DNA of 64,000 nucleotides from Chryseobacterium lathyri. Its GTDB lineage: Bacteria > Bacteroidota > Bacteroidia > Flavobacteriales > Weeksellaceae. Under the pieces are notes generated by a model. That model was not told the origin of the DNA, ran no database searches, and worked only from the letters and a program-made list of their open reading frames with translations. The DNA lies in contig NZ_JAUSSF010000001.1 in the NCBI RefSeq assembly GCF_030812195.1, positions 186,001 through 250,000 of the forward strand, read 5' to 3'. Both the position numbers and the translations under genes were made by a program. This document shows positions 1 to 64,000 of the stretch, piece after piece. The number at the start of each line of letters is the position of its first letter. The stretch's first letter is position 1.

Positions 1-2172
1 GAAAAGATCGGGCAGCTCAATCTACCGACTTCCGGAGATTTTACGACAGGGCAGGCTCAAAGTTCAGATATCGGAAAAAAAGTAGAGCAGGGATTAGTAG
101 GAGGATTATTCAATATAAAAGGAGCAGAAAAGATTAAAGCAGTTCAGAAAGTCGCTATAGAAAAAAGCCGTCTGAAAATTCCTTTGATCTTTGGAATGGA
201 TGTTATCCATGGTTACGAAACTACTTTCCCGATTCCGTTGGGCCTTGCTGCTTCCTGGGATATGAATCTTGTCCAGCAGTCTGCCAGAATAGCGGCGAAA
301 GAAGCTTCCTCTGATGGAATCAACTGGACTTTCTCTCCAATGGTAGATATTTCCCGCGAACCGAGATGGGGAAGAGTTTCCGAAGGTTCTGGTGAAGATC
401 CTTATTTAGGAAGTGAAGTTTCCAAAAATATGGTGTATGGCTATCAGGGAAAAGATCTTTCCGTCGGTAATACCATTTTAGCCTGTGTAAAGCATTTCGC
501 ACTATACGGAGCGGGAGAAGCCGGACGTGATTACAATACGGTGGACATGAGCCATGTGAGAATGTTCAACGAATATTTTCCTCCATATAAAGCAGCGGTA
601 GATGCTGGTGTAGCTTCTGTAATGGCCTCTTTTAATGAAGTGGATGGAGTTCCGGCAACCGGAAATAGATGGCTGCAAACCGATGTTCTTAGAAAAATGT
701 GGAACTTCAAAGGTTTTGTTGTGACCGATTATACCGGGATCAATGAAATGACAGAGCACGGAATGGGAGATCTTCAGCAGGTATCTGCTTTGGCCCTGAA
801 AGCAGGAATAGATATGGACATGGTAGGAGAAGGTTTTTTAACGACCCTGAAAAAATCTCTTGACGAAGGAAAGGTTACACAGGCCGAGATTGACATGGCC
901 GCAAGACGAATTCTTGAAGCAAAATATGATCTTGGACTATTCGATGATCCTTACCGTTACGGTGATGCTAAACTGGCTGCAAAAGAGGTTTATAATATGG
1001 AGAACCGTAATGTGGCAAGAAGCGCAGCAGCCCAGTCTATGGTTTTACTAAAAAATGAGAATCAGGTATTGCCACTGAAAAAATCCGGTACCGTAGCCGT
1101 GATCGGTCCGTTGGTAAATAACTCTCTGAATATGGCTGGAACATGGAGCGTTGCTACAAAACATGCAACTTCAGTTTCATTAATGCAGGGGCTTCAGGCT
1201 AATTATGGAAAAGAAGTGAAATTCCTTTCCGCAAAAGGGGCCAACATTGATTATGATGCTAAATTAGAAGATATCTACGCGGCTCACGGTAAAAAGACAG
1301 ACAGGGATAGCCGTTCCAAAGAACAATTATTAAAAGAAGCTGTTGACATCGCCAACAAAGCAGATGTTATCGTTCTGGCAATTGGAGAATCTGCGGAAAT
1401 GAGTGGGGAGTCTTCATCCAGAACGGAAATCACCATTCCTCAGTCTCAGGTTGATTTATTAAATGAACTGAAAAAGACCGGAAAGCCGATCGCAATGGTA
1501 CTTTATACAGGACGTCCTTTAGCTTTAACCAATGTAAAAGATACGCCTGACGCCATCCTGAACGCATGGTTTGCAGGCTCAGAAGCAGGAAATGCTATTT
1601 CAGATGTTTTATTCGGAAAAGTAAACCCTTCAGGAAAACTTCCGATGACCTTTCCAAGAAGCTTAGGACAAGTTCCGATCTATTATAATGCAAAAAATAC
1701 GGGCCGTCCGCTGAGTCAGGATAAAGTTGATAAATGTGTATATGAAAGATTCCGTTCCAATTATATGGATGAATGTAATACACCATTATACCCGTTCGGT
1801 TATGGTCTGAGTTATTCTAAATTCACCTATTCCGATATGTCAGTTTCAAATCCTAATCCAAAGGGAAATCAGACAATTCAGGCTTCGGTAACAATCACTA
1901 ATTCAGGAAGCTATGATGGGGCTGAAGTGGTGCAGCTATACATCAGAGATATGGTTGGAAGCATTACCAGACCGGTAAAAGAGCTCAAAGGATTCCAGAA
2001 AATTTTCCTGAAAAAAGGAGAATCTAAAAAAGTAACCTTCGATATTACACCAGAAAGTTTGAAATTCTACAATGGAGAATTGAAATTTGACTGGGAACCG
2101 GGAGAATTTGATGTCATGATCGGAACCAATTCTGATGATGTGAAACACTCAAAGATCAACTGGACCAAATAA
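1..2172 (+). CDS. bglX: GH3 beta-glucosidase, BglX-like (5' end outside window)
   Basis: Glycoside hydrolase family 3 enzyme, probably periplasmic, releasing glucose from beta-glucosides. Frame 1 is open from base 1 (EKIGQLNLP...), so the ATG at 184 is internal and the true start lies upstream of the window. The GKLP-type C-terminal GH3 domain carries IGESAEMSGESSSRTEI, which closely matches the BglX acid/base region. The nucleophile is the Asp of VVTDYTG, encoded at 727-729. A fibronectin-III-like domain closes the protein (about 1800-2170), ending FDVMIGTNSDD. Signal peptide and first barrel strands are not visible. Substrate preference cannot be read from the sequence. Family assignment is firm; the symbol rests on BglX-like motifs. 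Confidence 0.93.
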   Translation, partial: EKIGQLNLPTSGDFTTGQAQSSDIGKKVEQGLVGGLFNIKGAEKIKAVQKVAIEKSRLKIPLIFGMDVIHGYETTFPIPLGLAASWDMNLVQQSARIAAKEASSDGINWTFSPMVDISREPRWGRVSEGSGEDPYLGSEVSKNMVYGYQGKDLSVGNTILACVKHFALYGAGEAGRDYNTVDMSHVRMFNEYFPPYKAAVDAGVASVMASFNEVDGVPATGNRWLQTDVLRKMWNFKGFVVTDYTGINEMTEHGMGDLQQVSALALKAGIDMDMVGEGFLTTLKKSLDEGKVTQAEIDMAARRILEAKYDLGLFDDPYRYGDAKLAAKEVYNMENRNVARSAAAQSMVLLKNENQVLPLKKSGTVAVIGPLVNNSLNMAGTWSVATKHATSVSLMQGLQANYGKEVKFLSAKGANIDYDAKLEDIYAAHGKKTDRDSRSKEQLLKEAVDIANKADVIVLAIGESAEMSGESSSRTEITIPQSQVDLLNELKKTGKPIAMVLYTGRPLALTNVKDTPDAILNAWFAGSEAGNAISDVLFGKVNPSGKLPMTFPRSLGQVPIYYNAKNTGRPLSQDKVDKCVYERFRSNYMDECNTPLYPFGYGLSYSKFTYSDMSVSNPNPKGNQTIQASVTITNSGSYDGAEVVQLYIRDMVGSITRPVKELKGFQKIFLKKGESKKVTFDITPESLKFYNGELKFDWEPGEFDVMIGTNSDDVKHSKINWTK

Positions 2173-2258
2173 TAATGATAAAGCCATTCTTTTGAGTGGC
2201 TTCCCCCTTTTTTTGGCATGATTTTTAATGGCACAGTTATAGCTTTAATATCATAATT

Positions 2259-2645
2259 ATGAAAAAAACGATTTTACTTAGCACAATATTTATGGGTTCT
2301 TTTATATTTGCCCAGACAGTGGGTGGTGACAAGGATGCTCATGGATGTATAGGTTCAGCAGGATATACCTACTCTCAGATCAAAAAAGATTGTGTAAGGG
2401 TTTTTGAGCAGAAAATTAAATTAACAGAGGTTGCTCCTAAAGGAAGTTCAACTTCGATGGCTGCCGTAATTTTCAGTAAAGACCTGAAAAAAGCTGAAGT
2501 TTTCGTTCCTGATACAGATGGAGAAAGCCTTATCCTGACAAGAGCGGGAAAAGGTAAGATCTGGAAAAAAGATGGGTATATATTGGTTCCTTTCAAAAAA
2601 GACGGATACCAGCTTAAAAAAGACAATGTTGTGATTTATCAGTAA
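2259..2645 (+). CDS. Small secreted protein, paralogue 1 (GCxGSAGYTYS motif)
   Basis: 128 residues with a clear signal peptide (MKKTILLSTIFMGSFIFAQ), so exported to periplasm or surface. After the cleavage site comes GGDKDAHGCIGSAGYTYSQ and then KDCVRVFEQK, giving two conserved Cys. The C-terminal half is Lys-rich and ends YQLKKDNVVIYQ. The gene at 2922 is a tandem paralogue with the same layout. The HGCxxSAGYxxxxxxxxC segment resembles a motif I associate with small bacterial lipoproteins and inhibitor-like proteins; that link comes from memory and is unverified. Function unknown. It has its own terminator at 2669-2699, so it is probably monocistronic. Confidence 0.8.
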   Translation: MKKTILLSTIFMGSFIFAQTVGGDKDAHGCIGSAGYTYSQIKKDCVRVFEQKIKLTEVAPKGSSTSMAAVIFSKDLKKAEVFVPDTDGESLILTRAGKGKIWKKDGYILVPFKKDGYQLKKDNVVIYQ

Positions 2646-2668
2646 ATCCAGATTTATAAAGTATAATT

Positions 2669-2699
2669 GAGGCTGTCTGTTAAGGCAGCCTCTTTTTTT
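2669..2699 (+). terminator. Rho-independent terminator after secreted paralogue 1
   Basis: Perfect 7-bp stem GAGGCTG (2669-2675) / CAGCCTC (2686-2692), followed by a run of seven T. Confidence 0.85.
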
Positions 2700-2921
2700 A
2701 ATTGCATAAAGGGTGTAATTTTACGAAGACATATTTCTATTAGGGACCTGGAGAATTGTATAATATGATCGAAACAACTCTGGTGATATGATATCCGGGA
2801 AACACATAACTAAATAATATATTTGTAAACCTTTCAAAATGAGTGGTTTTTTGTATCTTAGATTAACTAATACCTTGTTACTATTGTTATTATATAAAAA
2901 CTTAACCATTAATATTCTAAT

Positions 2922-3335
2922 ATGAGAAAAACTATTTTATTATGCGTAATGTTCCTTGGTTTTTTAGCCTTTGCCCAACAAGAACAGCCTGTTCTAGGAG
3001 GTGATAAAGATGTTCATGGCTGTAAAGGCTCCGCAGGCTATACATATTCACAAATCAAAAATGATTGTGTGAGGGTTTTCGAACAGAAAATTAAATTAAA
3101 AGAAGTGACCTCAGATAAAAGTTACACTTCAATGACAGCTGTTATTTTTAGTAAGGATATGAAAAAAGCTGAAGTTTTCATTCCGTATGAAAATGCAAAA
3201 AGCATTATCCTTGAGAGGGAAGGAAAAAGCAAAAAGTGGAAAAGTGGAAGCTACATTAAAGAAGCTTATGTTTTAGTTCCTTTTAAGAAAAAAGGATATC
3301 AGCTTAAAAAAGATAATGTTGTGATTTATCAGTAA
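2922..3335 (+). CDS. Small secreted protein, paralogue 2
   Basis: 137 residues; signal peptide MRKTILLCVMFLGFLAFAQ, then GGDKDVHGCKGSAGYTYSQ and NDCVRVFEQKIKLKEV. It matches the 2259 gene along its whole length (same Cys pair, same YQLKKDNVVIYQ end). It adds a few residues after the signal peptide and a short insertion near residue 115 (SGSYIKEAY). A recent tandem duplication is the simplest explanation. The 276-bp gap before it is AT-rich and could hold its own promoter; a terminator follows at 3355-3384. Function unknown; exported location is the only solid inference. Confidence 0.8.
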   Translation: MRKTILLCVMFLGFLAFAQQEQPVLGGDKDVHGCKGSAGYTYSQIKNDCVRVFEQKIKLKEVTSDKSYTSMTAVIFSKDMKKAEVFIPYENAKSIILEREGKSKKWKSGSYIKEAYVLVPFKKKGYQLKKDNVVIYQ

Positions 3336-3354
3336 ATCTAATTTTTAATACACA

Positions 3355-3384
3355 AAAGCTGCTCGAAAAAGAGTGGCTTTTTTT
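3355..3384 (+). terminator. Rho-independent terminator after secreted paralogue 2
   Basis: Ten-bp stem AAAGCTGCTC (3355-3364) / GAGTGGCTTT (3371-3380) with two G-T wobbles, GAAAAA loop, T-run to 3384. Confidence 0.8.
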
Positions 3385-3560
3385 GTGAAATGTTGGTAGG
3401 TTTCGGTTTATTTTTAATTAAAAATACTCTTTGATAATTTTTAAAAGAATAAATAATAAATGTTAAATTACAATTTCAGTTAAAAAAATGTATATTGGTA
3501 TGACTAAATCATAGCGAAATCCGAAAAGCTTATAGAGTAGGAAAGTGTAAAAAATAGTAT

Positions 3561-3701
3561 ATGAAAAATCTAAAAAAACTTACAAAACAAGAATTGAAAA
3601 CAGTTCAGGGAGGTATTCCTATGTGTTTGCCGGGTTATTTCTGGTGTTCATTTGTGAGGAAATGCATTCCTGTAGGATCAGAGTGTGGACTTGCTCTATA
3701 G
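3561..3701 (+). CDS. Double-glycine leader peptide, bacteriocin-like
   Basis: A 46-residue ORF read directly from the sequence. Leader MKNLKKLTKQELKTVQGG ends in a double glycine, the recognition type of C39-peptidase transporters. The core starts IPMCLPGYFWC and has four Cys spaced C-x6-C-x5-C-x6-C. The first residues nearly match the peptide at 11304 (MKNLKKLKRQELKNVNGK). Such peptides are widespread in Chryseobacterium and usually annotated bacteriocin-like. No transporter, peptidase or maturation gene is adjacent. A strong terminator follows at 3729-3754, which supports a real short transcript. Antibacterial or signalling activity is inference only. Confidence 0.78.
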   Translation: MKNLKKLTKQELKTVQGGIPMCLPGYFWCSFVRKCIPVGSECGLAL

Positions 3702-3728
3702 CATTCGCTCCTTTTCTGTAAACAAAAG

Positions 3729-3754
3729 AAAAGCCGTTCGGAAGAACGGCTTTT
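3729..3754 (+). terminator. Terminator after leader peptide 1
   Basis: Perfect 11-bp stem AAAAGCCGTTC / GAACGGCTTTT with a GGAA tetraloop. Its A-rich 5' side and T-rich 3' side allow it to work on either strand. Confidence 0.88.
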
Positions 3755-3905
3755 GCTATTTATAAGTGATTCAAATCTGGGCATGTTACTTAAAAATGTT
3801 CTTCAGAAATAGTCTTTAATTTGCTTAAAAATGTAGGATATAATGACCAACTTTGACTAAAATTTAAAACAGCATTCACAATTTTCATCTCTCACTGAAA
3901 ATCCT

Positions 3906-3913
3906 TATTTTTG
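3906..3913 (+). promoter_or_regulatory. Putative -7 box of purB
   Basis: TATTTTTG matches the Bacteroidota TAnnTTTG -7 consensus, 25 bp before the purB ATG. No clear -33 TTG at the usual distance. Confidence 0.5.
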
Positions 3914-3937
3914 TACATCTAAAAAGTAAAAGAAAGA

Positions 3938-5365
3938 ATGAATTCCTACAAAAATCCATTGGAAGAGCGCTATTCCAGTGAAGAAATGTTGTTTAATTTC
4001 TCACACAATAACAAATTCCGTACCTGGAGAAAGCTTTGGATCGCTTTGGCTGAAATTGAAAAAGACTTAGGTCTTGATATTACAGACGGGCAGATTGCTG
4101 AGCTGAAGGCCAATGCCGAAAATATCGATTATGATAAAGCAGCTGAGTACGAAAAAAAATTCCGTCATGATGTAATGGCTCACGTTCATACTTATGGTGA
4201 TGTGGCGCCTTCTGCAAAAGGAATTATCCATTTGGGGGCTACTTCGGCTTTTGTAGGAGACAATACAGACCTTATTCAAATCCGTGATGGGCTTTTAATC
4301 TTAAAGAAAAAGCTGGTTAACGTCATGAAAAACTTAGCTGATTTCTCTATTCAGTATAAAGATCTTCCTACTTTAGGATTTACCCATTTTCAACCGGCTC
4401 AGCTGACTACAGTTGGAAAAAGAGCTACACTTTGGCTACAGAGTTTGGTTCTTGATATCGAAGAACTTGATTTCTTCCTGGAAACACTTCGTTTCAGAGG
4501 AGTAAAAGGAACTACAGGAACTGCTGCAAGTTTCTTAGAGCTTTTCAATGGAGATTATTCCAAAGTGAAGCACTTAGATAAAGAACTTTCAAAAAGATTT
4601 GGTTTCGAAAAAGTTTTTGGAGTTTCAGGTCAGACTTATGACAGAAAAATTGATGCTAAAGTAGTCGCTTTATTAGGGAATATTGCCCAGTCTGCTCATA
4701 AATTCACCAACGATTTACGTCTTCTTCAAAACCTTAAAGAAATTGAAGAGCCGTTCGAGAAAAACCAGATCGGTTCATCAGCAATGGCTTACAAACGTAA
4801 TCCAATGAGAAGTGAAAGAATCGGAGCTTTGGCAAAATATGTAATGTCACTGACGACAAGTTCTGCTATGGTAGCTTCTACACAGTGGTTTGAAAGAACA
4901 CTGGATGATTCTGCCAACAAGAGATTGACCATTCCTCAGGCATTCCTTGCTGTTGATGCCATCCTGTTAATCTGGAACAACATCATGAACGGAATCGTTG
5001 TATATCCAAACAGAATCAACAAGCATATTATGGAAGAGCTTCCTTTCATGGCTACGGAATATATCATTATGGAAGAAGTGAAGGCTGGTGGTGACCGTCA
5101 GGAAATTCACGAAGTGATCAGAGTTCACTCAATGGAAGCTTCCAAGAAGGTGAAAGAGGAAGGTAAAGAAAATGACCTTATTGAAAGAATCTTAAACGAC
5201 GATTCTTTAAAACTAGATAAATCAAAATTAAAAGAAGTTTTAGATCCTAAAAACTTTATAGGTTTTGCACCGATCCAGACAGAGGAGTTCATCAGCAATG
5301 AAGTACAGCCGATTCTGAATAAAAATAAAGACTTGATAGGATTAGAGGCTGATCTTAAAGTATAA
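3938..5365 (+). CDS. purB: Adenylosuccinate lyase
   Basis: Cytosolic fumarase-superfamily enzyme of purine synthesis. It cleaves SAICAR to AICAR plus fumarate and adenylosuccinate to AMP plus fumarate. 475 residues, normal length. The superfamily signature appears as IGSSAMAYKRNPMRSER (about residues 279-295), the flexible catalytic loop. Other conserved blocks are GATSAFVGDNTD and LGFTHFQPAQLTT. ATG 3938 follows a TATTTTTG box and gives the expected N-terminus. The terminator at 5369-5394 separates it from the WG-repeat gene; purL lies about 1 kb further on, so two purine genes are near each other but not obviously cotranscribed. Confidence 0.97.
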   Translation: MNSYKNPLEERYSSEEMLFNFSHNNKFRTWRKLWIALAEIEKDLGLDITDGQIAELKANAENIDYDKAAEYEKKFRHDVMAHVHTYGDVAPSAKGIIHLGATSAFVGDNTDLIQIRDGLLILKKKLVNVMKNLADFSIQYKDLPTLGFTHFQPAQLTTVGKRATLWLQSLVLDIEELDFFLETLRFRGVKGTTGTAASFLELFNGDYSKVKHLDKELSKRFGFEKVFGVSGQTYDRKIDAKVVALLGNIAQSAHKFTNDLRLLQNLKEIEEPFEKNQIGSSAMAYKRNPMRSERIGALAKYVMSLTTSSAMVASTQWFERTLDDSANKRLTIPQAFLAVDAILLIWNNIMNGIVVYPNRINKHIMEELPFMATEYIIMEEVKAGGDRQEIHEVIRVHSMEASKKVKEEGKENDLIERILNDDSLKLDKSKLKEVLDPKNFIGFAPIQTEEFISNEVQPILNKNKDLIGLEADLKV

Positions 5366-5368
5366 AAC

Positions 5369-5405
5369 ATATGCAGTCCTTCTGGGCTGCATATTTTATT
5401 TTATT
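5369..5405 (+). terminator. Terminator after purB
   Basis: Perfect 8-bp stem ATATGCAG (5369-5376) / CTGCATAT (5387-5394) followed by TTTATTTTATT. It overlaps the upstream candidate start of the next ORF (5371), supporting the downstream start at 5410. Confidence 0.75.
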
Positions 5406-5409
5406 CAAC

Positions 5410-6369
5410 ATGAAAAGAATTCTTTTGCTCATTTCCATGATACCCGTACTTTCTTTTTCCCAGAAGAAAGAGGTTTTAAAATATTTTATTTCAAAAGATT
5501 CTTTGGTTGGAGTTAAGAATCAGAAAGGTGACATTATTGTTCCTGCACAATTTAAAGTTTTCTCAAACCTTGAAAATGGAGAATTAGTTGAAGGGGAAAC
5601 CATTTATTTTGATGGTTTTAAAAAAGGAGAGGAAAAAGAGAAAAATGCATGGGGATACGTCTACAACAAAAAAGGGAATTTCCTTTATAGACCTTTCTTT
5701 TACGACAACGGAGCAGATTATTTTTCTGAAGGTGTAAGAAGGTTTGTCAAAAATGGAAAAGTAGGTTTTGTGGACAGAAATGGAAAAGTTGTTATTGAAC
5801 CGACTCATGATTTTGCATCGCCTTTCAGATATGGCTACACTGCTTTTTGTGACGGTTGCGACTGGGAAAAAACAGAAGATGAGCATAAAGCAATCGTTGG
5901 TGGGACCTGGGGAGTTATGAATTTCAAAGGGGAAATTGCAACGCCCATTTCAAAATCAGAAAATACAGTAGAAGTTGGAGGGAAATATTTTCCAAACCCT
6001 TTTAATTATAATGAAAAGGAGAAGACGATTCTTCAGTTTTTCAATGAACAAAATAAAAAGCTTTCACAAATATATTATGTAAATCATTACACAAAACTCT
6101 CTGATAACGAAAAGAAGTTATTTTTTGAAATTGTAGAAAGGCCAAAAGAAAACTTTCCATTCTATCAGGTAAACACGTATGATTATAGAAAAACGGAAGC
6201 GGGAATATCAGATTATAAATTTCTAGTATCAGAAGACGGTAAAAATATTTTTGCCCTTGAATTTGAAAATGAAAAAATTCCTTTTCAGAAATGGCTGAAA
6301 AATGAGACTGAACAGGCTCAGCAATTTCAAAAAGAACATCCTGATAATCCGAATAAATTAAGTAAATAA
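5410..6369 (+). CDS. Secreted WG-repeat protein
   Basis: 319 residues from ATG 5410, where a good signal peptide begins (MKRILLLISMIPVLSFSQ). The ORF can be extended to 5371, but that start sits inside the purB terminator. At least four WG-type repeats are visible: LVGVKNQKGDIIVPAQF, WGYVYNKKGNFLYRPFF, VGFVDRNGKVVIEPTHDF and WGVMNFKGEIATPI. WG repeats are about 35-residue beta units of unknown ligand in many exported bacterial proteins. The C-terminal 130 residues lack repeats and are charged. It lies between purB and purL with no evident link to purine synthesis. Confidence 0.82.
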   Translation: MKRILLLISMIPVLSFSQKKEVLKYFISKDSLVGVKNQKGDIIVPAQFKVFSNLENGELVEGETIYFDGFKKGEEKEKNAWGYVYNKKGNFLYRPFFYDNGADYFSEGVRRFVKNGKVGFVDRNGKVVIEPTHDFASPFRYGYTAFCDGCDWEKTEDEHKAIVGGTWGVMNFKGEIATPISKSENTVEVGGKYFPNPFNYNEKEKTILQFFNEQNKKLSQIYYVNHYTKLSDNEKKLFFEIVERPKENFPFYQVNTYDYRKTEAGISDYKFLVSEDGKNIFALEFENEKIPFQKWLKNETEQAQQFQKEHPDNPNKLSK

Positions 6370-6374
6370 GTCTA

Positions 6375-6409
6375 ATAATATTTAAATATCTGACATCTAA
6401 TGTCTAATA
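6375..6409 (+). repeat. Heptamer-like TCTAAnn tract around the purL start
   Basis: TCTGACA-TCTAATG-TCTAATA lies in 7-base register at 6389-6409; the purL ATG (6400-6402) is part of the second unit. The same unit style occurs before the SGNH hydrolase at 10583. Confidence 0.5.
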
Positions 6410-9400
6410 ACAAAAGAATTTTCGTAGAAAAAAGAGGAATTTTCGATGTAGAAAGTCCAAAAATTTTTGATGAAGTAAAAGCGGTTGTGCCGTCAATAAA
6501 AAATGTGAAAGTATACAATGTGTACGATATTTTCAATTTGAATGACGGTGAATTCGAAAAGGTTGTCAACAGCACTTTCGTAGATCCGGTTACTGATATT
6601 TTACATACAGAAAATCCTGCCGAAGGGATCCATTTTGCCATGGAGTTTTTGCCGGGCCAGTATGACCAGCGTGCAGATTCCGCACAGCAGTGTATCGCTT
6701 TACTGACGGAGAATGAAAAATCAAAAGTAAGGAGTGGAAAACTGATCCAGTTTGAAGGAGTTTCTGAAGCTGACCTTATAAAAATCAAAGATCTTCTGAT
6801 CAATAAAGTGGAATCTCAGGAAAAAGATCTTTCCATCTTAAATATTCCTGCAGATGAAATTCCGACAAAAGTTTTGATCCACGAAAATTTCATCAATTTT
6901 GATGATGCTGAACTTGAAAGTTTTTACAATAATCATGGTTTTGCTTTAGGATTGGATGACCTGAAATTTATTCAGGAATACTTTAAAACAGAAAAAAGAA
7001 ACCCTACTGAAACGGAACTGAAAGTTTTAGACACCTATTGGAGCGATCACTGCCGTCACACCACTTTTGAGACAGAATTGTCAGACATCCAGTTTGAAGG
7101 AGATTTCAAACATACATTGGAAACTATTTTCAATGATTATATCGAAAAAAGAAAATTCTTAGGCCGTGAGCTGAAGCCCATCTCTTTAATGGACCTGGCA
7201 ACAGTATGCGGAAGGTATTTCCATAAAACAGGTAACCTGGAGAATCTTGTTGTTTCTGATGAGATCAATGCATGTACCATCCAGATCGAAGCAGAATACG
7301 ATGGTAAAAAAGAACCATGGTACTTATTATTCAAAAATGAAACGCACAATCACCCTACGGAAATTGAACCTTTCGGAGGTGCTTCAACATGTTTGGGAGG
7401 TGCTATCAGAGATCCTTTGTCCGGAAGATCCTTTGTATTTCAGGCGATGAGATTGACTGGTGCTGCCGATGTTTTAGAACCGGTTGATAAAACTTTACCG
7501 GGAAAATTACCTCAAAAAACCATCACAAAACAAGCCGCCAACGGGTATTCATCTTATGGAAACCAGATCGGTCTTGCTACAACAATGGTTTCCGAGATCT
7601 ATGATGAAGGCTATAAAGCTAAGAGAATGGAAGTAGGTTTTGTTACCGGAGCAGTTCCTGTAGATTGGGTAAGACGTGAAAAACCTGCAAATGGTGATTC
7701 TATCATTATTTTAGGTGGTGCAACAGGACGTGACGGTGTTGGTGGGGCAAGCGGAAGCTCAAAAGAACAGGACGAAACCTCTATTCATACGATGAGCTCT
7801 GAAGTTCAGAAAGGAAATGCCGTTGAAGAACGTAAAATCCAGAGACTGTTCAGAAATCCTGTAGTGACAAAACTCATCAAAAAATCTAATGATTTCGGAG
7901 CGGGAGGTGTTTCTGTAGCGATTGGAGAGATTGCAGATTCTTTAGAAGTAAACCTTGATGTTTTACCTTTAAAATATGAAGGATTGAACGGAACTGAGCT
8001 TGCCATTTCAGAATCTCAGGAAAGAATGGCGGTTGTAGTTGACCCGAAAGATAAAGAACAGTTCATCAAATTCTGTGAGGATGAAAACATTGTAGCTGTA
8101 GAAGTTGCAAAAGTAACTGATTCAGGAAGAATGCAGATGTTCTGGAAAGGAGATAGAATTGTTGATCTTTCAAGGGAATTCTTAGATACCAACGGATGTT
8201 CCAAAACTCAGGAGGTAAAAATTACCCACCTTGAAGAAGTAAAAGAAGAAGCACAGGCTTTTACAAAAGAGAACTTCATTAAAATATTAAGTGACAAAAA
8301 TGTAGCTTCCCAAAAAGGATTGCTGGAAATGTTCGACTCTTCTGTAGGGGGAACAACAGTTGCAATGCCTCTTGGTGGTAAATATCAGCAAACCCTGATG
8401 GAAGGAAGTGCTCAGACACTGCCCATCTTAGGAGCAAAAGATGTTGAAACCGTTTCCTTTGCAAGCTGGGGATTCGATACCGGAATTTCAAAACAGAATT
8501 CACTATTGGGAGCTTCCTATGCTGTCGTAGAAAGCGTTTCTAAAATCGCTGCCATGGGTGGTGATTACAAAAATATAAGATTAAGCTTCCAGGAATATTT
8601 TGAAAAACTGGGGCAAAATCCAGAGAAATGGGGCAAACCTTTAGCTTCTCTTTTAGGAGCTTATGATGCCCAGATCAATCTTGGCCTTGCAGCAATTGGA
8701 GGAAAAGACTCTATGAGCGGTACTTACCAGGACCTGAATGTTCCGCCGACCTTAATTTCATTTGCCTGCGCAAACGGTGAAAAGAAAAATGTAATTTCCC
8801 CGGAGTTCAAACAGGCTGGAAACAAAATATATTTCTTCAACCATACTCCTCAGGAAAACGGACTTCCCAATTATGAAAGCTTAAAAGGAGTTTTCGAATT
8901 TATTTTTGAAAACATCAAAGCCGGAAAAATCGTTTCCGTAAAAACCATTAAAGAAGGAGGTGCTGCAGTAGCTTTAGCCAAAATGAGCTTTGGAAACAGG
9001 CTGGGAGCGGAGATTAGTATGGATGAAAGTGCTTTATTCACTAAAAATATCGGCAGCTTGATCATTGAATCAAAAGAAGAGCTGAGTAATGCTTCTCTTC
9101 AGCAGATCGGTGAAGTAAAAGACTCAGGTATTTTAACGATAAATGGTATGGAATCTCAGATCTTGGATCTTTTAGCAGCTTATACCGGAACATTCGAAAA
9201 CCTTTTCCCAACTAAGGAAAAAGAAAAATTGACAGTTGAAATTGATGAAAAATCAAACTCAATTCATCCAAGAAATATTATCATTAAAAAACACGGAATT
9301 GCTAAGCCAAAAGTATTTGCTCCTGTATTTCCGGGAACAAACTGCGAGTACGATACTTTGAATGCATTCCAGAAAGAAGGTGCTGTGATCAGCAGCCTGC

Positions 9401-10095
9401 CTTTGAAAAATATCAGTCACCAATTATTGGATGAAAGCATTGATGCATGGGTGGAAGAGATCAGAACTTCTCAGATCCTTGCATTCTCAGGTGGTTTCTC
9501 AGCAGGTGATGAGCCGGATGGTTCTGCAAAGTTTATCGTAAACGTTCTGAAAAACGAGAAGATGAAGAACGCTGTTCACGAATTATTGGACAGAGACGGC
9601 ATGATCATCGGTATCTGTAATGGTTTCCAGGCATTGGTTAAATCCGGTCTGTTACCTTACGGAAGAATCAAAGATCTGGATGAAAACTCTCCTACGTTGG
9701 CTCATAATGCCATCAGAAGGCATATTTCTCAAATGGTCAATGTAAAGGTCATCAACGACGAAAGCCCTTGGTTAAAAGGAATGAAAGATCAGGTATTTAC
9801 CATTCCGATCTCTCATGGGGAGGGCCGTTTCATGGCTTCCGAAGAAGAAATCAAAAAGCTTTACGAAAACGGACAGATTGCTACCCAATACATTGATCTT
9901 GATGGAAATATTGCCCACGGAATGCCTTTTAACCCTAATAATTCATTATTCGGAATTGAAGGGGTTACCAGCCCATGTGGAAAGATTTATGGAAGAATGG
10001 GGCATCCTGAACGTTTTGCAGAAGGCCTCATGAAAAACATACCATCTGCGAATTACCACAACATATTCAAAAACGGAGTAGAATACTTCAAGTAA
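6400..10095 (+). CDS. purL: Phosphoribosylformylglycinamidine synthase
   Basis: Large single-chain FGAM synthase (1231 residues) that converts FGAR, glutamine and ATP to FGAM in purine synthesis. N-terminal domain and linker are followed by two AIRS-like halves (HNHPTEIEPFGGAST with substrate/ATP binding; GGKDSMSGTY in the second half). A C-terminal glutaminase domain has Cys1073 in GICNGFQAL, SHGEGRF and GHPER completing the triad. The length is that of the proteobacterial-type fused enzyme, so no separate purS/purQ is needed. The start ATG is embedded in a TCTAATG heptamer tract. A strong terminator lies at 10102-10132. Confidence 0.97.
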   Translation: MSNNKRIFVEKRGIFDVESPKIFDEVKAVVPSIKNVKVYNVYDIFNLNDGEFEKVVNSTFVDPVTDILHTENPAEGIHFAMEFLPGQYDQRADSAQQCIALLTENEKSKVRSGKLIQFEGVSEADLIKIKDLLINKVESQEKDLSILNIPADEIPTKVLIHENFINFDDAELESFYNNHGFALGLDDLKFIQEYFKTEKRNPTETELKVLDTYWSDHCRHTTFETELSDIQFEGDFKHTLETIFNDYIEKRKFLGRELKPISLMDLATVCGRYFHKTGNLENLVVSDEINACTIQIEAEYDGKKEPWYLLFKNETHNHPTEIEPFGGASTCLGGAIRDPLSGRSFVFQAMRLTGAADVLEPVDKTLPGKLPQKTITKQAANGYSSYGNQIGLATTMVSEIYDEGYKAKRMEVGFVTGAVPVDWVRREKPANGDSIIILGGATGRDGVGGASGSSKEQDETSIHTMSSEVQKGNAVEERKIQRLFRNPVVTKLIKKSNDFGAGGVSVAIGEIADSLEVNLDVLPLKYEGLNGTELAISESQERMAVVVDPKDKEQFIKFCEDENIVAVEVAKVTDSGRMQMFWKGDRIVDLSREFLDTNGCSKTQEVKITHLEEVKEEAQAFTKENFIKILSDKNVASQKGLLEMFDSSVGGTTVAMPLGGKYQQTLMEGSAQTLPILGAKDVETVSFASWGFDTGISKQNSLLGASYAVVESVSKIAAMGGDYKNIRLSFQEYFEKLGQNPEKWGKPLASLLGAYDAQINLGLAAIGGKDSMSGTYQDLNVPPTLISFACANGEKKNVISPEFKQAGNKIYFFNHTPQENGLPNYESLKGVFEFIFENIKAGKIVSVKTIKEGGAAVALAKMSFGNRLGAEISMDESALFTKNIGSLIIESKEELSNASLQQIGEVKDSGILTINGMESQILDLLAAYTGTFENLFPTKEKEKLTVEIDEKSNSIHPRNIIIKKHGIAKPKVFAPVFPGTNCEYDTLNAFQKEGAVISSLPLKNISHQLLDESIDAWVEEIRTSQILAFSGGFSAGDEPDGSAKFIVNVLKNEKMKNAVHELLDRDGMIIGICNGFQALVKSGLLPYGRIKDLDENSPTLAHNAIRRHISQMVNVKVINDESPWLKGMKDQVFTIPISHGEGRFMASEEEIKKLYENGQIATQYIDLDGNIAHGMPFNPNNSLFGIEGVTSPCGKIYGRMGHPERFAEGLMKNIPSANYHNIFKNGVEYFK

Positions 10096-10101
10096 AAATA
10101 G

Positions 10102-10132
10102 AATGACCGCCACTGAATGGCGGTCATTTTTT
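10102..10132 (+). terminator. Terminator after purL
   Basis: Perfect 11-bp stem AATGACCGCCA / TGGCGGTCATT, loop CTGAA, T-run after. Confidence 0.9.
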
Positions 10133-10170
10133 ATATTTACCAAGAGTAAGTTTATAAAAATTAAATAGGA

Positions 10171-10572
10171 TTGGAGTTGGATAAAAATAAAATAATTACA
10201 ATTGATGGCAGCCGCTTCTCAGATCTGCCTGGATTCTATGATGAGGTTTCCTTAGTGTTGATGAAAAATACGGATTGGAAAGTAGGGACACTGGACGGCT
10301 TTGATGATATTCTTTACGGCGGTTTCGGAGTATTTGAAAGCAGAGAAAAAATTGAAATCAGCTGGAAAGAATCCCAAAAATCAAAAGAAGATCTGGGCCT
10401 CGAAACAACCCGGATTTTTTACCAGAACAAAATCAGACAGGGAAAACCGTTTAACATAGAGTTGATGCAGGAAAAGCTGGATGATTTGCTTTCAGGAAAA
10501 GGCCGAACCTTGTTTGAAATTTTAGTCGAAATTATAGAATCACACAAAAATATTACACTAATTTTGGAGTGA
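10171..10572 (+). CDS. Barstar-like ribonuclease inhibitor, TTG start
   Basis: About 133 residues resembling barstar, the intracellular inhibitor that plugs the barnase active site. Visible features: ITIDGSRFSDLPGFYDEV (first strand and helix) and LDGFDDILYGGFG (the barstar NLDAxxDxL-type acidic patch). Between the in-frame TAA at 10162 and residue 30 there is no ATG or GTG, so initiation is at TTG 10171 or TTG 10177; ATG 10261 would remove the core fold. No barnase-like RNase gene is next to it, so it may regulate a distant RNase or a competitor's toxin. Family call is moderately sure. Confidence 0.72.
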   Translation: MELDKNKIITIDGSRFSDLPGFYDEVSLVLMKNTDWKVGTLDGFDDILYGGFGVFESREKIEISWKESQKSKEDLGLETTRIFYQNKIRQGKPFNIELMQEKLDDLLSGKGRTLFEILVEIIESHKNITLILE

Positions 10573-10582
10573 AAAACTAAAT

Positions 10583-10610
10583 TCTAACATCTAACATCTA
10601 GCTTCTAAAA
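10583..10610 (+). repeat. Four tandem heptamers before SGNH hydrolase
   Basis: TCTAACA, TCTAACA, TCTAGCT and TCTAAAA run in perfect 7-base register directly into the start codon at 10610. Confidence 0.7.
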
Positions 10611-11242
10611 TGAAGAAAATGATTTATGGGCTGTTCTTTGGGGACAGTATTACGTATGGAGAATATGACGGAGTATTCGGCGGTTGGGTTGATATCCTTA
10701 AAAGATATGCCCTGCAGCAATTTCATGAAGATAGCAATGAACTGATTCTTTTTAATCTGGGAATAGGAGGCGAAACCACAGAAGGATTGCTAAAACGAAT
10801 GCCTTACGAGCTGGCAGCCCGGAATTCAGCAGAAGGAAATATTATTTTTATTGGGTATGGAGCCAATGATCTGGCGATTAAGGATGGAATACCTATGGTA
10901 AATCCTGTCCAGTTCAGAAATAATATGATTGAGGCTATTCATCATGCAAAACAATATGCAAATGATATTTATTTGGTAAGCATTCTTCCAGTCTCCGAGA
11001 AAATAAGCGGAGTACAGAGTGTCACCGGAAAATTAAGAACAAATGAGGAAATTCTGGTTTATAATCAGATTCTTAAAGATATCGCGGTTGAAAATACTTT
11101 ACATTACATAGATTTTTACACTGCATTTTTGAGAGATAAAGAAATTTTACTTTCCGGAGATGGTGTTCATCCCAATGAAAAAGGCTATGGCGTAATGGCT
11201 GAAACTGCAATTCCAATTATAGAACAATATTTAAAAGATTAA
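10610..11242 (+). CDS. SGNH/GDSL hydrolase
   Basis: 210-residue esterase/lipase-type hydrolase without a signal peptide, so cytosolic. All family blocks are present: I GDSIT with nucleophile Ser13, II LGIGGETT (Gly53 oxyanion), III GYGANDL (Asn86 oxyanion), V DGVHPNEKG with Asp184 and His187. Close in layout to the acyl-CoA thioesterase/lysophospholipase (TesA) type, but the substrate cannot be deduced. It starts immediately after a heptamer-repeat tract and lies 37 bp after the barstar gene, so the two could share a transcript. Confidence 0.88.
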   Translation: MKKMIYGLFFGDSITYGEYDGVFGGWVDILKRYALQQFHEDSNELILFNLGIGGETTEGLLKRMPYELAARNSAEGNIIFIGYGANDLAIKDGIPMVNPVQFRNNMIEAIHHAKQYANDIYLVSILPVSEKISGVQSVTGKLRTNEEILVYNQILKDIAVENTLHYIDFYTAFLRDKEILLSGDGVHPNEKGYGVMAETAIPIIEQYLKD

Positions 11243-11303
11243 TTTATCTTATCTTGGTGAAATATTATTTTTTTTGTAGTTTTAGGATTACAAATAAAAA
11301 AGT

Positions 11304-11486
11304 ATGAAAAATCTAAAAAAGCTTAAAAGACAGGAACTAAAAAATGTAAATGGAAAGGGAGTAAATCCTCCTTTGATTACTGTTCCTCTTGATGAAAACG
11401 GACACTGTAATTATCCTTATGGTTGGTATTGTCCAAAATTTAACGGCTGTATGACCTCTGAAGCATGGGACTTTTACTGCTCTTAA
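11304..11486 (+). CDS. Leader peptide 2, bacteriocin-like
   Basis: 60 residues with leader MKNLKKLKRQELKNVNGKG, almost identical to the peptide at 3561 except that the double glycine is G-K. The core contains HCNYPYGWYCPKFNGCM and ends FYCS, giving four Cys (C-x7-C-x5-C-x9-C). The core differs fully in sequence from peptide 1 apart from the aromatic-Cys-x5-Cys spacing. No export or modification genes are adjacent. A hairpin terminator follows at 11494-11522. Function unknown; grouping as double-glycine-type precursor rests on the leader. Confidence 0.72.
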   Translation: MKNLKKLKRQELKNVNGKGVNPPLITVPLDENGHCNYPYGWYCPKFNGCMTSEAWDFYCS

Positions 11487-11493
11487 AAACTAC

Positions 11494-11522
11494 AAAGCAT
11501 TTCTTTCAGGAGTGCTTTTTTT
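11494..11522 (+). terminator. Terminator between leader peptide 2 and dgkA
   Basis: Stem AAAGCA (11494-11499) / TGCTTT (11513-11518) with a T-run to 11522. It sits between convergent genes and may serve both. Confidence 0.6.
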
Positions 11523-11877
11523 ATTGAAATATGTACTTCCAGTACACAATAATTCCTACTATAACAGATCCAATTGCCATCAAAAGAACCGCTCCTGCAG
11601 AAATATCTTTAATAAAACCTATTCTTTTATCAAAATCAGGCTGGATCATATCACATATCTTTTCTACAGCCGTATTGAAAATTTCAGCGCTTAAAACACC
11701 TATTGATGCCATAAAAATTAAAGTTGTATCAATTGATGAAAGTCTAAAATAAAATATCAGAACCAGGTTTATAAAAAAAGCAGCAAGTTCAATCCGGAAA
11801 TTTCTTTCCGTTTTTATCATCAGGAAAATACCCCGGAAAGCGTTTAAAAAACTTCTGTGAACAGGCGGTTTTTGCAT
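11521..11877 (-). CDS. dgkA: Diacylglycerol/undecaprenol kinase (DgkA family)
   Basis: 118-residue integral membrane lipid kinase with three membrane segments. Family signature EIFNTAVEKICDMI and the following KDISAGAVLL are intact; an amphipathic N-terminus (FRGIFLMIKTERNFRIEL) precedes helix 1. It phosphorylates diacylglycerol or undecaprenol with ATP, recycling lipid carriers or degradation products; Gram-positive homologues prefer undecaprenol and the preference here cannot be told. It is transcribed opposite to its neighbours. Confidence 0.9.
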   Translation of the reverse strand: MQKPPVHRSFLNAFRGIFLMIKTERNFRIELAAFFINLVLIFYFRLSSIDTTLIFMASIGVLSAEIFNTAVEKICDMIQPDFDKRIGFIKDISAGAVLLMAIGSVIVGIIVYWKYIFQ

Positions 11878-12103
11878 AGCTTATTTTTAACAAAGATAGG
11901 ATTTGTATTTTGATACAAGCAAAATAGTCATTACCTGTTTTCATACTTTATATTCACTCATCAATGAGAAAATAAAGGCCAGATTTTGATTAGAATTAAT
12001 GATCAGGAAGAAATCCAGGCCTTAAAATCATGTCTTAAAACAGCTTAATGATATTTGTTCAAAACTCCTTAAGATTATTTTTTTCATTATAGTTTCTATT
12101 TAT

Positions 12104-12111
12104 TATATTTG
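12104..12111 (+). promoter_or_regulatory. Putative -7 box of dnaN
   Basis: TATATTTG matches TAnnTTTG, 22 bp before the dnaN ATG; no clear -33 TTG. Confidence 0.5.
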
Positions 12112-12132
12112 TAGAAACTTATTTTTAAATCT

Positions 12133-13263
12133 ATGAAATTTATTATTTCAAGTGGTGAACTGCAGAAAGCATTGCAAACTGTAAGTGGCGTAATATCAAG
12201 CTCTCAATCGAGACCGATTTTAGAAAACTATCTTTTTGAACTAGACGGAAATAACGTTACCATTACAGCATCTGATGGCGAGACTACTCTTGTTACCTCT
12301 CTGGACGTAAAGTCTGATGATTCGGGTAAATTTGCCGTTCCTGCTAAAATTTTTCAAGATTTTATCAAGACATATGGAGAACAGCCTTTAACGTTCGTTG
12401 TAAAGGATAATGCAGAAGGAACCGGAAGCCAGCTTGAGATTTTAGATGAGAAAGACAATTTCGCTGTAGCATTGGATAACGCCGATGATTATCCGGAACT
12501 TCCTGAATTTGATGCGTCTCAAACTGTGGCCATGCCGGCAGGAGTTTTATCTGAAGCGTTGACCAATACCCTTTTTGCAACAAGCAATGACTCTCTTCGT
12601 CCCGTAATGACCGGAGTATTGTTTCAGTTTGGAGAAAATGAAACAAATTTTGTTTCTACAGATTCCCACAGACTGGTAGTTTATAAAAGAACAGATCTGA
12701 TGAATGCTGAACCAATGGAATTCATCATGCCTAAGAAACCTTTGAACATTTTCAAAAATATTCTGGCTAGCTCGAATGAAGACGTTACCATCGACTTCAA
12801 TGAGAATATGGCTAAGTTTACTTTTGGAAAGCATATCTGGATCTGTAGACTGATAGACGGTAAATACCCTAACTATACAGCGGTAATCCCGAAAGAAAAT
12901 CCAAATGTACTGACGATCAACAGAAATCTTCTTCTGGGAGCGATCAAAAGAGCATCAATTATGTCCAATAAATCTACCAACCAGGTAAGATTTAAGCTGT
13001 CTGCCAATATCCTTCACCTTCACGCAGAAGATACAGAATATGCAAACAAAGCGGATATGCAGATTCCTTGCGATTATAATGGAGAAGATATCAATATTGG
13101 TTTTAGCTCGAAGTTTTTAACGGAAATGCTTACCATTTTAGGTTCTGACGATATTACTATGAAAATGTCTCAACCGAACAGACCGGGGATTATTGAACCT
13201 CTTGACGGTCTTGAAGAAAGTGAAAATATCCTGATGTTATCAATGCCGGTAATCGGGTTGTAA
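12133..13263 (+). CDS. dnaN: DNA polymerase III beta subunit (sliding clamp)
   Basis: 376 residues, the usual clamp length, forming a dimeric ring around DNA that tethers polymerase III. The three repeated clamp domains are visible: MKFIISSGELQKALQTVSGVIS, then ASDGETTLVTSL in domain 1; RPVMTGVLFQF and TDSHRLVVYKR in domain 2; and the C-terminal ILMLSMPVIGL, the hydrophobic-pocket tail (usual xxMPxRL; Arg is replaced by Gly here). dnaA and recF are not neighbours, so the classical origin cluster is absent, as is common in Bacteroidota. Confidence 0.97.
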   Translation: MKFIISSGELQKALQTVSGVISSSQSRPILENYLFELDGNNVTITASDGETTLVTSLDVKSDDSGKFAVPAKIFQDFIKTYGEQPLTFVVKDNAEGTGSQLEILDEKDNFAVALDNADDYPELPEFDASQTVAMPAGVLSEALTNTLFATSNDSLRPVMTGVLFQFGENETNFVSTDSHRLVVYKRTDLMNAEPMEFIMPKKPLNIFKNILASSNEDVTIDFNENMAKFTFGKHIWICRLIDGKYPNYTAVIPKENPNVLTINRNLLLGAIKRASIMSNKSTNQVRFKLSANILHLHAEDTEYANKADMQIPCDYNGEDINIGFSSKFLTEMLTILGSDDITMKMSQPNRPGIIEPLDGLEESENILMLSMPVIGL

Positions 13264-13280
13264 TATTTGAAATAAATAAA

Positions 13281-13307
13281 AGAGGTTCTGAAAAGGCCTC
13301 TTTTTTT
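13281..13307 (+). terminator. Terminator after dnaN
   Basis: Stem AGAGGTT (13281-13287) / GGCCTCT (13295-13301), two G-T wobbles, T-run of seven. Confidence 0.75.
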
Positions 13308-13330
13308 ATGTAAACCAAGCACACAAATTG

Positions 13331-14041
13331 ATGAAAAACATTTATGACCCGGAGTATGTGAGAAAACTTTTTGACCATATGTCGGGTTCTTATGAACGGA
13401 TGAATTATATTACATCCTTTGGATTTTCCATACGGTGGAGAAAGCAGTTCTTAAAAAAGCTGGGCGCTTCAGATGAAAAGCTTAATGTAATTGATTTGCT
13501 TTCCGGGCTGGGCGAAAACTGGAACTTTTTACTGCAAAATTTTCCTAATGCTGACTTTTCAGCACTTGATTTTTCAGCGAGAATGATTGAAAATTCTAAG
13601 TCTAAAGCAGAAAGAGTATTCAAAGGAAAACTGAGTCTTCTTTGCGAAGATATCCTTCAGAGTAATCTTCCTTCCAGCCATTACGATATTGTATCGTGTG
13701 CATATGGACTGAAAACCTTTCATCAGGACCAGCTTGAAATACTGGCCAAAGAAATCAGTAGAATTCTTAAAACAGGTGGGAAATTTAGTTTCGTTGAAGT
13801 TTCAAAACCGGAAAACAAAATTCTTTTTATCTTCTATAAATTTTACCTGAATAATGTTATTCCTGTTTTGGGCAGGTTTTTTTTAGGAAATCCCAATGAC
13901 TATAAAATGCTCTGGATCTACACTGAAAAATTCATGGACAGCAAAAAAGCCAGAGAAATTTTTGAAAAGAATAATCTGAAAGTAAACTATGAAAAATATT
14001 TTTTCGGATGTGCAACAGGAATTAGTGGAGAAAAGAGTTAG
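13331..14041 (+). CDS. UbiE/MenG-like SAM methyltransferase
   Basis: 236 residues from ATG 13331 (a TTG at 13328 just precedes it). The N-terminus KLFDHMSGSYERMNYITSFGFSIRWRK is the UbiE/COQ5 signature region, where MenG methylates demethylmenaquinone. The SAM-binding motif I is unusual: VIDLLSGLGENW instead of V(L)D-x-G-x-G, with both key small residues still present; SALDFSARMI is motif II. The rest is typical of class I methyltransferases. It may be a diverged paralogue and not the quinone enzyme itself. It follows the dnaN terminator and so is probably separately expressed. Confidence 0.72.
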   Translation: MKNIYDPEYVRKLFDHMSGSYERMNYITSFGFSIRWRKQFLKKLGASDEKLNVIDLLSGLGENWNFLLQNFPNADFSALDFSARMIENSKSKAERVFKGKLSLLCEDILQSNLPSSHYDIVSCAYGLKTFHQDQLEILAKEISRILKTGGKFSFVEVSKPENKILFIFYKFYLNNVIPVLGRFFLGNPNDYKMLWIYTEKFMDSKKAREIFEKNNLKVNYEKYFFGCATGISGEKS

Positions 14042-14318
14042 CTCTATATGAATAGAAGTGTGACGGGATAATGTCTGCTTTTAACTGAAAAAGATTAATA
14101 ATAAAGGCTAAAGTAGCATAATGAATAGGTGAAAAAAATAAAAGTTATTCTCTTAAAGTGAGCTCTAAATTTCGCTGTTTCTCAAAAAAACACGACATTT
14201 GTAGCCTGGAAAATTCAAGTAAATTTTCAAAATAACAAAGGGTTTTTAACCTTGGAAAATAAAAATGATCAGATAAAGGCTAAAACTGATGTCTGACCAA
14301 TAAAAATAGATTGAGCAA

Positions 14319-16721
14319 ATGAAAATATCAAACAACTGGCTGAAAGACTTTATCAAAACGGAACTGAAAACGGAAAGGATCGGAGAATTCCTTACAGATA
14401 TAGGTCTTGAAGTGGAGGGGATAGAAAAATTTGAAAGTGTAAGAGGTAGTCTGGAAGGGATTGTAGTAGGAAAGGTATTGACCTGCGAAAAACATCCGAA
14501 TGCAGACAAATTAAAGAAAACAACAGTTGATGTAGGGAATGGGAAAGTATTAAATATCGTTTGCGGAGCTCCCAATGTTGAAGCAGGGCAGACTGTTCCT
14601 GTAGCTGTTGTCGGAACTAAGATCTATGATAAAACCGGAAACTTTTTTGAGATCAAAGAAGCAAAGATCAGAAGTGAGGTTTCTCAGGGAATGATCTGTG
14701 CGGAAGATGAGCTTGGCCTTAGTGATGATCACGGAGGAATTATGGTTCTGGATGAAACCAAATATGAAGTAGGAAAGAACTTTGCTGATTATTTTGAACT
14801 GGCTAATGATGAAGTGATAGAAATCGGTTTAACGCCAAACAGAACAGATGCTATGTCACATTATGGTGTGGCGAGAGATCTTCATGCTTTTCTTTCAACC
14901 AATCAGCAGAAATCAACGTTTGAGAAACTGAATTCTGAAGTTTTGAACGGTGAAAGCTCACACAACTTCACTTTAGAAGTGGAAAATGCTGAGCTGTGCC
15001 CAAGATATATCGGAGCTGTCATTGAAGAAGTGAAAATAGCCGAATCTCCGGCCTGGTTAAAAGACAGACTGAAAGCAATCGGTTTAAACCCGATCAACAA
15101 TATTGTAGATATTACCAACTATATTCTTCACGGTTATGGCCAGCCTCTTCATGCATTTGATGCAAATAAGATCACTGGGAGCAAAGTGAAAGTAGGAACT
15201 GTAAAAGAAGGAACAAAATTTACCACTTTGGATGGTGTGGAAAGAACTTTGAATGGTTCTGAAGTCATGATCAAAGATGGAAAAGATAACCCAATGTGTA
15301 TCGCAGGGGTTTTCGGTGGTGCGAATTCAGGAGTTTCTGATGAAACAAAAACCATATTCCTGGAAAGTGCTTATTTCAATCCGGTAGTCGTAAGAAAAGG
15401 GGCTAAATTTCATGGCTTAAATACAGATGCTTCGTTTAGATTTGAAAGGGGAGTAGACCCTAATATTACCAGAACAGCAATAACCCATGCCATCAAAATG
15501 ATCCAGGAGATTGCAGGAGGAAAACTGATTGGCGATCTGTTGGAAGAGTACCCAAAGAAAATTGAAGATAATTATGTGATCATCAGGTTCTCAAAAATCG
15601 AACAGATCTTAGGAACAAAGATTCACAGAGAAAAAGTAAAGGAAATCTTAAAATCTCTGGAGATCCAGGTTCTCAATGAGATCCAGAACGGGCTTGAAAT
15701 TTCTGTACCTGCATACAGAGCTGATGTAACGAGAGAAATTGATGTCATCGAAGAAATCCTGAGAATTTACGGATACAATAAGATCGATGCTCCGCAGAAA
15801 ATCTCGTTTACGCCCGTAAAGCTAAGTGCTAACGATCAGGATGAACTCGAAAATAACTGGGCAAGAACATTGCAGGGACTTGGTTTCAATGAAGCAATGA
15901 ACAATTCTTTGACTTCTGTAAAAGATGAAACTGATGCCGTAAAATTACTGAATCCATTAAGTGGAGACCTTGCCTTCATGAGAAAATCTTTACTGGAAGG
16001 ACTTCTTCAGAATGCGGTGTACAACATCAACAGAAAAAATCAGGATATCAAATTCTTTGAATTTGGAAAAATTTATCATAAAAAAGATAAATACGAAGAA
16101 AGAAAGCAGCTGGCCCTTCTTGTTACAGGAAGAGATGTTGCTGAAAACTGGCTGCAGCCTAAATCAGCAGTAAGCTTCTACAATCTTAAAGCATACGTAA
16201 AAGTATTGTTAGAGAAATTGGGAGCTGATTATAAAGAAATAGCTTTAACAGACGAAAGATTCTCTGATGCATTAACTTATGAAGCCGGAGGAAAAACTTT
16301 AGTAAGAATTGGAAAAGTATCTCCGGTTTTATTGAAAGACTTTGATATTGACCAGGAATGTTTCTATGCAGAAATAGAGCTTGAATGGGCTCAGGAATTA
16401 CGTTCCAAAAATGTCCTTAAGTTTAAAGATATTCCTAAATTCAATAAAATCAGGAGAGATCTTGCTTTATTGATCGATAAGAATGTAAACTATCAGGATC
16501 TGTATCAGACTGCGAAAAAGAATAAATCTCCTTTTATCAAAGGGATCAATTTATTCGATGTGTATGAAGGAAAGAATCTTCCTGAAGGGAAAAAGTCTTA
16601 TGCCATGAGTTTTGAACTTCTTAATGAAGAAAAAACATTGGAAGAGAAGGAAATTTCTGAAGTAATGGAATCTCTAATCAAAGCATTCCAAAAGGAATAC
16701 AATGCTGAATTAAGATCTTAA
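14319..16721 (+). CDS. pheT: Phenylalanyl-tRNA synthetase beta subunit
   Basis: 800 residues, full length. Domain order: EMAP/OB-fold tRNA-binding domain (GIVVGKVLTCEKHPNADKL, about residues 48-66), B3/B4 editing domain (GYGQPLHAFDANKI), B5 domain (about 405-480), catalytic-like core, and a C-terminal ferredoxin-like anticodon-binding domain (FPxFNKIRRDLAL type: IPKFNKIRRDLALLID). Pairs with PheS, which is not in this window, so pheS and pheT are unlinked. The 277-bp upstream gap holds no recognisable T-box. Terminator at 16751-16772. Confidence 0.97.
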   Translation: MKISNNWLKDFIKTELKTERIGEFLTDIGLEVEGIEKFESVRGSLEGIVVGKVLTCEKHPNADKLKKTTVDVGNGKVLNIVCGAPNVEAGQTVPVAVVGTKIYDKTGNFFEIKEAKIRSEVSQGMICAEDELGLSDDHGGIMVLDETKYEVGKNFADYFELANDEVIEIGLTPNRTDAMSHYGVARDLHAFLSTNQQKSTFEKLNSEVLNGESSHNFTLEVENAELCPRYIGAVIEEVKIAESPAWLKDRLKAIGLNPINNIVDITNYILHGYGQPLHAFDANKITGSKVKVGTVKEGTKFTTLDGVERTLNGSEVMIKDGKDNPMCIAGVFGGANSGVSDETKTIFLESAYFNPVVVRKGAKFHGLNTDASFRFERGVDPNITRTAITHAIKMIQEIAGGKLIGDLLEEYPKKIEDNYVIIRFSKIEQILGTKIHREKVKEILKSLEIQVLNEIQNGLEISVPAYRADVTREIDVIEEILRIYGYNKIDAPQKISFTPVKLSANDQDELENNWARTLQGLGFNEAMNNSLTSVKDETDAVKLLNPLSGDLAFMRKSLLEGLLQNAVYNINRKNQDIKFFEFGKIYHKKDKYEERKQLALLVTGRDVAENWLQPKSAVSFYNLKAYVKVLLEKLGADYKEIALTDERFSDALTYEAGGKTLVRIGKVSPVLLKDFDIDQECFYAEIELEWAQELRSKNVLKFKDIPKFNKIRRDLALLIDKNVNYQDLYQTAKKNKSPFIKGINLFDVYEGKNLPEGKKSYAMSFELLNEEKTLEEKEISEVMESLIKAFQKEYNAELRS

Positions 16722-16750
16722 TTCAGATAAGATATATTATAATTATAAAA

Positions 16751-16772
16751 CGGGCTTTAGCCCGTTTTTTTG
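16751..16772 (+). terminator. Terminator after pheT
   Basis: CGGGCT (16751-16756) / AGCCCG (16759-16764) within AAAA...TTTTTTT. The GGCTTTAGCC core recurs at 16881-16928. Confidence 0.85.
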
Positions 16773-16880
16773 TTTTTTACATACAATACAAATTTTATAT
16801 TTTCAGGTATAGAAATCTGTTCAATCAACCAAATCTTCAATAAAAAATATCTCGAGATCAGATAACCATTTAATAGAAAC

Positions 16881-16928
16881 TGGCTAAAGCCTGTTTTAGA
16901 TTGCCCCAAGATCAATTGGCTTTAGCCA
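16881..16928. repeat. Inverted repeat TGGCTAAAGCC
   Basis: Perfect 11-bp arms 26 nt apart; shares its core with the pheT terminator just upstream. Confidence 0.75.
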
Positions 16929-17066
16929 AAAAATAAAAGCATCATCAAAGAAGTAAACAGAATCAATGTAAAGATATTACTTCATTGATCTTTAAAAATT
17001 AATCCTAAAATAGAGCTTCAGAAGTAATAAAATCCTTTGTCAACCGTTTAAATAATATAATTTCCT

Positions 17067-17074
17067 TAAATTTG
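17067..17074 (+). promoter_or_regulatory. Putative -7 box of META lipoprotein
   Basis: TAAATTTG, 20 bp before the ATG at 17095. Confidence 0.45.
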
Positions 17075-17094
17075 ACTAAATCAAAAAGAAAAAA

Positions 17095-17505
17095 ATGAAA
17101 AATCTTTTTTTAAGTATAGGTGCGGCTGCTATTCTGGCATCGTGCGGTACAATGTCCAGTGCTTCTGCATCTAAAGTAGGAAAAGCACAGCCTTCACTGG
17201 CCAATACAAAATGGACATTGGCTGATAACGTAAAAGGTAAGGTTCCGACCCTTAATATTGAAGGGGAAAAGATCAATGGAAATGGGGGATGCAACAACTA
17301 TTTCGGGACAGCTAAGATAGATCCTTCCACAGGTGATTTTTCTGCTGGTCAGATGGGATCTACTAAAATGATGTGCAACAATATGAGCGTTGAGCAGAAT
17401 TTTATGGATATGGTAGGGAAAGCCAACAAATATGTGATTTCCGGGACTACTTTAGAGCTTTACAAAGATAACTTACTGCTGTTGAAATTCAATAAAGCGG
17501 AATAA
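17095..17505 (+). CDS. META-domain lipoprotein (HslJ-like)
   Basis: 136 residues with lipobox LASC (Cys16), so lipidated after signal peptidase II cleavage. The rest is one META domain: ANTKWTLADNVKG, then INGNGGCNNYFGTAKID, STKMMCNN and VISGTTLELYKDN. META domains occur in HslJ, a heat-inducible protein linked to novobiocin resistance in E. coli, and in Leishmania META1; their activity is not established. A strong terminator follows at 17514-17539. The domain call is sure; the role is not. Confidence 0.88.
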   Translation: MKNLFLSIGAAAILASCGTMSSASASKVGKAQPSLANTKWTLADNVKGKVPTLNIEGEKINGNGGCNNYFGTAKIDPSTGDFSAGQMGSTKMMCNNMSVEQNFMDMVGKANKYVISGTTLELYKDNLLLLKFNKAE

Positions 17506-17513
17506 AATAAAAA

Positions 17514-17539
17514 GGAACTCAATTTGAGTTCCTTTTTTT
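17514..17539 (+). terminator. Terminator after META lipoprotein
   Basis: Perfect stem GGAACTC (17514-17520) / GAGTTCC (17526-17532), loop AATTT, seven T; A-run on the other side suits the convergent gene too. Confidence 0.85.
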
Positions 17540-17554
17540 ATGTTTAGGTAGTTA

Positions 17555-17794
17555 TTATTCTTCCTCTTCTTCGTCGTACTTAGCCAACTCTTCATCACAC
17601 CATTTAAATGCAGCCTCTACAACTTTTGTAGCTTCGTCTGCCATAGTTTCTTCATCGTCCCCTTCCAAATCATCTAGCCACTCAACTTCCTCTTCCTCAA
17701 CGTTTAAGATAAATCTTGGATATTCTGTGTGAACTACGAATAAATCTTCAGGAAATTCCGAATTGTCTGCTAATAAAAACTTTGGTAATTTCAT
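17555..17794 (-). CDS. Small acidic conserved protein
   Basis: 79 residues, very acidic: tracts VEEEEVEWLDDLEGDDEET and the C-terminal YDEEEEE. The N-terminus MKLPKFLLADNSEFPEDLFVVHTEYPRFILNV looks like a short beta fold. No signal peptide or membrane segment, so cytosolic. It is the last of a possible four-gene minus-strand run (gap 36 bp to the membrane protein gene). I recognise the type from Bacteroidota genomes but know no function. Confidence 0.75.
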   Translation of the reverse strand: MKLPKFLLADNSEFPEDLFVVHTEYPRFILNVEEEEVEWLDDLEGDDEETMADEATKVVEAAFKWCDEELAKYDEEEEE

Positions 17795-17830
17795 TTTTTT
17801 ATATTTTAACTTTAATCAAAGATAATAAAA

Positions 17831-19147
17831 TTATTGATATTTGTTCTTGTTGATTTTAATTTTTTGCAAAACTTTATACCTTGTAAGAGTGGTTCTGCGG
17901 ACTGTATCCTCGGGCTTGAAAGTAAGTGTAACATCAGGGTTTACTGTACTTAAAAGTTCAGCAACCTGTATCCTTTCCAGCTCTTCTTCTTTTAAAATAA
18001 AAAATTGTATGGAAATTTTATCCAACTTCTCACTTTTTAAAAAATCTGAGGCAGCTTTTCTGTTTTCAAGATAATTTCCTCTGGAGAGCCAGGTGAAAGC
18101 CAGTCCGGACAGTAAGCTAAGTCCGGTGATTGCATAGGTTTTAGTATTGAAGATCCTGAAAAGTCTGTTAAAGTAAATAAGCCATACAGGAATTATAAAA
18201 GGTCCTATGATCCTGTAGTCAATAGGAATGACTGAATAAAAATACTGAACAAAATAAGAGCATACAATGCCGGAAATACTGATAATGGTAAAGAAATATT
18301 CTGTTTCGGACAGCTTATTTTTTACCAGAAGATAAATCATCAAAAAGATATTCAGGGCACCAATACCATAAATGCCATAATTGATGAAGCTTTCCCCAGG
18401 ATCTGCAATGTGGATGAATGGATTGAATGAAGTTGCCAGCCCCTGTACCAATTCTTTCAGTAACTTGGAAGTGGGGTGAATTCCTATGGCCAGAGCCTGG
18501 TTGATATAATTTTCATTAAAATAATCAATAAATAAAAGTTTATAGGCCCCCACAAACAGAATTCCTATAATACCGGAGGCAATAAATACCCATGAATATT
18601 TTTTTCTCAAAAATAGTAAGCCGTAAAGTCCGGTTCCCCCAATGAAGAATAAGGCACTATATCTGATATTATAAAGAGCAATTAATGAGATTGAAAGATA
18701 AAAAATAGCTTTTCCTTTTTCAAGTTTTCCCGCAATGATCTGCGAGGCGGTATATAAAAATAAAAATACAAAAGGAATAATAAGAGCTTCACTCATCGTA
18801 TAGGCAAACAATGAAACAAAGCTGAACAATCCGCATACTGCAATAGCTTCACGTTTATAGAAGTTTTTCTTCCAGCAGAAATAAATAATAAAAAGATAAG
18901 CGGCAATGCCAAGAACTTTACTCCCCCAGAACTCATCGAAGCCAAGAAATGTAAACAACCTGATACCAATAGGATAACCTACAGGAGTTGTAGTATTGTC
19001 AATAGTAGGAAGCACATGCGCAAATCTCATAAAGCGGCTAGAATCGGGGTTTACTCTTCCTTTTTCATTTAATATAAAACGAAGAATGGTCATCATTACA
19101 GTGATGATGACCATTGCTATTTGGATATTTCTTTCCTTTAATTTCAT
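17831..19147 (-). CDS. Polytopic membrane protein, possibly GT-C-like
   Basis: 438 residues with roughly ten hydrophobic segments and a soluble C-terminal tail of about 80 residues. The first loop contains NPDSSRFMRFAHVLP followed by GYPIGIRLF. This Asp-containing first-loop arrangement with a large loop resembles GT-C glycosyltransferases that use lipid-linked sugars, but no diagnostic motif proves it. It begins 4 bp after 3-hydroxybutyryl-CoA dehydrogenase, so is probably cotranscribed. Function open. Confidence 0.7.
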   Translation of the reverse strand: MKLKERNIQIAMVIITVMMTILRFILNEKGRVNPDSSRFMRFAHVLPTIDNTTTPVGYPIGIRLFTFLGFDEFWGSKVLGIAAYLFIIYFCWKKNFYKREAIAVCGLFSFVSLFAYTMSEALIIPFVFLFLYTASQIIAGKLEKGKAIFYLSISLIALYNIRYSALFFIGGTGLYGLLFLRKKYSWVFIASGIIGILFVGAYKLLFIDYFNENYINQALAIGIHPTSKLLKELVQGLATSFNPFIHIADPGESFINYGIYGIGALNIFLMIYLLVKNKLSETEYFFTIISISGIVCSYFVQYFYSVIPIDYRIIGPFIIPVWLIYFNRLFRIFNTKTYAITGLSLLSGLAFTWLSRGNYLENRKAASDFLKSEKLDKISIQFFILKEEELERIQVAELLSTVNPDVTLTFKPEDTVRRTTLTRYKVLQKIKINKNKYQ

Positions 19148-19151
19148 TCAG

Positions 19152-20045
19152 TTATTTCAAAAACATTTTTGAAACTTTTTCAGCTTTTTTGCTTTCTGAG
19201 TAATCATAGAAACCTTCTCCTGATTTTACACCCAGTTTTCCGGCCATTACCATATTTACAAGAAGCGGGTTCGGAGCATATTTAGGATTTTTGAAACCAT
19301 CATACATCACATTAAGAATGGCAAGACAGATGTCAAGACCGATAAAATCTGCCAGCTGAAGAGGTCCCATCGGATGTGCCATTCCAAGCTTCATGACCGT
19401 ATCAATTTCTTCTACACCAGCCACACCGTTGTAAAGTGTTTCAATAGACTCATTGATCATTGGCATCAGAATTCTGTTGGCTACAAAACCAGGGTAGTCA
19501 TTCACTTCTACAGGGACTTTTCCTAATGTCTTACTCATGTCATAGATCGCATCGAAAGTCTCTTTGGACGTAGAATATCCTTTGATGATCTCTACCAGTT
19601 TCATGATAGGAACCGGGTTCATAAAATGCATTCCGATTACCTTATCAGCTCTTTTGGTAGCCGCAGCGATTTTTGTAATAGAAATAGAAGAAGTATTCGT
19701 AGCCAGGATACAGTTCGCAGGTGCAAATTCATCCATCTGTCCGAAGATCTTCAGTTTCAGATCCTGGTTTTCAGTGGCTGCTTCTACGATAAGGTCTGCG
19801 ATGCCTGCCGCTTCCTTAAGTTCAGTAAACGTGCTGATATTTCCTAATGTTTCAGCTTTCTGCTCTTCCGTAAGGTTTCCCTTTGCGATTATTCTGTCAA
19901 GGTTAGTTGTAATTGTTTTCAGTCCTCTGTCAAGAGCATCCTGCGATACATCTACCAGATTTACTTTGAATCCGCTTTGTGCAAAAGTATGCGCAATCCC
20001 ATTTCCCATGGTTCCAGCTCCAATAACTACAATGTTTTTGATCAT
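19152..20045 (-). CDS. 3-hydroxybutyryl-CoA dehydrogenase
   Basis: 297 residues; NAD(P)-dependent oxidation of 3-hydroxyacyl-CoA to 3-oxoacyl-CoA, used in beta-oxidation or butyrate/phenylacetate routes. The Rossmann motif VIGAGTMGNGIAHTFAQSG sits at residues 6-24. The catalytic His lies in IGMHFMNPVPIMKLVEII, and the C-terminal domain has NDYPGFVANRILMPMINE. Start ATG 20045 is 9 bp after the preceding small secreted gene. Standalone single-domain form, not the fused FadB type. Confidence 0.93.
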   Translation of the reverse strand: MIKNIVVIGAGTMGNGIAHTFAQSGFKVNLVDVSQDALDRGLKTITTNLDRIIAKGNLTEEQKAETLGNISTFTELKEAAGIADLIVEAATENQDLKLKIFGQMDEFAPANCILATNTSSISITKIAAATKRADKVIGMHFMNPVPIMKLVEIIKGYSTSKETFDAIYDMSKTLGKVPVEVNDYPGFVANRILMPMINESIETLYNGVAGVEEIDTVMKLGMAHPMGPLQLADFIGLDICLAILNVMYDGFKNPKYAPNPLLVNMVMAGKLGVKSGEGFYDYSESKKAEKVSKMFLK

Positions 20046-20054
20046 TTTTTTCTT

Positions 20055-20465
20055 TTATTTTTTATAGATAGTTAAATTTTTAATATCTGCTAAATCAGAT
20101 TTATGAACAGTCACTGCCGGATCGAAATCCACCGTGCCGTCACTATTCTGTATTCTGGTTTTATTTTGTGAAGTAATAACAGATTGAAGGCCTTTTGTGA
20201 AAGCAGTTTTCTGTTTTTTATTCAGTTTGTCTGTCCCGATGTATAAAGTAAATTCGCCTTCTCTTCCCAATCCGCCTTGTTCCAGGATTTCAAAAGCTCT
20301 CAGCTTATTGCTTTTCTCAAACTTTTTCAGATAATCTGTCACAGGTTTTGTAGAGGGTGTTCCACAGCAGATACTGCCATAGCTTATGCGTACATAGCTC
20401 ATGCTTTTTTGTGAAAAAAAGAAGGCCGAACACAAAAGGAAGGTTGCTAATACTATTTTTTTCAT
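20055..20465 (-). CDS. Small secreted protein of unknown function
   Basis: 136 residues with signal peptide MKKIVLATFLLCSAFFFSQ. The mature part begins KSMSYVRISYGSICCGTPS with a Cys-Cys pair, then a mixed alpha/beta region (TDYLKKFEKSNKLRAFEIL) and no more Cys. I do not recognise the family. It leads a tight minus-strand run with 3-hydroxybutyryl-CoA dehydrogenase (9 bp away), though a shared function is not obvious. Confidence 0.72.
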   Translation of the reverse strand: MKKIVLATFLLCSAFFFSQKSMSYVRISYGSICCGTPSTKPVTDYLKKFEKSNKLRAFEILEQGGLGREGEFTLYIGTDKLNKKQKTAFTKGLQSVITSQNKTRIQNSDGTVDFDPAVTVHKSDLADIKNLTIYKK

Positions 20466-20536
20466 ATTTATAGTTTTTCAGGATTAGAGAACAAAAACTT
20501 CACTGGTTTTTCAGCTTTAAAAATAAGCTTAATATT

Positions 20537-21418
20537 TTACTTATTAAAATCATCCCACACTGCCTTGGAAATATCAGAAACCAATTTGCAGTTTACAGCA
20601 TTACTTTCCATGGAATTGCTTACAAATATGGCAATTGCGTAATGTTTTCCATTCGGAAGCGTGATGATTCCCATGTCGTTTTCAGCAATAGTGAGTCCTT
20701 CGTTATTTTTTCCGGAAGCACCGGTTTTATGGGCTACAGGAGTGTTTTTAGGCAGCTGTTCAACAATTTTATTAGTGCCGGTTTTTGTACTGATCATAAT
20801 CTGCATTAAATAGTCTGTAGACTTTTTGGAAAGCAGTTTTCCATCATAGAACTTTTTAAGAAGCTGTACAGCAGAATTCGTTGTACTGTAATTCTCATAA
20901 AGTGCTTTCCAGTCGTTTTTGTGCATTTCATTTTCATTGTACTTAATCTGGAAGCCTTTTACCCCCTTTGAATCCATAAATCCTTGAACAGTTTTTGTTC
21001 CATCAATGAGTTTTAGCAGTACATCACAAAGATTATTGTCACTTAATGCAACGGTATAATCGATTATTTCATTTAAGGAAACTTCAATATTTCCATCGGG
21101 ATGCTTTTCCCGAAAAGGAGACCATGTATTTTCCATCAGATCAGATTTACTGATGAATATTTTCTGATCCAAAGACAGCTTTCCTTTATCTACAAGGTTT
21201 AGAACTGCACAGGCAATATGAAATTTAAAGACGCTTAAAGTAGGAAGTAGCTTATCCCCGTTTTTGCTGTAGTTGAAATTATTTTCAAAACCCAGCACAG
21301 AAATTCCAACCGTTGCTTTTTTACCTTCAATAATGGAGTTTATTTTCTGCTCCAAAACAGATCTTTGAGCTACAGCCAGCGACGATACCAGAAGAAAGAA
21401 TAGTCCTATTTTTTTCAT
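20537..21418 (-). CDS. Class A beta-lactamase
   Basis: 293 residues, exported by MKKIGLFFLLVSSLAVAQ. Every catalytic element is present: SVFK with nucleophile Ser62 and Lys65, SDN at 126-128, omega-loop ENEMHKN with general base Glu164 and Asn168, and HKTG with Lys231. Serine hydrolase that opens beta-lactam rings in the periplasm. The layout fits the chromosomal extended-spectrum enzymes of Chryseobacterium (CIA/CGA group, also PER-like), by recollection. It lies 13 bp after the GH5 terminator, leaving little room for a separate promoter. No mobile element flanks it, so it looks intrinsic. Confidence 0.92.
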   Translation of the reverse strand: MKKIGLFFLLVSSLAVAQRSVLEQKINSIIEGKKATVGISVLGFENNFNYSKNGDKLLPTLSVFKFHIACAVLNLVDKGKLSLDQKIFISKSDLMENTWSPFREKHPDGNIEVSLNEIIDYTVALSDNNLCDVLLKLIDGTKTVQGFMDSKGVKGFQIKYNENEMHKNDWKALYENYSTTNSAVQLLKKFYDGKLLSKKSTDYLMQIMISTKTGTNKIVEQLPKNTPVAHKTGASGKNNEGLTIAENDMGIITLPNGKHYAIAIFVSNSMESNAVNCKLVSDISKAVWDDFNK

Positions 21419-21430
21419 AATATAATGATT

Positions 21431-21463
21431 AAAAAAATCCCTTTCAGATGCTAAAAGGGATTT
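21431..21463 (-). terminator. Terminator between GH5 gene and beta-lactamase
   Basis: Stem AAATCCCTTT / AAAGGGATTT with a run of seven T on the minus strand (A at 21431-21437). It ends 13 bp before the beta-lactamase start. Confidence 0.75.
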
Positions 21464-21480
21464 GCAATTTAAGATAATTA

Positions 21481-23211
21481 TTATTGTATTTCAAAATAAT
21501 TAAGGTTGGAGCCACCGCTTTCAAAATGGAGTCTGATTTTATTTGTTCCTTTCTTCAAAGGCACGTTTTTAATCGAAACTGTTTTCCAGTTTTCATCTCC
21601 CCCGGTGGAAGGCAGTGAAACTTTGGCCAGCAGTTTCCCGGAAGCATCTTCCAGTCTGATACCGCCATCATTCTTACCTGCATATCTGATGCTGAACGAG
21701 TAGTTTTTCTCAAATTTTGTGTCAATGGTATATTGAAGCCATTCTTCCGCTTCCGTTTTTCCCACATAATAAGAATTAGAAATGCTGTCATGGCAGAGGT
21801 AAATATCCACACCGTCATTTCTCATCTGCTGTCCGGAATTCCATTCCGATCTTTTCTTCGGATCACTTACCCAAAGGTTGACAAAATCTTTGTCAAGGTA
21901 AGCCGAACCCATTCTTCCCAAATCATAGTCCGAAGCAAATACTTTTCCCGGAGCCTGATGATTTTTGAACGGTTTTGTTGAATCTTCATTAACCTGTCTG
22001 AACATAGCATCTATAACATCATTCTTAATCTCCACATTACTGAATTTATAATTTTCCGCGATCTTCATCAAGGCTTTTGTTGCATAGTCTTTAGAAGGTT
22101 TTTCGCCGCCGTTTTTCCAATAATTCAGAAGTTTTTCATATTCGGGAGTAATTTTGACGTTGGTAATTCCTGCAATATTATCGATCTTTTTCATCGGCCA
22201 GAATGCATATCCAATATTATGTCTGTCCAAAAGCTGGATCAGCTCGGTAAACCACACATTGGAGTTTTCTCCAGTTTCCCCAAGCCAGATAGGCATGTTG
22301 TGTTTTGTCCTGAGATCAAGGATAGACCGGATGGTTTCATCATTATTATAATTCCAGTATTTATGAAAGCTGAATACCATATTGCTGTCCCAGATCGGGA
22401 TCAGGCCGTTGTAATTATTTCCCCAACCGTTTCCTTCAATAAATATAATATGCTTTTTATCGGTTTCCCGGATAGCAGCTGTAATGTCCTTTTGCAGTTT
22501 CCAGAGCGGCGCGTTCGACATTTCGTCGGTACCATTCGGATTTTTTCCGGTGAAATTGATATTTGGCTCATTGATCAGGTCATAACCGCCAATCCAGGGC
22601 TCATCCTTATACCGTTCAGCAAGTTTTTTCCATAAAGCAATCGTTTTTTTCTGATTTTCAATGCTTTCCCAGAGAGATGGTTTTGTTTTATCGTTATCTG
22701 AAATATTAACGTCATTTCCCTGTCCTCCCGGTGCTGCATGAAGATCAAGGATCAGGTATATTTTATTGGCAGCACACCATTTCAGAAGGTTATCTGTCAT
22801 TTTAAAACCTTCTTCCAGCCATGTATTTTGTCCTTTTACCGGTTCCTTTTCAATAGGAAAAGTGTATAGATCATAATGCATCGGAAGCCTTACAGAATTG
22901 AATCCCGCTTTAGCAAGAAAATCGATATCTTGCCTGGTAATACCATTTTTAAGGTAAGCCTTATAAAAATCCTTCATTCCGTCTTCACCAATTAATTCAG
23001 TGATTTTCTCTTTGATCTTGTGCTGAGGCCCTGCAAAATCAGCTGTTTTCAGCATATATCCTTCCTGAAGCATCCACCCGCCAAGGCCAAGCCCCCGCAA
23101 CTGGATGTTTTCTCCTTTGTCATTGATTATTTTCTGTCCGTCAGTTTTTAATAATTGTGATGTCCCAAATTGAGACAATATTAAAGTGGATAACAGGATG
23201 ACTCTTTTCAT
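21481..23211 (-). CDS. GH5 glycanase with CBM6-like C-terminal domain
   Basis: 576 residues with signal peptide (MKRVILLSTLILSQFGTSQ). GH5 barrel from about 25 to 345: LGLGGWMLQEGYML, LDLHAAPGGQG, the acid/base Glu215 in YDLINEPN, and the nucleophile Glu312 in WLGETGE. This is the cellulase/exo-1,3-beta-glucanase-like branch by motif. Residues about 430-576 form a beta-sandwich similar to CBM6 (WLQYTIDT, GGIRLEDASGK, ENWKTVSIKNV, LNYFEIQ at the end). Probably a periplasmic or surface beta-glucan degrader that pairs logically with the GH3 glucosidase elsewhere in the window. A TATATTTG box (minus, 23272-23279) precedes it. Confidence 0.9.
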   Translation of the reverse strand: MKRVILLSTLILSQFGTSQLLKTDGQKIINDKGENIQLRGLGLGGWMLQEGYMLKTADFAGPQHKIKEKITELIGEDGMKDFYKAYLKNGITRQDIDFLAKAGFNSVRLPMHYDLYTFPIEKEPVKGQNTWLEEGFKMTDNLLKWCAANKIYLILDLHAAPGGQGNDVNISDNDKTKPSLWESIENQKKTIALWKKLAERYKDEPWIGGYDLINEPNINFTGKNPNGTDEMSNAPLWKLQKDITAAIRETDKKHIIFIEGNGWGNNYNGLIPIWDSNMVFSFHKYWNYNNDETIRSILDLRTKHNMPIWLGETGENSNVWFTELIQLLDRHNIGYAFWPMKKIDNIAGITNVKITPEYEKLLNYWKNGGEKPSKDYATKALMKIAENYKFSNVEIKNDVIDAMFRQVNEDSTKPFKNHQAPGKVFASDYDLGRMGSAYLDKDFVNLWVSDPKKRSEWNSGQQMRNDGVDIYLCHDSISNSYYVGKTEAEEWLQYTIDTKFEKNYSFSIRYAGKNDGGIRLEDASGKLLAKVSLPSTGGDENWKTVSIKNVPLKKGTNKIRLHFESGGSNLNYFEIQ

Positions 23212-23271
23212 ATTGAATTAGTTTATTTTAAATTATAGGAGAGAATTGTAGAACAATAGTTTTAAGAAAAA

Positions 23272-23279
23272 CAAATATA
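23272..23279 (-). promoter_or_regulatory. Putative -7 box of GH5 gene
   Basis: Reads TATATTTG on the minus strand, about 60 bp before the GH5 start. Confidence 0.4.
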
Positions 23280-23359
23280 TTTAAAAAATCCAGAACAAAA
23301 ATTAAAATTGTGTAATGAAAAGAAATAGTAAGTTTATTTCTAATGAATTTTTTAAAGAC

Positions 23360-23390
23360 AACAGGCTGTCATTTTAAATGACAGCCTGTT
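23360..23390 (-). terminator. Hairpin terminator after Gfo/Idh/MocA gene
   Basis: Very strong 12-15 bp stem built on AACAGGCTGTCA / TGACAGCCTGTT. T-tract on the minus strand is weak (TTGTCTTT), so terminator use is likely but not certain. Confidence 0.65.
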
Positions 23391-23410
23391 ATAATATTAT
23401 GGGATAAAAC

Positions 23411-24376
23411 TTATTTTGAAATCAGTTTTACAATTTCAAGGGCAACCTTTAAAGCTTCTGTTCCGTCTTCCAGGGAAACTTCCACATTTTTGCCATCAGT
23501 GATGGCGTCTGCAAAAGAATTTAATTCATCAAGGATAGCATTATTGGGCTCAATATTAGGATATTCAAATAAAATCTGGTTCCTTTCTCCGTCAGCATTT
23601 TCAATAATCATATCAAAAGGAGTAGGGTTTTCAGGAGCGTCTTTCATTCTAATCACCTCTGCTTTCTTTTCAAGAAAATCTACAGAAATATATGCATCTT
23701 TCTGGAAAAAACGGCTTTTTCTCATGGCTTTCATGGAGATTCTGGAAGTGGTAAGGTTGGCTACACAGCCGTTTTCAAATTCTATTCTGGCATTGGCAAT
23801 GTCGGGGGTTTTGCTTACCACACATACACCGCTAGCATGAATGTTTTTAACCTTAGATTTAGCCATGCTCAGCAAAATATCCAGATCATGGATCATAAGG
23901 TCCAGTACTACAGAAACATCCGTTCCTCTGGGATTGAATTCTGCCAGCCTGTGGATCTCAATGAACATTGGATTTTTAATGTATTCTTTAGTGGCAATAA
24001 AAGCGGGGTTGTATCTTTCAACATGTCCTACCTGCGCCTTAATGCCGTTTTCCTGGCATTTGTGAAGGATTTCTTCTGCCTGCTCAAGCGTTTGGGTCAC
24101 CGGTTTTTCAATGAAAAAATGAAGACCTTTTTCAATTGCTTTTAGGGCATAATCATAATGATAGACTGTGGGAGTCACAATATCCAGCATATCGATCTGC
24201 TCAAGAAGTTCATCAAAATTTTCAAAATATTTATACCCGAATTCTGCTTCTATTTTTTTCCCGTTTTCAGTATCTTTATCGTGGAAACCTACCAGCTCAT
24301 ACTTATCTGACTGGTTAAGAAGTCGTAAATGGATCTTCCCCAGATGTCCGGCACCTACCAAACCTGCTTTTAACAT
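23411..24376 (-). CDS. Gfo/Idh/MocA family oxidoreductase
   Basis: 321 residues; NAD(P)-dependent dehydrogenase of sugars or related alcohols. N-terminal Rossmann fold LVGAGHLGKIHLRLL, then the family EKPVTQT block (Lys of EKP is catalytic), and a C-terminal alpha/beta domain with HDLDILLSM. Close to UDP-N-acetylglucosamine 3-dehydrogenase-type members, but no diagnostic residue is conclusive. Divergent from pcm with a 138-bp shared upstream region. Confidence 0.88.
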   Translation of the reverse strand: MLKAGLVGAGHLGKIHLRLLNQSDKYELVGFHDKDTENGKKIEAEFGYKYFENFDELLEQIDMLDIVTPTVYHYDYALKAIEKGLHFFIEKPVTQTLEQAEEILHKCQENGIKAQVGHVERYNPAFIATKEYIKNPMFIEIHRLAEFNPRGTDVSVVLDLMIHDLDILLSMAKSKVKNIHASGVCVVSKTPDIANARIEFENGCVANLTTSRISMKAMRKSRFFQKDAYISVDFLEKKAEVIRMKDAPENPTPFDMIIENADGERNQILFEYPNIEPNNAILDELNSFADAITDGKNVEVSLEDGTEALKVALEIVKLISK

Positions 24377-24442
24377 AGATTTTTTTTAATTTTTGTAAAG
24401 ATAAGAATTTTAGGTATTAAGAAATACCTTGTCCTTTTTAGG

Positions 24443-24473
24443 TTGATAAGTATGGATAGTTTTTTTACTTTTG
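24443..24473 (+). promoter_or_regulatory. Promoter of pcm
   Basis: TTG (24443-24445), 20-bp spacer, TACTTTTG (24466-24473): the best full match in the window to the Bacteroidota -33/-7 arrangement. Confidence 0.65.
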
Positions 24474-24514
24474 CATGAACTACTACCTGTAACCTAATAA
24501 CTATTATCTTACTA

Positions 24515-25168
24515 ATGATGCATGATTCGTTTGTACATAAAGGAAAAAGAAAGATTCTGGTCGAATATTTAAGACATAAGATAGGAATCTCGGATGAAAA
24601 TGTACTTTCGGCAATGAGTGACGTTCCGAGACATCTTTTTATCGAAAGTATTTTTGAGGATTTTGCTTATGAAGACCGGGCATTCCCAATTTTGTCACAT
24701 CAGACTATTTCTCATCCCTCAACTGTGGCAGAACAATCCGAGCTGCTCCAGGTAAAACCGGGCGAAAAAGTTCTGGAAATCGGAACCGGATGTGGATATC
24801 AGACTGCCGTTCTATTGGCTATGAAAGCATTGGTCTATACGGTAGAAAGACAGAAAGATCTTTTTGATTTCTCAAAGAAAAAATTCCGTGAGCTGCATCT
24901 GAGTCCAAAATTTCAGAGTTTTGGAGACGGTTTTGCCGGGCTTCCTACTTTTGCTCCTTTTGATAAGATTATTGTTACTTGTGGGGCTTCTGTTTTACCC
25001 ACAGAATTATTAAAACAGCTGAGTGTAGGCGGGAAAATGGTTATTCCGTTGGGGCCTACCGATGAACAGATCCTGTACAGATTTACCAAAACAGCTCCTA
25101 CCCAATTCGAAAAAGAAGAATTCGGGGCTTATAAATTTGTTCCGATGCTTGGAGATACCAATCATTAA
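24515..25168 (+). CDS. pcm: Protein-L-isoaspartate O-methyltransferase
   Basis: 217 residues; SAM-dependent repair of isoaspartyl residues in damaged proteins. Diagnostic PCMT motifs: RHLFIESIFEDFAYEDRAFPI near the N-terminus, QTISHPSTVAEQSELL (substrate/SAM contact), VLEIGTGCGYQTAVLL (motif I) and the C-terminal GGKMVIPLG. Start is ATG 24515 or the adjacent in-frame ATG 24518. Neighbouring genes have no evident link. Confidence 0.94.
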   Translation: MMHDSFVHKGKRKILVEYLRHKIGISDENVLSAMSDVPRHLFIESIFEDFAYEDRAFPILSHQTISHPSTVAEQSELLQVKPGEKVLEIGTGCGYQTAVLLAMKALVYTVERQKDLFDFSKKKFRELHLSPKFQSFGDGFAGLPTFAPFDKIIVTCGASVLPTELLKQLSVGGKMVIPLGPTDEQILYRFTKTAPTQFEKEEFGAYKFVPMLGDTNH

Positions 25169-25369
25169 AGCATATTTTTAATTCCACAAAAGTCACAAAA
25201 TCTTTTTGAATAATTAAGTCAGGATGGCAAATTTTTTAAAACTAAAGTGTTCTAAGTGTTTAAATAAATTAATCTTTTGTGGGAAAAAAACAGTTTTAAT
25301 AAACTTTAAGACCGGTTCGGAATAGTAATTGGATTCAATTGAGTACCTAATCACTTAAATTTTATTATT

Positions 25370-25633
25370 ATGGATACGAATAGATTTAAATCCTCTCACG
25401 ATTTCAGTAATATTCAGAAAAACCTGCATAATAATCCCGGATATCACACAGAAAGCTATACCCAGCAGGTGAAAGATTATATGAATGATATGAAAACTAA
25501 GAATCAGGAAGCGACCAAGCAGGGATTTATGGCTCATGCACAGAAATCAGCAAAGGATGTTTGGGAAGAGATTCAGGAGATGGCTTCTCAAGCCTGGGAC
25601 AAAAACCAGAACCAAGCAAATGAAGATCAATAA
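25370..25633 (+). CDS. Small hydrophilic protein of unknown function
   Basis: 87 residues, rich in Asn, Gln, Lys, Asp; no signal peptide, Cys or membrane segment. Predicted helical in the middle (YTQQVKDYMNDMKTKNQEA and AKDVWEEIQEMASQAWDKN). Composition is like stress- or dormancy-related hydrophilic proteins, but that is only a resemblance. A clear terminator at 25654-25684 supports real transcription. The 200-bp upstream gap could hold its own promoter. Confidence 0.7.
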   Translation: MDTNRFKSSHDFSNIQKNLHNNPGYHTESYTQQVKDYMNDMKTKNQEATKQGFMAHAQKSAKDVWEEIQEMASQAWDKNQNQANEDQ

Positions 25634-25653
25634 TTTTTAATATTAAAGTTAAG

Positions 25654-25684
25654 AACCTCACTTTTTAACAGGAGTGAGGTTTTT
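25654..25684 (+). terminator. Terminator after small hydrophilic protein
   Basis: Perfect 9-bp stem AACCTCACT (25654-25662) / AGTGAGGTT (25673-25681), T-run after. Confidence 0.8.
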
Positions 25685-25722
25685 CATTGGAAATCTAAAA
25701 CACGAATTAAATCAGAAGTAGA

Positions 25723-26706
25723 ATGAAAGTATTTGTAAACAAAAGAATTCCGGAAGCAGGACTCGATATGCTGAAAGAAGCAGGACTGGAAGTTTTTATT
25801 CCCGAACATGAAAATCTGTCTCATGAAGAATGGCTAATTTATTGTCAGAATAGTGATGCTATTTTAAGTATAGGAGCAGAATTTAAATACGACAGAGATT
25901 TTTTCGATCAATGTACCAATATAAAAACAATTGCCTTATATTCTGTAGGTTTTGATCATGTGGATATTAAAGAGGCCAATAGTAGAAATATTCCTGTTGG
26001 AAATACACCTGATGTCCTCAGTAAAGCCACTTCTGACATAGCTTTCCTGCTGATGCAGTCTGTGGCAAGACGAGCGAGCTATAACTTTCAGAAGGTGAAA
26101 GATGGTAACTGGGGAGATTTTGACCCATTGCATGCTCTGGGACAGGAATTGTATGGAAAAACTTTAGGAATTTTGGGATTGGGAAGAATTGGCTTTGAAA
26201 TGGCTGAAAAGTCACATAAGGCTTTTGATATGAAGATCATTTATCACAACAGGAACCGGAATGAAGAAGCAGAAAAAAAACTGAATGCCACTTATGTTTC
26301 TTTTGAAGAGCTTATTGAACAGTCGGATGTACTGAGTATCCATGCCAATTTCACCCCTGAACAGAAGGACCTCTTTAATAAATCTGTATTTGCAAAAATG
26401 AAATCTAATGCCATTTTCATCAATACGGCAAGAGGTGGTTTTCAGAATGAGAAGGACCTGTATGAAGCGCTGGTTTCAAAACAGATTTGGGGAGCCGGTC
26501 TGGATGTTACCAATCCTGAACCGATGTTTAAAGAAAGCCCTCTTTTGGAACTTTCCAGCGTTTGTGTACTGCCACACATAGGCTCTGCAACCATAGAAGC
26601 CAGAACAGGAATGGCAAAGATGGCTGCCGAAAACATTATTGCCTTTTCTAAAGGTGAAAAAATTCCTTATTGTGCCAACCCTGAAGTATATTCTGAGAAT
26701 TCATAG
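25723..26706 (+). CDS. D-2-hydroxyacid dehydrogenase (glyoxylate reductase-like)
   Basis: 327 residues; NAD(P)-dependent oxidoreductase of D-2-hydroxyacids. N-terminal substrate domain (MKVFVNKRIPEAGLDMLKEA), Rossmann motif LGILGLGRIGFEMAEK, catalytic Arg in INTARGGFQNEKDL, Glu in LDVTNPEP, and His in VLPHIGSAT. Closest by pattern to glyoxylate/hydroxypyruvate reductases; substrate not provable. It follows a terminator, so it likely starts a transcript. Confidence 0.92.
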   Translation: MKVFVNKRIPEAGLDMLKEAGLEVFIPEHENLSHEEWLIYCQNSDAILSIGAEFKYDRDFFDQCTNIKTIALYSVGFDHVDIKEANSRNIPVGNTPDVLSKATSDIAFLLMQSVARRASYNFQKVKDGNWGDFDPLHALGQELYGKTLGILGLGRIGFEMAEKSHKAFDMKIIYHNRNRNEEAEKKLNATYVSFEELIEQSDVLSIHANFTPEQKDLFNKSVFAKMKSNAIFINTARGGFQNEKDLYEALVSKQIWGAGLDVTNPEPMFKESPLLELSSVCVLPHIGSATIEARTGMAKMAAENIIAFSKGEKIPYCANPEVYSENS

Positions 26707-26717
26707 CAGCTTGGAAT

Positions 26718-26725
26718 TATTTTTG
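26718..26725 (+). promoter_or_regulatory. Putative -7 box of acidic protein gene
   Basis: TATTTTTG fits TAnnTTTG, 34 bp before the ATG at 26759. Confidence 0.45.
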
Positions 26726-26758
26726 TTCTGTATTGTTAAACCTTAAATACAAAATATT

Positions 26759-27058
26759 ATGACACCTGAAAACAATACCAATGAACAGAACAGAAAATTA
26801 GAGCAGATGGATTACAGTCCAAATGAAGATATATTTAATAAGGAAAAACATATCCCGCTCGATGGCGATGGAAATCCCATATTGAATGAGGATGAAAATG
26901 AGGATGAAGATAAAATAGATAAAGGCCTTGATATTCCCGGAATTGAAGATGATGACGACATGGAAGAAATAGGATCTGAGGATGAAGAAAATAATTACTG
27001 GAGCCTCAGTGACAACGAAGATGACCATGAAGAAGAAAATGATGATGTTCTAACTTAA
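26759..27058 (+). CDS. Small very acidic protein
   Basis: 99 residues, roughly 40 percent Asp+Glu, with runs DENEDEDK, DDDDMEE and DDHEEENDD; likely disordered. No signal peptide or membrane segment. It ends just before a terminator (27083-27109) and 90 bp upstream of the DUF559 element. Function unknown. The acidic protein at 17555 is similar in charge but not in sequence. Confidence 0.7.
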   Translation: MTPENNTNEQNRKLEQMDYSPNEDIFNKEKHIPLDGDGNPILNEDENEDEDKIDKGLDIPGIEDDDDMEEIGSEDEENNYWSLSDNEDDHEEENDDVLT

Positions 27059-27082
27059 ATACTGAACGGGTAAATATAGAAT

Positions 27083-27109
27083 AACCTTACTGATTTCCAG
27101 TAAGGTTTT
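27083..27109 (+). terminator. Terminator after acidic protein
   Basis: Perfect 10-bp stem AACCTTACTG (27083-27092) / CAGTAAGGTT (27098-27107), loop ATTTC, T-run. Confidence 0.85.
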
Positions 27110-27146
27110 GTTATTTTTGGAGATCACCTGTTTTATTGTGGAATAT

Positions 27147-27199
27147 TATTCCCCTCCATTGGAGGGGTGGATTCGACTAAAAGGAGAAGACGGGGTGGT
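27147..27199. repeat. Left inverted-repeat arm of DUF559 unit
   Basis: Outer 26-bp arm 27147-27172 containing a 7-bp stem/3-nt loop hairpin, a 13-bp unmatched spacer, and inner arm 27186-27199. Confidence 0.85.
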
Positions 27200-27215
27200 T
27201 AAAAAACACAAAACA

Positions 27216-27653
27216 ATGAAAGAAATACTAACCCACATCAACGGAGTTCCCATCCACAGGAACTTCGTAGAAAATTTACCTTATAACCCTCTCTTAAAAG
27301 CTTTATTAAAAGAAAAACGTAAAGCAGGAATTCTTGGTGAAGTTCTCTTTTGGAAAAAGGTACGAGCCAGGACCTTCCACAATATAGATTTTGACCGGCA
27401 GAGAATTATCGGAAATTATGTTGTAGATTTTTATGTAAAAACTTTAGGATTGATTATTGAAATTGATGGTTCAAGCCATGATGAAAAGCAGATTTATGAT
27501 GGAATAAGACAGGAATATCTTGAGGCTTTGGGACTTCTTGTTTTCAGAATCTCGGATTTTGATGTCAGGAATAATATTGATGTAGTGATGAAGGATTTGG
27601 AGTATTTTATTATTGAGTATTTTGGGACCACCCCGTCTTCCAAAATTCCCTGA
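27216..27653 (+). CDS. DUF559 (Vsr/PD-(D/E)xK-like) endonuclease-family protein
   Basis: 145 residues from ATG 27216; the ORF extends to 27108, but that extension would translate the left inverted repeat. Core motif: FDRQRIIGNYVVDFYVKT, then LIIEIDGSSHDEKQIYD and RQEYLEALGLLVFRISDFDV. This is the DUF559 pattern, related to very-short-patch-repair and other restriction-like nucleases, with Asp, Glu-x-Asp and downstream His as candidate metal ligands. The C-terminal TTPSSKIP is encoded by the right inverted repeat. Nuclease activity is inferred from family; target and role unknown. Confidence 0.85.
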   Translation: MKEILTHINGVPIHRNFVENLPYNPLLKALLKEKRKAGILGEVLFWKKVRARTFHNIDFDRQRIIGNYVVDFYVKTLGLIIEIDGSSHDEKQIYDGIRQEYLEALGLLVFRISDFDVRNNIDVVMKDLEYFIIEYFGTTPSSKIP

Positions 27654-27687
27654 ATTTTGTCATCCACCCCTCCAAAGGAGGGGAATA
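27627..27687. repeat. Right inverted-repeat arm of DUF559 unit
   Basis: Inner arm 27627-27640, an 8-bp hairpin CAAAATTC-CCT-GAATTTTG (27641-27659) absent from the left end, then outer arm 27662-27687. Confidence 0.85.
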
Positions 27688-27820
27688 TTCAGTAGGTATT
27701 TTTATTATAGTCGGTATCTGCAAATCAACACATCATCAAATTCCCTTGCCTATATTTTCTAATTTGAATATCTTTAAAACTTCAAACATTGATTCTAAAC
27801 ATTGAACTTTAAATAGCAAT

Positions 27821-29806
27821 ATGACATTTCAAGAACAGATCCAGCAGGGAATTCCTGATCACCTGCCACAGCCTAAACCATACGAAACCAATATCAACCA
27901 TGCACCGAAGCGTAAAGAAATTTTAGGAGAAGAAGAGAAAAAGCTTGCTCTGAAGAATGCTTTGCGTTATTTCGAACCTAAGTTTCATGAGGAATTGCTG
28001 CCTGAATTCAGAGAAGAACTGGAGAAATATGGCAGAATTTATATGTACCGTTTCCGTCCTGATTATGAAATGAAGGCAAGGGCAATTGAAGAATATCCCG
28101 GAAAATCCGAGCAGGCAAAAGCCATTATGCTGATGATCCAGAATAACCTTGATTATGCCGTGGCGCAGCATCCTCATGAGCTTATTACTTATGGAGGAAA
28201 CGGAGCTGTATTTTCCAACTGGGCCCAGTATCTTTTAACGATGAAGTATCTGTCGGAAATGACGGATGAGCAGACTCTCACAATGTATTCAGGGCATCCA
28301 ATGGGGCTTTTCCCGTCGCATAAAGATGCACCGAGAGTGGTAGTAACCAACGGAATGATGATTCCCAACTATTCCAAGCCGGATGACTGGGAAAAATTCA
28401 ATGCTTTGGGTGTTACCCAATATGGACAGATGACAGCGGGAAGCTATATGTATATTGGGCCCCAGGGAATTGTTCACGGAACAACCATCACTGTTCTGAA
28501 TGCTTTCAGAAAGATTAAAAAAGAACCGAAAGGTGGACTTTTTGTAACTTCAGGATTGGGAGGAATGAGCGGGGCACAGCCCAAAGCAGGAAATATTGCG
28601 GGTTGTATCACAGTATGCGCTGAAGTAAATCCAAAGATCACAAAAATCCGTCACGACCAGAAATGGGTGAATGAGATTTATGAGAATATAGATGAATTGA
28701 TAGAAAGGGTAAGAAAAGCCCAGGAAAATAAAGAAACAGTTTCTCTGGCTTACCTTGGAAATATTGTTGAGGTTTGGGAGAAATTTGATGAAAATAATTT
28801 AAAAATCGACATAGGATCAGACCAAACATCCCTTCACAACCCTTGGGCTGGCGGTTATTACCCGGCCGGGCAAAGCTTTGAGGAGTCAAACAAAATGATG
28901 GCCGAAGAACCCGAAATGTTCAAGGAAAAAGTTCAGGAAACTTTAAGAAGACATGCTGCAGCCATCAATAAGCATACACAGAAAGGAACTTATTTCTTTG
29001 ATTACGGGAATGCTTTTTTACTGGAAGCTTCACGAGCAGGAGCCGATGTAATGGCAGAAAATCCAACTTTAGGAAGAGAATTCAAATATCCGAGCTACGT
29101 TCAGGATATTATGGGGCCTATGTGCTTCGATTATGGCTTCGGGCCTTTCCGTTGGGTATGTACAAGCGGAAAACCGGAAGATTTACAGAAAACGGATGAT
29201 ATAGCATGTGCTGTTTTAGAGGAAATGGTAAAAAACTCTCCTGAAGAGATTCAGCAGCAGATGAAAGACAATATCCAGTGGATTAAAGGGGCGCAGGAAA
29301 ACAAGCTGGTAGTAGGCTCGCAGGCGAGAATCCTGTATGCCGATGCAGAGGGAAGAATGAAGATCGCCGAAGCCTTCAACAATGCTATTAAGAACGGGGA
29401 GATCGGACCAGTAGTTCTCGGAAGGGATCATCATGATGTTTCCGGGACGGATTCGCCTTACAGGGAGACTTCCAATATTTATGACGGTTCAAGGTTTACC
29501 GCAGATATGGCGATCCACAACGTGATTGGTGACAGTTTCCGTGGCGCTACATGGGTGTCTATCCATAATGGCGGCGGAGTAGGCTGGGGCGAAGTCATTA
29601 ACGGTGGTTTCGGAATGCTTCTTGATGGGAGTGCAGATGCCGACAGAAGACTGAAATCTATGCTCTTCTGGGACGTGAACAACGGAATCTCCAGAAGAAG
29701 CTGGGCCAGAAACGAAGGCGCTGTTTTCGCTATTAAAAGAGCAATGGAAGCAGAACCGAACCTGAAAGTAACGCTTCCGAATTTTGTGGATGAGAGTTTG
29801 CTTTAA
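27821..29806 (+). CDS. hutU: Urocanate hydratase
   Basis: 661 residues; NAD-dependent conversion of urocanate to imidazolonepropionate, the second step of histidine degradation. Family-typical blocks: YGGNGAVFSNWAQYLL, GLGGMSGAQPKAG, FFDYGNAFLLEASRAG and the active-site region GFGPFRWVCTSGKPEDL. Full length for the Bacteroidota form. hutH, hutI and hutG are not adjacent, so the pathway genes are scattered or in another cluster. Upstream, AAACATTGA is directly repeated at 27784 and 27797. Confidence 0.96.
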   Translation: MTFQEQIQQGIPDHLPQPKPYETNINHAPKRKEILGEEEKKLALKNALRYFEPKFHEELLPEFREELEKYGRIYMYRFRPDYEMKARAIEEYPGKSEQAKAIMLMIQNNLDYAVAQHPHELITYGGNGAVFSNWAQYLLTMKYLSEMTDEQTLTMYSGHPMGLFPSHKDAPRVVVTNGMMIPNYSKPDDWEKFNALGVTQYGQMTAGSYMYIGPQGIVHGTTITVLNAFRKIKKEPKGGLFVTSGLGGMSGAQPKAGNIAGCITVCAEVNPKITKIRHDQKWVNEIYENIDELIERVRKAQENKETVSLAYLGNIVEVWEKFDENNLKIDIGSDQTSLHNPWAGGYYPAGQSFEESNKMMAEEPEMFKEKVQETLRRHAAAINKHTQKGTYFFDYGNAFLLEASRAGADVMAENPTLGREFKYPSYVQDIMGPMCFDYGFGPFRWVCTSGKPEDLQKTDDIACAVLEEMVKNSPEEIQQQMKDNIQWIKGAQENKLVVGSQARILYADAEGRMKIAEAFNNAIKNGEIGPVVLGRDHHDVSGTDSPYRETSNIYDGSRFTADMAIHNVIGDSFRGATWVSIHNGGGVGWGEVINGGFGMLLDGSADADRRLKSMLFWDVNNGISRRSWARNEGAVFAIKRAMEAEPNLKVTLPNFVDESLL

Positions 29807-29822
29807 AACTTTTTAGATGTGG

Positions 29823-29850
29823 AAAAACCTGCCAGGAGGCAGGTTTTTTT
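29823..29850 (+). terminator. Terminator after hutU
   Basis: Perfect 11-bp stem AAAAACCTGCC / GGCAGGTTTTT with AGGA loop and extra T. Confidence 0.9.
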
Positions 29851-29906
29851 AGTGAGCAATTGCAAAATAATATAAGCTTATGGAGTAATGGATTACATCG
29901 CTTATA

Positions 29907-31145
29907 TTATTTTCCTAAGTGATAAAGGCTTTGTTCATCAGAAACAAATATCACTTCTTGGTCAAAATTTTCAATATCTGCTGTTGTTTCGTAAAAGTTC
30001 AATTTATCTTCTTTTGCAGAATACGTTATTAGATGAATAGTTTCAAAATCTTGTGATGTGTCTGATAATATAATATTGCAAGGTTCAAATTCAAATAATT
30101 TAATGGAAGCACATATATGTGAATCACATTTATAAAGTATCATAGAAAAGGTATAATCCTTAAGTGCATTTAAGTTAAAAGTTGGGAATATTGTTTTTTT
30201 TGAAATTTTAGCTTCATTAGAAATATCAACCCAGCCACCTAATGTTAGTATTTTTTCATTAATTCCTCTTCCGTTAACAAATAAAACTTCTGAAAATTCA
30301 TTTTTCACATTCTCTAATAAAAATTTCTTAAAACTATTAAATTCTGAGTTTTTAACAAAATCATTCCCTTGAATTAGTGATAAAAATTCAAATGCAATTT
30401 TCGAGCAGTATTTGTAATACTTTTTTCTTGACCACTTGTAATTTATTATTAAATGTTTGAGCTCTTTTTGATCAGGATAAATATTTTTAATTTCTATAGA
30501 TTCTATTATTTTTAAACTTTTAATTATATTGATAAAAAAATCAGCATTATCATTTGTTCTAGAAATTATGATAGAAGTATTATTATACTCAAAAATTCGC
30601 GGACTAAAATTTTTTGGCAAAAGTTCTGAAGTATAAATTGAATAATTATCACTTTTAATATTATTAACGAATTTTTCTAACAAATTAAAATTTAATTTTT
30701 TATTTGTAGTTTTATTTTTCGAACTATAAAAAAATATAATTTCAAAATTGTTATTAAGAAATAATTGAGACGGAAATTGGTTAGAATTTTCATTTAAAGC
30801 AATAAACCATTCATTTAATTCGGGAAGCCAAACGAAGATTTTCTTATATTTAAATGTGCGGTCATCATTTATTTTCATTGTATTTTTAATATCCCTATTT
30901 ATCCAAAAGTTAATTGGGGAATATTTAAAAATCCAATCCTCAATATTTTTTCCAAATGAAGAATTACATTGATGGCAAACAGACTTGTATAGCTTATTTG
31001 AAAAATGCTCAGTTTTTAGAAGGCTCTTTGATATAATGTGAGCTATATTTTTATTTAATTTACTATTGCACCAAATACATTCCTCTGTAGCTATTTCTTC
31101 TGGAGGTTTTGAAACTGTAAAAAATAATTTATAATTCTTCAACAT
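29907..31145 (-). CDS. HNH-endonuclease-like protein, AT-rich
   Basis: 412 residues. N-terminal zinc-type HNH pattern: Cys23-x2-Cys26 (ECIWCNSKL), His36 in IAHIISKSLL, and Cys57-x2-Cys60 followed by Asn61, Gly65 and Glu69 (VCHQCNSSFGKNIED). This order (CxxC, HII, CxxCN, G, E) is the HNH-5-type nuclease motif. The remaining 340 residues are Asn/Ile/Lys-rich and match no family I know. The coding DNA is visibly more AT-rich than its neighbours, and no cognate modification gene is present. Horizontal acquisition and a defence or mobile-element role are plausible but unproven. Confidence 0.7.
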   Translation of the reverse strand: MLKNYKLFFTVSKPPEEIATEECIWCNSKLNKNIAHIISKSLLKTEHFSNKLYKSVCHQCNSSFGKNIEDWIFKYSPINFWINRDIKNTMKINDDRTFKYKKIFVWLPELNEWFIALNENSNQFPSQLFLNNNFEIIFFYSSKNKTTNKKLNFNLLEKFVNNIKSDNYSIYTSELLPKNFSPRIFEYNNTSIIISRTNDNADFFINIIKSLKIIESIEIKNIYPDQKELKHLIINYKWSRKKYYKYCSKIAFEFLSLIQGNDFVKNSEFNSFKKFLLENVKNEFSEVLFVNGRGINEKILTLGGWVDISNEAKISKKTIFPTFNLNALKDYTFSMILYKCDSHICASIKLFEFEPCNIILSDTSQDFETIHLITYSAKEDKLNFYETTADIENFDQEVIFVSDEQSLYHLGK

Positions 31146-31749
31146 GATTTTTAACTTAACATTTCATCAATAAAATTAACCAATAAGTTAATCCAACTAT
31201 AATTATCAAATATAGAAATAAAACAATCAGCATTATGGGAACCATAATTCTAAACGCCTAAAAACTTCTTACAACATTAAAACCTTCTGCTTACAACCTC
31301 CCTAACACCTCTAAAACACTGCAAAACAAACCTCCCATTGGTTCCAAACAATATTGTTTGTCGGTTTCGGAGATCTCCGGAAATCTACTGCAAGTTGCGG
31401 GGGACGTATAGTTCCAGGGATTTATTTCGAGGTGGTAGGTTGGGCTTTTTATTAGCCTTGGATAATTCTGTTTTTTATTTCAGGATAGGATGGGGAATAA
31501 GATGGTGTTTTTTTAAACGCAAAGTTTTTACAATGGCATCTTGTGATTCTAAGGAAAGCAAAGAATGGTGGCTTCGCCTCTGATGAAGTTGTGGGATAAA
31601 ACGTGCGCTTCATCAAATCAATCGTAGATTGATTCCTTCTTTGCAGTCTTAAAATCTACAGTTTAGAAATTGAAACTTTGCATTAAAAAAAATATGGAAG
31701 TTTCCAACCTTTTTCCTAAACAAAGCATCTTTACTATAAAGATTTTATT
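31146..31749. other. 604-bp intergenic region with nested hairpins
   Basis: No supportable gene. The left 150 bp is AT-rich like the HNH gene; the middle is abruptly more GC-rich. Two inverted repeats sit at the right: TGATGAAG (31581-31588) / CTTCATCA (31608-31615), and AATCAATC (31616-31623) / GATTGATT (31627-31634) with a 3-nt loop directly after. GCAAAG-containing tracts flank them. This looks like a short interspersed repeat or the remnant of one. Confidence 0.6.
31581..31634. repeat. Two adjacent perfect inverted repeats
   Basis: 8-bp arms TGATGAAG/CTTCATCA with a 19-nt loop, abutting 8-bp arms AATCAATC/GATTGATT with loop GTA. No T-run follows, so not a terminator. Confidence 0.7.
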
Positions 31750-32478
31750 ATGAAAATCACCATACCAAAGCTGTGTCATGAAAACTGGGAAACCATGACC
31801 CCCGAAGAAAAAGGCAGATTTTGCTCCATTTGCTCCAAAACCGTCCGGGATTTTACCATTGCTTCTGATGAGGAAATTATCAATGTCTTTTCCCATTCCT
31901 CAGAAAATATCTGCGGGAACTTTTATGAATCTCAGTTGAACAGGAACCTGCAGTATTCTTACCTCAATTCAGTTTTTGTGAAATTTGCGGTGGGTTTTAT
32001 TTTAACCACGGGAGGTTTGGTTTCTGTAAATGCACAACAAAGTACAGCAAATGATACTTTAAAGACAGAAGAAATAAAAGAAGTAGTACTTCAAGGATTG
32101 GGCAAGCAAAAGGGTCAAAAAATGCTTGGGTCAATTACAGTAATACCGGCAGATACTTTAATAAAAGCCAAAGAAAATGTAACGAAAGAAATTCCGCCAA
32201 AAGTGCCGGGCTTAATTATTAATCAGATGCCGGAAAATAGTTCAGGCAGACAGGGAATAAGAATTGGAGGGGCAAATGCAAGTTTGAGAAATGATCAGAA
32301 ACCTTTGGTGGTAATGAACAATAAAATAGCCAGCCTGGAAGATTTGCAGGCTGTTGATCCCAATACTATAAAAACCATGAATATTCTGAAAGGTTCTTCC
32401 GCAGTTGCAATTTATGGCTCACAGGCTCAAAACGGAGTAATAGTGGTAACCACTAAAAGTAAAAGGATAAAGAAATAA
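31750..32478 (+). CDS. Orphan TonB-plug protein with Cys-rich cytoplasmic head
   Basis: 242 residues in three parts. (1) Residues 1-60: PKLCHENWETMTPEEKGRFC and CSICSK with Cys9, His10, Cys25, Cys28 and Cys55, a metal-binding-like head frequent in Flavobacteriia. (2) A single membrane helix about 75-95. (3) Residues 108-242: a TonB-receptor plug domain of SusC/RagA type (RQGIRIGGANASLRND, then MNILKGSSAVAIYGSQAQNG and VIVVTTK at the end). There is no beta-barrel. The plug would lie in the periplasm, tethered to the inner membrane. Role unknown; perhaps a TonB-system adaptor. Confidence 0.78.
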   Translation: MKITIPKLCHENWETMTPEEKGRFCSICSKTVRDFTIASDEEIINVFSHSSENICGNFYESQLNRNLQYSYLNSVFVKFAVGFILTTGGLVSVNAQQSTANDTLKTEEIKEVVLQGLGKQKGQKMLGSITVIPADTLIKAKENVTKEIPPKVPGLIINQMPENSSGRQGIRIGGANASLRNDQKPLVVMNNKIASLEDLQAVDPNTIKTMNILKGSSAVAIYGSQAQNGVIVVTTKSKRIKK

Positions 32479-32515
32479 AAAGGTTCCGGCGATCGAAGAT
32501 CGCCGGAACCTTTTT
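32477..32515. terminator. Bidirectional terminator between plug protein and tpx
   Basis: 18-bp perfect stem (32477-32494 with 32498-32515), GAA loop, A-run on one side and T-run on the other, between convergent genes. Confidence 0.92.
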
Positions 32516-32532
32516 ATTAACAAAAGCAAAGC

Positions 32533-33105
32533 TTATTTTTTCACTGCTGCAATTGCTGCTTCATAGTTCGGCTCCTGCGAAATATCGGCAACCTGCTCTT
32601 CATAAATAATTTTTCCCGAAGGATCAATAACTACAACAGCTCTGCTAAGAAGCCCTTTCATAGCAGAATCTGTAATTTCCACGCCGTAAGTTTTTCCAAA
32701 ATCAGAACGGAAATCCGAAAGCATTACCACATTTTTGATCCCTTCTGCACCGCAAAATCTTTTTTGAGCAAAAGGCAGATCTTTGGAAATACAAAGAACC
32801 ACAGTGTTTGGAATATTGGCTGCATCTTCATTGAAATGATGTACAGAAGCGGAACACACTCCTGTATCTACACTCGGAAAAATATTAAGGATAATATACT
32901 TTCCTTTATAAGAATCAAGTGTCTGATCTTTCATGGTAACATCTGTAAGGGTAAACTTTGGTGCTGCCTTATTCACTGCAGGCAGTTTGGCGTACGTATG
33001 TATTGGTTTTCCTCCCATCAGAACGGTATTGGCTGTCTTCGTATTCTGGCCAAAAATAAATGCTGAAAAGAATAATAAGGTGCTGAAAGCTAATTTTGAA
33101 AACAT
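32533..33105 (-). CDS. tpx: Periplasmic thiol peroxidase
   Basis: 190 residues from ATG 33105 (a TTG 18 bp upstream is less likely). Signal peptide MFSKLAFSTLLFFSAFIFGQ, then a complete Tpx: peroxidatic Cys in PSVDTGVCSAS and resolving Cys in RFCGAEGI, the two-Cys atypical peroxiredoxin arrangement. It reduces hydroperoxides; export places it in the periplasm, where the usual thioredoxin partner would have to differ. The cytosolic paralogue is at 55107. Confidence 0.9.
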   Translation of the reverse strand: MFSKLAFSTLLFFSAFIFGQNTKTANTVLMGGKPIHTYAKLPAVNKAAPKFTLTDVTMKDQTLDSYKGKYIILNIFPSVDTGVCSASVHHFNEDAANIPNTVVLCISKDLPFAQKRFCGAEGIKNVVMLSDFRSDFGKTYGVEITDSAMKGLLSRAVVVIDPSGKIIYEEQVADISQEPNYEAAIAAVKK

Positions 33106-33279
33106 GTATTTATTTTTAAACAAAATTATTCTTTTTTTAGAAGCGGATTATTAATTTTAATTCAAATACCCGTCAAATAGAGGAAATCTATCAGCTGCCT
33201 ATTTTTTTTACCAATTGTAACCTCTACCTTTATTCTGTAAAAGGCAATTTTACATTCAAATTATCAAAAAATAAAATTT

Positions 33280-34908
33280 ATGGATTCAGTAAACAAACCG
33301 TTATTTCAAGATATTTTTAAAAGCGAAAACGAAATTCCTGACGAATATAAAGTTCCCGAGATCCACCAGAAGGTTTATCTTCTCAACGGAGAACTGGTAG
33401 AGTGGAAAGGAGAGGTTCAGGATATCTATTCGCCCGTCTGTATCCCTACGGAAAATGGTCTTGAGAGAAAACTTCTGGGAAGCATCCCTAATATTGGCCC
33501 TAAAGAGGCAGTGGAGGTCCTTGAAGCCTCCGTAAAAGCTTATGATAACGGTCTTGGAGAATGGCCTACGATGTCTGTTGAAGGCCGTATACAATGTATG
33601 CAGAAATTCGTCTATCTGATGATCGAACAGCGTGATCTGGTCATTAAATTGCTTATGTGGGAGATCGGGAAAACTTTAGCCGATTCAACAAAAGAATTTG
33701 ACCGTACTGTAGATTACATCAATCAAACCATTGATGCACTGAAGGATTTGGATAGGGAATCTTCCCGTTTCCAGGAGGCAGAAGGAACCATAGCGCAGAT
33801 AAGGAGAGCTCCGCTCGGAGTGGTTTTAAGCATGGGGCCGTTCAATTATCCTTTAAATGAGATCTTCACCACGTTGATTCCTGCCCTCATCATGGGAAAT
33901 ACTATTCTCTTTAAGCTTCCTAAACATGGTGTTCTAGCTCATTATCCTTTATTAAATGCATTTAAAGAAGCCTTTCCAAAAGGGACGGTAAATACACTTT
34001 ACGGCAAAGGTTCAGAGATTATTACCCCGATCATGGAAAGCGGAAAAGTAAATGTTCTTGCCTTTATAGGATCCAGCAAAGTGGCCAATGGACTAAAGAA
34101 GCTGCATCCCAAAGTAAACCGTCTGCGTGCCATTCTCAGCCTTGATGCTAAAAATGCTGCCATCGTTACTAAAAATGCTGATCTGAATGTTGCAGTAAAC
34201 GAATGTATCCTGGGAGCACTGTCGTTCAACGGACAACGGTGCACAGCACTGAAGCTTATATTTGTTCAAAAAGAGATTGCTGAAGAGTTTACCCGTAAAT
34301 TAAGTGCTGCTGTTTCTGCCCTGAAACCTGGTCTTCCATGGGAAAAAGACGTAAAAGTCACTCCGCTTCCGGAAGTCAATAAACCGCCTTACTTAAAAGA
34401 ATGTATTGATGATGCATTGACAAAAGGAGCGAAGGTTTTAAATGAAAATGGAGGTTTTACCGAAGAATCTTTTGTATTTCCTGCTGTGGTTTATCCTGTC
34501 AACACCGATATGAAGCTGTACCATGAAGAGCAGTTCGGGCCCGTGATTCCAGTAGTGCCATTTGAAGATATAGAAGAGCCTATAGAGTATCAGGTAAATG
34601 CTTCACACGGAATGCAGGTGAGTATTTTTAGTGAAGATCCACAGGAAGTTTCCAGACTAATTGATCCGTTTGTGAATTTGGTTAGCCGTGTCAACATCAA
34701 TTGCCAGGCACAGCGAGGCCCCGATGTTTTTCCATTCACAGGAAGAAAAGACAGCGCAGAGGGAACGCTTTCTGTTTTTGATGCCCTTCGCTCATTTTCA
34801 ATCAGGTCTCTGGTAGCCGCAAAGTTGACTGATTCCAACAAAAAACTATTAAATACAATTGTAAGAGAACATGATTCTAATTTTTTAAGCACGGACTACA
34901 TTTTCTAG
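33280..34908 (+). CDS. GapN-like aldehyde dehydrogenase
   Basis: 542 residues of the ALDH superfamily, closest to non-phosphorylating NADP glyceraldehyde-3-phosphate dehydrogenases, which make 3-phosphoglycerate and NADPH. Present: GPFNYPLNE with the oxyanion Asn189, FKLPKHG with the cofactor Lys, and nucleophile Cys321 in SFNGQRCTALK. Unusual: the segment normally LELGGK reads LSLDAKN, so the conserved general-base Glu is Ser287. The HEEQFGPVIPVVPFED region is normal. I recall related Bacteroidota sequences with LDAKN here, suggesting a subfamily. Activity on G3P is inferred. Confidence 0.85.
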   Translation: MDSVNKPLFQDIFKSENEIPDEYKVPEIHQKVYLLNGELVEWKGEVQDIYSPVCIPTENGLERKLLGSIPNIGPKEAVEVLEASVKAYDNGLGEWPTMSVEGRIQCMQKFVYLMIEQRDLVIKLLMWEIGKTLADSTKEFDRTVDYINQTIDALKDLDRESSRFQEAEGTIAQIRRAPLGVVLSMGPFNYPLNEIFTTLIPALIMGNTILFKLPKHGVLAHYPLLNAFKEAFPKGTVNTLYGKGSEIITPIMESGKVNVLAFIGSSKVANGLKKLHPKVNRLRAILSLDAKNAAIVTKNADLNVAVNECILGALSFNGQRCTALKLIFVQKEIAEEFTRKLSAAVSALKPGLPWEKDVKVTPLPEVNKPPYLKECIDDALTKGAKVLNENGGFTEESFVFPAVVYPVNTDMKLYHEEQFGPVIPVVPFEDIEEPIEYQVNASHGMQVSIFSEDPQEVSRLIDPFVNLVSRVNINCQAQRGPDVFPFTGRKDSAEGTLSVFDALRSFSIRSLVAAKLTDSNKKLLNTIVREHDSNFLSTDYIF

Positions 34909-35017
34909 ACATTTTTTTTAATTCTATTTAACATAAAATAATAATCCTAAATAAATTTCTTTATTTTTTGAGGATTTTGTACTTTGATGCGTAGAGTTTT
35001 TAATTTTTATGTTAAAA

Positions 35018-35048
35018 AAAATCAATATTTTATCAAAATATTGATTTT
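35018..35048. promoter_or_regulatory. Perfect 14-bp palindrome upstream of sigma factor 1
   Basis: AAAATCAATATTTT (35018-35031), ATC, AAAATATTGATTTT (35035-35048). It lies 17 bp before the start codon and abuts TTTTCGAATA. Could be an operator for a dimeric regulator or a 5'-UTR hairpin over the ribosome entry site. Confidence 0.6.
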
Positions 35049-35065
35049 CGAATAGAGTTTCAATA

Positions 35066-35575
35066 ATGTCTTTAATGGAAAAAGAATTTTTGGAGAAAAT
35101 TGAGAAGCATAAAGGTGTTATTTTCAAGATCTCTAAAATGTATATGGACGATCAGGATGATCAGAATGATCTTTACCAGGAGATCATTTATCAGGCCTGG
35201 AAATCATATGGTGATTTCCAAAGGAAGAGTGACTTCTCAACATGGCTCTACAGAACTGCACTAAATACAGCGATCGTATTTCTACGCAGCAAAAAAAAAC
35301 GTAGTTTTATACAAAATCAGGGAGTAGAAAATCTTGTCATTCCGCAAGAATCTTACAACGATGCAGATGATAAAAATATGAAGCTAATGTATGAAGCTAT
35401 CCACCAGCTCAGCCCCATAGACAAAGCGCTTATTTTTTTCTTTTTGGAAGACTTTCCCGGCAAAGAAATTGCCAAGCAGTTAGGAATAACTGAAGTGAAT
35501 GCTCGCGTAAAGTTGAACAGAGCTAAAACAAAATTGAAGGAGATCATCGAAAAGCAAAAAAAAGATCAGATTTAA
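35066..35575 (+). CDS. ECF-type RNA polymerase sigma factor 1
   Basis: 169 residues. Region 2 is QNDLYQEIIYQAWKSYGDF followed by DFSTWLYRTALNTAIVFLR (core binding and -10 recognition). Region 4 is IDKALIFFFLEDFPGKEIA, then LGITEVNARVKLNRAK (helix-turn-helix for -35). It is paired with the membrane protein gene 11 bp downstream, a likely regulator of its activity. Sigma factor 2 at 36894 is a clear paralogue (IEKHKGxIFKISKMYM shared). A long palindrome precedes it. Confidence 0.92.
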   Translation: MSLMEKEFLEKIEKHKGVIFKISKMYMDDQDDQNDLYQEIIYQAWKSYGDFQRKSDFSTWLYRTALNTAIVFLRSKKKRSFIQNQGVENLVIPQESYNDADDKNMKLMYEAIHQLSPIDKALIFFFLEDFPGKEIAKQLGITEVNARVKLNRAKTKLKEIIEKQKKDQI

Positions 35576-35586
35576 AACAGAAACAG

Positions 35587-36402
35587 ATGGAGTTAGAAAA
35601 TTTTAAAGAACTTTGGAATAAAGACAACAGGCAGGATCCGCCTGAAATTTCTCTCGAAAAGCAGCGTGAAATTCATTCACCGATGCAGATGCTGAAGATC
35701 AACATGGAAACAGAATTCTGGTTGATGGTTATCACTCTGCCAATGCTTCTGATAGGGTTTCCATTTGCTTCCGGTGATACGAATATCGTTATTATATCGG
35801 CTTTTGTCGTGGCCTTGACACTTGCTTTAATCATTTATTTTTATTCCCGTTTTCTAAAACTTTATAGAATACTCCGTAAAAGCGGTATTAATACAAACTA
35901 TGATCTGTTTAACCTTAAAACGCAGCTTCTGATATCAAAAGAAATCTATATTTCCTATTATATTTCCTACATTCCGCTTGCCTTTTTGCTATCTCTTATC
36001 AAGATCAATTTTCATTTTGAAGTAAAATACAACCTTGCCATTTTCGGGATCAGTTTCCTAATCACGCTGATGCTTGTATGGTTTATTATAAAATATTGGA
36101 TTTATTATATGTATGGTCGGTATATTGAAGATGTCGTACGCCTGGTTGACGAACTGAACGGGCTGGAAGTAAGGCTCAAAAAAATGCAGCAAAATTCATG
36201 GTTTGAAAGGTCCCAGAGGTTTTTCATGAATAAGTTCGGACTCAGTGGAAATATACTGAATACAGTTATATGGTTTGTTTCGGTATATATTTTTATCATT
36301 GGTTTTTTGACAGTGATTCTTCTGCTTTTCATCATTATTGGAGTAAAGCTTGACTTTATTGATATCCAGTCCCTTCAAAAGGCCTTGAACAGCCTGAATT
36401 AA
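35587..36402 (+). CDS. Membrane protein paired with sigma factor 1 (putative anti-sigma)
   Basis: 271 residues. Cytoplasmic N-terminus ELENFKELWNKDNRQDPPEISLEKQ, then about five membrane helices. The segment LKxxWNxD...PEIS is conserved in the partner of sigma factor 2, so it may be the sigma-contacting part. No zinc anti-sigma (HxxxCxxC) motif is present. The last 70 residues, with a further helix, are absent from the shorter paralogue. The anti-sigma role is inferred from position and pairing only. Confidence 0.72.
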   Translation: MELENFKELWNKDNRQDPPEISLEKQREIHSPMQMLKINMETEFWLMVITLPMLLIGFPFASGDTNIVIISAFVVALTLALIIYFYSRFLKLYRILRKSGINTNYDLFNLKTQLLISKEIYISYYISYIPLAFLLSLIKINFHFEVKYNLAIFGISFLITLMLVWFIIKYWIYYMYGRYIEDVVRLVDELNGLEVRLKKMQQNSWFERSQRFFMNKFGLSGNILNTVIWFVSVYIFIIGFLTVILLLFIIIGVKLDFIDIQSLQKALNSLN

Positions 36403-36431
36403 AATTCCCTTTATCTTAAGAAAACAAATTG

Positions 36432-36463
36432 AATCCTGGCAAAAATTATTGTCAGGATTTTTT
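36432..36463 (+). terminator. Terminator after membrane protein 1
   Basis: Stem AATCCTGGCAA (36432-36442) / TTGTCAGGATT (36449-36459), one G-T wobble, T-run. Confidence 0.78.
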
Positions 36464-36796
36464 ATAGAAAATTTAATAATTTCTGATAATAATAGTATTG
36501 TTAAAAACAGCTGTAATAAAGAGTTGGTGAATGGTATGAAAAATAAAGAATTTCAAATTTCACTTTTTAGTGTAAAATTTTTTTAAAAAATGTAACATTC
36601 TTGCTTTTTTTCTACTAACTAATGGAAATGTGAAATGTTAGTAATGTATTTGGACTTGTGATTGCTCAAATTTAAACTGACTGTTCAATTAATTAGTACA
36701 CTTTTCTTAAAGAGTATTAATTAAAATTATTTCGTACAAAGGCTCTGTTTTTTATAAACAGATGTTGGAGTAGAGCTTAAAAAAACACACAATGAG

Positions 36797-36827
36797 ATCC
36801 GACAGAAACTTTCTGCCGGATTTTTTT
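36797..36827 (+). terminator. Terminator/attenuator-like hairpin before sigma factor 2
   Basis: ATCCG (36797-36801) / CGGAT (36817-36821) extended by CAGAAA/TTTCTG with one mismatch, then seven T; no ORF ends here. Confidence 0.7.
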
Positions 36828-36893
36828 ATTTTAAGAAAGAAATATTTGTAACATTTTTTTGCATTTCGAACTAACTCTATAGAGCCCGGAACC

Positions 36894-37394
36894 ATGAACT
36901 CATTAGAGCAGGAATTTTTAAATAAAATTGAAAAACATAAAGGAATCATTTTTAAGATTTCCAAAATGTATATGTCCGAAAAAGATGACCGCGATGATCT
37001 TTTCCAGGAAATAACCTACCAGATCTGGAAAGCATATCCGCATTTCAAGGGACAAAGCGAATTTTCTACGTGGCTGTACAGAATTGCACTCAATACGGCG
37101 ATTATTTTTCTAAAAACAGAGAAAAAAAGAAGCTTTATTTCTAATGAAGATTTCTCCCGATATAAAATCATTCAGGATGAGTATGACGATGAAAAGGAAG
37201 AAAAACTGGTTCAGATGTATGAAGCGATCCGCAAACTGAACTCCATCGATAAAGCATTCATTTTTTATTACCTGGAAGATTTTTCAGGAAAGCAAATCGC
37301 AGAACAGATGGGAATTTCTGAAGGCAATGCAAGGGTAAGAATGAACCGTGCTAAAAATAAATTGAAGGATATTTTAAATTCAAATAAATCTTAA
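36894..37394 (+). CDS. ECF-type RNA polymerase sigma factor 2
   Basis: 166 residues, paralogue of sigma factor 1. Region 2: DDRDDLFQEITYQIWKAYPHF and FSTWLYRIALNTAIIFLK; region 4: IDKAFIFYYLEDFSGKQIA then MGISEGNARVRMNRAK. Followed 17 bp later by its own membrane partner, repeating the organisation of the first pair. Upstream is ATTTCGAACTA, resembling TTTTCGAATA before sigma factor 1, which might reflect a shared autoregulated promoter element. Signals sensed are unknown. Confidence 0.92.
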   Translation: MNSLEQEFLNKIEKHKGIIFKISKMYMSEKDDRDDLFQEITYQIWKAYPHFKGQSEFSTWLYRIALNTAIIFLKTEKKRSFISNEDFSRYKIIQDEYDDEKEEKLVQMYEAIRKLNSIDKAFIFYYLEDFSGKQIAEQMGISEGNARVRMNRAKNKLKDILNSNKS

Positions 37395-37411
37395 TTTTTA
37401 AATCAATACCA

Positions 37412-38002
37412 ATGAATATAGATGAATTAAAAAATGTATGGAATGAAGATGTTTCGGAAGAAACTCCCGAAATAAGTATTGAACAGAGAAATAGGATCAA
37501 TCTGCCATTGGAAAAAGTGCGTAAAAATATGCGTATGGAGTTTTGGTTTGTAATTGGGGTCTTTATTTTTTCATTTATAGTATGCGCCTTCTGCAGGCCG
37601 TTTAAACTCCAGTTTTATATTACGGTTCTTATAGCCTCAATGCTTCTTGTCACCATCTTCTTTTTCAGTAAATTTTTCAGACTTTACAAGGATATCAGCG
37701 ATCCTATGCTGAAAACCTACGACTCTTTAAAAGATATGGTCATGCAGTTCAATCTAAATAAACAGTATTATCTGTCCTATTATCTAAGCTTTGTTCCTTT
37801 TATTGTCTGCGAAATGATCATCGTCATAGAATTTATCCCGTGGCCTAAGCCAATGAGTGAGATGAAAATTGCTGTGATCCTGATAAGCTCTGTCACAGTA
37901 GGGCTTTTTGTACTCTTTATAAGTGGAAAATTCTGGTTTTACCGTTATTACGGAAGGTATATCGTACATATAGAAAACCTTTTAAAGGAATTAAAAAAAT
38001 GA
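37412..38002 (+). CDS. Membrane protein paired with sigma factor 2 (putative anti-sigma)
   Basis: 196 residues. Cytoplasmic N-terminus NIDELKNVWNEDVSEETPEISIEQR, aligned with LKELWNKD...PEISLEK of the paralogue, then four membrane helices and a short basic-aromatic tail. It lacks the extra C-terminal helix of the first partner. Anti-sigma function is inferred from the duplicated two-gene arrangement; there is no canonical anti-sigma zinc motif. Confidence 0.72.
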   Translation: MNIDELKNVWNEDVSEETPEISIEQRNRINLPLEKVRKNMRMEFWFVIGVFIFSFIVCAFCRPFKLQFYITVLIASMLLVTIFFFSKFFRLYKDISDPMLKTYDSLKDMVMQFNLNKQYYLSYYLSFVPFIVCEMIIVIEFIPWPKPMSEMKIAVILISSVTVGLFVLFISGKFWFYRYYGRYIVHIENLLKELKK

Positions 38003-38006
38003 AAAC

Positions 38007-38037
38007 AGTTTCGGCGGGCTGAAAGCCCGCCGAAACT
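38007..38037. terminator. Bidirectional terminator between sigma pair 2 and S41 peptidase
   Basis: Perfect 14-bp stem AGTTTCGGCGGGCT / AGCCCGCCGAAACT with GAA loop, between convergent genes; AT-rich tails are short. Confidence 0.85.
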
Positions 38038-38044
38038 TTACAAA

Positions 38045-39577
38045 TTATTTGTTTTCTCTCTCTTCTGCAATTTTATTTTTTACCCAGTCCAGTTGCGGGT
38101 CCTTTTTATTGATAATATCTTGCATACTTTCTGTGACGGTAACATCCGGTGCAACTCCTCTTTTCATATTCAGAAAATCAATGTTGGGCTGTACCAACAG
38201 CAGTCCGATAGGAAGATTAATCCTCGAATGCGGAAGTTTCTGATAAGAATAAAATCCGGCCACAGTGCCGTCATTGGCACCACCGGTTTCTTCGCCAACC
38301 AGGATTGCCCGTTTATCATACTTCAGTTTTGCCGTAATGATTGAGGATGCAGAAAAACTTCCGCCGTTGATCAGGACAAAGACTTTTCCTTGAAAAGCAT
38401 TTTTATTAGGTTTTGTAGGTTTGTCTGCCTTCATTTTGTAATACACTTTTCCATCCTTTTTATAAGTGCTGAAGGTTTGTGCAAAGACATAAGTGGGATA
38501 GGCTAGGCTCTTAAAAGCATATTGGAACGGAGTGCTTTTCCTGAAATAATTGGTTCTTAAGGGAGTAACCCTAGAGGCAAGCTGTGAAGGCTTTATCAGG
38601 ACATAAGGTTTCGGTGCTAGATATGAATACAGGTTATTGATCTCATGCAGAGATCCGCCATAATTATTGCGAACATCTATGATTAAATATTTGGATCCTG
38701 CATTTTTTATTTTTGAAAAAGTTTCTCTGTAAAACTTATCCGAATAATCACTTGAAAAACTCTTTATCTTTATATAAGCTGTTGTGCTGTCTCTATCCAG
38801 GAATTTAAAATTCCGGTTATAAGAATTGCTGAAGGCTACATAATCATTTACTTTCTTTTCCGGGGTTCGTTTTTCCTGTTCTTTATCCTTTTCGAGATCA
38901 TTTTTAGATTTAGATTCCCGGTGCAGAGTATAGGTCTGTTTTGTGCCGTTGTACAGTGTTTCTATAAATGCAGTATCTGTAAACCCGTTTTCTGCAGTAT
39001 AAAAATTAAAGAAAACATCCTTTAAAAAATAAGATTGAAAAGTTGTATTGTAACCGTCACTGCTGATCAGTTGACGGTATTTCTTTATATATTCTGATAC
39101 GGGAATATTATTGATAGCCAATACTTCAGTTCCCGGTTTTATATCTTCTATCGAATCCTTATTTTCAATAATATACAAATGATCATCCTGTATGTAATAT
39201 CCAAAACGGCTGAACATTCCCTTTTTATGTTCAAGAGCTTTAATCTGACTTTTAGTAAACTTTTTTCTTGGAATTCTGAGTGCCAGATGCCCCTCACGGA
39301 TATCGGCAATGACGGGCTGCAATTTAAAATAAAACTGAAGTGGAGTTAATGGCTGATTGATCGTTTGTTTAAGACTGTCAAATTTATAGTCAAGATCCTT
39401 TTGGGAAATATACCAGTACAGCTGGGGGTGCATCTTTTGAAGCTTTAAGTAGGCATAATCTATATCTTCCTTAAGCTCTTCAGGGCCGATGCATGCTGCT
39501 CTTTGCTCATTATATCTTCTGATAGATGAGCATGAAGAGAGTGCTGCTGCAAGCAGTATTATCGAATAATTTTTCAA
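38045..39577 (-). CDS. S41-family peptidase lipoprotein, TTG start
   Basis: 510 residues. Starts at TTG (39577-39575): no ATG lies between the upstream in-frame stop and the signal peptide LKNYSIILLAAALSSCSS. Lipobox LSSC makes it a lipoprotein. A PDZ-like segment (IKPGTEVLAINNIPVSEYI, about 140-160) precedes the S41 catalytic domain, which has LIDVRNNYGG and the nucleophile Ser in NGGSFSASSIITA, as in C-terminal processing peptidases. The expected Lys partner follows later (KLKYDKRAILVGEETGG). Probably a periplasmic protease; substrate unknown. Confidence 0.88.
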   Translation of the reverse strand: MKNYSIILLAAALSSCSSIRRYNEQRAACIGPEELKEDIDYAYLKLQKMHPQLYWYISQKDLDYKFDSLKQTINQPLTPLQFYFKLQPVIADIREGHLALRIPRKKFTKSQIKALEHKKGMFSRFGYYIQDDHLYIIENKDSIEDIKPGTEVLAINNIPVSEYIKKYRQLISSDGYNTTFQSYFLKDVFFNFYTAENGFTDTAFIETLYNGTKQTYTLHRESKSKNDLEKDKEQEKRTPEKKVNDYVAFSNSYNRNFKFLDRDSTTAYIKIKSFSSDYSDKFYRETFSKIKNAGSKYLIIDVRNNYGGSLHEINNLYSYLAPKPYVLIKPSQLASRVTPLRTNYFRKSTPFQYAFKSLAYPTYVFAQTFSTYKKDGKVYYKMKADKPTKPNKNAFQGKVFVLINGGSFSASSIITAKLKYDKRAILVGEETGGANDGTVAGFYSYQKLPHSRINLPIGLLLVQPNIDFLNMKRGVAPDVTVTESMQDIINKKDPQLDWVKNKIAEERENK

Positions 39578-39715
39578 CGTTTTTTGAATTTTTTTCAGTC
39601 AGCTAAGTTAAAAAGTTTAAGATTATTCTGATTTAAATAAATAATAAATTATTCAGAAAGCTTTATAAATTAAGTTAAAAAAATATTGAATTTTCGAGGT
39701 CAGACTAAAAGTCAA

Positions 39716-39723
39716 TACCTTTG
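39716..39723 (+). promoter_or_regulatory. Putative -7 box of metallo-hydrolase gene
   Basis: TACCTTTG fits TAnnTTTG, 18 bp before ATG 39741. Confidence 0.5.
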
Positions 39724-39740
39724 CAGCCTATTTTAACAAG

Positions 39741-40835
39741 ATGATATATTTGATTATACTGGTTGGTCTTTTCATGGCAGCTTACTTGATGGTAATGAAT
39801 ATGCCTGCTTTCGGAAGAGAGCCCAAAGGCAGAAGACTGGAACGTATAAAGAAATCTAAACTTTATAAAAACAGAAGATTCCAGAACATCAGCCATACCC
39901 CGTCTGTTGCCGAAGGTTACAGCACAATAAAAGTCACTTACAATTTTATTTTCGGTAAAAAACACCCATTGCTGAAACCTTTGAAAGATATTCCGTCTAT
40001 TCATACGGATTTAAAAAGTATTCGGAAAGATCAAGATGTTTTCATCTGGTTGGGGCACTCATCTTATTATCTGCAGACGGATGGCGTTTCTTTTCTCGTA
40101 GATCCTGTCCTGAGTTTATATGGTTCCCCATTTAAATATTTCAATAAAGCTTTTAAAGGCTCAGATCTATTTAAACCGGAAGATATTCCCAATCTGGATT
40201 ACCTGGTTATTACGCATGACCATTTTGATCATTTAGATTATCCAACAGTGAATTCAATCAGAGACCGGACAGGAACCGCTATTATTCCTTTGGGGGTGGG
40301 AGAACATTTGGAAAGATGGGGGTATCGTGAAGAAAACTTGATTGAAGAAGAATGGGGAACAGGAGTTCTTTTAAAAAATAGCCTGAAAATCACCTTTACA
40401 CCAGCAAGGCATTTTTCGGGAAGGAAAATAAAACAGAATAATACGCTGTGGACTTCCTATGTATTGGAAACTCCTACAAAAAGAATATTTCTGGGTGGTG
40501 ATAGCGGATACGACTCCCATTTTAAAACAATTGGAGAGCAGTTCGGACCTTTTGACTATGCAGTTCTTGAAAGTGGGCAGTATGATGAAGCCTGGAGATA
40601 TATCCACGCATTGCCGGAAGATGTCATTCAGGCGGCTATAGATCTTAAGGCGAAGAATATTATTCCTGTTCACTCCTCAAAATTTGCACTGGCTCTTCAT
40701 CCTTGGAATGAACCGCTTCAGAAAGTAACAGGTTTAGGGAAAGAAAAAGGGCTCAATATACTTACCCCGATGATCGGGGAAATAGTAGATATGAACGGCT
40801 CTTCCCATCAATTCATGGAGTGGTGGGAAGAGTGA
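39741..40835 (+). CDS. Metallo-beta-lactamase-fold hydrolase, NAPE-PLD-like
   Basis: 364 residues. A hydrophobic N-terminal helix (MIYLIILVGLFMAAYLMV) may anchor it to the membrane. The MBL domain has WLGHSSYYLQTDG, VDPVLSLYGSPF and the zinc motif ITHDHFDHLDY (HxHxDH), then RHFSGRK and LGGDSGYDSHF. This layout matches the NAPE-PLD/UlaG-like branch; phospholipase D-type activity on N-acyl phosphatidylethanolamines is possible but not provable here. Probably monocistronic. Confidence 0.87.
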   Translation: MIYLIILVGLFMAAYLMVMNMPAFGREPKGRRLERIKKSKLYKNRRFQNISHTPSVAEGYSTIKVTYNFIFGKKHPLLKPLKDIPSIHTDLKSIRKDQDVFIWLGHSSYYLQTDGVSFLVDPVLSLYGSPFKYFNKAFKGSDLFKPEDIPNLDYLVITHDHFDHLDYPTVNSIRDRTGTAIIPLGVGEHLERWGYREENLIEEEWGTGVLLKNSLKITFTPARHFSGRKIKQNNTLWTSYVLETPTKRIFLGGDSGYDSHFKTIGEQFGPFDYAVLESGQYDEAWRYIHALPEDVIQAAIDLKAKNIIPVHSSKFALALHPWNEPLQKVTGLGKEKGLNILTPMIGEIVDMNGSSHQFMEWWEE

Positions 40836-40836
40836 T

Positions 40837-41124
40837 TCAGGCATGCCAGATGTCTTTGTATCTTGCAGGATGATTCTCAAACTGCTGGCGTACAAAATCA
40901 CATTCAGGATCTACCAACAGGTCTTTTTCCTCAGAATAGCGTACCAATTCGTCAAGAAGCATTTTGGCGTATCCATGGCCTTCGCGTTCCTCGATAATTT
41001 TAGTGTAATAAACGATCAGCAGCCTTCCGTCAATTTTTATAGACATATATCCTGCTTTCTCTCCATCAATTAACAGTTGCAGTTCATCCTGATATGGTGA
41101 TATCTCAAACTTTATATTTTCCAT
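40837..41124 (-). CDS. GNAT-type N-acetyltransferase, short form
   Basis: 95 residues of the YidJ/COG2388-like minimal acetyltransferase. Strands LQLLIDGEKAGYMSIKIDG, then IEEREGHGYAKMLLDELVRY, where the acetyl-CoA-binding loop reads GHGYAK (usual RGxGIG), and LLVDPECDFVRQQFENHP containing the family's conserved C-terminal block. Substrate unknown. It overlaps no gene and is convergent with the NAPE-PLD-like gene at 1 bp. Confidence 0.85.
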   Translation of the reverse strand: MENIKFEISPYQDELQLLIDGEKAGYMSIKIDGRLLIVYYTKIIEEREGHGYAKMLLDELVRYSEEKDLLVDPECDFVRQQFENHPARYKDIWHA

Positions 41125-41542
41125 AATAATTAAGATTTAGTTAAGTTAAATGATTAGTTTATTCAGTTCATAAGCATTTAATAATCTGTCGACATCACAA
41201 TCCTTCCGGATTTATACTTCTCATTCTTAAAATTACAAATTAAAATAATACGAAACATGAGTTTTCAGGAAACTTAACGAATTTTAAGCTCTATTAATTC
41301 TAAAATTGAGAGAATATTGAATAATAAATCCATGATTTCATTTGCAACAGATAAACAATAATTTATACCATCAAATATTTCATAAATATATATTCTTTCG
41401 CATTATAAATCAGAAAAGTGATGATAATTGTGTTCAGATTATCAATTAGTTATGTTTATTTAACAAAAGATTGTGAATGTGTTTCGTGACTTGGCATTTT
41501 AATTGACTATGCTAAAACAGTTTAACTTTAAAACAAGATAAG
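41125..41542 (+). other. 418-bp intergenic region, no feature recognised
   Basis: AT-rich spacer between divergent genes, presumably holding promoters of both. I found no TAnnTTTG box at a suitable distance, no strong hairpin and no ORF with coding character. Confidence 0.5.
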
Positions 41543-41962
41543 ATGAAAAAAATATTAATCGCATTAATGCTTGCGGGCACATTTGGCCTTACCTATGCAC
41601 AATCAGATTATTATAACGATTACAGAAGAAGTATAACAGATGTTAATTGGCAAACAGTAGCGGCAGACCTTCTGCTTTCTGTAGTACAGACCAACCAGCT
41701 GAATGCTTTAAATGACAGATACCGTGATTATGATTCCTGGAACAGGGTATACGTAAGCAATCCTGACCGATGGAGAGAAGACCGATATTATGAAATAGAA
41801 AGAATACTTGGAAGGGAGAAATATACCAAGTTTAAAACCAAATATTATAAAGGTCAGAATCCGGTAGCTGTTTATAACCGTAACAAAAATAATTACAAGA
41901 AAGTGAAGGTCCAAAAGGCCAAAGTATATAAAGTGAATAAGAAAAACGGAAATCATCACTAG
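41543..41962 (+). CDS. Small secreted Tyr- and Lys-rich protein
   Basis: 139 residues. Signal peptide MKKILIALMLAGTFGLTYAQ. Middle part WQTVAADLLLSVVQTNQLNAL and RYYEIERILGREKYTKFKTKYY is helical and shares the look, but not the diagnostic LTxxQ motif, of Spy/CpxP-type periplasmic proteins. The tail NRNKNNYKKVKVQKAKVYKVNKKNGNHH is strongly basic. Followed by a long terminator. I do not recognise the family. Confidence 0.72.
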   Translation: MKKILIALMLAGTFGLTYAQSDYYNDYRRSITDVNWQTVAADLLLSVVQTNQLNALNDRYRDYDSWNRVYVSNPDRWREDRYYEIERILGREKYTKFKTKYYKGQNPVAVYNRNKNNYKKVKVQKAKVYKVNKKNGNHH

Positions 41963-41990
41963 ACCCATTATCAACTATATATTCAATTTT

Positions 41991-42021
41991 AAGTGGCCGG
42001 CATTTGCCGGCCACTTTTTTT
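41991..42021 (+). terminator. Terminator after secreted basic protein
   Basis: Perfect 12-bp stem AAGTGGCCGGCA / TGCCGGCCACTT with a very tight loop and T-run to 42021. Confidence 0.9.
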
Positions 42022-42076
42022 CATAGGTGATCATGATCAGAATATTTATATTGTTTGAATTTTATAACTTAGCAGT

Positions 42077-42982
42077 ATGGAATCTAAAGAAACAATAAAG
42101 GAATTTTACCTGCGGAATGCATCTATGGAAAGACTGGATCCCTTCACAACTTCAGGAATAGGGCATTTTAATGTCTTTTCACGTGAAAGCTGTTCACTCG
42201 TATCACCTTACAGCAGAAGAGACTATTATAAAATTTCCCTGATTATAGGAAAAGGAAAACTTCATTATGCAGACAAATGGATCCATGTAGACCGTCCGGC
42301 ACTGTTGTTTTCCAATCCTGTGGTTCCATACTCATGGGATGCGGACGATGAGGACCAGGCGGGATGGTTCTGTCTTTTTACAGATCAGTTCCTGCAGAAT
42401 GGTGCACGCCTCGTAAATCTTTTGGATTCACAGCTTTTTAAAATAGGGGGAACTCCCGTTTTCTTTGTTGATGAAGAACAGCAGAAAATTATTTCAGACC
42501 TGTTTATCAAGATGATGACTGAGATTCAGACTGAATACGTGCATAAATATGATATGCTCCGTGCCTGCCTTCATCTCCTGATCCACGAAACAATGAAAAT
42601 GCAGCCTGCAGAAAACTTTGAACCTTATCAGAATGCCTCTCAGCGGGTAGTATCACTATTTATGGAACTGTTGGAAAGGCAATTTCCAATTGACAGTCCT
42701 GAAGCGTTCCTGAAATTAAAAACACCTAATGACTATGCACAAAGTCTTTCTATTCACGTGAATTCTTTAAACCGTGCGGTAAAAGAAATGACCGGAAAAA
42801 CAACAAGCCAGCAGATCGCTTCCAGGATCATTCAGGAGGCTAATGCTTTGCTGCAGCATACAGACTGGAATATATCCGAGATTGCTTACGGTTTAGGATT
42901 TGAAGAACCTGCTTATTTTACCAATTTCTTTAAAAAGCAGACCGGTTTGGCTCCCAATGCAGTCAGAACAGAAATTGTTTGA
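42077..42982 (+). CDS. AraC-family transcriptional regulator
   Basis: 301 residues. N-terminal cupin-like effector domain (GIGHFNVFSRESC, LIIGKGKLHYADKWIHV, ALLFSNPVVPYSW), C-terminal AraC double helix-turn-helix (about 215-300: LSIHVNSLNRAVKEMTGKT and ISEIAYGLGFEEPAYFTNFF, ending KKQTGLAPNAVRTE). It precedes the aldo/keto reductase and metallo-hydrolase genes on the same strand, and is a likely regulator of them. AraC regulators of Bacteroidota oxidoreductases are often arranged this way. Confidence 0.92.
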   Translation: MESKETIKEFYLRNASMERLDPFTTSGIGHFNVFSRESCSLVSPYSRRDYYKISLIIGKGKLHYADKWIHVDRPALLFSNPVVPYSWDADDEDQAGWFCLFTDQFLQNGARLVNLLDSQLFKIGGTPVFFVDEEQQKIISDLFIKMMTEIQTEYVHKYDMLRACLHLLIHETMKMQPAENFEPYQNASQRVVSLFMELLERQFPIDSPEAFLKLKTPNDYAQSLSIHVNSLNRAVKEMTGKTTSQQIASRIIQEANALLQHTDWNISEIAYGLGFEEPAYFTNFFKKQTGLAPNAVRTEIV

Positions 42983-43034
42983 ATTTTATAATTCTTAGTT
43001 TGAATTCTATATTCCATTCATTCCATTCTTGTCT

Positions 43035-43042
43035 TAATTTTG
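43035..43042 (+). promoter_or_regulatory. Putative -7 box of aldo/keto reductase
   Basis: TAATTTTG fits TAnnTTTG, 28 bp before ATG 43070. Confidence 0.45.
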
Positions 43043-43069
43043 TTCTATCAATTAAAAATCACAGCAATT

Positions 43070-44071
43070 ATGAAATTCAGACAATTAGGAAACACAGGAG
43101 AGCAGTTATCTGCAATAGGTTTAGGATGTATGGGAATGAGCTTTGCATATGGGCCGGCTGATGAGCAGGAAAGCATCAACACCCTGCATAAGGCATTAGA
43201 TTTAGGAATCAACTTTTGGGATACTGCAGATATGTATGCTGCCGGAGAAAATGAAAAGCTGATCTCGAAGGTTCTGGTTCCGAACAGGGATAAGATCTTT
43301 ATTGCCACTAAATTCGGATTCAGGTTTAAAGACGGAAAACCAAGCCACAGTGGGGCTCCCGGAACCTATTTTGATGGTTCACCGGAGTGGATCAGGCAGG
43401 CTGTTGATCTGAGTCTTCAAAGACTTAAAATCGATACCATTGATCTCTATTACGCCCACAGAGTAGATCCGAATATTCCGGTAGAAGAAACAGTAGGCGC
43501 AATGGCTGAGCTGGTGAAAGAAGGAAAAGTAAAATACCTTGGATTATCAGAAGCTTCTGCTGAATCCATTAGAAAAGCAAATAAAATACACCCCATTACA
43601 GCATTGCAGTCAGAATATTCTATCTTAACCAAAGATGTGGAAAAAGAAATACTTCCAACCATCAGAGAGTTAGGAATTACCCTGGTGCCGTATTCTCCGC
43701 TGGCCAGAGGACTTTTTGCCAATATCAATGAAGTGCAGAATTTCGGTGATGAAGATTTTAGAAAAACATTACCGCGTTATCAGGCAGAATATCTGGAAAA
43801 TAACAAAAACCTGGCAAGAGAAATCAATGAATTTGCGCAGTCTAAGGGCGTAAAAGGAACCCAGTTGGCTTTAGCCTGGGTATTGAATCAGGGAGAAGAC
43901 ATTATTCCGATTCCGGGAACAAAACGTATTAAATATCTTGAAGAGAATGTTGAAGCCGTAAACATCGATCTGTCACCGTCAGATATGGAAACAATTGATG
44001 CTCTTCTGAAAAAATATCCCAACGTGGGAGAAAGATACACAGAAGGCTCTATGAAATTAGTCAATAACTAA
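43070..44071 (+). CDS. Aldo/keto reductase
   Basis: 333 residues from ATG 43070 (the ORF can be extended to 43040 without similarity). NADPH-dependent carbonyl reductase with a TIM barrel. Catalytic tetrad: Asp and Tyr in [15 protein letters not shown], Lys in [10 protein letters not shown], His in [10 protein letters not shown]. Cofactor motif near the end: [16 protein letters not shown]. Closest to the AKR13/YakC-like group of short AKRs. Likely controlled by the AraC protein upstream. A terminator follows at 44081-44119. Confidence 0.92.
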
Positions 44072-44080
44072 ATTCACCAT

Positions 44081-44119
44081 ACTTCCGGGTTGCTGTCTGT
44101 TATTCAGTAACCCGGAAGT
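44081..44119 (+). terminator. Hairpin between aldo/keto reductase and MBL gene
   Basis: 15-bp stem 44081-44095 with 44105-44119 (one G-T pair), only two T after it; partial terminator at best, so read-through into the next gene is plausible. Confidence 0.6.
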
Positions 44120-44137
44120 TTGTATAAATATTTGATT

Positions 44138-45130
44138 ATGAACAGAAGAGAACTTTTAAAAAACGGACTCATGGCCGGAGCGTTCAGCCTTGTTCCGTTT
44201 TCTGATGTTTTTGGCAGTACCAGAATGCTTTCATCTCATCCCGAAGAAGACCTTTCAGCATTTAAAAAGATCAAGCTTGGAGAATTGGAGCTGTTTATTC
44301 TTACGGATGGATATATTCACGAGGAAAACATTGACACATTTGCTCCGAGAGCAGATATCTCTCAATTAAAAGCCATTCTCAGAGACAATTTCCGGCCGGA
44401 TGATTATGTTGATATGGCAATGAATCTCATGCTTGTCAAAACCAAAGACAGGCTTGTTTTACTGGATGCCGGAATGGGAGTCTTTGCAGATGAAAGAACA
44501 GGATTTATTCTGAAGAGTCTGCAGAAAGCAGGATTTTCTCCAAAAGATATCACAGATGTTTTTATTTCTCACGCTCATCCGGATCATATTGGCGGGGTAG
44601 TGGACAAGCAGAACAATCTGGTTTTTCCTAATGCGGATCTTTATATTTCAAAAATTGAGCATGACTTTTGGCTCCAGGCTTCGATCAAAGATTTTAAAAA
44701 CAGCTTTCTGAAAAGCCAGCCTGAATTCCTTAACCAGATCATTCCTCCCATCCAGAATATTCTGAAAACAATCCGGCCGAAGCTGAAGTTTTTTGATTTT
44801 AAGAAACCTCTGTTTGATCATTTCAGTTTTCAGCTGGCTCCGGGACATACGCCGGGTCTTACGGTTATTACTGTTACTTCGGGCAGCGAGAAATTAACGT
44901 ATATTGCGGATCTGATTCATTCTGATGTTATTCTTTTTCCGCATCCCGAATGGGGATTTTCAGGAGATACGGACCTGGATATTGCTGCAGAATCCCGAAA
45001 AAAATTACTTAAGCAACTGGCAGAAACTAAAACGAAGGCTTTTGCTTACCATCTTCCATGGCCGGGACTTGGCTTTACAAAGAAGAAAGATGTTGCTTAT
45101 GAATGGATTCCTGAAAGCTTTATGAATTAG
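44138..45130 (+). CDS. Tat-exported metallo-beta-lactamase-fold hydrolase
   Basis: 330 residues from ATG 44138; an earlier in-frame start at 44120 lies against the preceding hairpin. Twin-arginine signal MNRRELLKNGLMAGAFSLVPF (RRELLK), so exported folded, typical of metal cofactor proteins. Zinc motif ISHAHPDHIGG (HxHxDH) and later LAPGHTPGLTVI and AYHLPWPGLG with further His ligands. Resembles the lactonase branch that includes the AHL lactonase AidC of Chryseobacterium, by recollection. Lactone or ester hydrolysis is inferred. It shares its strand and context with the AraC and AKR genes. Confidence 0.85.
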   Translation: MNRRELLKNGLMAGAFSLVPFSDVFGSTRMLSSHPEEDLSAFKKIKLGELELFILTDGYIHEENIDTFAPRADISQLKAILRDNFRPDDYVDMAMNLMLVKTKDRLVLLDAGMGVFADERTGFILKSLQKAGFSPKDITDVFISHAHPDHIGGVVDKQNNLVFPNADLYISKIEHDFWLQASIKDFKNSFLKSQPEFLNQIIPPIQNILKTIRPKLKFFDFKKPLFDHFSFQLAPGHTPGLTVITVTSGSEKLTYIADLIHSDVILFPHPEWGFSGDTDLDIAAESRKKLLKQLAETKTKAFAYHLPWPGLGFTKKKDVAYEWIPESFMN

Positions 45131-45165
45131 GTTTACACTTAAATTTTCTACGACATAGTTTTAAT

Positions 45166-45195
45166 AATAATCCCCTCAAAAGTGAGGGGATTATT
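45166..45195. terminator. Bidirectional terminator between MBL gene and TonB receptor
   Basis: Perfect 13-bp stem AATAATCCCCTCA / TGAGGGGATTATT, loop AAAG, between convergent genes. Confidence 0.88.
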
Positions 45196-45218
45196 CATGC
45201 TGTACTGCCTGTGAAGGG

Positions 45219-47420
45219 TTAAAAATTATACTTCACATTAAATCCTGTAAAGAAATAAGCTTTGCTGGGCCCTGGATTTACATCAGTATAAACAGCGGAG
45301 TTGTTATACTGGTTGTCCATATCTGTATCATTGATACTGTTTCCATAAAACAGGAAAGTATAATTGATCTGGCTGGTTAAATTATTTCCTATCACAAACA
45401 CATCTACATCAAATTTATTGAAAGTATGCTTGTAGCCGATTTTAGAGTTGAGCAGTCCGAAGCTTTTCACTTTGTTTGAATTAGCAAAATCTGTGTAGAC
45501 ACTTCCCATAAAATTGTATGTATTCTGCCAATAGATCCCGATTTCGGTGTCAAAGTCTAATCCTATAGAAAGTTTTGTTTTTGGGACCCCAGCTACATTT
45601 TTATTATCATAAACGTTTACTGCGGCGGGAAGGGCGTGTTCTTTCAGATAGGTGCTGAATTTTGAATATTTAAAATTATTGTAGGTATAGCTTACAAAAG
45701 GCTGGATTTTAGCAACAAAAGAATTTTTAGGCTTATAGGAATATCCTGCACTCATTTCCAAACCTTTATTTCTCTGATCTCCCGTATTGGCCCAATAAGA
45801 ATATGGAGTCCGTTCCGGATTATCCATTGTACCCCGTAATTGAGTCAGCTTATCTTTAATATTAATATTGAATAATGAGAACTGATAATCTATAGAAGTA
45901 TTTCCGATTAATCCCTGTATGCTGAAATCCCACATTTTTGCCTTTTCTGCAATAAGGTTATCATTGGTGACATTAAGACCGGTTGTAAAAGATGTGGCAG
46001 AAGTCGGTGCATTGTAGCCTTCACTGTAGCTGAGGTTGAAGATCTGATTTTTCCATGTTTTTTGCAGGGCAAAATGTGGGGTTGCTACTGCTTTAAATTT
46101 CTTATCAAAAGACAGATCCTTATTGTAAAGATCATTGCCATTTACTAAGAACAGACCGGGAAGGGCAAACAGATCTTTTCTGTTGTAGCTGATTTGATTG
46201 ATGCTGATCCCTGCCAGGAACATTAAATTCCAAGGCTTATAGGTGATTTTTTCGACGGCAAAATAATTGGACTGGTTATTGGTATAATCGAAATAGGAAC
46301 CTTCATATAAAGGTCTTAATATGGGCGGTTCCGTAATTTTTACACTTTTGAAACGGTAATTGGAAATGGTAGAATTAGACTGTTGGATTTCAATTCCGAA
46401 TTCTGTTTGGCTCTTGAAATGCTCCCAGTTTTTGTTAAATACAAATACTGACCTGAGACCGTAATTGGATGCAGAAGAAGTTTCATAGGCTCCTGCTGCG
46501 ATCCTGTCCCCCTTAGTACCGGTATAAAATAGAGTAGTATTATTACTGAAATTTTTGCTGATCTTCCAGATATGTCCGACTCCGGCTCTGGAAGTAATAA
46601 ATTTAGTTTTTGCTCCTCTTCTGATGTACGCGAAATTTCCATTATCAATGCCGTTGTAGTAGTCATCATAGGAAATCTGTCCTGATACCTGTTCCAGAGA
46701 ATTCCCATGGGAAGCCAATAAGGTGATGGTTTGCTTTTGATTCAGTTTAAATTCACCGTTAATATTATAAAAATTCTTAATGCTTTTTCCATGAGGGCGG
46801 TATCCATCACTCCCGACATGAGTGAAATTAGCGGTTACAGAGTGGTTTTCCCCAACGCTGGAAGCTGAAGTGGAGCTCTGAAAAAGCCCGAAAGATCCGG
46901 TATTGAATTGCTCGGAAACAGAAGTTCCTTTTTGGGTTTCCGGTTTTATATAGAGTCTTACAGCACCGCCGGAACCGCCACCGTACAATGTTGCAGCAGG
47001 ACCTTTTATCACATCTATATGGTTGATCAGACCGAAATTGACATCATCCAAAATGGTAACCCCGTCTGCACCGGTAAGAGGCATGTTGTTCAGGTACATT
47101 TTGATTCCCCAGTTGTTAAATTTTTGGTCGTTTCCGTAGCCTCTCAATATAATTCTCTGACCTCCCAGCTGGGTTCTTTTTTCTACCTGTACTCCGGCCA
47201 TGGTATTGAGGCTATGCTCTATAAATGCAGGATTATTCCGGTTGATTTCATACTCGGAAATGATTTCTGTAGACTGTGCATGTTTTTTAAATTCTTCACG
47301 TTCTTTTATTACTTTTGCTCTTGCATGGATTTCAATTTCATCAATATTTTTTTCACTTTCCTGTGCATATACAAATCCAATCATCCCTAATGACAGCCCG
47401 AATATGTAGCTTTTTTTCAT
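45219..47420 (-). CDS. TonB-dependent outer-membrane receptor
   Basis: 733 residues from ATG 47420 (preceded by a TTG that would add one residue). Signal peptide MKKSYIFGLSLGMIGFVYAQ; TonB box-like NIDEIEIHARA; plug domain about 45-150 (HSLNTMAGVQVEKRTQLGG, IRGYGN-like IILRGYGND, VIKGPAATLYGGGSGGAV). A 22-stranded barrel follows, ending in the Phe required for outer-membrane assembly (GFNVKYNF). FecA/siderophore-receptor-like; no SusD partner, so not a glycan-type SusC. It lies 71 bp from the T9SS gene. Confidence 0.92.
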   Translation of the reverse strand: MKKSYIFGLSLGMIGFVYAQESEKNIDEIEIHARAKVIKEREEFKKHAQSTEIISEYEINRNNPAFIEHSLNTMAGVQVEKRTQLGGQRIILRGYGNDQKFNNWGIKMYLNNMPLTGADGVTILDDVNFGLINHIDVIKGPAATLYGGGSGGAVRLYIKPETQKGTSVSEQFNTGSFGLFQSSTSASSVGENHSVTANFTHVGSDGYRPHGKSIKNFYNINGEFKLNQKQTITLLASHGNSLEQVSGQISYDDYYNGIDNGNFAYIRRGAKTKFITSRAGVGHIWKISKNFSNNTTLFYTGTKGDRIAAGAYETSSASNYGLRSVFVFNKNWEHFKSQTEFGIEIQQSNSTISNYRFKSVKITEPPILRPLYEGSYFDYTNNQSNYFAVEKITYKPWNLMFLAGISINQISYNRKDLFALPGLFLVNGNDLYNKDLSFDKKFKAVATPHFALQKTWKNQIFNLSYSEGYNAPTSATSFTTGLNVTNDNLIAEKAKMWDFSIQGLIGNTSIDYQFSLFNINIKDKLTQLRGTMDNPERTPYSYWANTGDQRNKGLEMSAGYSYKPKNSFVAKIQPFVSYTYNNFKYSKFSTYLKEHALPAAVNVYDNKNVAGVPKTKLSIGLDFDTEIGIYWQNTYNFMGSVYTDFANSNKVKSFGLLNSKIGYKHTFNKFDVDVFVIGNNLTSQINYTFLFYGNSINDTDMDNQYNNSAVYTDVNPGPSKAYFFTGFNVKYNF

Positions 47421-47491
47421 CAATTGTAAATATTAAAAAACAACAAGATAAGACTACCTTACCTTGCTGTTTTATTTTAAAATTTTATTTC

Positions 47492-50305
47492 TTATTTTCT
47501 TATGATCACAGAGGTGTGAACCATAGTTCCATTTTGGAGAACTTTTAATATATAATCACCTTTTCCTAGGCTTTCAATATTAAATTCTTCATCAGACTTT
47601 ACATTCTTTTTTGTCAGAACAAGTCTGCCGGCAGCATCATAAATCTCTATATCCGCAGCTTTTCCGTTTTCAAGATTTACATGAATAGGACCTCTGGTGG
47701 GATTAGGATATACCTTATTTTTCAGAAGATTATATTGGACATTGCTTGTTGACAAAGTTGGGGTGGCCACGTTGGTGGTGAAAGCCCCTCTTCCGTAAGT
47801 TACTGCTAAAATGGTTTTATCAGATGGACGGTAATCAAAATGATTAACTTTAAATTTGCCCAGACCGTCAGAATATAGAGCCCATGTAGGTGAAGCAGTT
47901 TGGAAGTTAGAAGTACCCCATACTCCGTAATAAGTTCCCAGAATAACCTCATTATTGTCCTGAGGGTTCATGAAAATAGCTTTTACAGGAATATCAGGAA
48001 GATTTCCTTCTTTGGAAACCCATGTTGTTCCTCCATCTGTGCTGTAAAATACACTTGTTTTGGTGAAATTGGAAACTGTCACCATGATCTCATTTTCAGA
48101 AGCTCCTAATTTGATATCGGAAATATATCCTCCGAAATTATAATTGATGGTTGAAGTATTGTGTGTTGTATTGGCATTGGTAACTTTGTACAATTTTCCT
48201 GAAGATAAACCAATGAAAAGGGTAGAGCTCGTAGTAGTATATGGTGAAGCAAAAATATCGGTAACGAATTCACCTGCCGCTACTGTGGCAATAGTCAGCT
48301 GAGTCCTTACAAGGCTTAATGGAATACTTGCCAAGCCGCTTATTCTATTTAATACAATAGACGTTGAGCCCGATCCATTGGCATTAGTGTAGGCTATGTC
48401 CAGATTTCTGTCCACTGCCAGAGGATTTATAAATTGTCCGGCGTCTCTTTGAGCTGCAGCCAGGAGATAATATCCTCCCTGTGCATTAAAAATAATGTGA
48501 TAGTTATTAGTATAAGATGCGATAAGGTATTTATTCTGGTCATCAAACGCTGTATAAGCCCCGTCACCGCCATATACTTCTGAAGTGTTATAGAAATTAT
48601 TGGCTAAAACAGCTCCTGAAAGCCTTTTCGTACCATTATCCTGAGCACCCAGAATCATATCTTCAGCTGCAGATGTCGAAGAAGGATTTAAGGTGCCGTG
48701 GTAGAATTGGGTTACATTAAAGCGTTTATTTCTCATTCCTACGGCTGTTGTACTGGCAAGATTATCTTTATTTGAAGCAAAGAAAATACCTCCGTCATTG
48801 CCCATTACAAACTGGCTGGGATTCTTCGGGTTAAAAACCAATGCATGCTGGTCTGCATGTACCACAGAAATATTAGCAGTACTAAGGGCATTATTATTGG
48901 ACCATTTGGTATACTGGGTCCATGTTGCACCGCCATCTGTACTTTTATAAGAATCAATTCCCCCTACGTAAACATGATCATCATTAGTAGGGTCGGTTTC
49001 AATGACTAAATCATAAAATGCCTGGCCTCTTGTAAAATCATTGTCGGGCTGTCCTGTATCTATAGGATTGGGCAGAGTAATCCCTGATCCCGCGGTGTTA
49101 GTAGTAATCCATGTCGTACCGCCATCTGTTGTTTTTGCAAGTCTGATCGGTTCCGCACTTGTTTCTCCCTGCATTAATGCATAAGCCTTTAAAGGATTGG
49201 TGCTGGAAACTTCTACCATTACCCTTGCATTATTGTTTCCTACATTATAGACGTTGTTAAACGTAGCACCATGATCGGTAGATTTAAAAATTCTTCCACC
49301 AGAGGTGGAACCGCTGAAACTGCTCCGTCTTGTGGCAACCCATATGGAATTATCTGTACCTACTTCAATATCCTGGATATCATACCCTCTGGTAGCGGTA
49401 GTAAGCAGGCTGTTTAAAAGAGTGAAGTTTGTACCGTCAGTAGATTTATATAATCCGGCTTCATTTAATCCGGCAAAAGTAGCGGCATCTGCAAAATAGG
49501 TTCCGGAAACCCCTGCATATACTTCAGAGACTCCATTATTATTGACCACCTTAATAGAAGGGATGTTGTACATTCCTTTTTTAACGCCATTGGAGGCATA
49601 TCCGCTTTCGAGATTAAATACCTGCTGCCATGTAGTGCCACCATTGGTGGTTTTCCAGATCCCTAAACCGCTGAAATCCCCGGTCTCTACTTCTCCGGTT
49701 CCTACATAAAAAATCTGGGGATTATTAGGATCTGCAGTAATGCATGATACAGTGGTATTGGACCAGAATGCATCTACCAGTGTCCATTCAGAACTAGGAT
49801 CGGAGATATCATTATTGAACCATAATCCGCCTGAAACGCCACCTGCCCAAACCTTTTTGCCTGTAAGGTCATTTGGGTCAAACATGATGCCTCTTACTCT
49901 TCCTCCCGTCTCATAAGGACCTCTTTCTATCCATAGATTGCTAATGCTTTTATTGGCCTGGCCGTCATTAGCACCGTTGAATAGTTTTAAATTTTTTTCA
50001 GGCTGAAATTTACCGCTTGCTACCTTTTGTTCAAGATCCACATAATTTTTGTTGTGTACAGTTCCGGTTTCAGGGTCCATGGTAGCAATGAAATCCTGTA
50101 GATAATATTCATCAGGTGGTTTCTGCTTATGTTCCCTGGCGTCTTGAATCCTTTTTTGATAAGAATTTGTGATGTCCTGAATGTGTTTCAGATACTTTTT
50201 ATTAACCTTTGAGGCGTTATTTGCTGTGCCTTTTTGCACTTCCTGCGCATTCAGATAAAGTGAAGCCACGGTAAGGCCCACTCCGAAAATTGATTTTAAT
50301 TTCAT
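47492..50305 (-). CDS. Large BNR/VPS10-like secreted protein with T9SS sorting domain
   Basis: 937 residues with signal peptide MKLKSIFGVGLTVASLYLNAQ. Many beta-propeller blades with BNR/sortilin-type asp-boxes: SSTDGGTTW-like repeats such as GIWKTTNGGTTWQQV, IFKSTDHGATFNNV, LAKTTDGGTTWITT, SYKSTDGGATWTQY and VFYSTDGGTTWVSK. The last 75 residues form a type A T9SS domain (VYPNPTRGPIHVNLENG, IYDAAGRLVLTKKNV, GDYILKVLQNG). So it is exported through T9SS to the surface or medium. Catalytic residues of sialidases are not evident; may be a photosynthesis-stability-like or adhesive protein. Confidence 0.9.
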   Translation of the reverse strand: MKLKSIFGVGLTVASLYLNAQEVQKGTANNASKVNKKYLKHIQDITNSYQKRIQDAREHKQKPPDEYYLQDFIATMDPETGTVHNKNYVDLEQKVASGKFQPEKNLKLFNGANDGQANKSISNLWIERGPYETGGRVRGIMFDPNDLTGKKVWAGGVSGGLWFNNDISDPSSEWTLVDAFWSNTTVSCITADPNNPQIFYVGTGEVETGDFSGLGIWKTTNGGTTWQQVFNLESGYASNGVKKGMYNIPSIKVVNNNGVSEVYAGVSGTYFADAATFAGLNEAGLYKSTDGTNFTLLNSLLTTATRGYDIQDIEVGTDNSIWVATRRSSFSGSTSGGRIFKSTDHGATFNNVYNVGNNNARVMVEVSSTNPLKAYALMQGETSAEPIRLAKTTDGGTTWITTNTAGSGITLPNPIDTGQPDNDFTRGQAFYDLVIETDPTNDDHVYVGGIDSYKSTDGGATWTQYTKWSNNNALSTANISVVHADQHALVFNPKNPSQFVMGNDGGIFFASNKDNLASTTAVGMRNKRFNVTQFYHGTLNPSSTSAAEDMILGAQDNGTKRLSGAVLANNFYNTSEVYGGDGAYTAFDDQNKYLIASYTNNYHIIFNAQGGYYLLAAAQRDAGQFINPLAVDRNLDIAYTNANGSGSTSIVLNRISGLASIPLSLVRTQLTIATVAAGEFVTDIFASPYTTTSSTLFIGLSSGKLYKVTNANTTHNTSTINYNFGGYISDIKLGASENEIMVTVSNFTKTSVFYSTDGGTTWVSKEGNLPDIPVKAIFMNPQDNNEVILGTYYGVWGTSNFQTASPTWALYSDGLGKFKVNHFDYRPSDKTILAVTYGRGAFTTNVATPTLSTSNVQYNLLKNKVYPNPTRGPIHVNLENGKAADIEIYDAAGRLVLTKKNVKSDEEFNIESLGKGDYILKVLQNGTMVHTSVIIRK

Positions 50306-50380
50306 ATCTGTTTTTTTTAAACTCTATAAAAATAGGATTTTTTTATTGTCAAAAAAATATTTATTTCAATAAAATTAAAT

Positions 50381-50839
50381 TTATTGTGGGCTATCTTCTC
50401 TTTCTGTTGATATTTTGTTATTAATTTCGTTGTTTTTGTGAAGGAAATTTATTTTTTGTTTGATCTGTTTTTTATTTTTTTTGTTTTCAGATATCAGATA
50501 TACCTTGGTAAGATCTAATATTTGATCGTGTTCTGGATTTTTTATTGCCCCATTCGCATCTATGGTTATTTGATCTGAGGATTCGGGTAAGTAGATTCCC
50601 TGCAGATGTAATATTCCGTTCTTGTTTTCTTTTTTTAAAGGTATTTTTACATTTCCGGCCAATAGATATTTGGGTTCTATTTTTGAGATATCCTTTACTT
50701 TGATATTAAAGTTTTCCGATCTGGAGCCTTTTACACCTCCGAGATTTGTTGTGTGAACCGCTTCAATCAATTTATAATTCTGGGCGGAACAGCCGCTGCT
50801 GAAGAATAGTATGATTAAAATATAATTAATGGTTTTCAT
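50381..50839 (-). CDS. Hypothetical lipoprotein
   Basis: 152 residues with signal peptide MKTINYILIILFFSSGCSAQ and a lipobox SSGC, so lipidated. A single beta-rich domain (KYLLAGNVKIPLKKENKNG, HLQGIYLPESSDQ) and a Lys-rich tail (SENKKNKKQIKQKINFLHKNN) are seen. I do not recognise the family. It lies 75 bp upstream of the BNR/T9SS gene on the same strand. Confidence 0.72.
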   Translation of the reverse strand: MKTINYILIILFFSSGCSAQNYKLIEAVHTTNLGGVKGSRSENFNIKVKDISKIEPKYLLAGNVKIPLKKENKNGILHLQGIYLPESSDQITIDANGAIKNPEHDQILDLTKVYLISENKKNKKQIKQKINFLHKNNEINNKISTEREDSPQ

Positions 50840-50997
50840 ATTGATGATTTATAAATTATTCAATGTAGGAAATATACAAAAAAAGTCTTTGGGCTATAAA
50901 AAGAATATTCAATGATCCGGCCACAATTTTATAATTACTAATAAAGCCTGAATGCTCATTTTATTTAAACTGATCTCCGGATATTTAAAATTAATCC

Positions 50998-51026
50998 AAA
51001 AAAAAGCCCCTTAAAAAAGGAGCTTT
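50998..51026 (-). terminator. Terminator after icd
   Basis: Stem AAAGCTCCTT / AAGGGGCTTT read on the minus strand with one wobble, then eight T. Confidence 0.82.
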
Positions 51027-51046
51027 AATTCATTATCAGTCAGAAA

Positions 51047-53299
<2,253 letters not shown>

Positions 53300-53302
53300 T
53301 CA

Positions 53303-53310
53303 CAAATTTA
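53303..53310 (-). promoter_or_regulatory. Putative -7 box of icd
   Basis: TAAATTTG on the minus strand, 36 bp before the icd start. Confidence 0.45.
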
Positions 53311-53344
53311 CTAAATATGATTGTTTTATGGAGTTATTTTGCGT

Positions 53345-53368
53345 AAAAAAAGAGGCTTTTGCCTCTTT
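53345..53368 (-). terminator. Terminator after surface protein gene
   Basis: Perfect 8-bp stem AAAGAGGC / GCCTCTTT, TTTT-AAAA loop, T-run on the minus strand. Confidence 0.85.
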
Positions 53369-53371
53369 AAA

Positions 53372-54481
53372 TTATATTTGTGTAATTGTATATGTGCCGG
53401 TAGCATCAAAATTAATATTAAATTCAACCTTGAAATTTTTTGGAATGGAAGTAAGGTTGGGAATCAAAATAGGTGTACCGTTGATATCTAAGTTTCCGTC
53501 ACTCAGATTATCTCCCAGAATTTCAGTACCTGTAGCTCCTCCTGGAGAAAGAATGATAGTGAATCCCGTAAAATTTGAGGAGGTTACACCGGTGAGATTA
53601 AAAGAAAATTTGCTTGTTGCTGGATTATAGCTTAACGGAGAAACTACCGGAGAACTGGAACCAGTAGTATTTAAACTGATGCCCGGACTGAAGTTAAATG
53701 TTCTTACAGGATTCCCTATAAAGTTCGTAATTTCTATCTTATAAAATCCGTTGGAGGAAATGTTGTAAACACTTCCGTTTGGAACCAAATTAGTTTGACT
53801 GTCTGAACCATAGTTTTGTGCACTTGCATTCTGCGCAGCAATGAATTTGAGCTGTGAATTTGCAGGTAAATATTTATACCCAACTTTACTTCCGTCATTT
53901 CGCATTAAATCTGCTGAAGTTGCTGTGAAATTATTATAACTTCCGTACATATACAAGTTAGCAGGTAGTTGCGAGCTGGATCCTGAACTTACCGGTAAAT
54001 TCAATGTTCCGGAATCACTTACATTCAATGTATAATTGGTTCCATTCGGGGAAACAAGCGTAATGCCTTGTCCCGCACCTGTAACAACCGTTTTACTCAC
54101 CTGTGCATAAGGAACACTCATCAATTGATTGACTCCTACATTGGTATAATTAGAACCACCCTGAGGATCCATTTCAACCTTTACAAATTTTGTATTTGTT
54201 CCCCAGTTGATTCCTCCGAAAGTTCCTGTTGTAGCCGTTCCTTGTCCGATATTTAAATTAACTAAACCTTTTGCGTTGGTGGTTTTGGTATGAGTTTCAG
54301 TATATAAAACAGGTCCTGTAGCAGTGTTTTCCAAAATACTTACTTTTAAAGAAACGTTCCCGTTAGCAATGGGTGCCCCTGAAGCATTGAACGCAATCGT
54401 CTGATAACTGAAAGCCTGTGGGACCTGCGCAGTGAGAAATGTAGCGATAAATAATCCTATTGTAGTGTAAAGTTTTTTCAT
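53372..54481 (-). CDS. Secreted beta-rich cell-surface protein, unknown
   Basis: 369 residues, signal peptide MKKLYTTIGLFIATFLTAQ. The first 110 residues (QAFSYQTIAFNASGAPIAN, NTATGPVLYTETHTKTTNA, INWGTNTKFVKVEMDPQG, VNQLMSVPYAQVSK) form a domain I have seen at the N-terminus of many Bacteroidota exported proteins. The remainder is Ser/Thr/Gly/Asn-rich and resembles a SusE/SusF-type starch-binding domain (LYMYGSYNNF, FYKIEITNFIG). It is preceded by a T9SS domain gene 10 bp upstream, likely cotranscribed. No enzymatic motif. Confidence 0.75.
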   Translation of the reverse strand: MKKLYTTIGLFIATFLTAQVPQAFSYQTIAFNASGAPIANGNVSLKVSILENTATGPVLYTETHTKTTNAKGLVNLNIGQGTATTGTFGGINWGTNTKFVKVEMDPQGGSNYTNVGVNQLMSVPYAQVSKTVVTGAGQGITLVSPNGTNYTLNVSDSGTLNLPVSSGSSSQLPANLYMYGSYNNFTATSADLMRNDGSKVGYKYLPANSQLKFIAAQNASAQNYGSDSQTNLVPNGSVYNISSNGFYKIEITNFIGNPVRTFNFSPGISLNTTGSSSPVVSPLSYNPATSKFSFNLTGVTSSNFTGFTIILSPGGATGTEILGDNLSDGNLDINGTPILIPNLTSIPKNFKVEFNINFDATGTYTITQI

Positions 54482-54491
54482 GTTTATGTTT

Positions 54492-54944
54492 TTAAGGTTT
54501 TTTAATGATTTTAATAGGTTTGATGTCCGGATTTTTGAATGAGATCATATAAATTCCCGAATCCAGGCTTCGAAGATCAATTTTTTCCTGATCCAGCCTC
54601 ACTTTTAAAACAAGTCTTCCGGCAGTGTCATACACTTCAGCCTCCTCAATTTTTGAGTTTGAATTGAGAGTGACATGAACAAAATCAGTGGTAGGATTGG
54701 GGTAGATCTTGACATTATCTTTTTCAAGTTCTTTGACACCTAGAACTTTTAAAACAGATTGGTAATACATTCCCATAGTGCCAGAATTGGTCTGATCGGG
54801 ATCATTGGGAATGACATAGATTTCTCCTACAGAATGCGTGAAATTGGTCTCAGAAACGGCTCCGGAATTGATATTTCCGATCACAGACTGAGCCAAACCA
54901 AAAACAGGCACCCCAAAGAGAAGTAACGTAATTTTTTTTCTCAT
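54492..54944 (-). CDS. Short protein with T9SS type A sorting domain
   Basis: 150 residues: signal peptide MRKKITLLLFGVPVFGLAQ, about 55 residues of mature region (VIGNINSGAVSETNFTHSV), then a complete T9SS type A sorting domain (IYPNPTTDFVHVTLNSNSK, EVYDTAGRLVLKVRLDQ, GIYMISFKN). So almost half of the protein is the export signal. Its cargo is tiny; it may be a partner of the protein encoded just downstream (10-bp gap). Function unknown. Confidence 0.85.
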   Translation of the reverse strand: MRKKITLLLFGVPVFGLAQSVIGNINSGAVSETNFTHSVGEIYVIPNDPDQTNSGTMGMYYQSVLKVLGVKELEKDNVKIYPNPTTDFVHVTLNSNSKIEEAEVYDTAGRLVLKVRLDQEKIDLRSLDSGIYMISFKNPDIKPIKIIKKP

Positions 54945-55077
54945 CGAGTTTTATTTTTTGAATTGCGAATATAATTAAAATTTTGTCTCAAAAAATTAAT
55001 TCAGAAGATAGGGATTTTTATTTTCACTTTAAGAATTATTTAACCTTTAATTGGCTGCAGAAACTTTCTATTTTGAG

Positions 55078-55085
55078 TAAATTTG
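55078..55085 (+). promoter_or_regulatory. Putative -7 box of cytosolic tpx
   Basis: TAAATTTG fits TAnnTTTG, 21 bp before ATG 55107; TTG at 55051-55053 is 24 bp upstream, slightly far for -33. Confidence 0.5.
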
Positions 55086-55106
55086 AAAAACTAAAAAAAT
55101 AAAATT

Positions 55107-55604
55107 ATGTCAACAATTACCCTTAAAGGAAACGAAGTAAATACAATAGGAACTCTTCCGTCAGTAGGAACAACCGTAAGAGATTTTGCGTTGGTAGACG
55201 CTAGCCTGAACGTGAAACTTCTTTCAGATTTTGATGGGAAAAAGAAGGTATTCAATATCTTCCCGAGTATTGATACAGGGATTTGTGCCGCTTCTGCAAG
55301 AAAGTTCAATGAGGAAGCTTCAAAGCTTGATAATACTGTAGTGATCAATGTTTCTAAAGACCTTCCATTTGCATTGGGGAGATTCTGTGCAGCTGAAGGC
55401 CTGAACAATGTAGAAACACTTTCAGATTTCAGAAGCAGCTTTGGAGATGATTACGAAGTGACTATTACAGATTCACCTATGAAAGGACTGCTAAGCCGTG
55501 CCGTAATTGTTACAGACGAAAACAACAAGGTCGTTTATACAGAACAGGTTCCGGAAATTACTACCGAACCTAACTACAGTGCAGCAATTGACGCATTGAA
55601 GTAA
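55107..55604 (+). CDS. tpx: Thiol peroxidase (cytosolic)
   Basis: 165 residues, no signal peptide. Atypical two-Cys peroxiredoxin: peroxidatic Cys in PSIDTGICAAS and resolving Cys in RFCAAEGL. Reduces hydroperoxides using thioredoxin. Paralogue of the exported enzyme at 32533: the shared blocks (SKDLPFA, TLSDFRS-like, MKGLLSRAV, EPNY) are nearly identical, so exported and cytosolic forms likely divide the work. Terminator at 55624-55660. Confidence 0.95.
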   Translation: MSTITLKGNEVNTIGTLPSVGTTVRDFALVDASLNVKLLSDFDGKKKVFNIFPSIDTGICAASARKFNEEASKLDNTVVINVSKDLPFALGRFCAAEGLNNVETLSDFRSSFGDDYEVTITDSPMKGLLSRAVIVTDENNKVVYTEQVPEITTEPNYSAAIDALK

Positions 55605-55623
55605 TATAATAATAAAATCGTAT

Positions 55624-55660
55624 AAAGCCTTGTGGGAAACTCATTCACAGGGCTTTTTTT
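55624..55660 (+). terminator. Terminator after cytosolic tpx
   Basis: 11-bp stem AAAGCCTTGTG (55624-55634) / CACAGGGCTTT (55646-55656), one wobble, T-run. Confidence 0.82.
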
Positions 55661-55741
55661 GACTCTGGAGAATATATAAACAAGTTACAACAATTTTACC
55701 ATGGTTGAGTAATAAGCCTCTAGTTATCTTAAATTGACCAC

Positions 55742-56464
55742 ATGAAAATTAATACCGTGAAAATAATTAAATTTAAAAGGAGAATTCACTGCTCAAGCTT
55801 TTCAACGCTTCTGCTTTTACTTTTTTTTACTGCCTGCAGCGGACAGGGAAAAGAGAAAACAGAATTCCGGTCGGAAACCAGCACTCCCAAAAAATTTCAA
55901 AATCAGCAATATGAAAATTATGATTTGATGGGTAAAGCAAAAACTACCCAATGGGAAATTTTCAATTATGACACATCGGGAAATACAGGTAAATATTATT
56001 ATAACGGATATACTGACCAGATTGATTTAAATTTCAATAAAGAAGGAGAGCCCTCTTTGGTGAAGCTTGTGAGTAAATCCATAAAGGCCTATCAGCAGCC
56101 CCGTGATAATAAAATAGAAAATATAGTATATGAGAAAAACCCTGTAATCCTTCTAACATCTTCATCTATAGAGGATATAAGTATTGACTATCTGACTTAC
56201 TCATCAAAGGTAGATCCCAGTACCAATAAGCTGATCTCTGAAAATGAATACATTAAATACTATTATAATAAATATGGTGACTTACAGGACTACATCGTTA
56301 CTGAAGGAAAAGATGAAGAGCCAAGATATTTTAAATTTATCTATAAATATGATAAAAAGAATAATTGGATAGAGCGTACTTTATCTGAAGAGTTTTATGA
56401 TTCAGATACTCCGGATGATAAAGAGATTATACAGAAAATTGTAAGAACAATCACTTATTATTAA
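55742..56464 (+). CDS. Hypothetical lipoprotein with YD-like repeats
   Basis: 240 residues with a long N-terminal extension (MKINTVKIIKFKRRIHCSSF) before the hydrophobic part, and a lipobox FTAC, so a lipoprotein. The body is Tyr/Asp/Lys-rich, with phrases such as FNYDTSGNTGKYYYNGYTD and KYYYNKYGDLQDYI and YKYDKKNNWIERTL. This recalls the YD-type RHS repeat units in exported Bacteroidota proteins, but no full repeat is present. Function unknown. Confidence 0.75.
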   Translation: MKINTVKIIKFKRRIHCSSFSTLLLLLFFTACSGQGKEKTEFRSETSTPKKFQNQQYENYDLMGKAKTTQWEIFNYDTSGNTGKYYYNGYTDQIDLNFNKEGEPSLVKLVSKSIKAYQQPRDNKIENIVYEKNPVILLTSSSIEDISIDYLTYSSKVDPSTNKLISENEYIKYYYNKYGDLQDYIVTEGKDEEPRYFKFIYKYDKKNNWIERTLSEEFYDSDTPDDKEIIQKIVRTITYY

Positions 56465-56500
56465 CAGTGATCTATATTGTAAACTCTTAATTTGTATAAA

Positions 56501-56848
56501 ATGGTAAAAAGAATTGTAGCCAATATAAAAACAGATCATTTAACCGAAGCAGATCATTTTTATAAAGATATCCTGGGTCTTGAAATCCTGATGGACCATG
56601 GTTGGATCAAAACTTTTGGAAACCATGAAGAAGCAAAGGTTCAGGTAAGTTTTGCCACTCAAGGCGGAAATAATACAGAAGTTCCTCTGCTTTCAATTGA
56701 AGCAGATAATCTGGATGAGCTTTACGGAAAAATGAAGCAGGCTGGCTTTGAAATTACTTACGGAATCACCGATGAAGATTGGGGAGTACGAAGGTTTTTT
56801 GTAAAAGATCCGTTTGGAAATTTAATCAATATACTTTCGCATCAGTAG
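56501..56848 (+). CDS. VOC-family protein (glyoxalase-like) 1
   Basis: 115 residues from ATG 56501; the ORF can also begin at TTG 56492. One VOC unit pair (beta-alpha-beta-beta-beta): IVANIKTDHLTEADHFYKDILGL, then NLINILSHQ at the end with the typical DPFGN motif (VKDPFGNLINIL). Metal or substrate residues cannot be assigned with confidence. This begins a same-strand run of small detoxification-type genes. Confidence 0.85.
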   Translation: MVKRIVANIKTDHLTEADHFYKDILGLEILMDHGWIKTFGNHEEAKVQVSFATQGGNNTEVPLLSIEADNLDELYGKMKQAGFEITYGITDEDWGVRRFFVKDPFGNLINILSHQ

Positions 56849-56892
56849 ATTATTGTACCAACATACAGTATTATTCATTATAAAATTTTACT

Positions 56893-57297
56893 ATGAAAGC
56901 AACACAGATTATTCCTATCCTCAGGATCTTTGACTATCAAAAAACTATAGAGTTTTATGTGGACTGGCTGGGCTTTGAAATAGGATGGGAACATTATTTT
57001 GAAGAAAATACCCCCGTTTACATGGAAGTAAAAAAAGGAGATATAGTTTTTCATTTAAGCGAACATCATGGAGATGGAACACCTGGAACCAGAGTGATGA
57101 TCTGGGGAGAGGGAATTCCTGCTTACCACAAAGAATTAACTGATAAAAAATATAAATACAATCGTCCAGGACTCGAGAAAACATTTTATGGAGCTGTATC
57201 TTTCACGGTAAATGATCCATTCGGAAACACCATTATATTCAATGAGGAATATGCCGAAGAAAAACATACAGACCTCGAATTTTCCTCTATCCACTAA
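56893..57297 (+). CDS. VOC-family glyoxalase/Ble-like protein 2
   Basis: 134 residues: IIPILRIFDYQKTIEFYVDWLGF at the start and TVNDPFGNTIIFNEE near the end. The pattern is that of bleomycin-binding and glyoxalase proteins (HLSEHHGDGTPGTR in the middle with several His). It starts 44 bp after the previous VOC gene and may be cotranscribed. Ligand unknown. Confidence 0.87.
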   Translation: MKATQIIPILRIFDYQKTIEFYVDWLGFEIGWEHYFEENTPVYMEVKKGDIVFHLSEHHGDGTPGTRVMIWGEGIPAYHKELTDKKYKYNRPGLEKTFYGAVSFTVNDPFGNTIIFNEEYAEEKHTDLEFSSIH

Positions 57298-57421
57298 TTC
57301 ATTCAATAGGATGTTTGGTAAAAAGCAACCATAAAAAGACTTTAAATTATTATATCAAAACTGATGATTCAAATCATCAAGAAGAAACCGCACAATAGCT
57401 ATCTTTACACTTTAAAATACA

Positions 57422-58633
57422 ATGAAACGTTCAGGAACAGCAGATCTGCCTTTACACTACGGAAAAGTACCGCCGTGGCTGTATGAACGTATGTCCGTGC
57501 TTGGGCTTTCCATAATTGAAGTGATCTTAATGGATTACGGAAAAGATGAGGTTCTCCGGAGGCTTGCAGATCCGTTTTGGTTCCAGAGTTTTGGAGCAGT
57601 GATAGGCATGGACTGGCATTCCTCAGGGATTACAACTTCTGTAATGGGTGCTTTAAAACGATCTATAAATCCCAATTCAAAGTCACTGGGGCTTTATATT
57701 TGCGGCGGAAAAGGCAAATTTTCAAAAGAAACTCCTTCAGAACTCCTTCAGATTGCTGATAAAACAGGCCTGAACGGTTACGAACTGGTAAGAGCCAGCA
57801 AACTCTCCGCAAAAGTGGATAATACTGCTATTCACGATGGTTACCAGCTCTATCTGCATAATTTTATTCTGGCAGATTCTGGAAGCTGGAGCGTAGTACA
57901 GCAGGGAATGCATGAGACCGATGGTACTGCAAGAAGGTATCACTGGCATTCAGAAAATATTAAATCATTTATAGAAGAGCCTCACACAGGAATCAATGGT
58001 ATTTCGAGAGGGAAAATTCTTAATCTCACGGATGCTGATGCCTCAGAAAACCGGCAGGGAATTCTGGACATTTCCCATACCGATTCTATTGATGTGATGA
58101 AAGATTTTTCAAGGTTAATTCTTCCGGCTCATCATGATGTGCAGGCTTCAGATGTTGATTTAAAACGTCTCGGAGCTCTTTTGTATGTAACCCGTGAGCA
58201 ACAGCCTCAGAATTTTGAAGACCTTTTAATGCTGGAAGGAGTAGGACCGAGAACCATGCAGTCCTTAGCATTAGTAAGTGAAGTTATCCATGGTGCCCCT
58301 TCAAGGTTTGCCGATCCGGCGAGGTTTTCCTTTGCCCATGGCGGAAAAGACGGGCATCCATTCCCGGTTCCGACCAAAACCTACGACGAAAGCATCAGTA
58401 TTCTCAGAAAAGGAATTGAAAAATCAAAACTTGGAAACTCCGACAAGCTGAATACCCTAAATAAGCTCCACCAGATTGTTGCCGCCACTGAAAAAGATTT
58501 CACTCCCGATTTTGATATCCAGCAGGTTATCGAGGAAGAAAGACAGAATTCATGGCGCTTTGGAGGAAAGACAGTCTTTGGGGATGCACAGCCACCTAAA
58601 AATCCAAAACCCATCCAGCTTTCTTTATTCTGA
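57422..58633 (+). CDS. DUF763 protein with helix-hairpin-helix
   Basis: 403 residues matching DUF763: RSGTADLPLHYGKVPPWLYERM at the N-terminus, IICGGKGKxS-like YICGGKGKFSKETP, and LADSGSWSVVQQGMHETDG in the middle, ending IQLSLF. Residues about 262-285 (NFEDLLMLEGVGPRTMQSLAL) form a helix-hairpin-helix, typical of DNA binding. DUF763 is found in archaea and some bacteria; its activity is unknown, though the HhH suggests nucleic acid contact. The gene is followed by a 200-bp gap before the Crp/Fnr gene. Confidence 0.9.
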   Translation: MKRSGTADLPLHYGKVPPWLYERMSVLGLSIIEVILMDYGKDEVLRRLADPFWFQSFGAVIGMDWHSSGITTSVMGALKRSINPNSKSLGLYICGGKGKFSKETPSELLQIADKTGLNGYELVRASKLSAKVDNTAIHDGYQLYLHNFILADSGSWSVVQQGMHETDGTARRYHWHSENIKSFIEEPHTGINGISRGKILNLTDADASENRQGILDISHTDSIDVMKDFSRLILPAHHDVQASDVDLKRLGALLYVTREQQPQNFEDLLMLEGVGPRTMQSLALVSEVIHGAPSRFADPARFSFAHGGKDGHPFPVPTKTYDESISILRKGIEKSKLGNSDKLNTLNKLHQIVAATEKDFTPDFDIQQVIEEERQNSWRFGGKTVFGDAQPPKNPKPIQLSLF

Positions 58634-58857
58634 TATAATGCTCAGAAATTTTCATTCCCCTTCTTGGAAAGGAGGCAAATCATAGATTTTATGGGCTGGC
58701 TAAGAAAACTGTTTAATTATTTAGAAAGAATAAAAACAATTGATAATAATGCAGTAAAATGGGGTTCCTTTTATGTACTTTATCAATTTGTTTAATTTTT
58801 TATATTCCGGATTCAATTAAAAATTATATTTTTAAAGCTTTAAAAAGCAATGACTCC

Positions 58858-59448
58858 ATGATCAGCAAAGCCTTAGAGATCTGTTACGATTTTCCGTTTT
58901 TTCTTCAGGAAGAGCTTGACGAAATATTTCAGGCTCATGAAAAAGTTTCATTCCAGAAAGGAGATGTTATTCTTGAAGAAGGAAAGACGGCCAACGAATA
59001 TTATATCCTGGAAAAGGGCCTTGCCCGTTCATACGTCAATGACTTTAGCGGAAATGAGGTAACCACGCATTTCTTTGCCGATAACGAGATCATTATTGAA
59101 GTGTTGTCGATTTTTCAGAGAATTCCAACCCAGGAAAATATTATCTGTATCACAGACTGTGAATGCTGGAGATTTGATTATGAGACATTTCAGGAGCTTT
59201 TCCATAAAATACCCAATCTAAGAGAATGGGGAAGAGCATGGATGTCAAAAGAGCTTTTTGTGTATAAACAGCGCTCTGTAGAAATGTTTACTCTTTCCGC
59301 TACCAGGCGTTATCTTAATCTTTTGGAACAGAAACCTCAGGTTTTACAGTTTGCCCCTCTCAAACAAATTGCCTCCTATCTGGGAGTTACAGACACTTCT
59401 CTAAGCCGTATCCGTAAGGAAATTGTATCCCATCCGAAGAAAAATTAA
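58858..59448 (+). CDS. Crp/Fnr-type transcriptional regulator
   Basis: 196 residues from ATG 58858; the ORF extends to 58759 but that part (a hydrophobic MGFLLCTLSICLIFYIPDS) is alien to the family. Cyclic-nucleotide-binding-like beta roll at 15-125 (VSFQKGDVILEEGKTANEYYILEKGLARSYV), then dimer helix and winged HTH (APLKQIASYLGVTDTSLSRIRKE). No cysteine cluster of FNR type. It may act on the VOC gene that follows 78 bp downstream, whose promoter-like element is at 59467-59495. Confidence 0.9.
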   Translation: MISKALEICYDFPFFLQEELDEIFQAHEKVSFQKGDVILEEGKTANEYYILEKGLARSYVNDFSGNEVTTHFFADNEIIIEVLSIFQRIPTQENIICITDCECWRFDYETFQELFHKIPNLREWGRAWMSKELFVYKQRSVEMFTLSATRRYLNLLEQKPQVLQFAPLKQIASYLGVTDTSLSRIRKEIVSHPKKN

Positions 59449-59466
59449 ATCTTGTCTTATGGCAAG

Positions 59467-59495
59467 TTGATTTTCATTAAGGCTTGGTAATTTTG
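59467..59495 (+). promoter_or_regulatory. Promoter of VOC gene 3
   Basis: TTG (59467-59469), 18-bp spacer, TAATTTTG (59488-59495), matching the Bacteroidota -33/-7 layout. Confidence 0.55.
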
Positions 59496-59526
59496 GTTAA
59501 AAGTTTAACACAGAAAAATTACAATT

Positions 59527-59937
59527 ATGAAAGCCAATCAAATTTATGTCAACCTTCCGGTAAAAGATGTACAGAAAACAAAAGAATTCTGGACCAGGAT
59601 GGGATTTGAAATCAATGAACAATTTTCGGATGACAAAGCAGTCTGCGTGGTGCTGAAGGAAGACCATATTTACGTAATGTTCCTTACAGAAGAATATTTC
59701 CAGACTTTTTCCGAAAAACCTGTTCCGAAAGGGGATACAACACAGGTTCTTGTTGCCATTGCCCTGAACAGTCGTGAAGAAGTTGATCAGGTGGTGAACA
59801 CAGCTGTGCAAAACGGAGCTTCACAACATGAGGAGCCTCAGGATTACGGATGGATGTATCAAAACTCTTTTTGGGATTTAGACGGGCATGGCTGGAATAT
59901 AACGTTTGCCGATGTTTCCCAAATGCCTACAGAATAA
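59527..59937 (+). CDS. VOC-family protein 3
   Basis: 136 residues. Starts KANQIYVNLPVKDVQKTKEFWTRMGFEIN and ends YQNSFWDLDGHGWNITFADVS. The WDxDGHxW end is the pattern of the glyoxalase-related group often annotated as extradiol-like or lactoylglutathione lyase. Lies after its own promoter-like element. Metal use and ligand unknown. Confidence 0.87.
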   Translation: MKANQIYVNLPVKDVQKTKEFWTRMGFEINEQFSDDKAVCVVLKEDHIYVMFLTEEYFQTFSEKPVPKGDTTQVLVAIALNSREEVDQVVNTAVQNGASQHEEPQDYGWMYQNSFWDLDGHGWNITFADVSQMPTE

Positions 59938-59993
59938 AGATCAGGACCTAGCTGTATAACCTGTGGAAATAACCATAATAAAACCTTACCGCC

Positions 59994-60455
59994 ATGGAAA
60001 CGAAAACAAACGATATTGAAATAGTAAAAGTTCAGGTATTCAGCAACTACAAAGTCATGTCAATGAATACCGAAGGCATTACCCACGAAGAATCTATGAT
60101 CTTCCCCAATGGTGAGGCCAACTGCCTGAACTGGATTCTAGGGCATTTAATTTACATAAGAAATGCATTTCTGAATACCCTTGGTGAAGAATCTGTCTGG
60201 AACAGCGAAAATTTTTCCTGCTACAACAGAGGAGAGATTCCGCTGGAAAGAAAAGATGAACTGATAGGTTTTGAAGAATTAAAGTCTTACCTGCAAAAAT
60301 CTCAGGATAAGCTCGAAGCAAAACTCACCAGTATTGAAAAGTTGAATCCTGAAGCAATTAATGATATTGCTATCTTTTGTCTTCACGAAATTTATCATAG
60401 CGGGCAGCTGGGCTATCTCAGAAGAGTCTTAGGAAAACCCGGTGCTGTAAAATAG
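59994..60455 (+). CDS. DinB-family protein
   Basis: 153 residues of the DinB/YfiT four-helix bundle. The three metal-site His are present: GHLIYIRN in the first long helix, then HEIYHSGQLGYLRR near the end with two His, the usual Zn/Ni triad. Members act in stress response or as thiol-dependent S-transferases; the substrate is unknown. It starts 56 bp after the VOC gene. Compare the degenerate paralogue at 60527. Confidence 0.85.
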   Translation: METKTNDIEIVKVQVFSNYKVMSMNTEGITHEESMIFPNGEANCLNWILGHLIYIRNAFLNTLGEESVWNSENFSCYNRGEIPLERKDELIGFEELKSYLQKSQDKLEAKLTSIEKLNPEAINDIAIFCLHEIYHSGQLGYLRRVLGKPGAVK

Positions 60456-60526
60456 CCATGCTTAGAATTAAAAAAAACGTAAAAACTTCACCTACAAAAA
60501 GACACCCAATCATTAAAAATTAAATA

Positions 60527-61051
60527 ATGGACACACCAAAATCAAAAAAAATGGAGCTCGTTATTCCCGCTTACAGAATGCACTCTCAAAACTTTCTCAA
60601 TGTTTTGGATGGTATTTCGGAAGAAGATGCTTTGAAAAGAATTGAAGGAAAAACCAACCATATCGTCTGGATGGCAGGAAACTTTGTCAATATGCGCTAT
60701 GCTTTGGGCTGGGTTTTAGGACTCAGGGATGAAGATCCCCACAGTGATCTTTTCTTTCAGGGAAAGGCTCTGGATGAAAGTTTCAATTATCCGGGTTTAG
60801 ATGAACTGGAGAAAAATTTCCATGATATTTCACCAAAAGTATACCAGAAGCTTTGGGAAACTTCTGATGAAGAACTGGATGAAATCTTTGAAATCGGGAT
60901 GAATATTCCTTTTATTCGTGAAACCAAACTCAATTTCGTAGGAATGTGTATCGGTCGAGAAGATTATTTATGCGGGCAGATAGGTCTTATGAGAAGAATC
61001 CTGGATTATCCGGGGATGAAATATGACGTGGATGAAAATCTAAAGTATTAA
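60527..61051 (+). CDS. DinB-like protein lacking metal His residues
   Basis: 174 residues with the overall DinB layout (IVWMAGNFVNMRYALGWVLG, GREDYLCGQIGLMRRILDYPG). At the three positions where the neighbouring paralogue has His, this one has Asn (GN for GH), Gly (GREDYL for HEIYH) and Leu. So the metal site is probably lost and the protein may be structural or regulatory. It ends 3 bp before the alpha/beta hydrolase start, implying translational coupling. Confidence 0.78.
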   Translation: MDTPKSKKMELVIPAYRMHSQNFLNVLDGISEEDALKRIEGKTNHIVWMAGNFVNMRYALGWVLGLRDEDPHSDLFFQGKALDESFNYPGLDELEKNFHDISPKVYQKLWETSDEELDEIFEIGMNIPFIRETKLNFVGMCIGREDYLCGQIGLMRRILDYPGMKYDVDENLKY

Positions 61052-61054
61052 TTA

Positions 61055-61831
61055 ATGGAACCTAAAGAAAAAGGCCATAAACAGGTCAACGGAATCCGCA
61101 TGTACTACGAAATCTACGGTTCCGGAAAACCCCTGGTACTAGTCCATGGCGGAGGATCTTCCATCCTGTTTGATTTTAAGGAAATAATTTCCAGACTTGA
61201 AAAGCAATTTCAGCTCATAGGTATTGATCTGCAGAATCACGGAATGACCGATCACCGTGATGTTCCCGAAACCTTTGAACAGGATGCCCATGATGTAGCG
61301 GCTCTTCTGAAGGAGCTTCATATCGGAAAAGCCTTATTCTGGGGATTCAGCAACGGCGGAAACACCGTGATGCAAATTGCGCATCTTTACCCTGAAATAA
61401 CTGAAAAAATCATCATTGCATCTGCATTCTATAAAAGAAACGGAATGATGGATGGCTTTTTCGAAAGCATGGCAGATGCCACTCTCGAATCTATGCCGGA
61501 ACCTCTTAAGATTAATTTCCTTAACCTGAATCCTGATTTTTCAAAACTTGAAAATATGTTTGATAAAGACAGCAAAAGGATGCAGACTTTTGAAGATTGG
61601 GATGAGAAAATTTTGACATCCATAAAGGCTCCTGCCTTGTTCATAAGCGGAGACAAAGATGTCATGAAACCTGAACATGTAGTGGAAATGTGGCGTCTGG
61701 TCCCCGAATCCCGGCTGATGATCCTTCCGGCAGGCCATGGCTCCTATATGATGGCAGACTTCGAAGGAAACACAGATTCCCACCTCATAAATTTTACAGT
61801 AAGTGAGGTGACAAAATTTTTAAACCATTAA
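61055..61831 (+). CDS. Alpha/beta hydrolase
   Basis: 258 residues. Oxyanion HGGGSS at 31-36, nucleophile Ser99 in FWGFSNGGNT (GxSxGG elbow), Asp in FISGDKDVM and His in PAGHGSYMM complete the triad. Cytosolic, no signal peptide. Cannot tell esterase, lactonase, epoxide hydrolase or C-C hydrolase from motifs alone. Cotranscribed with the DinB-like gene (3-bp gap). Confidence 0.9.
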   Translation: MEPKEKGHKQVNGIRMYYEIYGSGKPLVLVHGGGSSILFDFKEIISRLEKQFQLIGIDLQNHGMTDHRDVPETFEQDAHDVAALLKELHIGKALFWGFSNGGNTVMQIAHLYPEITEKIIIASAFYKRNGMMDGFFESMADATLESMPEPLKINFLNLNPDFSKLENMFDKDSKRMQTFEDWDEKILTSIKAPALFISGDKDVMKPEHVVEMWRLVPESRLMILPAGHGSYMMADFEGNTDSHLINFTVSEVTKFLNH

Positions 61832-61961
61832 GACCATATAAAGACAGATCACACTGATCTTCAAGTTTGATCTGCAATCATTCTTAATATTCTTAAGAGC
61901 TTGATCAAACTTTTAAAACTTACATTTATTAATTAACAATAACATTTAAAAATCAGAAATC

Positions 61962-62393
61962 ATGGCTAAATTAAATCCGTACTTAAATTTTGACGGGAAA
62001 GCAGAAGAAGCTTTCAACTTTTACAAATCTATTTTCGGGGGAGAATTTCGTGGAGAGGTTTTCAAAATGGGCAATGCCCCGGGAACCGAAAATTTATCCG
62101 ACGAAGAGAAAAATAGGGTGATGCATATTGCTCTGCCAATTGGGGATGACCTTCTTATGGCCTCGGATATTGTTCCAAGTTTCGGGCAGAGCCTTAACGT
62201 AGGAAATAATAATTACGTATCCATTTTCCCGGAATCCAAAGATGAAGCGGACAGGCTGTTCAAAGGGCTTTCTGAAGGCGGAAACATAGAAATGCCGATT
62301 GAAGACCAGTTTTGGGGAGATTATTTCGGAAGCTTCCAGGATAAATATGGAGTTCATTGGATGGTGAACTATAATGAAGAATCTGCAAAATAA
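61962..62393 (+). CDS. VOC-family PhnB-like protein
   Basis: 143 residues starting MAKLNPYLNFDGKAEEAFNFYKSIFGGEF, the PhnB/YjdN pattern (LNFDGKAEEAFNFYK), and ending VHWMVNYNEESAK with KYGVHWMVNY. These proteins are often labelled glyoxalase or 3-demethylubiquinone-like; real ligands are mostly unknown. A weak hairpin after it (62420-62441) may be a terminator. Confidence 0.9.
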   Translation: MAKLNPYLNFDGKAEEAFNFYKSIFGGEFRGEVFKMGNAPGTENLSDEEKNRVMHIALPIGDDLLMASDIVPSFGQSLNVGNNNYVSIFPESKDEADRLFKGLSEGGNIEMPIEDQFWGDYFGSFQDKYGVHWMVNYNEESAK

Positions 62394-62419
62394 TCTTATA
62401 TTTAACTAAATTTATTGAG

Positions 62420-62450
62420 GGCAGTTCAAACCCGGACTGCCTTCTTATTT
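62420..62450 (+). terminator. Weak hairpin after PhnB-like gene
   Basis: GGCAGT (62420-62425) / ACTGCC (62436-62441), short stem, AT-rich tail. Confidence 0.45.
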
Positions 62451-62470
62451 TAACATTAAAAAATAGAACG

Positions 62471-62884
62471 ATGGACCCAATTAAAATAGATATCACCATT
62501 TTAACACCAGTAGAAAAAGTCTGGAATTATTTTAATGACCCCAAACATATCACGAAATGGAATTTTGCCGATGAATCCTGGCAGTGTCCCAGTTCCGAAA
62601 ATGATTTAAGAGTCGGGGGAAAATTTAAAACCAGAATGGAAGCAAAAGACAAAAGCTTCGGTTTTGAATTTGAGGGAGTTTATGATGAAGTGGTTACGAA
62701 TTCCTATATTAAATATCATATGGAAGACGGCCGGAAAGTTGAAGTTATTTTTGATAAGATAGACGAAGACACCACAAAAGTTACCGAAATTTTTGACCCT
62801 GAAAAACAAAATTCTGTGGAAATGCAGCGGGATGGCTGGTATGCTATTCTCAATAATTTTCACAAGTATGTTGAAAATCATTAA
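62471..62884 (+). CDS. SRPBCC/AHSA1-like protein
   Basis: 137 residues of the START/Bet v1-like fold: ITILTPVEKVWNYFNDPKHITKWNFADESW at the N-terminus, GGKFKTRMEAKDKSFGFEFEGVYDEV, then a long C-terminal helix (RDGWYAILNNFHKYVE). AHSA1-type members bind hydrophobic ligands or act as Hsp90 co-chaperone-like proteins; this one is small and its ligand is unknown. Member of the small-protein run. Confidence 0.88.
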   Translation: MDPIKIDITILTPVEKVWNYFNDPKHITKWNFADESWQCPSSENDLRVGGKFKTRMEAKDKSFGFEFEGVYDEVVTNSYIKYHMEDGRKVEVIFDKIDEDTTKVTEIFDPEKQNSVEMQRDGWYAILNNFHKYVENH

Positions 62885-62901
62885 AACACCCAATTTCAGT
62901 C

Positions 62902-63159
62902 ATGATAAATCTGGTCATAATGGCAAAATGTTTAAGCTCCATTTGTGCTGTTAATCATGTTGTTAGAAATAATAATTTCCTGTCTGGCATTATTGCAGTA
63001 CCGGCAAGAAGGGCTTTAGAAAGAGAAAAAATTGATTCTCTTGAAAAACTTTCGGATTATTCTGAAGAAGAGATCATGAACCTTCATGGCTTTGGAAGAA
63101 ATACCATGGAAAGACTGAAAAATCATATGGAAGAACATCAGGTTTCTTTCAAAAACTAA
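62902..63159 (+). CDS. HhH / RpoA-CTD-like small protein, N-terminus doubtful
   Basis: 85 codons. The last 55 residues (PARRALEREKIDSLEKLSDYSEEEIMNLHGFGRNTMERLKNHM) are a helix-hairpin-helix domain related to the RNA polymerase alpha C-terminal domain, whose homologues begin directly at that point. The first 30 residues (MINLVIMAKCLSSICAVNH...) do not look like part of it, and ATG 62920 is also in frame. Either the start is further in or the 5' part is a relic of a frameshift. DNA binding is inferred. Confidence 0.6.
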   Translation: MINLVIMAKCLSSICAVNHVVRNNNFLSGIIAVPARRALEREKIDSLEKLSDYSEEEIMNLHGFGRNTMERLKNHMEEHQVSFKN

Positions 63160-63251
63160 TTATTTATAGAATACCTGATACTTTATCATTGCACATATTT
63201 TTGTCAACATGATCAACAAAAATATATATTTTCACCCCTAAATTTAATATT

Positions 63252-64000
63252 ATGAATAACGATATTTTTCCATGTCTCTGGTTTGACGAAGAATCAAAAG
63301 AGGCTGCAGAATTTTATTGTGAGGTCTTTGACGGAAAGATCACCGCAGATACTCCCGTAGTGATGAACATTGATCTGTTCGGGCAGAAATTGATGCTGCT
63401 GAACGGAGGGCCTCATTTCAAGAAAAATCCTTCAGTTTCTTTTATGGTCATCTGTAAAACAGAAGATGAAGTCCAGCAGTATTGGGACAAACTTATGGAG
63501 GGCGGAATTGCTCTCATGGCTCTGGATTCCTATTCCTGGAGTCAGAAATACGGCTGGGTGCAAGACAAATACGGCGTTACCTGGCAGCTGTTTCTAGGAG
63601 ATAAACCGGAAGATCAGAAAATCATTCCTACGCTGATGTTTATCCATCAAAATAATGGAAAAGCAAAGGAAGCAATGGAATTTTATACCCAGACATTCCC
63701 GAATTCAAGCATTGGGAATATCCTGAAATATGGCGATGGAGGAGAAGGACATCCTATACCCGAACCGGCAGAAAATATACAGCATGCACATTTTACCATT
63801 AATGGTTACAGCTTTTTCTGTATGGATAATTCTTATGACCATCAGTTTGATTTTAATGAAGGAATTTCTATGGTGATCATGACAGATGACCAGGAACATA
63901 CCGATTATCTTTGGAATACCCTTATTTCAGATGGAGGAAGAGAAAGTATGTGCGGATGGCTGAAAGACAGATATGGATTCAGCTGGCAGATTGTTCCGAA
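63252..64000 (+). CDS. Double VOC PhnB-like protein (3' end outside window)
   Basis: Open from ATG 63252 to the end of the window with no stop (249 codons visible). Two PhnB-type VOC units in tandem: MNNDIFPCLWFDEESKEAAEFY through WQLFLGDK (first), then IIPTLMFIHQNNGKAKEAMEFY through WLKDRYGFSWQIVP (second). Such double-unit proteins are single-chain equivalents of VOC dimers. It extends the VOC run at the end of the window. Ligand unknown. Confidence 0.88.
   Translation, partial: MNNDIFPCLWFDEESKEAAEFYCEVFDGKITADTPVVMNIDLFGQKLMLLNGGPHFKKNPSVSFMVICKTEDEVQQYWDKLMEGGIALMALDSYSWSQKYGWVQDKYGVTWQLFLGDKPEDQKIIPTLMFIHQNNGKAKEAMEFYTQTFPNSSIGNILKYGDGGEGHPIPEPAENIQHAHFTINGYSFFCMDNSYDHQFDFNEGISMVIMTDDQEHTDYLWNTLISDGGRESMCGWLKDRYGFSWQIVP

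Follow-up and report, generated by a model that had tools for sequence, protein, structure and literature searches.

REP-like hairpins are widespread bacterial repeats. In the REP/REPIN-RAYT layout, a gene for an HUH Y1 transposase, the RAYT, lies between inverted palindromic repeats with a GTAG box, and further copies of the repeats lie scattered through the genome without it, alone or as inverted pairs; such REPs usually number more than 100 per genome (Nunvar 2010, PMC2817692). Another group, the CGTC REPs, which include the Rickettsia elements RPE-4 and RPE-6, is built of CGTC, a hairpin and a CCA tail, with a stem of 8-9 bp starting with AT and a loop of 4-5, and has intragenic copies; a dedicated transposase seems to be lacking and several enzymes are perhaps the movers (Di Nocera, De Gregorio, Rocco 2013, PMC3733652). 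Palindromic DNA translated within host proteins is described for the Rickettsia palindromic elements (PMC10969869). Homing endonucleases, in turn, drive the spread of their own reading frames, and EDxHD is listed among their families (PMC3943268). How, then, does a unit compare in which hairpin repeats bracket a nuclease gene rather than a transposase gene?

The unit in question lies in a 64,000-nt stretch of Chryseobacterium lathyri DNA, hereafter the window (Table 1). Our preferred reading, to which we give a probability of roughly 0.6, is that it is a gene-bearing member of a REP-like hairpin family, with the Vsr/EDxHD DUF559 nuclease as the predicted mover of the arms; that the nuclease cuts the arms as well as moving them is what we infer. 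Both arms are inverted copies of one element of ~55 nt, which reads, outward from the DUF559 gene, CCACCCCGTC, a variable inner hairpin, (AT)CCA or GCCA, the palindrome CCCCTCCnnnGGAGGGG and AAT; the right arm overlaps the final eight codons of the gene and its stop. The geometry given in the earlier note held up on re-examination: outer arms of 26 nt (27147-27172 and 27662-27687) are 96% complementary, the inner arms GAAGACGGGGTGGT (27186-27199) and ACCACCCCGTCTTC (27627-27640) form a perfect 14-nt inverted pair, a CCCCTCCnnnGGAGGGG hairpin sits in each outer arm (27151-27167 and 27667-27683), the left inner arm ends 17 nt before the ATG at 27216, and the codons for TTPSSKIP at the end of the gene fall inside the right arm. 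The 8-bp CAAAATTC/GAATTTTG hairpin that it placed in the right arm (27641-27659) is there too; the left arm, for its part, retains a weak remnant of an inner stem (TTCTCC..GTCGAA), and some relatives have a full hairpin in its place (TTCGGCC/GGCCGAA in L107). Folding as single-stranded DNA yields the stems of the arms (right arm, z -3.33; left arm, z -1.52), and an Rfam search of the arms gave no match. Just upstream of the unit, after the acidic ORF, there is a terminator-like inverted repeat at 27072-27118 of the window (21-nt arms, 81%).

Table 1. The arm-bracketed DUF559 unit and its surroundings, in window positions
Feature	Position	Strand	Basis
Left arm, inverted copy of the repeat element (order on the minus strand: CCACCCCGTC box 27198-27189, degenerate inner stem, palindrome 27167-27151, AAT)	27147..27199	-	inverted-repeat search, ssDNA folding, comparison with relatives
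Left palindrome CCCCTCCATTGGAGGGG	27151..27167	no strand	palindrome pattern match
DUF559 (PF04480) gene, Vsr/EDxHD-fold nuclease, 145 aa	27216..27653	+	ORF, profile match
Right arm, repeat element in plus orientation	27627..27690	+	inverted-repeat search, folding
Conserved box CCACCCCGTC of the right arm	27628..27637	+	comparison with relatives
Variable inner hairpin CAAAATTC-CCT-GAATTTTG of the right arm	27641..27659	+	folding, stem counts
Right palindrome CCCCTCCAAAGGAGGGG	27667..27683	no strand	palindrome pattern match
Small acidic ORF, conserved, left of the unit (context marker outside it)	26759..27058	+	ORF, neighbourhood comparison
Conserved neighbour gene used in the empty-site comparison (hutU-like; presumably urocanate hydratase by its translation)	27821..29806	+	ORF, neighbourhood comparison

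The enclosed gene of 145 codons had been proposed to encode a DUF559 protein related to Vsr, and both parts of the proposal were borne out: the protein matches PF04480 with 84.7 bits (cut-off 20.6, E 5e-24), besides a weak match to PF18741, and comparison with solved relatives gives it a Vsr-type fold. An AlphaFold2 model built from 34 sequences (pLDDT 83) has its best solved relatives in 3hrl (NGO0050; TM 0.86) and in the catalytic domain of I-Bth0305I (0.74; both normalised by target), with Vsr further down (1vsr, 0.48; E 0.11). Residues E42, D71, E82, D84, H88 and D95 are invariant in the 34 sequences and kept in 58-61 of 61 genus rows, reference included. A profile search of the enclosed gene found no match to the Y1 family, and PADLOC and NCBIfam searches returned weak or below-cut-off matches only. 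A Caulobacter DUF559 protein, VsrA, is described as a Vsr-like endonuclease that underlies a DNA-damage response (PMC12907096); given this protein, the fold relatives and the EDxHD homing endonucleases, the window protein is probably a nuclease too. With I-Bth0305I, its EDxHD kin and Vsr it shares fold and active-site layout; unlike them, it has 145 residues with no evident added DNA-binding regions, and it is flanked by hairpins, neither an intron nor an intein having been seen.

There is good support for DUF559 and hairpin arms as a pair. DUF559 matches occur in 82 of 118 genomes of the genus, and a set of 74 subfamily loci was drawn from them that omits matches above 114 bits (another subfamily or leucyl-tRNA synthetase) and most below 40 bits. 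The CCCCTCCnnnGGAGGGG palindrome, at no more than two mismatches, stands on both sides of 69 of these 74 loci, on one side of four and beside one not at all (exact on both sides in 39), whereas at control positions 2.6-3 kb away it was found on both sides in 0 of 50 and on one side in 1 of 50. Eight stand-alone DUF559 genes of another subfamily in the same genus (L040-L047) have no such arms. Whether the arms also flank unrelated genes as a pair, a possibility that the earlier note had raised against itself, was checked, and no inverted arm pair encloses another gene in the samples examined.

The palindrome is also dispersed, as the same note had expected of a repeat-propagating unit. In the 4.5-Mb host genome it is present exactly five times, two of these being the arms (reversed control, none), and seven times at up to one mismatch (control, two); three of the copies outside the unit share the box and have an inner segment of different sequence. 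Exact copies occur in 101 of 118 genus genomes, at 0-28 per genome, as against 1 of 118 for the reversed control. When some 600 nt on each side of 39 dispersed loci from five genomes were inspected, all proved to be arms, 36 by regular expression and three with a base-damaged box; for three of the 39, an inverted partner is present at a distance of 99-134 nt, and one pair in direct orientation, 523 nt apart, encloses no DUF559. Single arms adjoin many other genes. In two related species (G002 and G070) most copies are near-identical over ~54 nt with differing flanks, and the DUF559 unit is the sole arm pair among their 33 loci; solo copies there are mostly of the GCCA type in their inner hairpin and gene-linked arms of the ATCCA type, which speaks against the preferred reading. 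The inner hairpin retains its structure as its sequence varies: stems of 6 bp or more occur in 96 of the 119 distinct inner segments, with 45 different stems among them, as against 4.5% of shuffles. Because this hairpin slides in an alignment of arms, stems were counted sequence by sequence; RNAalifold on 55 arms returned the invariant palindrome alone (7 pairs, no covariation), a constancy that is uninformative since the palindrome formed part of the pattern by which the arms were collected. Orthologous copies show their loops in both orientations, as expected if hairpins extrude (TTT versus AAA in L399/L426, L390/L428, L383/L404 and L398/L411; ACC versus GGT in L403/L435). Two further observations concern the setting of such copies: in G109, a genome without the gene, same-direction arms recur with the same longer flanks, so that larger composite repeats contain the arm (L381, L450 and L451, at G109:C1:2186500-2192000, 2255500-2259500 and 2277000-2278500), and the solo arms L395, L397, L399 and L412 start directly after terminator-like hairpins with T runs in their left flanks.

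Copy number goes with the gene. The median palindrome count is 10 in 69 gene carriers, one of which has none, and 2 in 49 gene-less genomes, 16 of which have none; genomes without the gene nevertheless retain up to 16 copies, which counts against the nuclease as mover. As the genomes share descent, a phylogenetic regression (PGLS) was fitted to 91 of them, 61 with the gene and 30 without (the hutU search of the 49 gene-less genomes yielded 30 retrieved loci, and only these enter), on a tree from 600 nt of hutU. Gene presence predicted more copies beyond the unit's own two arms (slope 0.74 on a log scale, p 0.0009), with a best lambda of 0.6 and p between 0.0002 and 0.006 across the lambda range; corrected for descent, carriers hold about twice as many extra copies. 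This is an association and not a cause.

The comparison with REP/RAYT made in the earlier note stands for the layout, for the dispersed arms and for a mostly single, vertically inherited gene; its other half, that the window unit is itself actively mobile, is not supported as worded there. The two systems have in common a gene between inverted palindromic repeats that also occur without it, singly or in inverted pairs. They differ in that the nuclease here has a PD-(D/E)XK/Vsr fold, the box is CCACCCCGTC, each element has two hairpins, exact copies number 0-28 per genome, and gene-bearing units can, in other taxa, sit in frame within host genes. The unit works like a REP system and, by its defining enzyme, falls outside the RAYT kind. 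With CGTC REPs the arm has its inner part in common, namely the CGTC, hairpin and CCA tail, but the arm adds an outer palindrome and a CCACCC box, its stems start with TT/AA and its loops are mostly of 3. A CGTC-hairpin-CCA pattern was present on at least one side in 53 of the 74 genus loci and on both sides in 21 (it also turned up at 2 of 52 far controls and, in the wrong orientation, at 14 of 74 loci), and on both sides in the alphaproteobacterial plasmid locus L248. As a general mark of DUF559 arms the module was discarded, being present on either side in 4 of 80 cross-phylum loci (the best 80 of 567). Table 1 of PMC3733652 gives CGTC REPs without an associated transposase gene; here, the gene between the arms encodes a nuclease rather than a transposase.

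Could the hairpins be REPs moved by some other enzyme, a RAYT or other transposase acting in trans, with the DUF559 gene a captured passenger? The gene-less genomes with as many as 16 copies would be at home in such an account, and so would the view that CGTC-type REPs lack a dedicated enzyme and perhaps have several movers (PMC3733652). A passenger, however, would hardly be bracketed in 69 of 74 genus loci, or by other arm sequences in many phyla, and would hardly predict copy number after correction for descent, for which reasons we think this account unlikely.

Within the genus the DUF559 gene is mostly inherited vertically, with some moves. Most units adjoin hutU; those of the window's clade share one orientation, those of a second clade are inverted, and the protein tree calls for 12 context changes over 60 rows versus 34.5 in shuffles (contexts lettered A-G by hand; 14 of the 74 rows, broken or short, omitted). 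Purifying selection acts on the intact copies, with a median dN/dS of 0.10 for 97 pairs. Orthologous sites without the gene, which were to be looked for among relatives, exist: by pattern, the palindrome lies upstream of hutU in 8 of 30 gene-less loci (G013, G031, G032, G035, G065, G091, G097 and G104), four of which have a gene-less inverted arm pair there (G013, G031, G035 and G097). The same pattern found the box alone at the gene-less hutU locus of G045; that of G050 has an imperfect palindrome, and nothing of the unit was found at those of G022, G048, G062 and G017. A single palindrome occupies the relatives' unit position in G032, G104 and G050. The 50-nt flanks match those of units at 41 of 49 and 48 of 50 positions for G032 (against L117), at 39 of 48 and 36 of 41 for G104 (against L098), and at 45 of 48 for G050, with 21 of 25 alignable on its right side; judged by these alignments, a single-palindrome site at the unit position is firmest for G032 and weaker for G104 and, above all, for G050. 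At such sites the unit either was deleted between its two palindromes or had yet to arrive. Since each palindrome equals its own reverse complement, the two are direct repeats as well, so that simple deletion explains a single-palindrome scar, and because the arms are inverted repeats, the inversion of the unit in one clade follows likewise. No target-site duplication was evident by eye at the G032 site or at the Deinococcus junctions considered below, and no clean recent insertion was among them.

Active mobility is not supported for the window unit, which sits mostly vertically beside one gene and whose losses and inversion are explicable by recombination of its arms. Recent transposition of solo arms between G002 and G070 was considered and likewise found no support. 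The two species have 15 and 18 loci, respectively, with 10 orthologous pairs, one of them the DUF559 unit; of the 13 exact copies seemingly unique to one species, 12 are matched in the other, 10 by a complete but mutated copy and two by a partial one (L384 and L391), so the gap in exact counts (15 versus 19) is mostly decay. For L395 alone was no counterpart found in the other species. A clean empty site for a solo copy, sought in G002 versus G070, was not found, nor was one for the host genome's own solo copies L034 and L035 across 118 genomes, where the upstream intergenic DNA was too divergent; the L035 copy is also present in G027 and has a degenerate form in G104. Recent movement within the window's genus is not supported, and mobility is better seen in other taxa.

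On two Deinococcus plasmids, with 88% identity between the DUF559 proteins and 80% between the oxidoreductases beside them, the unit occupies two positions within one gene cluster. The bracketed unit of D. sp. NW-56 stands between hpaE and the gene for the oxidoreductase; in D. proteolyticus these two genes overlap by 4 bp and the unit stands beyond the oxidoreductase gene, before hpaB, the equivalent position in NW-56 holding a different gene (VOC family) and no unit. It is possible that the oxidoreductase gene moved instead. Insertion into a working gene is seen in the window's own genus, where DUF559 lies in frame within leucyl-tRNA synthetase in G045 and G060. Residues 293-446 of the G045 enzyme fall between the adjacent residues 236/237 of the aligned solved enzyme 2v0c, and the insert has hairpin arms of another sequence at both ends; at the G060 locus a pattern search found no palindrome, a point against the preferred reading.

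The low dN/dS and the mostly vertical inheritance, together with the place of Caulobacter VsrA behind a DNA-damage response, as reported (PMC12907096), are what one might expect of a domesticated DNA-repair gene, acting in a very-short-patch-like manner or in hairpin removal, with the arms as processing or termination hairpins or as policed sites. Such a role leaves unexplained the insertions with in-frame hairpin arms in LeuRS, MetH and restriction genes, as well as the two unit positions in Deinococcus, and it appears to us decidedly improbable.

Does the layout extend beyond the genus? A scan of genome contigs, from which the best 80 of 567 DUF559 loci were kept (one, L162, being the query's own), covered Bacteroidota, Cyanobacteriota, Chloroflexi, Verrucomicrobia/Kiritimatiellae, Nitrospirae, Planctomycetes, Proteobacteria, archaea and others. 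Bracketing was scored as the best inverted match between 400-nt flanks with a threshold of 30, for which 75 of the 80 loci had flanks long enough, and 60 for the far control. At least 30, with inverted G/C-rich hairpins as the brackets, was reached by 50 of the 75 and by 0 of 60 controls; flanks of different loci among these best 80 match as well (101 of 750 at 30 or above), and part of the bracketing signal is accordingly the shared make-up of an arm family. In a plasmid sample of 17 of 45 records, 12 of 17 loci scored at least 30, compared with 1 of 17 far controls (exactly 30) and 26 of 272 cross-locus comparisons; the five loci below 30, one of them from E. coli, weigh against the preferred reading. 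A common arm-type palindrome was dispersed in 18 of 21 such genomes, in up to 75 copies (reversed control, 2 of 21).

The DUF559 motif was recovered by regular expression in 76 of the best 80 loci and was missing from four; 36 of the 76 lie in ORFs of more than 300 aa, all 36 shared with a host family. Restriction-modification proteins make up 27 of the 36 (13 HsdR, 6 HsdM, 3 type ISP, 2 Eco57I-type, and one each of MmeI, N6_N4 methylase and Methylase_S), and in 12 HsdR the host domains lie, by coordinates, on both sides of DUF559; the other hosts are 6 AA_kinase and one each of His_biosynth, PriA and SpvB-type, in which DUF559 lies at the N terminus, possibly through mere read-through. DUF559 is carried by two MetH-type hosts as well. 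The likeness to Rickettsia palindromic elements lies in palindromic DNA translated within host proteins, with the difference that the in-frame insert here often carries the nuclease itself. In the methylase ORF at L133 1-2724, several translated hairpin-like repeats occur besides those adjacent to DUF559 (peptides such as PSPQPSPKGRG and NPLLPGEGGRRPGEG).

The 27 restriction-modification hosts among 36, drawn from the best 80 of 567 loci, could suggest that DUF559 is a functional part of these enzymes with arm-encoded linkers, the window gene being an unrelated stand-alone relative. The same hairpin design, however, flanks stand-alone genes too, a restriction nuclease would serve no evident purpose in the LeuRS, MetH, His_biosynth, AA_kinase and PriA hosts, and the G045 insert parts two adjacent residues of the synthetase; we consider this explanation very improbable indeed. 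Chance or composition, by which G/C-rich hairpins are common and the bracketing coincidental, would account for short palindromes (0.81 expected per 64 kb at up to three mismatches) but is already refuted by controls at 0 of 50 and 0 of 60 against 69 of 74 genus loci and 50 of 75 across phyla (best 80 of 567), and its likelihood is negligible.

If the nuclease is indeed the mover, how might a unit spread? It would recognise the hairpin arms, as single-stranded hairpins or as extruded cruciforms, and would nick or cut at the arm or the target; repair might then copy an arm, or the cassette as a whole, into another site, as for homing nucleases and RAYTs. In the window's lineage spread may be slow or past, with the gene persisting as a vertical, mostly single copy, while loss to one palindrome and inversion of the unit could proceed without need of the enzyme. 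The same layout in many phyla, sometimes inside working genes, points to a little-noticed kind of mobile DNA. A wider proposal is tentative, and we would put it at somewhat less than even odds: DUF559 nucleases may mobilise phylum-spanning G/C-rich hairpin repeats so far regarded as orphans (the arms described here, the CGTC-hairpin-CCA arms exemplified by Novosphingobium, and the two-palindrome repeats of rhizobia), with cassettes spreading by nuclease-driven copying and with arms open in reading frame that let units settle in essential genes as unspliced translated insertions.

Why does this matter? A compact nuclease of a different fold, bracketed by hairpins in many phyla, is a concrete candidate for an enzyme that mobilises REP-like repeats, of which one of two super-families seems to lack a dedicated transposase in the account of Di Nocera 2013 (PMC3733652), and testing the candidate in vitro would take a single protein of 145 residues and an oligonucleotide of 55 nt. 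If true, the proposal would explain a class of insertions that tRNA synthetases, methionine synthase and restriction enzymes carry in frame, and would give a role to a domain of unknown function. The literature searched, which comprised few subscription papers or preprints, contained no report of DUF559 paired with hairpin repeats.

Plasmids offer a few further details. The arms of the S. meliloti DUF559 locus (L245 1021-1165 and 1626-1745) are two-palindrome elements of more than 100 nt that recur in rhizobial plasmids, and among the matches listed, 29 of 40 plasmid records match the S. meliloti query in the arm stretches alone; these arms are reminiscent of the RIME repeats of rhizobia. In the strain-level comparison for the S. 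meliloti and Sphingomonas plasmids, the locus is covered by the source record alone. Plasmids of one strain of Sphingomonas parapaucimobilis bear three arm-bracketed DUF559 units (L458, L459 and L247), one flanked by transhydrogenase genes, one by sufB and sufC, and one by a GatB/YqeY-domain gene and dnaG. In the Desulfuromonadales locus L226, an element of the classical CGTC type, CGTCATTCCCGCGAAGGCGGGAATCCA, lies ~200 nt downstream of DUF559.
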